The position numbers and the translations under genes were made by a program. 33,130 bases of DNA from positions 1 to 33,130 of the forward strand of contig CALVWP010000027.1 of NCBI GenBank assembly GCA_944367495.1. Direction: 5' to 3'. Below are positions 1 to 33,130 of this stretch, piece after piece. The DNA is from an uncultured Bacilli bacterium (lineage in GTDB: Bacteria > Bacillota_I > Bacilli_A > RF39 > UBA660). Numbering within the stretch: position 1 is the first letter of the stretch; each line of letters begins with the position of its first letter. Under the pieces are notes generated by a model that saw nothing but the letters and a program-made list of their open reading frames with translations, made no database searches and was not told the origin of the DNA.

Positions 1-706
1 TTTTGCTAATAGTTCTAAAAAATTTTGTTGCTCACTAGTAAACTGTAAATAATAACTTTCTAATCCATCTATTTCATTATTAACCATGTATTTAAATATT
101 TGCTCTACTTCACTACTATTTATAGAATAATCTCCGTTTTTACAAATAATATATGGATGAGCCCATATAGCTATTCCATCGCATTTATGAATTAGTTCAA
201 TACTTTCAAATATACTTGGAGCATATAATGATAATGAGAACTCATTTACCGCTTCTTCAACACTAGAAAAATGACCTTTGTTAGTTAAAAAATTAGCAAG
301 TGAAATTCTATTATTTAAATCTAAATCGCCTTTAAAAACTAAATGTATTATTTCATCCTTTGAATACCCCTTTTTTCAATAATATTTTTAAAAATGCATT
401 TTGTTTTTTATCTTTTATTTTTTCCATTTCTGTATTCATTTTTCCAGAATCTATACCTAATCCAACCATATGTAAGCCAAAAGACGAGTCATATAATTTC
501 AAATTCATGGGAATATAACTAGTAATCTCTATTCCCTCAATAAAATTAATTTTACAATTTTTTTTAGCTATTTCATTGCCAACATCTGTATCATGGTCAG
601 TTAGTGCAACTAAATCATAATGATATTTTTTTAGAGTATCCATTAATTTTTCTACTGATAAACTACCATCAGAAGTATTTGAATGTGTATGTAAATTAAT
701 TTTCAT
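1..706 (-). pseudogene. PHP-domain metal-dependent phosphoesterase, frameshifted and cut by the window edge
   Basis: The first 118 residues, from an ATG at 706, read as the N-terminus of a PHP-domain phosphoesterase: HTHSNTSDGS at residues 6-15 and TDHDT near 40 supply the family's metal-binding His/Asp residues, and GIEIT follows. This frame stops at 353. Downstream, in another frame of the same strand, the protein continues without a break to the window edge and includes the family's AHP motif (read as IWAHPY). Dropping one base from the A6G4 run at about 371-380 restores one continuous frame reading LLKKGYSKDEII, as family members do. The start at 706 is preferred over 715 because the AGGAG at 716-720 abuts the upstream ATG. 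The gene is divergent from the lactonase gene. The family hydrolyses phosphoesters in nucleic acid or nucleotide metabolism; the substrate here is unknown. The break may be a true frameshift or a homopolymer read error. Confidence 0.75.
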
Positions 707-823
707 TATCACCATCTCCTGTTTAGCTTATTACATAAATGCTTAATCAAAATATGTTTAAAATATTTTATCAATTTTCTATTATAAAGTCTATTTTTTT
801 ATAATGCTATTAAAGCTGTTTTA

Positions 824-832
824 TGATACAAT
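824..832 (+). promoter_or_regulatory. Extended -10 promoter of the lactonase gene, apparently leaderless
   Basis: TGATACAAT (TGN plus the -10 hexamer TACAAT at 827-832) ends six bases before the ATG at 839. Initiation about seven bases past the -10 would fall on or next to that A. No Shine-Dalgarno sequence lies between. No good -35 is seen 17 bases upstream, as expected for an extended -10 promoter. Confidence 0.55.
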
Positions 833-838
833 ATATTT

Positions 839-1702
839 ATGAGAAAAATTTTTATTGGCACATATACTAAAAACAAAGCATTATCCGAATTTATTTTTAA
901 CAAAGGAAAATTAACACACATCAAAACATATAAAAACCTACAATATTGTTCGTATTTGCAATTTAAAAACAATACTTTATATGCTTTAAATGAAAATGAT
1001 AAATGGGATAATGGATATTTAATTATATTAAATAACTATTCTATTCAAAAGCAAAATTCTTATGGAATTAATCCGTGCTATATTAATGTTGGTAAATACA
1101 TTACAATATGCAATTATTCAAGTAACTCCGTTTATATATATGATAATAATCAACAAAAAGACGTTTTTTACATCAAAAATTCATTACCGCATTGTGCATT
1201 AGAATACAACAAAGAAATAATTATTGTAGACAAAAAGGATAGATTATTACTTATAAATTCAAATATGCAATTAAAATGTTTACATAAATTTAAAAAAGGA
1301 ACAGAACCTAGGCACATTATCATACATAATAATATATTTTACATAATTAGTGAAAAAACAAATGAATTATTTATTTTTAAAGATTATAAATTTATTGATA
1401 GTATCAAAATTGCAGACGGTATTGGATGTGCTATAAAAATATATAATAATTATTTATTTACAACTGCTAGAGAAACCAATAAAATTCATGTTTTTAATAT
1501 AAAAAATAAAATGAAACCAATTTTAATTCAAACCATATCATCACATGGAAAAAATCCACGTGATATGGACTTTTTTGATAATTATCTTTTGGTTTGTAAT
1601 GTAGATTCAAATAATATTTCAATTTTTACATTTGAAAAAATGTTGAAATATAATTCATCATTCTATATTAAAAAGCCTTTTTGTATTTGTTTTAAAAAAT
1701 AA
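839..1702 (+). CDS. Lactonase-family seven-bladed beta-propeller protein (6-phosphogluconolactonase-like)
   Basis: A 287-residue protein built of repeated beta-blades. The N-terminal FIGTYT, the central EPRHIIIHNN and the C-terminal GKNPRDMDFFDNYLL followed by NVDSNNISIF match the conserved segments of the YbhE/Pgl lactonase family, which hydrolyses 6-phosphogluconolactone or other sugar lactones. It is shorter than typical members (about 330-350 residues), mainly through short loops. No signal peptide is seen, so it is probably cytosolic. It stands alone on the plus strand against the glycan operon, and its last 11 bases overlap the end of the convergent glycosidase gene. The start ATG has no Shine-Dalgarno and sits just after an extended -10 promoter. 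The substrate may be a sugar lactone linked to the glycan cluster rather than the pentose pathway; that is inference. Confidence 0.75.
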   Translation: MRKIFIGTYTKNKALSEFIFNKGKLTHIKTYKNLQYCSYLQFKNNTLYALNENDKWDNGYLIILNNYSIQKQNSYGINPCYINVGKYITICNYSSNSVYIYDNNQQKDVFYIKNSLPHCALEYNKEIIIVDKKDRLLLINSNMQLKCLHKFKKGTEPRHIIIHNNIFYIISEKTNELFIFKDYKFIDSIKIADGIGCAIKIYNNYLFTTARETNKIHVFNIKNKMKPILIQTISSHGKNPRDMDFFDNYLLVCNVDSNNISIFTFEKMLKYNSSFYIKKPFCICFKK

Positions 1703-2924
1703 TATAATTGCCCTTTTCAATTTTATTGGTGTATTTTCTTTTTTTCCCATTTTTTAAATCTATAATATATTTTTTATCTATTTTTTCATTTATCATAATA
1801 TTATTATTACATTCTAAATAATAAATATAACCATTATCAAACATAATTTTTCTAAAAATGACTTCATGTTGTTTAATACCTTTTTTTATTATAAATTTTT
1901 TGATACTTTTTAATTCATTAATAACAAATAAAGGGTGTTTAATAAGATTATTGAGTCTTTCCTTAATTTTATTTTTTTCTGACTGATTAAATGTGTTTAG
2001 TTCACCATAAATTTTATACTGTAAATTTATTTTTTTTACGTTTTTAACAGTATCTAATTTTCCACTAATCAAATTATATATATCAATCAATGCGAGATAA
2101 TCACTATCATTTAATGTTTCTTCCCACCACCAATGCATTGGAGTATATGTTAAATTATAAAAATATGATCCCCATAATCCAGAAATAAAATACATTTTAG
2201 AATCCATATCATTTATGTAAGAACTATCAGAATGCTTAGCATATTCTCCTAAATACAAAACATTATGTTTATCTATAATGTACTCAATGTTTTCAATAGC
2301 ATTTTCATAAGGAAAACTATACATATGTAAATCTACATAACAATTCATTTTTTCTTTAAATTTTGCAAATAACATATGATTAGATATACTGCAAGTATAT
2401 ATATATCTATCTTGGAACTTTTTAGTCAAATTCTCTATTAAAAGATTTGCCCAATTTATTAAAATATTGTTAGAACAATGAATTTGATCTATTTCATTCA
2501 TTACTTCTATATATTTAACATTAGCATACTTATATATTAATTCTAAAATATTAATAACTCTACTTAAATAATTATTATCCAAAATTTGAAAAAATTTTTT
2601 TTGCTTTTTATATTTATTATAATATGGATTTGAAAGCCAAGAAAAACGTTTATCATTAATATCTGAATAATTTTTTACATTATAATCAACAAAGTTATTT
2701 AACACTATACATACTTCTATTTTCTTTTTAGAAGCATAATTTATTATTTTATTTAAAACAGTAATATATTTTTTAGCATATAGTGCATTAATACTCCAAC
2801 TACATAAAAATATTCTAACAAAATTTATATTATGTTTTTTACAAATATTAAGCCACTTATAATAATTTTCTTCAATTTTACCATCACTACTCCATCCAAG
2901 ATTAATAGCTGTTTTATTATACAT
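1692..2924 (-). CDS. Glycoside hydrolase of clan GH-A (GH5/cellulase-like), cytosolic
   Basis: A 410-residue protein that looks like a (beta/alpha)8-barrel glycosidase. It opens with INLGW, and VMNEID near residue 143 fits the acid/base Glu of clan GH-A after strand 4. LYLGEYAKHS near residue 225 fits the nucleophile Glu after strand 7, and a WWWEE segment follows. About 110 C-terminal residues form a separate Lys-rich tail. There is no signal peptide or membrane segment, unlike most secreted GH5 enzymes, so it probably acts in the cytosol on a lipid-linked or nucleotide-linked glycan, or is exported unconventionally. AAAGGAG lies before the ATG. It is the last gene of the glycan operon, 24 bases after the SDR gene, and converges on the lactonase gene. 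The exact GH family is not certain. Confidence 0.7.
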   Translation of the reverse strand: MYNKTAINLGWSSDGKIEENYYKWLNICKKHNINFVRIFLCSWSINALYAKKYITVLNKIINYASKKKIEVCIVLNNFVDYNVKNYSDINDKRFSWLSNPYYNKYKKQKKFFQILDNNYLSRVINILELIYKYANVKYIEVMNEIDQIHCSNNILINWANLLIENLTKKFQDRYIYTCSISNHMLFAKFKEKMNCYVDLHMYSFPYENAIENIEYIIDKHNVLYLGEYAKHSDSSYINDMDSKMYFISGLWGSYFYNLTYTPMHWWWEETLNDSDYLALIDIYNLISGKLDTVKNVKKINLQYKIYGELNTFNQSEKNKIKERLNNLIKHPLFVINELKSIKKFIIKKGIKQHEVIFRKIMFDNGYIYYLECNNNIMINEKIDKKYIIDLKNGKKRKYTNKIEKGNYIIF

Positions 2925-2948
2925 AAACTCTCCTTTTTCTACTAGATT

Positions 2949-3668
2949 TTATATTACTAATGATAAACCGCCATCAACGACAATCTCTGCTCCAGTTATA
3001 TAGCTAGCTTTAGAAGAAATTAAAAACAATATTACTTCTGCTACTTCGTTAGGACTACCATGCCTTTTTAGTGGAATTTGATTTGCCGATTCTTTTAATA
3101 AAGCTTCATTATATAAATCTTTTTGTAATAATGGTGTATTAATAGAGCCTGGCAAAACAGCATTAACTCTAATATTATAAGAAGATAATTTATAAGCGAA
3201 TTCTTTTGTTAACATGTTAAGTGCTGCCTTTGATGAAGAATAATGAGCTATTTCTCTAATTATATGACTATGAATCGATGTAACATTAACAAGTGATGCA
3301 TTATTAATTTTATTTTTTATCATTCCTTTTGAAACAGCTTGTTCAATCAAAAAAACAGAATGTAAAGTAACTTGAAACATTTCATGCATTTGTTTAGATG
3401 AAAGTTCTAATATATCAATATTTTCTTGGAAACCAGCAGAATTAATAAAGGCTTTTACTGGTATATCCTTAATATATTCAATAAATTTTAGAACTTCTGC
3501 TTCATTAGCTAAGTCTAATTGGTAAAATTTATATTTAAAATTAAAATTTACATTATTTTTATCAACAATAATTATTTGATTATTACTATGGGTTTTACTA
3601 ATCAACTCAACAGTCGCTTTGCCAATCCCTGAACTGCCTCCTAATATAATTATACTTTCGTTTTTCAT
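2949..3668 (-). CDS. SDR-family NAD(P)-dependent oxidoreductase
   Basis: A 239-residue classical short-chain dehydrogenase/reductase. The nucleotide-binding GGSSGIG is at residues 10-16, NSAG at about 75-78, a catalytic Ser in VTSIHS near 128, and YSSSK (catalytic Tyr and Lys) near 143-147. NAVLPGSINTPLL and ITGAEIVVDGG close the fold. Length and motif spacing are normal. Such enzymes reduce or oxidise a hydroxyl or keto group, and in this cluster a sugar or sugar-nucleotide substrate is likely. It lies nine bases downstream of the GNAT gene and 24 bases before the glycosidase gene, consistent with one operon. The ribosome site is weak (GAAAG). The substrate cannot be read from sequence. Confidence 0.85.
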   Translation of the reverse strand: MKNESIIILGGSSGIGKATVELISKTHSNNQIIIVDKNNVNFNFKYKFYQLDLANEAEVLKFIEYIKDIPVKAFINSAGFQENIDILELSSKQMHEMFQVTLHSVFLIEQAVSKGMIKNKINNASLVNVTSIHSHIIREIAHYSSSKAALNMLTKEFAYKLSSYNIRVNAVLPGSINTPLLQKDLYNEALLKESANQIPLKRHGSPNEVAEVILFLISSKASYITGAEIVVDGGLSLVI

Positions 3669-3676
3669 TATTTCAT

Positions 3677-4693
3677 CTACTTTCTTTTAATTATTTTTTT
3701 TATTTTTTTATATATTTTAGTACCTTTGATATAATATATAAAATTTTTTACTATAACTTTTATCCTGATAAATATATTACAATTAATATATAAATTATAT
3801 TTTTTCGTTGAATCATTACTGAAATGTCTTTTTAAAATACTGTCGCCGCGAGAAAAATCTAAAATTTGCAAATCGTTTTCTAACATATATTCCATCAAAT
3901 GAATAAAAATTAATTTCCCTGGTTGTAAACTCGAATAATATTTATTATATGCCATATGATAAGCCATAACTGTTTTATCATAAACTAGCGAAAATAAATG
4001 AGCAATATCCATATTATTATATTTTAAAATTATTAGTAATGAATTATTAGTTTTAGAAATATATTTAAACAATATTCTTGCTTTTGGATTTCTAAATATA
4101 TCTTTTTTTAATTGTGGTTTATTACTTCCTTTTTCTATTTCAAAAATTCTCTCTATTTGTTCATAACACTCCAAACCTTTATAAACTGAAAAATATATAT
4201 GTTCTTTATTTTTTTCCATTATTCTTTTTAAATACCTAAGCTCTTTATGCTTAATAATATTTTCAATACCATTTTCTAGATATGCTTTTGGATTATTAGA
4301 AGAAAATGTTTTAGGAATGTTTTGAAAATATTTGCTTAATGATTCTCCGACTTCATTTAAAACGACTTGAAATTTATTTTTTTGAATAAATTCTATAATA
4401 ATTGGTATTATATTTTCATAACTGTTTTTTATTAAAAGTGTTGTATTATCCAAATATCTTTCGCCAGGTGAAACAAAACACTTTTTATTTTTTACTAGTG
4501 GTAATATAGCAACTAAGTTATTATTCTCTTCAACTGTAATAATTAAATATTGTTGATAGTTAAATGTCTGCAAACAAATACGAAACCAGTCATATGAATT
4601 AAAAAAAGTTTTACTAGAACTTTTCTGCCACAAATTATTCCAACGATTCATTAATTTTTTATCAATATAAGAATATTTATTTACTATTAACAT
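3677..4693 (-). CDS. GNAT-fold acyltransferase (CelD/BcsL- and FemX-like)
   Basis: A 338-residue protein of the Acetyltransf_6 type found in polysaccharide clusters. FFNSYDWF near the N-terminus is the usual entry motif. The C-terminal half has LILKYNNMDIAHLFSLVYD, then YHMAYN, SSLQPGKL and DFSRGDSILKRHFSND, the hallmark segment of this family (typically FGRGDxxYKxxFG). These proteins N-acylate amino sugars or add amino acids to lipid-linked precursors. Next to a NodB deacetylase, acylation of a freed amine is an attractive reading but is inference. The ATG at 4693 is chosen over 4717 because GGAAAGG precedes it by ten bases. The gene overlaps the GT2 gene by 17 bases, indicating translational coupling. 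The last 40 residues are very Lys/Ile-rich. Confidence 0.75.
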   Translation of the reverse strand: MLIVNKYSYIDKKLMNRWNNLWQKSSSKTFFNSYDWFRICLQTFNYQQYLIITVEENNNLVAILPLVKNKKCFVSPGERYLDNTTLLIKNSYENIIPIIIEFIQKNKFQVVLNEVGESLSKYFQNIPKTFSSNNPKAYLENGIENIIKHKELRYLKRIMEKNKEHIYFSVYKGLECYEQIERIFEIEKGSNKPQLKKDIFRNPKARILFKYISKTNNSLLIILKYNNMDIAHLFSLVYDKTVMAYHMAYNKYYSSLQPGKLIFIHLMEYMLENDLQILDFSRGDSILKRHFSNDSTKKYNLYINCNIFIRIKVIVKNFIYYIKGTKIYKKIKKIIKRK

Positions 4694-5510
4694 AACTTTT
4701 ATACCTTTCCAAATCATATTGCATTTCTTTAGATAATTTTTTATTGTTTTTAAAAATAAAAATAAACATTTTATATTTAATTAATTTTAATATCATACGA
4801 GTTTTAAAATATTTTTCATCTGTCATTCTATCAACTACACCTTGTTTTCTAACTCTTTCAAGGGCTTTTGCTTCATTTTCATTCCAAAAATGGTAAACTG
4901 TAGCCTCAGGTATATAAGCTACCTTTAATCCAGCTTTTCTAATTAATTCTTGAAAAATAATATCTTCATTTGCTCCAATAATATTACCTTGATGCCCAAA
5001 CTGCACATCAAATCCTTTAAATAAGTCAAACGTTTCCTTTTTTATAATCAAAAGGCATCCTCCAAGATAATGATAATTTGACATATTAATTAATTTATTG
5101 CCAAAATCTTTTTCACCAGCTAAGTAAGTATATTTTGTGGGTAAATATTTTGGCTTATTACTTACGATAATTTTTCCACTAGCAATTCCAAACTTTTCAT
5201 CTTTATATAATGATAAAAAATCTATATTTCTAAAATTATCACCTAAAACAATATCGTCATCAAGAAATATTAGCATTTCATTTTTTGCTTCTTTAGCCCC
5301 CGTATTCCTAGCATAGCTTGTTCCTTGATTACCCTCATAAATATATCGGCATTTAGAACTCTTATAATATTTTTTATATAACAATTTGTTTCTGCTGTTA
5401 TCCACTAAAATAATTTCTTTATTATAAAACATAGAATCTATTTGATTTATTAAATGATCTAATCTATCTGACTTCCCTATACTAGAAATTATAAATGATA
5501 ATCTAATCAT
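4677..5510 (-). CDS. Glycosyltransferase family 2
   Basis: A 277-residue GT-A fold enzyme. LSFIISSIGKSDRL opens the nucleotide-binding half, EIILVDNS follows, NQGTSYARNTG is the usual acceptor-side segment, and FLDDDI carries the metal-binding DxD. The second half has GANEDIIFQELIRKAG, with the catalytic ED of family 2, and VAYIPEATVYHFW. No membrane segments are present, so it works peripherally on a lipid-linked intermediate at the inner membrane face. The ATG at 5510 is preferred over a GTG at 5519. Start and stop overlap the radical SAM gene by 8 bases and the GNAT gene by 17, so the genes are coupled. The donor sugar is unknown. Confidence 0.88.
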   Translation of the reverse strand: MIRLSFIISSIGKSDRLDHLINQIDSMFYNKEIILVDNSRNKLLYKKYYKSSKCRYIYEGNQGTSYARNTGAKEAKNEMLIFLDDDIVLGDNFRNIDFLSLYKDEKFGIASGKIIVSNKPKYLPTKYTYLAGEKDFGNKLINMSNYHYLGGCLLIIKKETFDLFKGFDVQFGHQGNIIGANEDIIFQELIRKAGLKVAYIPEATVYHFWNENEAKALERVRKQGVVDRMTDEKYFKTRMILKLIKYKMFIFIFKNNKKLSKEMQYDLERYKSYVNSK

Positions 5511-6546
5511 AGTTATCACTCTGTTTCAAATGATTTTCAACACATTTTTCACAATATTTTGTAACTACGTCATCTGGTTCCAAGAATCTTGATCTCATCA
5601 TTTGCATATATTCATTGTTCCATATATCGCCTTCGTCATCAATATTACCATATTTTTTGTTAGGATTAATCACTCTACCACAGCTGCCCATATTTCCTTT
5701 GGCATCAAAAGATAAATTTTTAAAATACCAATCACATGTTTTTTTATATGTTTTTTTACTTATACTATGTGGCAAGTTTGTTTTTGTATGTAATTTATTC
5801 GCGCAATCAGCTATCTTCTTCATATCATCATGCATTTCATCTATGTCAGTTAAACCACCTATTACATCAAAATCAATATATCTATGCAAATCAATTCTAT
5901 CGACATTTAATGAATCACAAAACTTTAAAAAATCAATGCTTTTATCCACAAATTGATGACTGCATACCCCACTTACAACAATTTCTACGTTACTTTCTAA
6001 TTCCTTTTTTCTTTTTACCAGATATCTTATATTTTTACATACCTCATCAAATTTATTGATTTTGCAAATACTAATATATTCCTCTGCAGTTGAGGCATTA
6101 AGACTAACCGAAATTTGATTAACATATTTATTTAACAATAAATAGTCAGCCATTTCTTCATTTAAAAGCACCCCGTTTGTTATTAAATTCATCTTTTTCC
6201 TGTTTTTTGCTGTTATTCTAACTAAATCTTTAAAATATGGATTAATAAGAGGTTCTCCAACTCCACCTAACATTACAAAAATACTTTCAGGAAATTTTTG
6301 ATAAATTTTTTCAAGCATCTCTGGTGTCATAAATTCTTTAGTTAAATCTTTTTGAAATAAAAAATCATTTGTTTTACCATTATGGTGAGGACACATTTCA
6401 CATCTTAAATTACATAAATCAGAAACATAAATTAATAACCATATAGGTCTATAAGATAAAATGGCCGCTTTTTTACTTGTTTTATATTTAAAATAATTTA
6501 ATAATTGTTTTATTTTAAAATGATATTTAATATTTTTTAATTTCAT
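5503..6546 (-). CDS. Radical SAM/SPASM-domain enzyme of the glycan cluster
   Basis: A 347-residue radical SAM protein. Cys45, Cys49 and Cys52 in LCNLRCEMCPHH form the CxxxCxxC site for the SAM-cleaving 4Fe-4S cluster. MLGGVGEPL is the GGE-type SAM contact and LITNGVLL follows. The C-terminal SPASM region has CDWYF, DAKGNMGSCGR, GNI, and CEKC at the end, which would bind auxiliary iron-sulfur clusters. Such enzymes epimerise, dehydrogenate or cross-link their substrates. In polysaccharide clusters they are annotated only by domain, and the reaction here is unknown. AGGTGAAAAG precedes the ATG. It lies eight bases downstream of the deacetylase gene and overlaps the GT2 gene. Needing an oxygen-free cytosol, it fits an anaerobic host. 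Confidence 0.88.
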   Translation of the reverse strand: MKLKNIKYHFKIKQLLNYFKYKTSKKAAILSYRPIWLLIYVSDLCNLRCEMCPHHNGKTNDFLFQKDLTKEFMTPEMLEKIYQKFPESIFVMLGGVGEPLINPYFKDLVRITAKNRKKMNLITNGVLLNEEMADYLLLNKYVNQISVSLNASTAEEYISICKINKFDEVCKNIRYLVKRKKELESNVEIVVSGVCSHQFVDKSIDFLKFCDSLNVDRIDLHRYIDFDVIGGLTDIDEMHDDMKKIADCANKLHTKTNLPHSISKKTYKKTCDWYFKNLSFDAKGNMGSCGRVINPNKKYGNIDDEGDIWNNEYMQMMRSRFLEPDDVVTKYCEKCVENHLKQSDNYD

Positions 6547-6554
6547 CTTTTCAC

Positions 6555-7211
6555 CTACTTACTTAAATAATCTTGTTTTAATATTTTTCGCTTTAAAAAA
6601 GCTAAATGCAAATAAATATTTCCTAATTTTGAAACAAATAACTTGAATTTTGCCATAGGCAAATAACCATTTATACATATACGGGGTAATTCATAATTAT
6701 TAGATTTTTTTGAAACATGAAATGGTAATAAAGATAAACCATATTTATAATTTTTTTTAACTATTTTTATAACATCTTTGTTATACTTTCCCATCGGATA
6801 TACTACACATTTTGAATAAAAATCATAATCACATTTTAATTCATCTTTTAATTTTTGCGTAGATAATTGAGTTAAATCCAAATGATTTTTAGTATGAAAA
6901 TATAATGTTCCATCAAGATCTTTTTTATTTAAATATTTTGGCTCATTTAATCTATTTGGAATCACTGCCAATGAATATTTTAAATTACGTTGTTTTAAAT
7001 ATGTTATAGCTGGAATAATCGATTTATATCCATCATCAAAAATTATGCAAACATAATTTCCATGCTTTTTCTCCATTAATTGTTCTATATTACAAAATGA
7101 AAAGTGCTTCTTTACTAAATAATCTATTTGTTTTTTAAAACTGTTTAATGTAACACTCATAAAAGGATCTTTTTCATTTATCTGATGATATACTAATATT
7201 ATTTTTTTCAT
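6555..7211 (-). CDS. Polysaccharide deacetylase (NodB homology domain)
   Basis: A 218-residue carbohydrate esterase family 4-like protein. IIFDDGYKS (motif 1, Asp-Asp metal/catalytic pair), FHTKNHLDL (motif 2, HxxxH metal ligands) and VVYPMGKYN (motif 3, YPxGxY) are all present in order. ILVYHQI at the N-terminus is also typical of the family. The domain would remove an N- or O-acetyl group from a sugar. No signal peptide or anchor is seen, so it should act in the cytosol on a precursor rather than on finished wall polymer. The ATG at 7211 is chosen because AAAGGA precedes it. It overlaps the stop of the GT4 gene in an ATGA, indicating coupling. The C-terminal 40 residues are basic and could contact membrane. 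Confidence 0.85.
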   Translation of the reverse strand: MKKIILVYHQINEKDPFMSVTLNSFKKQIDYLVKKHFSFCNIEQLMEKKHGNYVCIIFDDGYKSIIPAITYLKQRNLKYSLAVIPNRLNEPKYLNKKDLDGTLYFHTKNHLDLTQLSTQKLKDELKCDYDFYSKCVVYPMGKYNKDVIKIVKKNYKYGLSLLPFHVSKKSNNYELPRICINGYLPMAKFKLFVSKLGNIYLHLAFLKRKILKQDYLSK

Positions 7212-8347
7212 TTTATCAAATCCTTTGTACAATATTTATAATCATAAAACTTTATTATGAATTTCTGCTGTTTTGTAAATCTTTCTGAAATATCTAATGT
7301 ATTTATTTTTTTTATCTGATTTATAAAGTCATTACTACTTTCAGCAATAAAAACAAATTGTTCCATTTCTTTTTTCAATCCTTCAATACCCAAATGAGTA
7401 GTTATTATTGGTAATCCAACTAAAGATGCTTGTAAAATTTTGTTTTTTGACCCAGAACCCGCAAATATAGGACATAAATAAATATCATATTTCTGTAATT
7501 CTTGTTTCATATCGTCAACATAACCTGTAAAATGTATTCGCTCAGATTCAAATTTTTTTAATACATTTGGCACGTTTTTACCAACAAAAGTAATCGAATA
7601 ATTATTTGGCAATTTGGGCATTATTTCATTAATTATAAACTCTGCCGCTATGGTATTTGGAAAATAGTCTAGGACTCCAGAAAACACTAATTTATTTTTC
7701 TTATTTTTATTTCTCGGATTTTTATTATACCATTTTGCTGTGTCAATTGTATTATATATCACTTTCATATTATTTAATTTAGTATTATGTTTATTTTCCA
7801 AATAATTTTTATCATCTTCAGAACAAATTATTGTATTATATTGTTTTGCAATTTTAATTTCATATTTCAAATGTTTTATATATTCTTCCATATTTAAAAG
7901 TTTTGAAATTCCTTTAGAAAAATTTTTAGTTCTTTCATAGTATTTTGTTAAACTGTCTGTTAAATCAATGTAAGTCTTATTTTTATCAAAATGTTTAGCA
8001 TATCCAGCCATTCTTAATCTTTTAATATAAATTAAATCATATTTGTTTTTATCAATTTTAGATAAAATCCTATGTAATTTAATACTAAAAACATACATAT
8101 TTTGCAATGGTATTGGTAAAAATAAACCTATAAAACAATTAATATAAGACATAATTTTAGAATATTTAACAACAGTAATATTATCAAAAAGTTCATTATT
8201 ATTTAATTGTTTTAATTCTTTTTTATTTGAATAAAGAGCAATTACATCAACCTTACAACCATTTTCCTTAAAAGACTTTAATAAATTTAATGTTCTTATT
8301 CTAGAAAATTCATTTGGTATTGATGGCATTATATAAAGTATCTCCAT
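7208..8347 (-). CDS. Glycosyltransferase family 4 (GT-B fold), first of two
   Basis: A 379-residue GT-B enzyme. The N-terminal half has ILYIMPSIPNEFSRIRTLNLL. The C-terminal donor-binding half has NKLVFSGVLDYFPN, SITFVGKNVP and CPIFAGSGSKNKILQA, then GLPIITTHLGIEGLK, the usual glycine-rich and E-containing region. The ATG at 8347 has a strong GAGGAGA site and is preferred over 8374. It overlaps the other GT4 gene by 38 bases. Both GT4 proteins share the GSGxxxKIL...GxEGLK layout, so they are probably related by an old duplication or both belong to the same GT4 subgroup. The sugar transferred cannot be deduced. The enzyme should act at the cytosolic membrane face after the initiating phosphoglycosyl transferase. 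Confidence 0.85.
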   Translation of the reverse strand: MEILYIMPSIPNEFSRIRTLNLLKSFKENGCKVDVIALYSNKKELKQLNNNELFDNITVVKYSKIMSYINCFIGLFLPIPLQNMYVFSIKLHRILSKIDKNKYDLIYIKRLRMAGYAKHFDKNKTYIDLTDSLTKYYERTKNFSKGISKLLNMEEYIKHLKYEIKIAKQYNTIICSEDDKNYLENKHNTKLNNMKVIYNTIDTAKWYNKNPRNKNKKNKLVFSGVLDYFPNTIAAEFIINEIMPKLPNNYSITFVGKNVPNVLKKFESERIHFTGYVDDMKQELQKYDIYLCPIFAGSGSKNKILQASLVGLPIITTHLGIEGLKKEMEQFVFIAESSNDFINQIKKINTLDISERFTKQQKFIIKFYDYKYCTKDLIK

Positions 8348-9476
8348 AAACAATCTCCTCACAATAATTTTCAATAAAAATTTTGTGATTTTCTTCTCCC
8401 ATTTTATTTATTCTATTTTTATCATTCATTAAATCAATAATTTGATTTGCAAATTGATCATCATCATCACATATATATGTACCACTAGATTTTTTCAAAC
8501 CTTCTGCTCCAATTGTAGTACTAATTACAGGCTTATAATGTGCCCAATATTCTAAAATTTTTATTCTAGTGCCACTTCCAAAATAAACTGGAACTATACA
8601 TATTCTACTTTCATCAATTATTTTATTTTTTTCTCTTTCACTTGCATTTTCATGTATTACAATATTAGAACTAGTTATTTGTTTAATTTGTTTTGGAATA
8701 TTAGAACCTATAATGTGCAGTATTGTATCATTTTCTTTCTGTAATACTTTAGGAAAGATATTTCGAATAAAATGTTTTATACCATGAAGATTTGGTTTCC
8801 AAGAAACATTTCCAACAAAAACAATATTTTTTTGTAAATCTTGTAAAGTCGGTTTTTTTAACATCTCATAACAATTATTAACTACAATTGCCTTATTATT
8901 ATACTTATTATTAATTTGTTGTTTATCTGTATCACTTACGACAAAAATTTTCTTAGCCTTTTTAAAACTTTTTAATTCTTCTTTCTTAATTAACTTTGCT
9001 TCTCTTTTTAAAAACAATTTTAATGGTAATGAATTATAATTAGCAGTTCTATTCATTAAAATATATTCAATATTATGATCATCAAAATAAATAGGAACGT
9101 TGAGGTTCATACAATAATTCATCATTGCCAATTCTTCACACATTATAAATGAAATATTATTACTTTGAAGCATATTTTTTAATAATGTTTTTATATTTTT
9201 ATCATAATATTGCAAATTAATTAATGATTTATGGAACATCAGACTTTTTAATGAATTTTTGATTATATTTCTTTTAAAAGTAAATCCATATATATTTATG
9301 TTATATTTTTTTAAATCTGATATTTTAGAATCATTGTATTTTTTATCGAAAAAACCTATTAAATTTACTTTATAATGTTTACTTAAGAATTTTAGCCAAG
9401 ATAAATTACGTTTGGCTCCCCCACTATAAGCTGGAGCAGGTATAAATTTCATTAATAATATAATTTCTGGTTTCAT
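8310..9476 (-). CDS. Glycosyltransferase family 4 (GT-B fold), second of two
   Basis: A 388-residue GT-B enzyme. The acceptor half has FIPAPAYSGGAKRNLSWLKF and a DDHNIEY segment. The donor half has NIVFVGNVSWKPN, LHIIGSNIP, VPVYFGSGTRIKILEY and KPVISTTIGAEGLKKS, all typical of GT4 enzymes of polysaccharide clusters. Its start overlaps the stop of the phosphoglycosyl transferase gene as ATGA, so its translation is coupled to the initiating enzyme; it may add the second sugar, which is inference. No membrane segment is seen. Length is normal for the family. Confidence 0.87.
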   Translation of the reverse strand: MKPEIILLMKFIPAPAYSGGAKRNLSWLKFLSKHYKVNLIGFFDKKYNDSKISDLKKYNINIYGFTFKRNIIKNSLKSLMFHKSLINLQYYDKNIKTLLKNMLQSNNISFIMCEELAMMNYCMNLNVPIYFDDHNIEYILMNRTANYNSLPLKLFLKREAKLIKKEELKSFKKAKKIFVVSDTDKQQINNKYNNKAIVVNNCYEMLKKPTLQDLQKNIVFVGNVSWKPNLHGIKHFIRNIFPKVLQKENDTILHIIGSNIPKQIKQITSSNIVIHENASEREKNKIIDESRICIVPVYFGSGTRIKILEYWAHYKPVISTTIGAEGLKKSSGTYICDDDDQFANQIIDLMNDKNRINKMGEENHKIFIENYCEEIVYGDTLYNAINTK

Positions 9477-10090
9477 ATTTTTTCACTTTTCCTTTTAAAA
9501 AATAATGTAAAAGTCTTCATAATTATTAATACATCTAATTTGAAAGAAATATTATCTATATAAAACATATCAAGTTTTATTCTTTGATTATATGTTAAAT
9601 TATTATGCCCATTAACTTGCCAAAAACCTGTCATTCCGGGTGTTACACTTAAAAGCTTATCAATATTTTTCCCGTATTTTTTTAATTCCTCTTTTACAAC
9701 TGGTCTTGGACCAACTAAACTCATTTCACCTTTTAAAACATTTATTAATTGTGGTAATTCATCTAACCAAAATTTTCTAAAAATAAAACCAATTTTGGTT
9801 ACACGAGGATCATTTTCTAGTTTATAATTTTTATAATATTTCGTTTTTAATTCATTGGAAAAACTATCAAATATCTTATTTGAATCATCAACCATTGTTT
9901 GAAATTTATAAATATAAAATGTTCTCCCACTTCTTCCTATTCTTTTTTGCTTATAAATAGGTAAATGTTTAAATTGAATTGTTACAATAATTGAAATTAA
10001 AATAATTATTGGGAATGTTATTATGAGAAAAATTATAGATAATAATATATCTAATACTCTTTTAATATTTTTATATCTTATAGGACGCAT
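9473..10090 (-). CDS. Undecaprenyl-phosphate sugar phosphotransferase, short monotopic form
   Basis: A 205-residue bacterial sugar transferase (PF02397), the small PglC-like form with one N-terminal membrane helix at about residues 12-37. YKQKRIGRSGR, FYIYKFQTM, ENDPRVTKIGFIFRKFWLDELPQLINV (in two blocks) and MSLVGPRPV are the classic segments, with the catalytic DE in LDELPQ. TPGMTGFWQVNGHN is near the C-terminus. It transfers a sugar-1-phosphate to undecaprenyl phosphate and so starts the glycan repeat. It lies 12 bases after manC and is coupled to the next GT4 gene by ATGA overlap. The donor may be a UDP-sugar rather than GDP-mannose; this cannot be read. Confidence 0.92.
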   Translation of the reverse strand: MRPIRYKNIKRVLDILLSIIFLIITFPIIILISIIVTIQFKHLPIYKQKRIGRSGRTFYIYKFQTMVDDSNKIFDSFSNELKTKYYKNYKLENDPRVTKIGFIFRKFWLDELPQLINVLKGEMSLVGPRPVVKEELKKYGKNIDKLLSVTPGMTGFWQVNGHNNLTYNQRIKLDMFYIDNISFKLDVLIIMKTFTLFFKRKSEKI

Positions 10091-10102
10091 ATCATACTCT
10101 CT

Positions 10103-11305
10103 TTAAAATTTATCATCAGTTTTATGTTTTTGAACTATAGAGAATATTTCTAAATCTTTATTTGCTTTTATGGTATATTTATCTTTAGCATTAATATAAT
10201 AATTACTACCTATTGTTAATTTCTTTAATTGATTATTGAGTATAATTTCTCCTGAACCACTAGTTATTACACAAAATATATAGTGGTTATTTTCAAAACA
10301 ATTAATACTTTTTTTCGATTCAACATGTAACAATTTAATCTCTATAACTAAATTATCAAATTCATATGATTTTAATAGTTGAAAATTTCCCCAATCTTTT
10401 CTTACTATCTCATTACGCAACTTTGGATACATAGCAATACCATTTTGGGAATTTATAATCAACGAATCTTCTACACCATAATTTTTTATTACTTTATTTT
10501 CGGTATTAATTATGTTTGTATTAAAATTATCAGGCATAGAAATTTTTTCATAAAGCGTATTCCAATTTCCTAAATCTTTCCATGATTTATTACTTAATAC
10601 AATCATCAAATCAGACATTTTTTCAAGTATTTCATAATCAAAACTAATTTTTGGTAACAAATCATAATTATTTAAAAAATCTTTATAATTTTTATCATTA
10701 CTATATTTTTTTGCAATTTTTATCATTGCACCTAATTTAAATACAAGAATACCACTATTCCATGCAGCATTTTCAGATATTAATTTTTTTGCTTTAGTTT
10801 CATCTGGTTTTTCAACAAATTGTTTAACATATGAGCCTTCATGTAAAATGTAACCATATTGTGTAGATGGATAGGCTGGATTTATACCTACTAAACAAAA
10901 ATCTTTATTAGAATCTTGCAACAGCTTTTCAGCTTGAAAAAGGATATCATAAAAATTATTATCTACATCATGATCCGTTGGAATTATGGCAACAAATTCA
11001 TTTTCGTCTACATTATCCTCACAATTTAAATATACTGCTACATTTAAAAAGGCTGCAAATGTGTCATGAGAAAATGGCTCACATATAGCACTCACAGAAT
11101 TATTTGTCTGTAACATTACCATATCAGTATATTCTTTTTGTGTAGATACATATATTTTGCTATTTAATCCTTTTATTTTATTATAAGTTGAGGTTAACAT
11201 TGATTGGTTATTATCAAAAATTGGTATAAATTGTTTTGGCAAGTCGTCTGTTGATAAAGGCCATAGTCTTGTTCCTTTACCACCTGCCATTAATACTATT
11301 CTCAT
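10103..11305 (-). CDS. manC: Mannose-1-phosphate guanylyltransferase (ManC/AlgA-like) with a degenerate cupin tail
   Basis: A 400-residue nucleotidyltransferase. MAGGKGTRLWPLS then LPKQF at residues 6-26 is the sugar-nucleotide pyrophosphorylase signature of the GMP/ManC type. IPTDHDVDN, QFVEKPD, AAWNSGILVF and SWKDLGNWNTLYE follow in order. It should make GDP-mannose (or a related NDP-sugar) from the sugar-1-phosphate. Bifunctional ManC proteins run to about 470 residues with a type II phosphomannose isomerase cupin. Here the last 100 residues still follow that fold (RKDWGNFQLLKSYEFDNLV, then a YINAKDKYTI segment), but the usual metal-ligand stretch (QxHxxRxEHW) is replaced by SINCFENNHYIFC, so isomerase activity is probably lost. 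First gene of the glycan operon; AGAGG lies about 12 bases before the ATG. Confidence 0.8.
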   Translation of the reverse strand: MRIVLMAGGKGTRLWPLSTDDLPKQFIPIFDNNQSMLTSTYNKIKGLNSKIYVSTQKEYTDMVMLQTNNSVSAICEPFSHDTFAAFLNVAVYLNCEDNVDENEFVAIIPTDHDVDNNFYDILFQAEKLLQDSNKDFCLVGINPAYPSTQYGYILHEGSYVKQFVEKPDETKAKKLISENAAWNSGILVFKLGAMIKIAKKYSNDKNYKDFLNNYDLLPKISFDYEILEKMSDLMIVLSNKSWKDLGNWNTLYEKISMPDNFNTNIINTENKVIKNYGVEDSLIINSQNGIAMYPKLRNEIVRKDWGNFQLLKSYEFDNLVIEIKLLHVESKKSINCFENNHYIFCVITSGSGEIILNNQLKKLTIGSNYYINAKDKYTIKANKDLEIFSIVQKHKTDDKF

Positions 11306-11341
11306 AAAAACACTATTCCTCTCTCAAATATATTTTTATAT

Positions 11342-11371
11342 ATATTAACATAACACTTAAAAATAAATCAA
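11342..11371 (-). promoter_or_regulatory. Candidate promoter of the glycan operon
   Basis: On the minus strand, TTGATT (11366-11371) and TAATAT (11342-11347) are 18 bases apart, with TGT just before the -10 (extended -10). The start site would be near 11335, leaving a leader of about 30 bases to the manC ATG. The match is moderate. Confidence 0.4.
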
Positions 11372-11401
11372 TACTCTGTTATAAATTTACATGATAATTC
11401 A

Positions 11402-11418
11402 GTAACTATTCAGACTAT
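11402..11418. repeat. Dispersed repeat, copy 1
   Basis: A 17-base stretch beginning GTAACTATTC differs at one base from 14493-14509. Read on the minus strand it is a near-direct repeat of ATAGT units nine bases apart. Weaker similarity extends about 50 bases further right in both copies, up to a terminator hairpin. Confidence 0.5.
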
Positions 11419-11469
11419 ATAAAAAATAAAAATAAAGTGAGAAAAGTAGTGTCAATGAAAACTAAAAAA

Positions 11470-11514
11470 GGGGTGAAATAAATTTCACCCTTCACCCTAA
11501 CGGGTGATTTTTTT
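11470..11514. terminator. Double-hairpin, bidirectional terminator
   Basis: Two hairpins lie side by side. GGGTGAAAT (11471-11479) pairs with ATTTCACCC (11482-11490) and is followed on the minus strand by C and six Ts. TCACCC (11492-11497) pairs with GGGTGA (11502-11507) and is followed on the plus strand by seven Ts. Each strand therefore has a rho-independent terminator. The outer and inner arms can also pair with each other. Confidence 0.7.
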
Positions 11515-11560
11515 GCCTTAATCAAAATTTATTGGTAAAATCTAGTTAAAGTGATGTTAT

Positions 11561-12464
11561 ATGATATTGTGTACTAGCAAAGATAAAGATTTTGAAAATT
11601 ATAAAGAACGTATTTCTATTAGAAAAGTATTTTTCACTATTAAAGAAATTTTTAAAGATCATTGGGATGATTATCAAACCAAATATTCTCATATTAAAAG
11701 ACGTCCTATTATTAATATTGTGATTGATAAATTCCTTTGTCTATAAATGCCCTATTTGTGATAACGAAAAAGTGGTCCCTAATACTTATAAAACTAGATT
11801 CTGCTCTTCTTGTAGTAATAAATACAATGAAGATAGAGCTATTTCTATATTTTCTAAGCTCTTTAAATGGCGTCATCGTCATGTCGTTTTTACCATCCCA
11901 GAAGATCTAAGAGGTATTTTTCAAAATAATAGAAAATTATTAAATCTCCTCTTTCAAGCTTCTGCCATTACTATTAAATATTGGTTCAAAGAAAAATATA
12001 AAAAATACAATCTCATTCCAGCCTTTATTTCTGTTCTTCATACTTATGGTAGAGCTTTAAATTGGAACCCTCATATTCATATGATTCTACTTGATGGTGG
12101 TATATCTAAAACTAATTTTAAAAACATTGATTTCTTTTCTTATGCTTCTTTTAGAAAACGATTTATGAAAGTACTTTTAGATTTATTAGAAAATGAACTT
12201 GGTAAAAATGAATTTAGACAAATCAAAAACGATTTATATCGTAGATACAAAGATGGTTTCTATGTTTATGCTCCTAAATCATTATACAAATCTATCAAAG
12301 GCCTTTTAAAATATGTTTGTAAATATTTATCAAGACCTGTTATGGCTGAATCTCGTATTTTAGATTATGATGGTACTTTTGTTACATTTTGGTATCAAAG
12401 ACACACTGATAACGTAATCGTTATAGAAAAAATTCATGCTTATGAATTTATTCATCGTTTTTAA
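11561..12464 (+). pseudogene. IS91-family (HUH, Y2) transposase, internally deleted and truncated
   Basis: Two overlapping frames make up one decayed transposase. The first (11561-11746) has the N-terminal FKDHWDDY segment. The second (11724-12464) has the CPICDNEK and CSSCSNKYNE zinc-binding cysteines, RHRHVVFTIPEDLRG, the HUH motif in WNPHIHMILLDGG and the paired tyrosines in KYVCKYLSRPVMAESRI. The junction at about 11733-11748 reads DKFLC in one frame and VYKCP in the other. Intact relatives, from memory, have roughly ten more residues there, so a small deletion that is not a multiple of three broke the gene. The protein also ends at IHRF, short of the usual C-terminus (about 380-400 residues). 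These transposases nick single-stranded DNA for rolling-circle transposition. This copy should be inactive. Confidence 0.82.
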
Positions 12465-12507
12465 AAAATAACTAATGTTATTCTTTTTATCATGCCCATG
12501 TTTTTTT

Positions 12508-12527
12508 ATCACCTATTTTTAGGTGAT
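12508..12527 (+). terminator. Terminator after the transposase remnant
   Basis: ATCACCTA, a TTTT loop and TAGGTGAT form a perfect 8-bp stem, followed by TTTT. It lies 44 bases past the end of the transposase frame and may be an IS91-type terminal hairpin as well as a terminator. Confidence 0.6.
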
Positions 12528-12663
12528 TTTTACTTGGCTTTTTATAAATGCACTTTCCTTATATAATAAAAAAACTAATGAAATATCAGCTTTGAAACAT
12601 AATTTAATTGAATTTAAACATATAATATCTTTAAAATCACTTGATTTTATTAAGAATTTTTTG

Positions 12664-12720
12664 TCATGTTAAACAGATACGTTGATGACCACTGTCTATT
12701 ACAACCTGTAAATTATTCAT
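12664..12720 (-). pseudogene. Truncated start of a former gene
   Basis: An 18-residue ORF, MNNLQVVIDSGHQRICLT, has a strong AGAGGTGAAGAT ribosome site directly upstream. The MNNLQV opening is reminiscent of phage regulator proteins (Rha or antirepressor type), but 18 residues cannot prove it. The good start signal on so short a frame suggests a gene cut off by deletion. Confidence 0.3.
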
Positions 12721-12767
12721 ATCTTCACCTCTACATTAAAATATGTAAAAGTGGGCATATAGTCACA

Positions 12768-12791
12768 AAAAAGATGTTTAAACACCCTTTT
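12768..12791 (-). terminator. Terminator of the NUDIX/APH operon
   Basis: On the minus strand AAAAGGGTG pairs with CATCTTTTT (G-T wobbles allowed) around a short AT loop, and the right arm provides the T-run. It lies 19 bases past the stop of the APH-family gene. Confidence 0.65.
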
Positions 12792-12809
12792 AAATTTAAT
12801 ATATTATAA

Positions 12810-13838
12810 TTAAATTTCTAATAATCTTTCTGATATAACTTTAGCATTTTTCATTAAATAACGGCATATATTTGTTCTTTCTTTTCCAAACCTAAGTAAA
12901 TCTTCATTACCATTTTTTAAATACTCTTTATAACCATAAGTACTTGAAAGAACTTGAACTAAATAAACATAAGGTAAATATTTTAAATCATCTTTATTAA
13001 GTTTTGAATACTTTAAATATTCTTTTACATACATTACTAAATGATCTATATTAAATTCTCCATATTTACAATATTCATCAATATAATTATAAGATCTAGC
13101 GATTTCCCATACTATTGGCATCTCACCAGTATTCACAAAGTCAATAATAGCTTTTATTTTTCCGTTATCATCATAAATAAATTGCAAAACGCTATAATCG
13201 CCATGAGATTTTTTTATGGTTACATTAGTAGCTTTCTTAAAAGTACCATCCTTTTTCATTTCATTTAACATATCAATTTTATCTTTTAAGTCTTTTATAA
13301 TTTCCCTGCCATGTAGTTCATCTTTTTCAGCTAGTGGTATTAAATCTGCATGTTTAGTAATACTCTTATCAATAATTTCATTTGAAGTATATTTTTCTAT
13401 ATTACAGCCAAACATATCATCATAAGGATAATCTTCTAAAGCATTAACAATTAGTCCTAAATACTTTGCAGACTCAAGCATTTGCTTTACATCACCACTA
13501 TAATTTCCTTGCGTTTTTCCATCAATAAACTTTTGCATAATTACAGTTTTATCATTGTATTCAAAATACTCTTTACCATTTAAACAAAATACATATTCAG
13601 GAACTGATAATCCTTTATTCCTCAAAAAATTAATCACATTAATTTCTTTAAGAATAGTTTTTCCACTAAATTTTGATTGAAATTCCTTTAAAATGTACTT
13701 AACATTTTCTGAAGAAATTATTTTGTAAATATTAGCGCTTCCCCCATTAATAACTTTAATATCTTTGACAATAATTCCATAATGCTTTTTTACTTCTTCT
13801 TTAATTGTATCCTCTGTAAATTCAGTCATTTCTACCAT
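12810..13838 (-). CDS. APH-family small-molecule kinase (phosphotransferase enzyme family)
   Basis: A 342-residue protein-kinase-like phosphotransferase of the aminoglycoside phosphotransferase/CotS type. INGGSANIYKI is the nucleotide loop and YILKEF carries the ATP-binding Lys. KKSHGDYSVLQF near residue 228 is the catalytic-loop HGD, with Gln where family members usually have Asn, and AIIDFVNTGE supplies the metal-binding Asp. Such proteins phosphorylate aminoglycosides, choline, sugars or other alcohols. Nothing marks this one as a resistance enzyme. The ATG at 13838 is chosen over 13883 because GGAGGGAATTTTT precedes it. It follows the NUDIX gene by 59 bases, probably in one transcript, and a terminator comes directly after it. 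Confidence 0.8.
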   Translation of the reverse strand: MVEMTEFTEDTIKEEVKKHYGIIVKDIKVINGGSANIYKIISSENVKYILKEFQSKFSGKTILKEINVINFLRNKGLSVPEYVFCLNGKEYFEYNDKTVIMQKFIDGKTQGNYSGDVKQMLESAKYLGLIVNALEDYPYDDMFGCNIEKYTSNEIIDKSITKHADLIPLAEKDELHGREIIKDLKDKIDMLNEMKKDGTFKKATNVTIKKSHGDYSVLQFIYDDNGKIKAIIDFVNTGEMPIVWEIARSYNYIDEYCKYGEFNIDHLVMYVKEYLKYSKLNKDDLKYLPYVYLVQVLSSTYGYKEYLKNGNEDLLRFGKERTNICRYLMKNAKVISERLLEI

Positions 13839-13897
13839 AAAAATTCCCTCCTTCTTGTCTATTAGTATAAAGGTAACCACCACAGGTTAAAAAACAT

Positions 13898-14392
13898 TTA
13901 TAACATTAATTTTATTTTTTCTAAAGCAGTTTTTTGTTCTTGATATGTGGCTTTTCCTATGGCATCACCCAATGGTAACCACTTTCCATCTACAAAGTTT
14001 TCTTCAGCTAAAGGAACAATCGGTTGAAATTCATCAATTCTAAACAAATAAATTTTTATTAACTTCATAGTTTTTTCAATATCAGAGTAATACTCATATT
14101 CCCCAACCTTGGCAACAAAATCACAAATATTAATATCTATATTAGTTTCTTCTTTTATCTCTCTAATTATCGTTTCTATAAATGTTTCATTTTTTTCTAA
14201 ATGACCTTTTGGAATAACCCAACAGTTATTAACATCTCGCAATAAAGCAACATATATATCACTATTTTTAATGCAAACAACAATACCCATACAAGATATA
14301 ACTTGCTTAACTACCTCATCAAGTTTTTTAATATAAATTTCAGGTAATATAGTTTTTGTTTTTTCATAAGTGCACTTATTTTTTTGTAACAT
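13898..14392 (-). CDS. NUDIX hydrolase
   Basis: A 164-residue protein with a complete Nudix box, GHLEKNETFIETI then IREIKEETNI, fitting GX5EX7REUXEEXGU except for the last Gly. Before it are MGIVVCIKNSDIYVALL and NCWVIPKGH, as in diadenosine-polyphosphate and NTP-hydrolysing members. It would hydrolyse a nucleoside diphosphate linked to another moiety; the substrate is unknown. The ATG at 14392 is chosen over 14419 because GAGGTGG lies six bases upstream. The first 30 residues are Lys-rich and lie outside the domain. It begins the operon that includes the APH-family kinase. Confidence 0.85.
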   Translation of the reverse strand: MLQKNKCTYEKTKTILPEIYIKKLDEVVKQVISCMGIVVCIKNSDIYVALLRDVNNCWVIPKGHLEKNETFIETIIREIKEETNIDINICDFVAKVGEYEYYSDIEKTMKLIKIYLFRIDEFQPIVPLAEENFVDGKWLPLGDAIGKATYQEQKTALEKIKLML

Positions 14393-14434
14393 TTTTGACC
14401 ACCTCATCACAATCATCATACTCTTTTCTATTAC

Positions 14435-14463
14435 ATTTTAAACTTTAAAACTTTATTTTACAA
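14435..14463 (-). promoter_or_regulatory. Promoter of the NUDIX/APH operon
   Basis: On the minus strand TTGTAA (14458-14463) and TAAAAT (14435-14440) are 17 bases apart. The start site would be near 14428, giving a leader of about 36 bases. No TGN extension is present. Confidence 0.45.
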
Positions 14464-14492
14464 TAATATTTGAACAATCAATTATATTTTTT

Positions 14493-14509
14493 GTAACTAT
14501 TCAAACTAT
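14493..14509. repeat. Dispersed repeat, copy 2
   Basis: This 17-base copy beginning GTAACTATTC differs at one base from 11402-11418. As in copy 1, it lies between a terminator hairpin and the start of a minus-strand operon. Confidence 0.5.
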
Positions 14510-14550
14510 GAATAATAAAACAAAGTATAAAAAAGTAACAAGAGTGATAC

Positions 14551-14576
14551 TAAAAACATGTAGATCAAGCCTACAT
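14551..14576 (-). terminator. Terminator of the gmk/metallophosphoesterase operon
   Basis: On the minus strand ATGTAG (14576-14571), a seven-base loop and CTACAT (14563-14558) form a hairpin followed by GTTTTTAG. It begins four bases after the metallophosphoesterase stop codon. Confidence 0.7.
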
Positions 14577-14579
14577 ATT

Positions 14580-15470
14580 TTAATACCATTTTTTTCTAAT
14601 CTCTACATCTTTTTTATTATTAAATGTAATCACATCTATTTGCATAGGGCATAAATGATTGAAAGGCTGTAATAATTTAGCCGCACAATTTTGAATTTTA
14701 GTAATTCCACCTGTAATTAATATATAATTATTTCCTAAATTTCGAATTCCTCGAACATTTTTGGGAAAAAACTTCTTTTTAGGGCTAATAATCCCTCTTT
14801 TAAAATTACCAAAACCAAAAGGAATACAACCATCATGTGTATGACCACATATAATTAAATCATAGTTATTTAATAATTGTTTGTTTTCTAATTTTTCTAT
14901 AAACTCTGGTGAATGAATTAAAGCAATGTCTAATAATTGTTTATCAACCTTCTTATATAGTAATTTATGCTTACTAAAATCATCGTAAAATGCCTGAAAA
15001 TCATAAATTTTATCGCCATAGTATTCTTTTTTTTGAGTATAACCCATAAGCCAAATATTATCATCTTTATAAATCTCATCATTTAATAAAATAACATTAT
15101 CAAACCTAGCAAACAATAATATAACATCATTTAAATAGCTGTCATGCGTTTTTCTATGAATATAATCGTGATTACCTAAAATAATAAATACTTTTGAAAC
15201 GTTGCAAGCTCCATCCAACAATTTTTTAAGCTTCAAAATAGAAGAGCCATTATAAATATCATCAACACTATCAATCAAATCACCAGTAAAAAAAACATAA
15301 TCAGCTTTTTCTAAAACGATTCGCTTTATAATTAAATTAATCTTTTCAAAACTAATATTATCACTAATATGAACATCACCAACAACCAGTAACTTTAATT
15401 GATTACGTACCTTTTTAACATTTAAATTAACATACCTAACTTGTAAATAATCATCAACAAATAACCGCAT
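14580..15470 (-). CDS. Calcineurin-like metallophosphoesterase (YkuE/YaeI type)
   Basis: A 296-residue phosphoesterase. VVGDVHISD (DxH), FFTGDLIDS (GDxxD), ILGNHDYIH (GNHD), ALIHSPEF and ICGHTHDGC (GHxH) appear in order and supply all expected metal ligands. The family includes UDP-2,3-diacylglucosamine hydrolase-like and other phosphodiesterases. No signal peptide or membrane helix is seen, so it is probably cytosolic or peripheral. The ATG at 15470 is preferred over a TTG one codon earlier, with AGGTGA upstream. It follows gmk by ten bases and ends the operon. The true substrate is unknown. Confidence 0.85.
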   Translation of the reverse strand: MRLFVDDYLQVRYVNLNVKKVRNQLKLLVVGDVHISDNISFEKINLIIKRIVLEKADYVFFTGDLIDSVDDIYNGSSILKLKKLLDGACNVSKVFIILGNHDYIHRKTHDSYLNDVILLFARFDNVILLNDEIYKDDNIWLMGYTQKKEYYGDKIYDFQAFYDDFSKHKLLYKKVDKQLLDIALIHSPEFIEKLENKQLLNNYDLIICGHTHDGCIPFGFGNFKRGIISPKKKFFPKNVRGIRNLGNNYILITGGITKIQNCAAKLLQPFNHLCPMQIDVITFNNKKDVEIRKKWY

Positions 15471-15480
15471 CAAATATCAC

Positions 15481-16164
15481 CTATTTTAAATTATTCATTT
15501 CCAGTGGCTTATTTTCCAAATTTTTATCAACCAATTTTTCATGTATTTTTTCCTCTAAATTATCTAAAAATACTTCTTCTATTCTATCAACCCTACACCT
15601 TTCAGCCTTAATAATAGCCATAAGTTTTGATGCTGCCGCCTTTACCTCATCATTCACTATTACATAATTGTACTTTGAAAGTTCATTAATTTCCTTATAA
15701 GCCGTCTCAAATCTTTCCATAACTTTATCTTTACTCTCTGTTTTTCTACCGATTAATCTTCTTTTTAACTCTTGCATACTAGGAGGAAGTAAAAATACAA
15801 ATATCGCTTGAGGAATTTTTTTCTTAATTTGTAAAGCTCCTTGAATTTCAATCACTAAAATAACATCTTCACCATTATTTAAATGTTTAAACACACTATC
15901 TGTTAATGTGCCATAATAATTACCAGCAAATTCAGCATATTCAAGCATTTTACCATCCTTTATATTCTTTTCAAACTCCTCTTTACTAACAAAATAATAA
16001 GCTTCGCCATTCACTTCCGAATTCCTAGGTTTCCTGCTAGTCATCGATATTGATTCCCATATATTTTTATTACCTTTTTTCACTTCATCACAAACTGTAT
16101 TTTTACCACTACCACTTGGTCCTGAAAGTACAATCAATAATCCTTGTTTCTTGGTTTTAATCAT
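15481..16164 (-). CDS. gmk: Guanylate kinase
   Basis: A 227-residue guanylate kinase, slightly longer than usual (about 205) through a Lys/Glu-rich C-terminal tail. The P-loop GPSGSGKNT is at residues 15-23. SMTSRKPRNSEVNG is the GMP-binding segment, YYFVSKEEFE and FAGNYYGT follow, VILVIEIQGA carries the catalytic Asp/Glu region, and IFVFLLPPS and RFETAYKE complete the fold. It converts GMP and ATP to GDP and ADP in the cytosol. GGGGG lies eight bases before the ATG. It sits between DUF1292 and the metallophosphoesterase. The P-loop has Asn after Lys where Ser, Thr or Gly is common. Confidence 0.95.
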   Translation of the reverse strand: MIKTKKQGLLIVLSGPSGSGKNTVCDEVKKGNKNIWESISMTSRKPRNSEVNGEAYYFVSKEEFEKNIKDGKMLEYAEFAGNYYGTLTDSVFKHLNNGEDVILVIEIQGALQIKKKIPQAIFVFLLPPSMQELKRRLIGRKTESKDKVMERFETAYKEINELSKYNYVIVNDEVKAAASKLMAIIKAERCRVDRIEEVFLDNLEEKIHEKLVDKNLENKPLEMNNLK

Positions 16165-16205
16165 TAAAATAACCCCCTATACAAAAGAACTGTTCACACA
16201 GTTCA

Positions 16206-16496
16206 TCAGTTTAACAAATCCTTAAGTCTCTCAGGATGATCTATAAATTCCTTAGTCTCTGGAACCAATAAAGAAATAATTCTTTTAAGATCTTCACCAG
16301 TAACAACATCCATATATTCATCATCACCATCAAAATAACTTTTAACTACTTGATATTCATCGATAAAATCATCTTCATCATTAGTTATTCTAATCAAATA
16401 ACTATATTTACTACCATCTATAACCTTTTCGGCTAATACAAACCATTTGTCATTATCTCCAAACTCCACTACTGTATGTAGTCCATTATCCATCAT
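16206..16496 (-). CDS. DUF1292 (YrzB-like) protein
   Basis: A 96-residue acidic protein. VVEFGDNDKWFVLAEKVIDG and KYSYLIRI, with a DEYQVV segment and VTGEDLKRI, match the DUF1292 family of small Firmicutes proteins, usually found near ruvX and mutS-type genes; no function is known for it. The start lies just after GGTAGGGGTGAG, so translation may begin at 16496 or at the next ATG (16493). It is seven bases downstream of the large membrane-anchored protein and 41 bases before gmk, in one operon. Confidence 0.8.
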   Translation of the reverse strand: MMDNGLHTVVEFGDNDKWFVLAEKVIDGSKYSYLIRITNDEDDFIDEYQVVKSYFDGDDEYMDVVTGEDLKRIISLLVPETKEFIDHPERLKDLLN

Positions 16497-16503
16497 CTCA
16501 CCC

Positions 16504-18075
16504 CTACCTAACTTTCGTTACTTCGCTCACAATATCATCCAAAGGTACAAACCCTGAAGAATTAGCCATAGAATCACCAAATAACAGCGCATTATTAGGA
16601 TCTTGAGCTAATTCAGCTAATAAATTAGGATCATGTAATTGCTCTGGTGTAAGTCCTAAATAAGTTCCAGATGCTGTATTATAAACATCTAATGGATTAT
16701 TATCAAACCAAGCATTAGACATAACCCCATTAGCATTATTCACAGCATCATAAGCATTTGTAAACACCGTTTGTCCTTCTCCAACACTAGAATAATCAAT
16801 ATATGGAGTACTACTAGCTACAGTATCATTTAAACTTTGAGCAGTTTGGTGAACCGTATTCACATTTTCTGGATTTATTAAATTATTAATTGCCTCTACA
16901 ATATGTGGCCCGACAACAAACACGCCCACACCTACTACAGCTATCACTCCAGCCACAATTGCCGCCTTTTGCCAAGTTTTTAAATTTTTAAATTTCTGCC
17001 ATAATGATGGTTTTGGTGCCTTTCTTGAATCAACTTTTTTACTAGTAACTGGAACTATTGATTTGATATCTAATTCTTCATTAACCAAATTGTCATCCAT
17101 TCGATTTTTTGGTAAATCATCAAACTTCTCTTCATAAATTGTCTCTTCACTTAATTGTGGTAAATCCTCTTCTTTATTAAAATAATTTAAATCTTCAACA
17201 TCACCAATAATTTCAATTCCATCAGAAGATACTTCCACTTTAACATCCAAGCCAGCTAACGGAGTAACCCCATAATCAAGTTTATTCCAGCATGTTACCT
17301 TCTTAACGTCATCAGTAATTAAATCTCCAACCAATTTTTGATAGTTTTCCCTAAACCAATCCTCAGAAAAATTACCAACAAGGTGCAAAGTACCATCTTT
17401 TTTAAATGTTGCATATTCTGCATCAGTCTGATTAGGTTTAAAATGTTTGCCGCCAACACCAATTTCATTACTAAACTGATTGTCAAATGAATTTTTCAAA
17501 TCATCCTGCGTATTATTAGACGGTATATTATCTGTCATAGAAACATTTTTATCGCTAGTAGTAAAACTGTCAGTACCTTCATTATTAATCTTTTCAAGAT
17601 TGAAAGAAATACCCAAGTCTTTTCCTTTTTTTACAAATTCTTCTACTCTTTGCTTAAAAACATCATCATAGCTTTTATTACCATAATAATAAGTGTAACT
17701 ATTTTTATCATAAATAGGCAAGTGACTATTATAATCTATATACAAATTTTTTAAATCAGTAAGAATCTCATGTTGCTCCCAAAGTCTTTCATGCTTTTTC
17801 ATTAAATCGTCTACATTTTTTTTCAATCCTCGTATCTCATCATCGTATTCTAAATCTTTCTTCACCTTAGAATCCCTTACATTATTTATTCCAATTCTCA
17901 TATTTGCATCAGGTTCAGCTTTCAATCTAGCCTCTGTATCTTTGTCGATGGCCTTTATTATTTCTTCTTCTCTATTCCCAATTTTCACCTTCAAATCAGT
18001 GACTTTTGTATTAATTTCTTGGACTTTATTATTCAAATCATACAACATTCTGCCTAAAGTATTTTCATCCATCAT
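16504..18075 (-). CDS. Membrane-anchored protein of unknown function with N-terminal coiled coil
   Basis: I do not recognise this 523-residue protein. Residues 1-100 are charged and coiled-coil-like (LYDLNNKVQEINTKV, VKKDLEYDDEI). A Ser/Asn-rich linker near 165-205 leads to a compact segment near 215-300 containing KKDGTLHLVGNFSEDWF and SDGIEIIGDVEDL. An acidic stretch follows, then SLWQKFKNLKTWQK and one membrane helix at about 371-388. The positive charges before the helix place the N-terminal 370 residues in the cytosol and the last 135 Asn/Ala-rich residues outside. There is no signal peptide. It leads the operon with DUF1292, gmk and a metallophosphoesterase. GGGGTG precedes two adjacent ATGs (18075 and 18072); either could be the start. 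An ATG at 18093 has no ribosome site. Confidence 0.8.
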   Translation of the reverse strand: MMDENTLGRMLYDLNNKVQEINTKVTDLKVKIGNREEEIIKAIDKDTEARLKAEPDANMRIGINNVRDSKVKKDLEYDDEIRGLKKNVDDLMKKHERLWEQHEILTDLKNLYIDYNSHLPIYDKNSYTYYYGNKSYDDVFKQRVEEFVKKGKDLGISFNLEKINNEGTDSFTTSDKNVSMTDNIPSNNTQDDLKNSFDNQFSNEIGVGGKHFKPNQTDAEYATFKKDGTLHLVGNFSEDWFRENYQKLVGDLITDDVKKVTCWNKLDYGVTPLAGLDVKVEVSSDGIEIIGDVEDLNYFNKEEDLPQLSEETIYEEKFDDLPKNRMDDNLVNEELDIKSIVPVTSKKVDSRKAPKPSLWQKFKNLKTWQKAAIVAGVIAVVGVGVFVVGPHIVEAINNLINPENVNTVHQTAQSLNDTVASSTPYIDYSSVGEGQTVFTNAYDAVNNANGVMSNAWFDNNPLDVYNTASGTYLGLTPEQLHDPNLLAELAQDPNNALLFGDSMANSSGFVPLDDIVSEVTKVR

Positions 18076-18125
18076 ATACACCCCATTATTCAAAGTTAAC
18101 TATCAAGCTAAACTTTCTTACCTTA

Positions 18126-18154
18126 AGTATAACATACTCTTTACTAAAAGCCAA
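18126..18154 (-). promoter_or_regulatory. Promoter of the gmk operon
   Basis: On the minus strand TTGGCT (18149-18154) and TATACT (18126-18131) are exactly 17 bases apart, with TGT before the -10 (extended -10). It lies about 50 bases upstream of the large membrane-anchored protein. Confidence 0.65.
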
Positions 18155-18208
18155 TATAATAAACAAAAATAGAAATAACTAATATGATTGTAATAATTCT
18201 TTATTACA

Positions 18209-18238
18209 AAAACTCGTAAATATCATTTTACGAGTTTT
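18209..18238 (-). terminator. Terminator after tRNA-Arg
   Basis: A perfect 12-bp stem, AAAACTCGTAAA with TTTACGAGTTTT, around a six-base loop. On the minus strand it lies 11 bases past the tRNA 3' end and the right arm ends in five Ts; it could work in both directions. Confidence 0.8.
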
Positions 18239-18249
18239 GCAATCAAAAA

Positions 18250-18326
18250 TGGCGTCCCTAGGCAGATTCGAACTGCCGACCTACCGCTTAGGAGGCGGTT
18301 GCTCTATCCTACTGAGCTACAGAGAC
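18250..18326 (-). tRNA. tRNA-Arg (anticodon CCT)
   Basis: A 77-base cloverleaf on the minus strand. The acceptor arm GTCTCTG pairs with TAGGGAC (one G-T and one terminal G-T pair). A D-arm with CTCAGTAGGATAGAG, an anticodon stem ACCGC/GCGGT with loop CTCCTAA, and a T-arm GGCAG-TTCGAAT-CTGCC are present, and the 3' GCCA includes an encoded CCA. Anticodon CCT reads the AGG codon. It is flanked by an extended -10 promoter and a strong terminator, so it is its own transcription unit. Confidence 0.95.
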
Positions 18327-18335
18327 ATCAAAATA

Positions 18336-18344
18336 ATTATAACA
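18336..18344 (-). promoter_or_regulatory. Extended -10 promoter of tRNA-Arg
   Basis: TGTTATAAT on the minus strand, with its -10 hexamer at 18336-18341, would start transcription two to three bases before the mature tRNA 5' end. The -35 zone overlaps the HD-domain gene's terminator hairpin and has no good hexamer. Confidence 0.6.
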
Positions 18345-18346
18345 AA

Positions 18347-18373
18347 AAAAGTGACTTATATAAAGCCCCTTTT
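18347..18373 (-). terminator. Terminator of the HD-domain gene
   Basis: On the minus strand AAAAGGGGCTT pairs with AAGTCACTTTT with one mismatch and one wobble, around TATAT, and runs into seven Ts. It overlaps the last two bases of the gene. Confidence 0.6.
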
Positions 18374-18878
18374 AAAATTTCATAATGCTAAGTGCACATA
18401 GTAAGAATAAATTATATGCATATTTAAGTCGAAATCTAAACTTAACACCAAATTCATTAGTTGCCACACATTTATCTACCATACTAATAATCCAACTTTC
18501 CGCATATTTAGGAACAGATAAATTAATTGGAAACATATGTGACCTAATCATATCTTCTTCTTTTCTCGTAAGCTCAAACTGCGATTTAGCCATCTCAACT
18601 GCCGCTTTTGGATGAGTAAACACTGATTTCAAACGATCTTTTTGTGTTCTATTTTCTGGACTCAAAAAGAAATCGTGAAGTAAACCACCAATTGCCGTTT
18701 GCTCATAATCTAAATGTAAAGCTTTCGCAATCTTATAAGAATAATAAGATACTTTCAAAGAATGATCATATCTACTTATCCCATGATGTTCAATACCTCT
18801 AATTTTTATAAATTCTTTATTATTTAAAATATCATTAACTATACTCATATATTGTAAGTCTTGTCTATGACTACTCAT
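18372..18878 (-). CDS. HD-domain phosphohydrolase-like protein
   Basis: A 168-residue protein with the metal-binding pattern of the HD superfamily: RYDHSLKVSYYSYKIA near residue 37, GLLHDFF near 67 (the HD pair), a His in the FTHPKAA segment near 88, and SMVDKCVA near 132 with the last Asp. The family hydrolyses phosphate esters of nucleotides or related molecules. The substrate is not evident. AGGTGAATTTTA lies before the ATG. It has its own promoter and terminator, so it is monocistronic. The C-terminal 25 residues are hydrophobic and basic (FRFRLKYAYNLFLLCALSI) and could contact the membrane. Confidence 0.8.
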   Translation of the reverse strand: MSSHRQDLQYMSIVNDILNNKEFIKIRGIEHHGISRYDHSLKVSYYSYKIAKALHLDYEQTAIGGLLHDFFLSPENRTQKDRLKSVFTHPKAAVEMAKSQFELTRKEEDMIRSHMFPINLSVPKYAESWIISMVDKCVATNEFGVKFRFRLKYAYNLFLLCALSIMKF

Positions 18879-18905
18879 TAAAATTCACCTCAAAGTTACT
18901 TAAAC

Positions 18906-18934
18906 AGTATATCACATTTATAAATAAATTACAA
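18906..18934 (-). promoter_or_regulatory. Promoter of the HD-domain gene
   Basis: On the minus strand TTGTAA (18929-18934), a 17-base spacer and TATACT (18906-18911), with TGA before the -10. It lies just past the end of the DUF3048 gene. Confidence 0.65.
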
Positions 18935-18943
18935 ATTGACAAA

Positions 18944-19993
18944 TTAATCACTAACCTCTTCTGTCAAGCCTTTAATCTCAACACTTTCTGATGGTGGAGT
19001 AATTTGAATATAAGTATTTCCGTCATTAACTTTTATCTCTTCACCATCTAAATTCTTGTAAACCGTTTGACTACTGCGACTGTCTTTAGTCCAAGTTATT
19101 GGAATCGCATAACCATCAGTAATAAAATAACCCTCGCCAGAACCAATATTGTCAAGCTTTAATCTACCATAAGAATCATATGAATGTGTCTGAATTGGCG
19201 TAATAATAATATTTTTTACCGTATACTGCTCAAGCGTTACAGCATCTTTATGTTCTTGTCCTGACATAAATCTTTTATAAACTTTATTTTCACTATCATA
19301 TTCATAACTTGTATTAGTATAATATGAATATTTCATAAATACAGTATCGGCTTTTATCGCATCTTCTCTCTTACTCAAATCAATTTCATCAACCGAATAA
19401 TTCAAAAGTAAATCTTTATTAGTATCGCGATCATAGCCTTTTTCTTCCGCATATTTATTAATATTTTCCATACTAGTAAAAACCGTATGTTCAGTTGCTT
19501 TCCGAAGTGTTTTATCTCTCCAAAAAACATCGCTAGCCGTAAGTCCATTAATATTATCAACATCTAATGCACTTATATCACTCTTAGCTTTTTCACTCCA
19601 ACCATAATGTACATAAATCGCATCATTTTCCAAAGCATAGTCTAAATAATATGGTCTCGCACTTCTCACTGAACCTACTTTTTCCGTATTTTGATCTTTA
19701 AATAAAGCCATAATACGTGTAATTCCACCTTCAGCTAAAATCTCATAAGCTAAATATGCATCTTGCAAGCCCGCATGTGGCCAAGCTGCATGATTGTTGT
19801 TAATCATCACAGCAATCGGTCTCGTTTTAGAATCTTCATCGACAATTTTCAATTTTTTCTCCGGTTTAACCTCTTGTACTTTCTCCTTTACATCATCGAA
19901 ATTAGTCCACACATAATAACCGCCTACACCAGCTATAACTAATAACAACAAAATAATCCAAAATTTCTTTTTACTCTTTTTCCTTCTCGCCAT
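18944..19993 (-). CDS. DUF3048 (YerB-like) membrane-anchored protein
   Basis: A 349-residue protein. Residues 1-10 are basic, a membrane helix follows at about 11-31 (signal anchor, no lipobox Cys), and the rest is outside. TRPIAVMINNNHAAWPHAG, YLAYEILAEGGITRIMA, GSVRSARPYYLDYA and WSEKAKSDI are the conserved N-terminal DUF3048 segments. A C-terminal DUF3048 half near 220-340 has VTLEQYTVKNIIITPIQTH and a GSGEGYFITDGYAI region. The family is widespread in Firmicutes as the lipoprotein YerB, of unknown biochemical role. AGGAGATGCTTTA precedes the ATG. It stands alone behind its own promoter, next to the NAGPA-family gene. Confidence 0.88.
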   Translation of the reverse strand: MARRKKSKKKFWIILLLLVIAGVGGYYVWTNFDDVKEKVQEVKPEKKLKIVDEDSKTRPIAVMINNNHAAWPHAGLQDAYLAYEILAEGGITRIMALFKDQNTEKVGSVRSARPYYLDYALENDAIYVHYGWSEKAKSDISALDVDNINGLTASDVFWRDKTLRKATEHTVFTSMENINKYAEEKGYDRDTNKDLLLNYSVDEIDLSKREDAIKADTVFMKYSYYTNTSYEYDSENKVYKRFMSGQEHKDAVTLEQYTVKNIIITPIQTHSYDSYGRLKLDNIGSGEGYFITDGYAIPITWTKDSRSSQTVYKNLDGEEIKVNDGNTYIQITPPSESVEIKGLTEEVSD

Positions 19994-20019
19994 TAAAGCA
20001 TCTCCTATCTTGCAATAAC

Positions 20020-20048
20020 ATTATATCAAACAGTTAAATAACTGTCAT
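20020..20048 (-). promoter_or_regulatory. Promoter of the DUF3048 gene with an operator-like palindrome
   Basis: On the minus strand ATGACA (20043-20048), a 17-base spacer and TATAAT (20020-20025), with TGA before the -10. A perfect palindrome, ACAGTTA-AA-TAACTGT at 20030-20045, fills the spacer and overlaps the -35, where a bound repressor would block polymerase. Confidence 0.65.
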
Positions 20049-20093
20049 ACATTTAAATACTTCCACTGTAAATATATGTCTATTTAAATAAAA

Positions 20094-21320
20094 TTATTTT
20101 GTCACAATCCAAGCATTAGGAATAGCGCGCGTAACTTTTTTGCCACTACCATTTACCGGTTTATTAGTAAGCTTACCATCAATAACTAATCCACATGAAG
20201 TTCCACCATCTAAATTGGCTGCGTTATAAGCTCCATATCTCATCATAATTTCTGTAAGCTCAACCATTCCAACACCATCAATGCCATGTATATAATCTCG
20301 GCCATCCATAACTAAGAAAAGTACAATTCCATCCTTTCTTTGACCAATCGCACTCCTAGGAGCTGTTCCCCAGCCACCATTACCTTTAATAAATGACGGT
20401 TCACCATTAACAACTAAAAACGGTCCAAACTCCATAGCATCTCTAACACCTTTATTTAAAGCTTCTTGTGCTGTCATTTTACCCATAATTAATTTATTAT
20501 CTTTAGTAAAACCAATAATTCCACCACCGACACTAGATCTTGGCAAATTACTAACAATCTTTCCATCTTTTATAACCGCTCCATGCGGTTTGCCGCCATT
20601 ACCAACATATCCTGGATCATAAAAGCCACTCGCATTCATCGCTACTAAAGCATCTTCTTTTTGAGCTATCTTCGTAAGCATCTCCCCATTATTATTCATA
20701 TTGCTAGCTGTTGCCATCTTAACCTTAGATGCATCATAAATAGCCACCAAATACCCTCTCATTCCATCTTCATTAATATTAATTAATTTATAAATATCAC
20801 CTGCATTATGATCTAGAATTTCTTTTTCATATTTGTTTTTATACATAACTTTAGAATTACTATAATCTGTAAAAACTATCGCCTCTAAATCAGTTTCTTC
20901 TAAAGATTCTCTAACATAATTTTCCTGCATCACTTTGTTTATAACATCATCATCATAAAACCACGTAGCTAAATATTTATGATTCATTGTTGTCATTGCC
21001 GTTGTAATAAGCCAATTTCTAAAATTAGGATAAGGTCCATATAATAAAAATCCTAAAATAGCTCCACCTACCAAAGCTAGGCAGATCAATATAACTAATA
21101 TCTTCTGCCACAATTTCATTTTTTTGGCCTTTGGTTTTTCTTCTGGTTTTTTATCATCCTGTTTATCATCATTATTTTCTATTTTCTTATTTTCTTCATA
21201 TTTATTTAAAAGTCTATCGTAATGAACATCATTTTTATCTGGAAAAACATCATCTAAAGACGGATCTTTTATAAATTCATCTTCTTCATCTTCAAATAAT
21301 AATTCAATATCATCCTTCAT
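20094..21320 (-). CDS. Membrane-anchored phosphodiester glycosidase family protein (NAGPA domain)
   Basis: A 408-residue protein. Residues 1-70 are cytosolic and very acidic or Lys-rich, and one membrane helix at about 72-95 places the rest outside. The outer part is an NAGPA domain (PF09992): LVAMNASGFYDPG, GKPHGAVIKDGKIV, GPFLVVNGEP, APRSAIGQRKDG, VMDGRD and AANLDGGTSCGLVIDG are in order. The family cleaves GlcNAc-1-phosphodiesters or related sugar phosphodiesters, and is linked to wall and exopolysaccharide metabolism in bacteria. AGAGGT precedes the ATG. It overlaps the preceding small membrane-protein gene by 11 bases, so the two are translated together. Confidence 0.87.
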   Translation of the reverse strand: MKDDIELLFEDEEDEFIKDPSLDDVFPDKNDVHYDRLLNKYEENKKIENNDDKQDDKKPEEKPKAKKMKLWQKILVILICLALVGGAILGFLLYGPYPNFRNWLITTAMTTMNHKYLATWFYDDDVINKVMQENYVRESLEETDLEAIVFTDYSNSKVMYKNKYEKEILDHNAGDIYKLININEDGMRGYLVAIYDASKVKMATASNMNNNGEMLTKIAQKEDALVAMNASGFYDPGYVGNGGKPHGAVIKDGKIVSNLPRSSVGGGIIGFTKDNKLIMGKMTAQEALNKGVRDAMEFGPFLVVNGEPSFIKGNGGWGTAPRSAIGQRKDGIVLFLVMDGRDYIHGIDGVGMVELTEIMMRYGAYNAANLDGGTSCGLVIDGKLTNKPVNGSGKKVTRAIPNAWIVTK

Positions 21321-21894
21321 TAGAAACTACCTCTTCTTTCCCAAAATATTCTCCATCCTTATCATAATCAATATAATCTTGATAAACTTTAAATTTTCCT
21401 TTATTCACCTTAGGAAACTTATTGCCATTTTCCATATTATATTTATCATATTCATCGACCATCGAATTATAAAGTTTCACATCACTAATATAATAATTCA
21501 TTGCTGGCTCATAACTAACCTTAAAATCGTCACACTTAGTACTCACCTGTACATCTCCATACTCTATATCACAGTTCTCTTTTAAAACTAAAGCAGCATC
21601 TTCTACCTTTTGTATTCCATCTGCATATTCTTTCATAAAAACATTCCATGCATCAGCATTATCTCTTAAAGTTTCTAAATATAAATTTTCCTTATATTCA
21701 TAAAATTTATTTCTCAAATTTGAAAAATCAATTACCGCTTGATTAAAAATTGGGTAAGCTTCTTTTACCGCATCCATCTTTTCTTTAGTAATTTTTGTAT
21801 CTTCCTTTAATCCATCTACCCAAATCCAAGCTCCAACAAATAAAATTATAATGATTAAAAGAACAATTCCAATCACCAGCAAAGACTTCTTCAT
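21310..21894 (-). CDS. Small membrane-anchored extracytoplasmic protein of unknown function
   Basis: I do not recognise this 194-residue protein. A membrane helix at about residues 4-27 (LLVIGIVLLIIIILFVGAWI) acts as a signal anchor. The outside part is helical and charged, with two cysteines about 14 residues apart (ENCDIEY and STKCDDF) that could form a disulfide. It ends in an acidic tail. GGAAG lies before the ATG. It overlaps the NAGPA-family gene by 11 bases behind a shared promoter, so it may be a partner or spacer protein of that enzyme; this is inference. Confidence 0.75.
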   Translation of the reverse strand: MKKSLLVIGIVLLIIIILFVGAWIWVDGLKEDTKITKEKMDAVKEAYPIFNQAVIDFSNLRNKFYEYKENLYLETLRDNADAWNVFMKEYADGIQKVEDAALVLKENCDIEYGDVQVSTKCDDFKVSYEPAMNYYISDVKLYNSMVDEYDKYNMENGNKFPKVNKGKFKVYQDYIDYDKDGEYFGKEEVVSNEG

Positions 21895-21918
21895 AAGCCC
21901 ACTTCCTTATCTTATACA

Positions 21919-21947
21919 ATAATATCAAAATATAAAAAAAATGTAAA
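21919..21947 (-). promoter_or_regulatory. Promoter of the membrane protein/NAGPA operon
   Basis: On the minus strand TTTACA (21942-21947), a 17-base spacer with eight Ts, and TATTAT (21919-21924) preceded by TGA. The leader is about 20 bases. Confidence 0.6.
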
Positions 21948-21987
21948 GTTGTGTCGAGTAATTTTAATTTACATTTTGTTAAAAAAT

Positions 21988-22022
21988 AAAAATCATAACT
22001 ATTTAATATAATTATGATTTTT
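21988..22022 (-). terminator. Terminator of the surface-protein gene
   Basis: AAAAATCATAA and TTATGATTTTT form an 11-bp stem around a 13-base loop. On the minus strand the right arm runs into ATTTTTATTTTTT, typical of a rho-independent terminator. It lies about 85 bases past the stop codon. Confidence 0.75.
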
Positions 22023-22062
22023 AACATATAGTTTATTTTTCTAAATTTCGTATTTTGCGCGA

Positions 22063-22078
22063 GGCCACTACAGTGACC
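22063..22078 (-). other. GC-rich hairpin downstream of the surface-protein gene
   Basis: GGCCACT (22063-22069) and AGTGACC (22072-22078) pair with one G-T wobble around a two-base loop, or as a six-pair stem with a four-base loop. It is GC-rich in an AT-rich gap, lies 29 bases past the stop codon, and has no T-run, so it is not the terminator. Diversity-generating retroelements can have a hairpin after the variable region; that link is a guess. Confidence 0.45.
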
Positions 22079-22106
22079 ATTTATATGCTTTATATTTTGT
22101 GTGTTA

Positions 22107-23516
22107 TTACACTATTGTATATGGATTACTTTGTGTTCCCTCTCCTGATAAAGTAGTATCAGCTTTCAAAAAGACTACTGGGCGGAGAGCGTAAAGACTA
22201 TAGTCCGCCAAACTGCGGCCCACGATCGCAGACGAGCTATTCACACTGCCAACCCAAACAGTATCCGAACCACCGCCAGACTCGCGAGAAAAAGCATTTA
22301 TTGTCCAGTAAGATAATGAGCTTGCTGTTCCTCTATCTAATAAGTAATTACTGTTACATGCGCCACTATCACTAAATGAAGTTGAGGCTGATGTACATAA
22401 CGAATTAGTACTTGCTCTTAATATATCACTTACGTTAGCCAGTCCAACATTTCCTGCCCACGTATACATTTTTTCTCCTTCAATATTTTTCTCAATACTA
22501 TCATTTTCCTCTCCACTTTGATCTAATCTATCTACAGCGCCTATATTAAATGCATGTGGTGTCATTTTTTCTTTAGCTTCCCCATTTATATTATTTACAT
22601 AATAATCTTCATTTAAATATATTTTTATTGATGAATCTTCAGTTACTGTTCCTTTTTGACTTCCACTAGGGGAAGAAAATTCTCCTGATACTGCTGCATA
22701 TACTCCGCAGCCATTTGCTGGATTTGTACAATATGTATTATTAGCTGTACTTCGGTGATTAGCTTCATCAAATTGCCTATTAGCTAAAACATCGTTCCTG
22801 ATGATTTTATATGTTCCGTCTGTCTCTTTAGCTATGATTCTCCAAAGTTCATCGTTAAATTCAATATAGTTGTTGGGATTTTGTCCTCTATATATTAATC
22901 TTCCATTTTCATAACTATCTTCATAAAGACCATCACCCGATGAAACTATTTCAACATCTTGCCCGCCAATAGTTTGATCATTTCCACTTGGCACATTTCC
23001 ACTTCCACCACTTTGTCCATAATCTAATGTTACAGTAATTGTTGAGGTTGTATTCTCTGGCTGACTTGTAATACTTGGATTATAAGTTACTATTACCGTT
23101 AATATATCAGTCTCTGATGCTTTTAATTCATCTCCTTCTTCTATTCCACTTGTTTCAAAGGTTATAGCTTCATTATTAGAATTGCTTACTTTTATACTAT
23201 TAAGTACAGCATCGATATTTCCTTCATTAGCTACTGTTATATCATATTTCATCGAATCTCCCGGTGATACTAAGCTTGTTTTAAAAGTAGCTGTTGTATC
23301 GGTATAACTAGGTTCTATGGCATTACTCGCGCTCCCACTTTGTACATTACTTTCTATACCAGTTATTCTAACTAAAAAATTACTTGCTATATTAGATGTA
23401 CCAGTTATTTTAAGCTGTGATTGGAATGCCGCATAACCTACTGCCATTATTAAAAGCACTGCACACAGTCCCATTATTATATAATTTCTCTTTGTCCTAC
23501 TTAATCTTTTATTCAT
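22107..23516 (-). CDS. Secreted surface protein with a DUF6273/lectin-like C-terminal domain
   Basis: A 469-residue exported protein. Residues 1-28 are a signal peptide or anchor (basic start, then IMGLCAVLLIMAVGYAA). Residues about 30-165 are a beta-rich domain (LKITGTSNI, SPGDSMKYDITVANEG), a layout seen in TasA/camelysin-like or Ig-like surface proteins. A Gly/Ser linker (GQSGGSGNVPSGND) leads to a C-terminal domain with YIEFNDELWRII, KMYTWAG, LSYWTINAFS and ALRPVVFLK, like DUF6273 or formylglycine-enzyme/C-type-lectin folds. No LPxTG or lipobox is seen. The ATG at 23516 is preferred over a GTG at 23525, with AAGGAG eight bases upstream. The promoter spacer is mostly poly-T. Residues about 409-446 are encoded by DNA unlike the rest of the gene, rich in G and C and poor in A. 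The natural role is probably adhesion or host interaction, by inference. Confidence 0.8.
   Translation of the reverse strand: MNKRLSRTKRNYIIMGLCAVLLIMAVGYAAFQSQLKITGTSNIASNFLVRITGIESNVQSGSASNAIEPSYTDTTATFKTSLVSPGDSMKYDITVANEGNIDAVLNSIKVSNSNNEAITFETSGIEEGDELKASETDILTVIVTYNPSITSQPENTTSTITVTLDYGQSGGSGNVPSGNDQTIGGQDVEIVSSGDGLYEDSYENGRLIYRGQNPNNYIEFNDELWRIIAKETDGTYKIIRNDVLANRQFDEANHRSTANNTYCTNPANGCGVYAAVSGEFSSPSGSQKGTVTEDSSIKIYLNEDYYVNNINGEAKEKMTPHAFNIGAVDRLDQSGEENDSIEKNIEGEKMYTWAGNVGLANVSDILRASTNSLCTSASTSFSDSGACNSNYLLDRGTASSLSYWTINAFSRESGGGSDTVWVGSVNSSSAIVGRSLADYSLYALRPVVFLKADTTLSGEGTQSNPYTIV
22181..22290 (-). other. Candidate hypervariable segment (retroelement variable-region-like composition)
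   Basis: By hand count, these 110 bases hold 63 G or C (57 percent). On the coding strand they have 37 G, 26 C, 34 T and only 13 A, although A is abundant in the rest of the window. The segment encodes residues about 409-446, just before the conserved end, with Ser, Gly and Val runs and the final LRP. Third codon positions are almost never A. Adenine depletion in a short 3' segment of a lectin-like gene is what adenine-mutating retroelements leave. A recombined cassette from GC-richer DNA is the alternative. Confidence 0.45.
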
Positions 23517-23544
23517 TATTCTCACTCCTTTATTTTATATAACC

Positions 23545-23573
23545 AGTATAAATCAAAAAAAAAAAAAAAACAA
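23545..23573 (-). promoter_or_regulatory. Promoter with a homopolymer spacer, likely phase-variable
   Basis: On the minus strand TTGTTT (23568-23573), a 17-base spacer and TATACT (23545-23550). The spacer is 13 Ts followed by GATT; three more Ts of the same run belong to the -35, so the run is T16 (23555-23570). There is no TGN extension, so activity should depend on spacer length. Slippage of the run would turn transcription up or down. Confidence 0.6.
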
Positions 23574-23630
23574 GTAATATTTTTGAAAAATCGTTTTTTA
23601 AATAAACCTTACGTAAAGAAAAAAGAAAGC

Positions 23631-25388
23631 TTACTCTTCCATGCTTTCTAATATATTTTTAAGCTCTATAGCTATTTTTTTAGGTAAAACACTTGATAAT
23701 TCTTCCACCGATTGCTTCTTAATATTTTCGGTAGTTTTATATTTTTTAAGTAATTCTCTTTTGCGTTCTTTACCAATACCAGGAATATCATCAAGTATTG
23801 AAGCATATAAACCTTTACTTCTAATTTGCCTATGATAATTAATTGTAAAATTGTGTACCTCATCCTGCATTCTTTCTAAATAATGAAATAAATTACTACG
23901 TTTTTCAATTGGTATCTCACCATTAAAAGTAACCAAAGCCTTAGTTGAATGTTTATCATCTTTTTTAAGACCCACTAAATTAATATTCATACCTAAACTA
24001 TCAAGTACCTCTTTAGCTGCGTTCATCTGTCCTATAGAACCATCGACAATAATTAAATCAGGTCTAACCAAATTATCTTTCAAAACCCTAAAATATCTTC
24101 TATAAATAACCTCACGCATCGTTCCATAATCGTCATTCTTATCTACTGAAATTTTAAACTTACGATATTCGTTTTTGGCCGGAATACCATCAATAAATAA
24201 AACCATTCCAGAAACATTATAAGTTCCGAATAAATGGGCATTATCAAAAAGCTCAATCCTATCTAATTTATCTAAACCTAAAACTTTTTTAAGCTCTTCA
24301 TTAGCCTGAATCGTTCTCTCCTCCGTTTTAATAACTAAATCATACTCATCTTCTAACTGCTTCTTCGCATTATCTGAAGCCATATCAACCAGTTTTTTCT
24401 TAACCCCTTTTTCAGGCACTTTAACTTTAACTTTAAAATAATCAGAAAGTAAATTACTATCAGCTATTTTAGGAACTAAAACTTCTTTAGGAATTATCGC
24501 TTTATCATAAAACTTAGCTATATAACGTGTAAGTTCCTCTGCTTCATCATCAATTAACGGAATAATTTGATGATGATGACCAGCTATTTTACTTCCTCTA
24601 ACAAAAAATACAAACACACTTAAATAATTACCATCACTAAAATAACCAAATATATCTCGGTCGACATTATCGTTAACTTCAATTTTTTGCTTAACTAAAA
24701 TAACATTAATATCATCAAGTAAATTTTTAAGTTCAAGCGCTTTTTCAAAATGTAAAGCTTCGCTTTCTTTTTCAATTTCTTTTTTTAATTTATCAGTTAC
24801 AACATCTTGATTTCCCTTTAAAAAACTTACAATATCTTTTTCCATCGCTTCAATTTTTTCTCTAGGAACATCATTCGCACAATACCCTAAGCACTGCCCT
24901 ATATGAAAATATAAACAAGGCCTTTTCTGATATGTTTGACATTTCCTCAAAGGGTATAATCTATTAAGCAAATTCACCACTTTTCTAGCTGCATAAACAT
25001 TCGGATAAGGTCCAAATAATCTCGTCTTCTTTTTTTTCTTATGGGCATTTCTTACAATAAGTAACCTAGGAACCTTCTCCATCGTAAGTTCAATATAAGG
25101 ATAAGTTTTATCATCTCTAAGTAAAATATTAAATTTAGGATCGTGTTTTTTGATCAAATTAATCTCTAAAATCAAAGACTCCGTTTCCGATGACACTACA
25201 ATATAATCAAAATCAGCAATCTCACTAACTAACCGTGCTGTTTTACCAGTATGTGAAGAGTGAAAATAAGAATTTAATCTGTTTTTTAAATCTTTAGCTT
25301 TACCAACATATATAATAACCCCGTCAGCATTTTTCATCAAATAACATCCCGGCTTATGTGGTACTAACTTCAATTTTTCAAGCACCAT
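23631..25388 (-). CDS. uvrC: UvrABC system protein C
   Basis: A 585-residue excinuclease subunit. The N-terminal GIY-YIG domain has PGCYLMKNADGVIIYVGKAK and NRLNSYF. A Cys-rich segment CLYFHIGQCLGYC follows near 160, then a UVR motif region near 200-235 (KEIEKESEALHFEKALELK in part). The RNase H-like domain has IELFDNAHLFGTYNVSGMV and IIVDGSIGQMN with its catalytic Asp, and a C-terminal helix-hairpin-helix has LDDIPGIGKERKRELL. Length is normal. With UvrB it makes both cuts at bulky DNA lesions in the cytosol. The ATG at 25388 has GAGGTGAGGAG upstream; a GTG at 25397 is in frame but less likely. Divergent from yigZ. Confidence 0.96.
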   Translation of the reverse strand: MVLEKLKLVPHKPGCYLMKNADGVIIYVGKAKDLKNRLNSYFHSSHTGKTARLVSEIADFDYIVVSSETESLILEINLIKKHDPKFNILLRDDKTYPYIELTMEKVPRLLIVRNAHKKKKKTRLFGPYPNVYAARKVVNLLNRLYPLRKCQTYQKRPCLYFHIGQCLGYCANDVPREKIEAMEKDIVSFLKGNQDVVTDKLKKEIEKESEALHFEKALELKNLLDDINVILVKQKIEVNDNVDRDIFGYFSDGNYLSVFVFFVRGSKIAGHHHQIIPLIDDEAEELTRYIAKFYDKAIIPKEVLVPKIADSNLLSDYFKVKVKVPEKGVKKKLVDMASDNAKKQLEDEYDLVIKTEERTIQANEELKKVLGLDKLDRIELFDNAHLFGTYNVSGMVLFIDGIPAKNEYRKFKISVDKNDDYGTMREVIYRRYFRVLKDNLVRPDLIIVDGSIGQMNAAKEVLDSLGMNINLVGLKKDDKHSTKALVTFNGEIPIEKRSNLFHYLERMQDEVHNFTINYHRQIRSKGLYASILDDIPGIGKERKRELLKKYKTTENIKKQSVEELSSVLPKKIAIELKNILESMEE

Positions 25389-25408
25389 ACTCCTCACCTC
25401 TTTAAGTA

Positions 25409-25437
25409 ATTATAATGAAATATTAATATTTAATCAA
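25409..25437 (-). promoter_or_regulatory. Promoter of uvrC
   Basis: On the minus strand TTGATT (25432-25437), a 17-base spacer and TATAAT (25409-25414). The -35 lies back to back with that of yigZ, five bases apart. Confidence 0.7.
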
Positions 25438-25442
25438 CCCTC

Positions 25443-25471
25443 TTGCATTTACTCAAGCTTTTATCTATAAT
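25443..25471 (+). promoter_or_regulatory. Promoter of yigZ
   Basis: TTGCAT (25443-25448), a 17-base spacer and TATAAT (25466-25471). Transcription would start near 25478, giving a leader of about ten bases that just includes the GGTGAT ribosome site. Confidence 0.7.
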
Positions 25472-25487
25472 TTAACTGGTGATCCTT

Positions 25488-26072
25488 ATGAAAACTATAA
25501 AAGAAGAAGTCACAAATGAATTAATAATTAACAAATCCAAGTTCATTACTATTTTACTAAACATAAATAACCCAAACCAAATAAAAGAAAAATTAATAAA
25601 CATTAAAAAAACATATAAAGACGCGACCCACTATTGCTTTGCCTATATCATAAATGGAAAAGAAAAATGTTCAGACGACGGCGAGCCCAGCGGTACAGCT
25701 GGAATACCTATTTTAAATGTTTTAAAACAAAATGATCTAACTAATGTATTATGCGTTACAATTAGATATTTTGGTGGCATTAAATTAGGTGCCGGAGGTC
25801 TAATTAGAGCCTACAGCACTTCCGCCAGTCAAGCCTTAAGCCAAACTTCACTTGCTGATTTAAAAGGCGGCTACAATATAACTATCGAATTTTCCTATGA
25901 CAAATTAAAGCAAATAGATCATCTACTTAAAAATATTAAGCCTCAGAAAACTTTTCAAACAACCATTACTTATAATTTCAATATTAGTGCGGAAAAATTA
26001 AAACAAATAGAAGCAAAATTAAATAAATTAAGCACTATAAAACTCAAACAGCCTATCACCTTAGCCGTTTGA
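25488..26072 (+). CDS. yigZ: YigZ/IMPACT-family protein (UPF0029)
   Basis: A 194-residue protein of the YigZ family. NKSKFITILLNI opens the domain, ATHYCFAYIINGKEKCSDDG and EPSGTAG are the hallmark segments at about 49-72, and VTIRYFGGIKLGAGGLIRAY follows near 90. The C-terminal half (residues 120-194) is the second, smaller domain. The family resembles the eukaryotic translational regulator IMPACT and is cytosolic; its bacterial role is not established. The ATG at 25488 is chosen with GGTGAT upstream; a GTG at 25479 is in frame. It converges on ymfH, overlapping it by 12 bases within a hairpin. Confidence 0.93.
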   Translation: MKTIKEEVTNELIINKSKFITILLNINNPNQIKEKLINIKKTYKDATHYCFAYIINGKEKCSDDGEPSGTAGIPILNVLKQNDLTNVLCVTIRYFGGIKLGAGGLIRAYSTSASQALSQTSLADLKGGYNITIEFSYDKLKQIDHLLKNIKPQKTFQTTITYNFNISAEKLKQIEAKLNKLSTIKLKQPITLAV

Positions 26073-26077
26073 GTTTT
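26039..26077. terminator. Shared hairpin across two convergent stop codons
   Basis: AAAACTCAAAC (26039-26049) and GTTTGAGTTTT (26067-26077) form an 11-bp stem around a 17-base loop. The stop codons of yigZ (26070-26072) and ymfH (26061-26063) both lie inside it. Each strand's right arm ends in TTTT, so it may terminate both transcripts. Confidence 0.55.
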
Positions 26078-27341
26078 CATCATCTAATATAACCACACAC
26101 CTATTATTCAAATTAATATCTTTAATAAACTTTTTAAAAGTATCAAAATCAAGCTTTTTTAATTTATCATACATATCATAAACGGGGTTATCATAAAAGC
26201 AAACTTGATTAGCTATCATACTGCATACTCCATTAGAATTCTCCGTTGAAAGCACCACTGAATTTAAAAGCACTTTTTTAATAAGATTAAATTCATTCTC
26301 ATCAAAACTTAAATCTTTAATTGTTTTATCTACTAGATCGATAAATTCTTCACATCCATCTTTAAGTGTCGCATTAAACACCAATAAATAATAATCAGAA
26401 ACTGGCACCAAATATGAAGAAACTGGTGAAATCAAATTCTTATTTTTCGCAAACACATCCACCACCGAAGAAATAGCTCCAAATTTCATATCTAATAAAA
26501 GTGAAAAATAAATTCTATTTAAATAATTATCTTTAATCAAACCAGGCTTTTTTACTTTGTAATTAATCAAAACTTCTTTAGACAAATTATCTTTATAAAT
26601 AATTTCCTTGCTTTTAACTACATTTTCTGGTTCATCTTTATGCTTAATTTCTATTTTAGCTTTTTTAAAATTATATTGTTTATAAAATTCTTTAATAAAT
26701 TCTACCGTTTCTTTAGGATCAACCTCTCCACTAATAGTCAAAATCATATTACTTGGCTGATAAAAAGTATTATAACACTTATATAAATCCTCTTTAGTGA
26801 TTTTTTGAATATCTTCTAAACTACCAAGTACTGTATTTTTAAAATCCAAATTATGAAAAGTATTCACAAGTCCCTTATCATAAACAATATAAAATGGATT
26901 ATCTAAATCTTCTTTTTTTTCTTGTGATATAATACCTTTTTCTTTTAAAACATTTTCATCAGTAAAATATGGTTCATGTACGCATTTAAGTAATGTCTTT
27001 AAATTTTCATAAAAATGTCCAGTCCCCGTAAAATGATAAGCTGTCATAAACTCCGTCGTAAATGCATTACCAGAAGCACCATTATTTTCAAAAACAGTCA
27101 GTGGATCCTCACCATTTTCTTTTTCGAACATTTTGTGCTCCAAAAAATGAGCAATTCCTCCAGGAACTTTAGTAAACTCTTCACCATCCACCTTAAACTC
27201 TAAAATAGACCCACCAAAAAATGTCGTTAAACGTGCATGCCTAGTTTGCCTATGAATCGGCGCAATATAAACTCTAAGACCATTATCTAAAACTTCTTCA
27301 TAAACATCCAAATCAATACCTACATAACTTTTCTTCTTCAT
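26061..27341 (-). CDS. ymfH: M16-family zinc peptidase (YmfH-like), active-type partner
   Basis: A 426-residue pitrilysin-family protein. HFLEHKMFE at about residues 66-74 is the inverted zinc motif HxxEH, and the downstream glutamate is in IISQEKKEDLDNP near 140. NNGASGNAFTTEF follows, as in processing-peptidase-like M16B proteins. The second half is the structural repeat. Active M16B peptidases usually work as a two-chain clamp with an inactive partner, here the YmfF-like gene just upstream, which overlaps by four bases (ATGA). It is predicted to be cytosolic with no signal peptide. Last gene of the deoD-ymfF-ymfH operon. The substrate is unknown; family members degrade peptides. Confidence 0.9.
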   Translation of the reverse strand: MKKKSYVGIDLDVYEEVLDNGLRVYIAPIHRQTRHARLTTFFGGSILEFKVDGEEFTKVPGGIAHFLEHKMFEKENGEDPLTVFENNGASGNAFTTEFMTAYHFTGTGHFYENLKTLLKCVHEPYFTDENVLKEKGIISQEKKEDLDNPFYIVYDKGLVNTFHNLDFKNTVLGSLEDIQKITKEDLYKCYNTFYQPSNMILTISGEVDPKETVEFIKEFYKQYNFKKAKIEIKHKDEPENVVKSKEIIYKDNLSKEVLINYKVKKPGLIKDNYLNRIYFSLLLDMKFGAISSVVDVFAKNKNLISPVSSYLVPVSDYYLLVFNATLKDGCEEFIDLVDKTIKDLSFDENEFNLIKKVLLNSVVLSTENSNGVCSMIANQVCFYDNPVYDMYDKLKKLDFDTFKKFIKDINLNNRCVVILDDENSNG

Positions 27342-28600
27342 TCTATCTCTCCCTTAAGTAAATATACTGTATCAATATGGGCTTTCTTAGCTAAAGCAAT
27401 CACGTCTTCCTTTGTCACCTTGCTCATTTCTTCATGCCTTTTAGAAATATTATCGTTACCTAAAAAAAGTTCAGAAATATAATTTGAAACAACATCACTT
27501 TGACTATCTTCGATCTTAACCAAAGAATTATAATAAATTTCCTTAACCCCTTCAAAAAGTTCGTCAGCAAAATTTCCTTTTTCTATATTATTCATTTCAT
27601 TTTGAATTAAATTGTAAGTTTTTTCAAAATCCTCACCATTAATTCCTGCATATATTCTCATCGTCTCAAACAATGTTTGCCTAATAGCATATATATAATA
27701 ACAAAGTGAATTTTTTTCTCTAACCGTCTGATTAAGTAAAGAATTCATGCCACCACCTAAAATCCACGAATACAAAACAAACACATATTTTCTTTCAAAA
27801 TCAGATAAAGATGAAAACTTAACTCCTATAACCAAATTACTTTGAGTATTTAAAGATGATTCAATCACTACATTTGGTTTTAAATTAAAATTTTTTTGTT
27901 TAACTAAATGATTTATATTTCTATTTCCATGACCTTTAAAAATAATCGTTTTCTTTAAAATATCATAAACCTCTTTTTCATCAACATCACCACAAACAAA
28001 AACATCCAAAATACCTTCATTCATTATTTTTTTATAAAAGTCATAAAGATCATATCTTGTCAAACTAGTAATACTACGGATAAGTTCATCTAATTTAAAT
28101 ATTTGATAACCCTTAATCTGCATCTCCTCAGATAATCTACTTTCAGCATAATTTCGTGGCATATCTTTTAACGATTTATAATACTCTAATAATTTAGCTT
28201 TTTGATTTTCAAAAACATCACTATCAAATCCACCATCAACTACTTTAGGATTAAACAAAAAATCTGATAAAAATTTTATATTTTGTTCATTCATTCCTTT
28301 TTCGGTATATTTTTCATTAGCAAAGCTAGCTGTCAGACTAAGAACATCCTGCGAACCACTTTCTAAAATTTTAATATTATAAGATGGATCATAAATATTA
28401 GCGCAAGCTATATTTATCTCTTTTAACGAATCATATTTTTTACTTGTATGTAGCAATATTCTACTAAGCATAGATGTATATCTTTCATTTTCTTTTTCAT
28501 CTTTAAATCTTATATTAACACTATAAAAGACTGTCTTAAAACGATTCGTTTTTATAACATGTAACTTATAACCATCCATATCATAATCTAAATATTCCAC
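27338..28600 (-). CDS. ymfF: M16-family peptidase-like protein (YmfF-like), inactive-type partner
   Basis: A 420-residue M16-fold protein lacking HxxEH, so it is the non-catalytic chain of a pair. The DELIRSITSLTRYDLYDFYKK and VFVCGDVDEKEVYDIL segments and the C-terminal ILGGGMNSLLNQTVREKN and CYYIYA are typical, with the R/Y elements that close the substrate chamber. It starts with GTG at 28600 behind GGGGGTGAGATA. It lies 37 bases downstream of deoD and overlaps the active ymfH-like gene by four bases, so both chains would be made in equal amounts. Confidence 0.88.
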   Translation of the reverse strand: MEYLDYDMDGYKLHVIKTNRFKTVFYSVNIRFKDEKENERYTSMLSRILLHTSKKYDSLKEINIACANIYDPSYNIKILESGSQDVLSLTASFANEKYTEKGMNEQNIKFLSDFLFNPKVVDGGFDSDVFENQKAKLLEYYKSLKDMPRNYAESRLSEEMQIKGYQIFKLDELIRSITSLTRYDLYDFYKKIMNEGILDVFVCGDVDEKEVYDILKKTIIFKGHGNRNINHLVKQKNFNLKPNVVIESSLNTQSNLVIGVKFSSLSDFERKYVFVLYSWILGGGMNSLLNQTVREKNSLCYYIYAIRQTLFETMRIYAGINGEDFEKTYNLIQNEMNNIEKGNFADELFEGVKEIYYNSLVKIEDSQSDVVSNYISELFLGNDNISKRHEEMSKVTKEDVIALAKKAHIDTVYLLKGEIE

Positions 28601-28637
28601 TATCTCACCCCCATATTATTATGTCCCAAAACTATAG

Positions 28638-29351
28638 TTATAAAACCGAATCTAAAGCAAGTTTTATCATTTTATCTAATCCTTGCTCTCTTTCTTCTGC
28701 TGTAGCTACATCTTTAATATATTTTGAATCCACAACACTCATTAAACATGCCGCTTTTTTATTAAGCATTTTAGCTATATAAAATAATGCAAAAGCTTCC
28801 ATTTCAGCCGCAATTGGCTTAACTCCCTCAGGCATTCTGTCAAAAAACTTATTAATATCCGTCATATATACATCAAAGCAATCTAAACAAGCTGTCATTC
28901 CACGATATAATTTTATATCATTTTGATAAGCTACTTTCCCAATTTTTACATTTAAATCCTCATCACTATAAGCAACATGACATAAATCATTATTTAAAGT
29001 CAAAGCAAAACTACTTTCTGTATAAACAGCTGTCGATAAAATAATATCAAATAATTTCATTTCCTCTAAATAAGCTCCACAAGAACCTATCCTAATAATT
29101 TCCTCTACATCATAAAATTTATAAAGTTCATAAGCATATATTCCCATACTAGGCATCCCCATACCATGAGCCATAATCGTAACTTCTTTACCATTATATA
29201 AACCAGTATACGCATACATTCCTCTAACTTCATTAACTAACTTATAATCTGTCAAATATTTTTCAGCAATATATTTTGCTCTTAAAGGATCACCCGGCAT
29301 AATTACTGTTTTAGCAATTTCTCCTTTTTCTGCACTATTATGTGGCGTCAT
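28638..29351 (-). CDS. deoD: Purine-nucleoside phosphorylase, DeoD type
   Basis: A 237-residue phosphorylase of the hexameric DeoD family. IMPGDPLRAKYIAE near residue 18 is the phosphate-binding signature, MAHGMGMPSMGIYAYEL the nucleoside-site region, and IRIGSCGAY, MEAFALFYIA and SVVDS complete the fold. It splits purine nucleosides with phosphate to free base and ribose-1-phosphate in the cytosol. GGAG lies about nine bases before the ATG. It is first in the operon with the M16 pair, behind an extended -10 promoter. Confidence 0.95.
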   Translation of the reverse strand: MTPHNSAEKGEIAKTVIMPGDPLRAKYIAEKYLTDYKLVNEVRGMYAYTGLYNGKEVTIMAHGMGMPSMGIYAYELYKFYDVEEIIRIGSCGAYLEEMKLFDIILSTAVYTESSFALTLNNDLCHVAYSDEDLNVKIGKVAYQNDIKLYRGMTACLDCFDVYMTDINKFFDRMPEGVKPIAAEMEAFALFYIAKMLNKKAACLMSVVDSKYIKDVATAEEREQGLDKMIKLALDSVL

Positions 29352-29377
29352 AACCTCACTCTCCTTTTCTATAATAA

Positions 29378-29406
29378 ATTATAACAAACCAATATTTATA
29401 AATCAA
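29378..29406 (-). promoter_or_regulatory. Promoter of the deoD operon
   Basis: On the minus strand TTGATT (29401-29406), a 17-base spacer and TATAAT (29378-29383), with TGT before the -10. It overlaps the end of the small 43-residue ORF. Confidence 0.7.
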
Positions 29407-29527
29407 ATATATTGCTTACTTTCTTATAGATTCCAGCAACACATTTTCTACCATTAATAATTTTGTAGCTTAAAGCAAAATTAGCTAAAAGAATCATAAC
29501 AAAAAATCTATTTTTTATTAATCGCAC
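29396..29527 (-). CDS. Candidate small protein, 43 residues
   Basis: A small frame starting with GTG at 29527 behind a perfect AGGAGG seven bases upstream. It reads VRLIKNRFFVMILLANFALS, then YKIINGRKCVAGIYKKVSN and ends IFDL. A basic start, a short hydrophobic core (residues 8-20) and a basic tail suggest a membrane-active or signal-peptide-like small protein. A TATATA -10 with TGT lies just before the AGGAGG, so a transcript from it would barely include the ribosome site. No homology is recognised. It could be the remnant of a gene cut by the ORF6N module. Confidence 0.4.
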   Translation of the reverse strand: MRLIKNRFFVMILLANFALSYKIINGRKCVAGIYKKVSNIFDL

Positions 29528-29538
29528 GTTTTCGCCTC

Positions 29539-29559
29539 CTATATATAACATACGATTTT
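29539..29559. repeat. Direct repeat flanking the ORF6N module, left copy
   Basis: A 21-base sequence beginning CTATATATAAC and ending TACGATTTT is identical to 30984-31004. On the minus strand it holds TGTTATATA, an extended -10-like element. Confidence 0.65.
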
Positions 29560-29578
29560 CTTACTTAGTTTTCCTTTT

Positions 29579-30457
29579 TCAAAATTTTTTTATTATTTTA
29601 TTTAAAAGTAAATTACATACCTCATCATCACCAATCAAAGTAATGGAAAAAGTCTTATACCCTATTCTATTTATACTTGCTCCACAGTGATAAATTGTTT
29701 TTTTATCTAAAATAAAATACCTATCATGAAAACTACTGTCAAATTTAACTTTTAAATTTTTATACTGTTTATTATATTTTAAAATATCTTGGTTAGTTAA
29801 TAAATTATTAGGTTTAGTTATAATGGTAACATCTACCTTTAGTCTTTTAACAATATCTAAAATAGTATTATCGGCATAACTATCAATTATAATAAGTTCT
29901 TTTTTAGCTTTTTTAAATATCTCTTGTATCTTAGAATACGCATCATAAATCTGTCCATCAAAATATATTTCATTTATTTTTTTCTTTTCTTCTAATTTAT
30001 TAAAAGATTTTTCTAAAGCTATAATTTGTGAATCATGTTTTAATACCATATCATTAATATATTTTTGTTCAATCAAATCCTTAGAAATATATTTTCTCAT
30101 AGCTACAAATGCATCCATAATTGCAATACTTACACTAGTAGCTATTTTAGACTTTAATATAGTAGCAAGCATAGCTACACCTTGTTCTGTAAAAACTCTA
30201 ATAGAATATCTACGGCCACCACGAGTATTTATGTTTGAGGTCGAAATTTTCGACCTCAAACTATTCATTTCAAATTCTGTTAAAATAAAGCTAAATCTTT
30301 CTGGAAATTTTTCAAAATTATTTTTTACGGCCTCATTAATTCTTTTTGTCTCAACTTGATACAATTTAGCCAAATCGCTATCTAACATTACTTGTTTTCC
30401 CCTTATTTCATAAATAAAATTTTCTATTTTTTTATCATTCAAAACAATATCATTCAA
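29579..30457 (-). CDS. ORF6N-domain DNA-binding protein with a PLD-like C-terminal domain
   Basis: A 292-residue protein. Residues about 10-115 are an ORF6N domain, common in phage and mobile regulators: [54 protein letters not shown] and AIMDAFVAMRKYIS. A coiled linker (about 115-165) leads to a C-terminal segment with KELIIIDSYADNTIL and HDRYFILDKKTIYHCGAS, which resembles phospholipase-D-like nuclease halves (HxRxxxxD form). It should bind DNA; enzyme activity is unproven. Translation starts at a TTG (30457) behind AGAGGTG, with no in-frame ATG nearby. A perfect 29-base palindrome lies in the codons for LRSKISTS. A decayed paralogue lies two bases upstream. Confidence 0.85.
   Translation of the reverse strand: MNDIVLNDKKIENFIYEIRGKQVMLDSDLAKLYQVETKRINEAVKNNFEKFPERFSFILTEFEMNSLRSKISTSNINTRGGRRYSIRVFTEQGVAMLATILKSKIATSVSIAIMDAFVAMRKYISKDLIEQKYINDMVLKHDSQIIALEKSFNKLEEKKKINEIYFDGQIYDAYSKIQEIFKKAKKELIIIDSYADNTILDIVKRLKVDVTIITKPNNLLTNQDILKYNKQYKNLKVKFDSSFHDRYFILDKKTIYHCGASINRIGYKTFSITLIGDDEVCNLLLNKIIKKF
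30233..30261. repeat. Perfect palindrome inside the ORF6N coding sequence
   Basis: GTTTGAGGTCGAAA (30233-30246), one T, then the exact reverse complement (30248-30261). It covers the codons for SLRSKISTSN. The decayed paralogue has a different palindrome at the same codons (30712-30742). Confidence 0.9.
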
Positions 30458-30623
30458 TTTAAAACACCTCTTCTAATTTATTAAAATATTTTTCTAAAGC
30501 TATAATTTCTGAATCATGTTTTAATACCATATCATTAATGTATTTTTTTCAATCAAATCCTTAGAAATATACTTTATCATGGCTACAAAAGCCCGCATTA
30601 TGGCAATACTTACCTTAGTCGCC

Positions 30624-30646
30624 ACGACTGTTCTAAGAACAGTCGT
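30624..30646. repeat. Second palindrome, in the decayed ORF6N copy
   Basis: ACGACTGTTCT (30624-30634), one A, then its exact reverse complement (30636-30646). It covers codons equivalent to the ATILKSKIA segment of the intact gene, where no clear palindrome is seen. Confidence 0.85.
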
Positions 30647-30711
30647 CAGCATAGCTACGCCTTGCTCTGTGAAAACATATGGTAATTTTCTCACTCCACC
30701 ATATTGATTTC

Positions 30712-30742
30712 AACTTGAAGTCCCAAATTGGGACCGCAAGTT
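30712..30742. repeat. Palindrome in the decayed ORF6N copy at the LRSQ codons
   Basis: GTCCCAA (30720-30726), A, TTGGGAC (30728-30734) is perfect; the outer AACTTGAA and CGCAAGTT match at six of eight positions. It sits at the codons matching the palindrome in the intact copy but with a different core. Confidence 0.85.
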
Positions 30743-30983
30743 AAAAAATTCTTCTTTAGTAAGCTGAAAATAAAAATCAACAGGAAATCTTAAAAGATTT
30801 CTACAGCTTGATTAATTGTTTTAGTTCCGTTCGCACACTGATAAAGCTTAGCTAAATCACTGTCTAACATCACTTGTTTCCCTCTTATTTCATAAATTAA
30901 ATTTTCTATTTTAATTTCAGTAACTTCATTCATATCAAAAATCCTCTCTAAATTTCAAAAGTAGCTTTAGTATTTTAAACTAT

Positions 30984-31004
30984 CTATATATAACATACGA
31001 TTTT
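30984..31004. repeat. Direct repeat flanking the ORF6N module, right copy
   Basis: Identical over 21 bases to 29539-29559. Here the TGTTATATA extended -10 on the minus strand (hexamer 30987-30992) is well placed, about 50 bases before the start codon, as promoter of the ORF6N genes; the -35 is poor (ATTTTA). Confidence 0.65.
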
Positions 31005-31034
31005 TTTATTAAAATCCCTTTTAAATACACAAAA

Positions 31035-31052
31035 AAACGGAAAAATCCGTTT
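31035..31052 (-). terminator. Terminator of the ABC transporter operon
   Basis: On the minus strand AAACGGA, TTTT and TCCGTTT form a 7-bp hairpin that runs into more Ts. Its left arm overlaps two bases of the permease stop codon. Confidence 0.75.
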
Positions 31053-33036
31053 ACTTTTCATTTATGATTCTTTTACTTGTCAAATAAGTAACTAAGAAAT
31101 AACCACCATATATAATTATAATAAGTAAAGCTGTAGTAAATATTGATGTCATATTACTAGTCACACTCATACTTTCCATAATTATACTTGCACACATAAT
31201 TCCAAAAATTGAATGAATAATAGCAATTACAAGTGGAAACATAAAGAATATACCAGTTTGTATAAATAAAGCTCTATTTAATTTTTTATCATCAACCCCA
31301 ATACGTCTTAACATCTGATATTTTTCTTTATTATCACTACTATCAGATAACTCTTTTAAAGCAAGTATAGCTGCAGATGAAATCAAAAATATAATACCCA
31401 AATATAAACCAATAAAAATCATAATAGCTCTTAAACCAGTACTAGCTGTATATATATCTAACTTAGTATTATAAAAGCCACCATTTTGAGCAATTTCATC
31501 ACCATATTTTACAAATTCTTCTTCCTTTTTATCCTTATCACCTTTATAATTAGCCATCAAATAACTTCTAACATAAATATATCCATTAGTATCAACACTA
31601 TCAGGAATAATAACCACTCCAGTATTACTCTTATTACCACTCATATCAATTAAACCTTCCATGCACTTATCATACTTATTATGATATTTTTTACCATTAA
31701 TATCAATAGTAACACCCTCACTTAAAGCCTTATTTTCATATTTAATCATTTGAGCGTAATCAGCAAGCAAAATAAATTCATCATCATTTAAAGTATAAGT
31801 ATCACGGCCATAAAAAGAAGCAATTTTATTATAATCAGATATTTTAATAACAGAAAGCAAATTATCGACAAGCAAATTAGGATAAATTTTTAAAACCTCT
31901 TTTTTAATAGGTTCTATCAAAGCTCCAACTGTAACACTTTCAAATCCATAAATATTCGCTTTCACATAAGAAGAAAAATTATTAATATCATAGCCAGTCT
32001 TATCTAAAATACCCTTTTGAACATCTAAAACATCCTGCGAATAACTAACAATTTGAACATCAGCTGGCGTACCATAAACTAAATCTTTTTTTAAACTTAC
32101 ATTAATACTCCAAGCTGACGAAAATATTGTAATTGTAAAAAACAAAAGTAAACAAATAATACTCATCGAAAACACTGTCGTATTCACCTGACTATTAATC
32201 TGCCTTAAAGTAAATATATTTAATCCTTTTAAATATAATTTTTTATTACTTTGAACCAATTTTAAAATAAAACCAGAGATTCCAAAGAAAAGCAAGAATG
32301 TTCCAATAATTCCAAGCAATATAGCAAGGCCAAATAAATCTAAACTATCTAACCTGTTAGTAGCAAGATAATAAGCATAACTTAAAACACCTACAGCTAT
32401 TAAAAATATAATAACTGATAAAGTCAAATTACGTACCTTAATCTTCTCGCCCTTTTTAGAAGCTGTAAGCAAATCAATTAACTTATACTTAGTTACCGCA
32501 AACACATTAAAGACCATTAAAGTTAAATAAATAATACCATAATAAATAACCGTTTTAACTAAAGATGAAGAAGAAAATACAAACTCAAACCTGGACATAT
32601 CCGCTTCAAATAATTTAGCCACCACAATACTCATAAACTGTGAAGCAATAACCCCCACAAAAAGTCCTACCAATAAAGAAACAAGACCAATAATCAAAGT
32701 CTCCATTAAAAGAATTTTTGAAACCTGTTTTTTACCCATACCTAAAGTAAGATAAATACCAAACTCCTTTTTTCTCCTTTTAATCAAAAACCTCGAAGCA
32801 TAAATAACTAAAAAACCTAAAATAATGGCAACTAAAATAGATACTCCACTTAAAAATTCATTCATAAGAGCAATAATCTCTTTTTCAGCTGCCGTTAACT
32901 CTAACATTGCTTCCTGACTATCTAAAGCATTAAATACATAAAAGATAGCCACTCCTAAAACTAAAGTTAAAAAATAAATCGCATAATCCTTAAAACTTTT
33001 CTTAATATTTTTGATAGATAACTTAAAGAGCATCAT
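31051..33036 (-). CDS. Bce-type ABC transporter permease (FtsX-like domains)
   Basis: A 661-residue permease. A membrane helix at about residues 17-36 and a group of helices at about 55-300 hold the first FtsX-like domain (RRKKEFGIYLTLGMGKKQV near 90 is its hallmark). A second membrane block at about 285-310 leads to a large outside domain at about 310-530, and three C-terminal helices follow with the second FtsX-like copy (EKYQMLRRIGVDDKKLNRA). This eight-to-ten-helix layout with one large outside domain matches BceB/YtsD-type permeases that sense and detach antimicrobial peptides such as bacitracin. GGAGGGGATTTGA precedes the ATG, which overlaps the ATPase gene by 14 bases. No BceRS-type two-component genes are in view. 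Confidence 0.88.
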   Translation of the reverse strand: MMLFKLSIKNIKKSFKDYAIYFLTLVLGVAIFYVFNALDSQEAMLELTAAEKEIIALMNEFLSGVSILVAIILGFLVIYASRFLIKRRKKEFGIYLTLGMGKKQVSKILLMETLIIGLVSLLVGLFVGVIASQFMSIVVAKLFEADMSRFEFVFSSSSLVKTVIYYGIIYLTLMVFNVFAVTKYKLIDLLTASKKGEKIKVRNLTLSVIIFLIAVGVLSYAYYLATNRLDSLDLFGLAILLGIIGTFLLFFGISGFILKLVQSNKKLYLKGLNIFTLRQINSQVNTTVFSMSIICLLLFFTITIFSSAWSINVSLKKDLVYGTPADVQIVSYSQDVLDVQKGILDKTGYDINNFSSYVKANIYGFESVTVGALIEPIKKEVLKIYPNLLVDNLLSVIKISDYNKIASFYGRDTYTLNDDEFILLADYAQMIKYENKALSEGVTIDINGKKYHNKYDKCMEGLIDMSGNKSNTGVVIIPDSVDTNGYIYVRSYLMANYKGDKDKKEEEFVKYGDEIAQNGGFYNTKLDIYTASTGLRAIMIFIGLYLGIIFLISSAAILALKELSDSSDNKEKYQMLRRIGVDDKKLNRALFIQTGIFFMFPLVIAIIHSIFGIMCASIIMESMSVTSNMTSIFTTALLIIIIYGGYFLVTYLTSKRIINEK

Positions 33037-33130
33037 TCAAATCCCCTCCAAGTAGCGTTACCACATCTATAATCTTATCAAAAAATTCTTTCCTAGAATC
33101 ATTTCCTTTAACAAGTTCGTTAAAAATCTT
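33023..33130 (-). CDS. ABC transporter ATP-binding protein, C-terminal fragment (window edge)
   Basis: Only the last 35 residues are inside the window: KIFNELVKGNDSRKEFFDKI then IDVVTLLGGDLNDAL. This is the characteristic C-terminal tail of BceA-type ATPases (xIYxExYKGxSRxEFFDxI...LGG). It is partner to the downstream permease, whose start codon it overlaps. Confidence 0.85.
   Translation of the reverse strand, partial: KIFNELVKGNDSRKEFFDKIIDVVTLLGGDLNDAL

Follow-up and report, generated by a model that had tools for sequence, protein, structure and literature searches.

A very probable DGR variable region in a surface-protein gene of an uncultured Bacilli bacterium

In DGRs, a complex of a reverse transcriptase (RT) and Avd copies the RNA of an adenine-rich template repeat (TR), misincorporating opposite template adenines, and the resulting cDNA takes the place of a homologous variable region (VR) close to the 3' terminus of the target gene. 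The DGR of the Bordetella phage BPP-1 shares with the system described here a homologous RT, Avd, TR-to-VR mutagenesis at adenines and a hairpin downstream of the target, a candidate one in the case of the window gene. A different kind of variation is known from Mycoplasma hyorhinis, where the Vlp promoters carry a homopolymer between the -35 and -10 boxes. As in the genome studied here, the Vlp genes (cited in PMC11868660) are paralogous surface-protein genes in a small genome. Among cellular DGRs, that of Treponema denticola (TvpA family; PMC4891356) resembles ours in its surface-exposed targets with a C-type-lectin fold, in carrying the VR at the gene's 3' end and in having several targets remote from the RT/TR core. 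Cyanobacterial DGRs (PMC7517822) likewise possess many dispersed, remote targets with CLec domains, which were found, as here, by VR/TR homology at the 3' end.

We analysed a stretch of 33,130 nucleotides (hereafter the window) of an uncultured Bacilli bacterium with a genome of roughly 1 Mb, the assembly of which is 73% complete. On the sequence evidence presented below, we hold with high confidence that a short segment of this window is the VR of a remote DGR target, diversified by the known mechanism.

The adenine-poor segment and its gene

The segment, positions 22181-22290, had been singled out by its base composition, and the adenine depletion claimed for it (13 A in 110 bases, 57% G+C) proved exact. 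Its coding (minus) strand contains 13 A, 26 C, 37 G and 34 T, that is, 57.3% G+C, against 37.7% A and 35% G+C in the target gene and 26.7% G+C in the whole window. It is the most G+C-rich and A-poorest 110-mer of the window: G+C per 110 bases peaks at 58.2% at the segment and reaches 47.3% at the next best place in the 33 kb, and the runner-up in scarcity of coding-strand adenines has 19. Its location just before ALRPV was also correctly given, as it lies directly upstream of a conserved ALRPVVFLK in the open reading frame 22107-23525 (minus strand). Homology to the TR extends slightly beyond the segment, to 22178-22295. The features of the locus are the following:

22107..23525, minus strand: DGR target gene, 472 amino acids, start at GTG 23525 or ATG 23516
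Predicted protein layout: N-terminal membrane anchor, Ig-like region at residues about 84-168, C-terminal C-type-lectin-like/DUF6273-like region at residues about 191-472
22178..22295, minus strand: VR core, residues about 410-450 of 472, aligning over its full length to the TR of a congener (genome G014, contig C66)
22170..22190, minus strand: conserved 3' end of the VR, CTCCGCCCAGTAGTCTTT, likely initiation site
22063..22078, minus strand: short inverted repeat 3' of the stop codon, candidate stem-loop (z=-1.2)
23545..23550, minus strand: -10-like box TATACT, identified by eye in the sequence
23555..23570, minus strand: homopolymeric T16 tract separating the -35-like region from the -10-like box
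23571..23577, minus strand: -35-like region TTACTTG, identified by eye in the sequence

By analogy with the BPP-1 DGR, 22170..22190 is likely the site where mutagenic homing initiates; CGCCCAG is common to the TR and nearly all VRs, and the TR homology stops just past it. The inverted repeat occupies the position where DGR targets carry a stem-loop, although its hairpin is weak, with a z-score of only -1.2; the G014 cassette has three strong hairpins (z=-7.6).

The lectin-like nature that had been attributed to the domain holds at the level of fold, with moderate strength, and does not imply sugar binding. An AlphaFold2 model of this C-terminal domain of about 280 residues (191-472), built with 45 relatives as input, attained a pLDDT of 94.9 and a pTM of 0.92. 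The C-type-lectin chains 5mgt, 5mgs and 6inu match model residues 31-269 in VIA-align with Z 4.2-5.5, and the VR residues map to predicted strands (model 214-263). In BFVD, the best fold matches include predicted viral DUF6273 proteins, although the Pfam DUF6273 match of the window protein is below threshold; its Ig-like match at residues 84-168 is weak. Neither Mtd nor TvpA, DGR variable proteins of solved structure, is among the Foldseek and VIA-align matches listed. Altogether, the model argues with moderate strength for a C-type-lectin-like C-terminal domain. The best solved VIA-align match is 9qa6, the N-terminal part of an IgA peptidase of Thomasclavelia ramosa (Z 17.4, 3.0 A over 207), which corresponds to window positions 22107-22955 and which we regard as a shared surface-domain module, with no function implied.

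Upstream, the gene has the arrangement TTACTTG-T16-GATT-TATACT followed by a good ribosome site. The same promoter module, with near-identical flanks, precedes five other paralogs with tracts of T15, T15, T16, T18 and T20, and the remaining paralogs have unrelated promoters. These differences in tract length are consistent with slippage, and the proposed combination of on/off switching with hypervariation is plausible for six genes, not for the whole family.

Templates, reverse transcriptases and target classes

Within its own genome, the window protein (P0001) has 12 paralogs that share its N-terminal half, including one truncated where its contig ends. The complete paralogs fall into two C-terminal classes. 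Class A, ending in RPVVFLK, comprises the window gene (on contig C27), those on C55 and C34, and a diverged one on C15; class B comprises 10 genes with the C-terminal AVLPAITLSS, including two with a different N terminus. In total, this genome carries at least 14 VR-bearing genes, which at least two TR classes serve. The 3' end of contig C26 (L060, G000) holds a thirteenth copy of the target N-terminus that runs off the contig; it could join the contig of the C33 RT (see below) and hold the missing class-A cassette. Two class-B targets, on C57 (L055:3019-3127) and C8 (L059:8184-8290), have nearly one VR sequence, GYDGIVGRNFANA, despite differing N-terminal halves, as would be expected had gene conversion transferred the VR from one to the other. 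Behind each of the remote class-B targets C5a (L054:2654-2750) and C29 (L051:3267-3363) lies a 97-bp duplicate (92%) of the stretch just upstream of the class-B TR, including the inverted repeat TGTCAATTGCTTG...CAAGCAATTGACA; no TR matched there, and these copies are possibly cis-acting stem-loops of the targets.

A PF00078 search of the assembly retrieved four RT pieces on contigs C33, C43 and C5. They represent three RT loci, with a full cassette on C5, the TR of which serves class B, and two more RT fragments at contig ends. The C5 cassette has the order target-TR-MutS_I-Avd-RT (coordinates of locus L045):

10287-9010, minus strand: target
about 8860-8730, minus strand: TR
8443-8039, minus strand: MutS_I protein (PF01624, 1.4e-7)
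8042-7698, minus strand: Avd (PF22296 bAvd, 1.9e-12; NF033474, DivGenRetAVD, 8.5e-16, below NCBI's cut-off)
7732-7025, minus strand: RT (RVT_1)

The MutS_I protein (MSL, PF01624) is known as an accessory component of DGRs (PMC10053308). In a phmmer search, the RT encoded by the homologous cassette of a congener hit the PDB chain 8ub7_A, which bears the label 'Reverse transcriptase', at 9e-30, and a PHROG reverse transcriptase family is matched at 8e-84. We take 8ub7_A to be the DGR RT of the Bordetella phage BPP-1. A phage origin of the DGR was considered and rejected: phage RT relatives are all less than 60% identical and IMG/VR matches at most 40%, so that the DGR looks chromosomal. Relatives located by name are MAGs of uncultured Bacilli. 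In several congeners the DGR RT genes are broken by frameshifts or stops (L154:1506-1519 in G010:C19, L125, L126, L133 and L136), and loss of the DGR RT therefore looks frequent in the genus.

The comparison of templates and variable regions is clearest in the C5 cassette, where, over a 97-base core, the VR and its own TR disagree at 22 of the 33 template adenines and agree at all 64 other bases (p=5.6e-14). Five of the nine other class-B VRs of the genome show 19-21 changes at adenines with one or two elsewhere; the remaining four, older-looking, combine 14-21 adenine changes with 5-18 at other bases. For the window VR, the TR used is that of another species, from the C66 cassette of G014, which has the same order target-TR-MutS_I-Avd-RT. 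This TR matches the window VR, the accompanying RT is 86% identical to the C33 RT of our genome, and the G014 VR departs from the TR at 23 of 36 adenines and 2 of 85 other positions. Against the same TR, the window VR has 24 of 35 adenines and 18 of 83 other bases changed (p=2e-6), the latter 18 being ascribed to species divergence. A class-A TR was not found in the 73%-complete assembly by DNA similarity or by a degenerate TR pattern (up to 3 mismatches), and contig C33 stops inside its RT gene, where such a TR would be expected. Apart from VRs, an A-tolerant scan of the retrieved loci with the window VR turned up just two sequences, the G014 TR and a chimera of TR and VR in G001. The latter (G001:C134 4103-4253, L093) was rejected as a TR on account of its VR-like body and 3' end, its leader being TR-like. 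It follows a class-A target in a genome whose RTs gave no match to the C33 RT at E<=1e-10, and it may represent a TR that a VR has overwritten or the remains of a cassette in decay. The expectation that the genome would contain a DGR-type RT and a template was borne out by the RTs, which are accompanied by Avd, and by one TR; the assembled TR, however, serves the sister target class.

Variation among relatives points in the same direction. As anticipated for a DGR, the segment is far from invariant: the 23 class-A VRs of the genus differ massively and preferentially at TR-adenine columns, with a mean entropy of 1.55 bits against 0.68 elsewhere (p=1.7e-10). A second signature, which needs no TR, comes from codon positions. 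Variability at positions 1, 2 and 3 is 0.99, 1.04 and 0.77 in the VR, whereas the remainder of the domain shows the opposite order (0.34-0.44, 0.35-0.36 and 0.71-0.83); in NNC/NNT codons of the VR the third base is fixed beside two highly variable ones (e.g. residues 419, 421, 429 and 438). This pattern is the footprint of AAY codons rewritten at their adenines. Repeated A-to-N replacement at such codons leaves the coding strand adenine-poor and G+C-rich, which explains the composition of the segment. The original reading as a DGR variable region is supported by the RTs, Avd and TR present in the genome together with the A-biased variation in relatives. The product would be a membrane-anchored surface protein with about 20 hypervariable residues in its C-type-lectin-like tip, which would bind variable ligands; the C33 RT would serve class A, mutagenesis would be active, and the T-tract promoter would switch expression.

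A recombinase element in the reverse transcriptase genes

A 3.43-kb element separates GLPIG from NMTSQ in the RT of the C5 cassette; it contains three overlapping tyrosine-recombinase genes (L045 3744-4976, 4948-5931 and 5894-6940, all PF00589) and is bounded by terminal inverted repeats of 91 bp (97.8%). RIT (recombinase in trio) elements are defined by three adjacent overlapping tyrosine-recombinase genes within ~3.5 kb (PMC3414803), and by this architecture alone we class ours as RIT-type. The same codon, GLPIG^N in the GxxxSQ motif, is hit in five DGR RT genes from four species, in both orientations:

L045:3583-7043 (G000:C5): the copy in the C5 cassette
L047:1-147 (G000:C43): the contig opens with the end of the element and continues into the C-terminal portion of another RT
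L151:2975-6423 (G024:C23, a congener): inserted the other way round; identity 99.8% across 3430 bp of element and 80-85% in the flanks
L152:3311-6744 (G023:C8): element 72% identical
L269:1932-5290 (G334:C21, another genus): first recombinase 47% identical

Given the element end and RT C-terminal part on C43, two of the three RTs of the window's genome are interrupted. The right junction has the palindrome TTATGTAAAnnTTTACATAA (TTATGCAAA... in G334), and a search for the right-junction pattern in 386 family genomes, a sample that excludes the other carriers and so is no substitute for the protein search, retrieved the window's own genome only, twice. Every one of the five copies found of this subclade sits in a DGR RT; RITs of more distant relationship (34-44%) lie elsewhere wherever their flanks are readable. 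In the C33 RT, GLGIG (GGATTAGGTATTGG) replaces the CC(T/A)ATAGG target, an alteration that may spare this gene from the element. The break at the same motif in the G010 RT, examined as a scar of the element, is an ordinary frameshift.

The element presumably integrates site-specifically, silencing the mutator RT; that its insertion is reversible is a conjecture. More speculatively, and as a proposal that we ourselves find possible but doubtful, this RIT subclade might use the GLPIG codons of DGR RTs as a dedicated integration site. If so, together with the homopolymer promoters, there would be three layers of control: promoter slippage acting on/off, DGR mutagenesis acting on sequence, and an element silencing the mutator, reversibly if its excision is precise. 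The site-specific interruption raises the question of whether a dedicated mobile element parasitises DGRs or serves as a switch for them. A literature search retrieved no report of RIT-type insertions in DGR RTs, which is weak evidence of novelty.

Alternative readings and relation to known systems

A sharply bounded patch some 30 points above the G+C content of the window might have been acquired horizontally, or by recombination, from a G+C-richer organism, yet its flanks and invariant inner positions share about 72-77% DNA identity with orthologs in congeners, and the concentration of variation at TR-adenine positions refutes such an origin, to which we give next to no credence. We judge equally improbable that ordinary point mutation under diversifying selection on a ligand-binding loop produced the segment. 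High protein variability confined to one domain segment would fit this idea, which, however, predicts neither a fixed third base in NNC/NNT codons beside maximally varying first two, nor a non-coding A-rich near-copy adjoining an RT, and which is refuted by the 22:0 adenine specificity of the C5 pair.

Unlikely, but to be taken more seriously, is that the segment is a true VR surviving as a fossil, in a strain where the class-A DGR has decayed and only ordinary drift or gene conversion among paralogs now operates. The missing class-A TR, the interruption of two of the three RTs and the nearly single VR sequence of C57 and C8 would all agree with this, as would the class-A paralogs C34 and C55, with 27 and 24 of 83 non-adenine differences from the G014 TR. 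Against it, the C33 RT is open across its 294 visible residues with GLGIGNVVSQ (GxxxSQ) and YQDD (YxDD) intact, and the window VR contains neither stops nor frameshifts and departs from that TR at fewer non-adenine positions than C34 and C55 do. With the reading as a VR of a remote DGR target, in which we place our confidence, this is a clean case in which base composition by itself pointed to a DGR that templates later confirmed. It shows that an uncultured Bacilli genome of roughly 1 Mb devotes at least 14 genes to a hypervariable surface repertoire. Since a metagenome survey of DGRs misses remote targets by its own account (PMC8144416), such repertoires are under-counted.

The kind of system is already known, multi-target cellular DGRs having been described in Treponema and cyanobacteria; the added interest lies in how large a repertoire so small a genome carries, in the putative homopolymer promoters that accompany part of it and in an element targeting the mutator genes. 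Compared with Treponema denticola, the present system has two or more TR classes, RT genes at three loci and 14 or more VR genes in about 1 Mb, a MutS_I gene in the cassette, an anchor plus Ig-like stalk in the targets and a putative homopolymer promoter in six paralogs. The cyanobacterial DGRs belong to another phylum, and the targets studied here share an anchor and Ig-like stalk instead of regulatory domains. Unlike that of BPP-1, the present DGR is apparently chromosomal, with the order target-TR-MSL-Avd-RT and several targets in trans. Finally, whereas Vlp varies by tract and repeat length, in this bacterium the tip of a putatively switched surface protein is also a DGR target.
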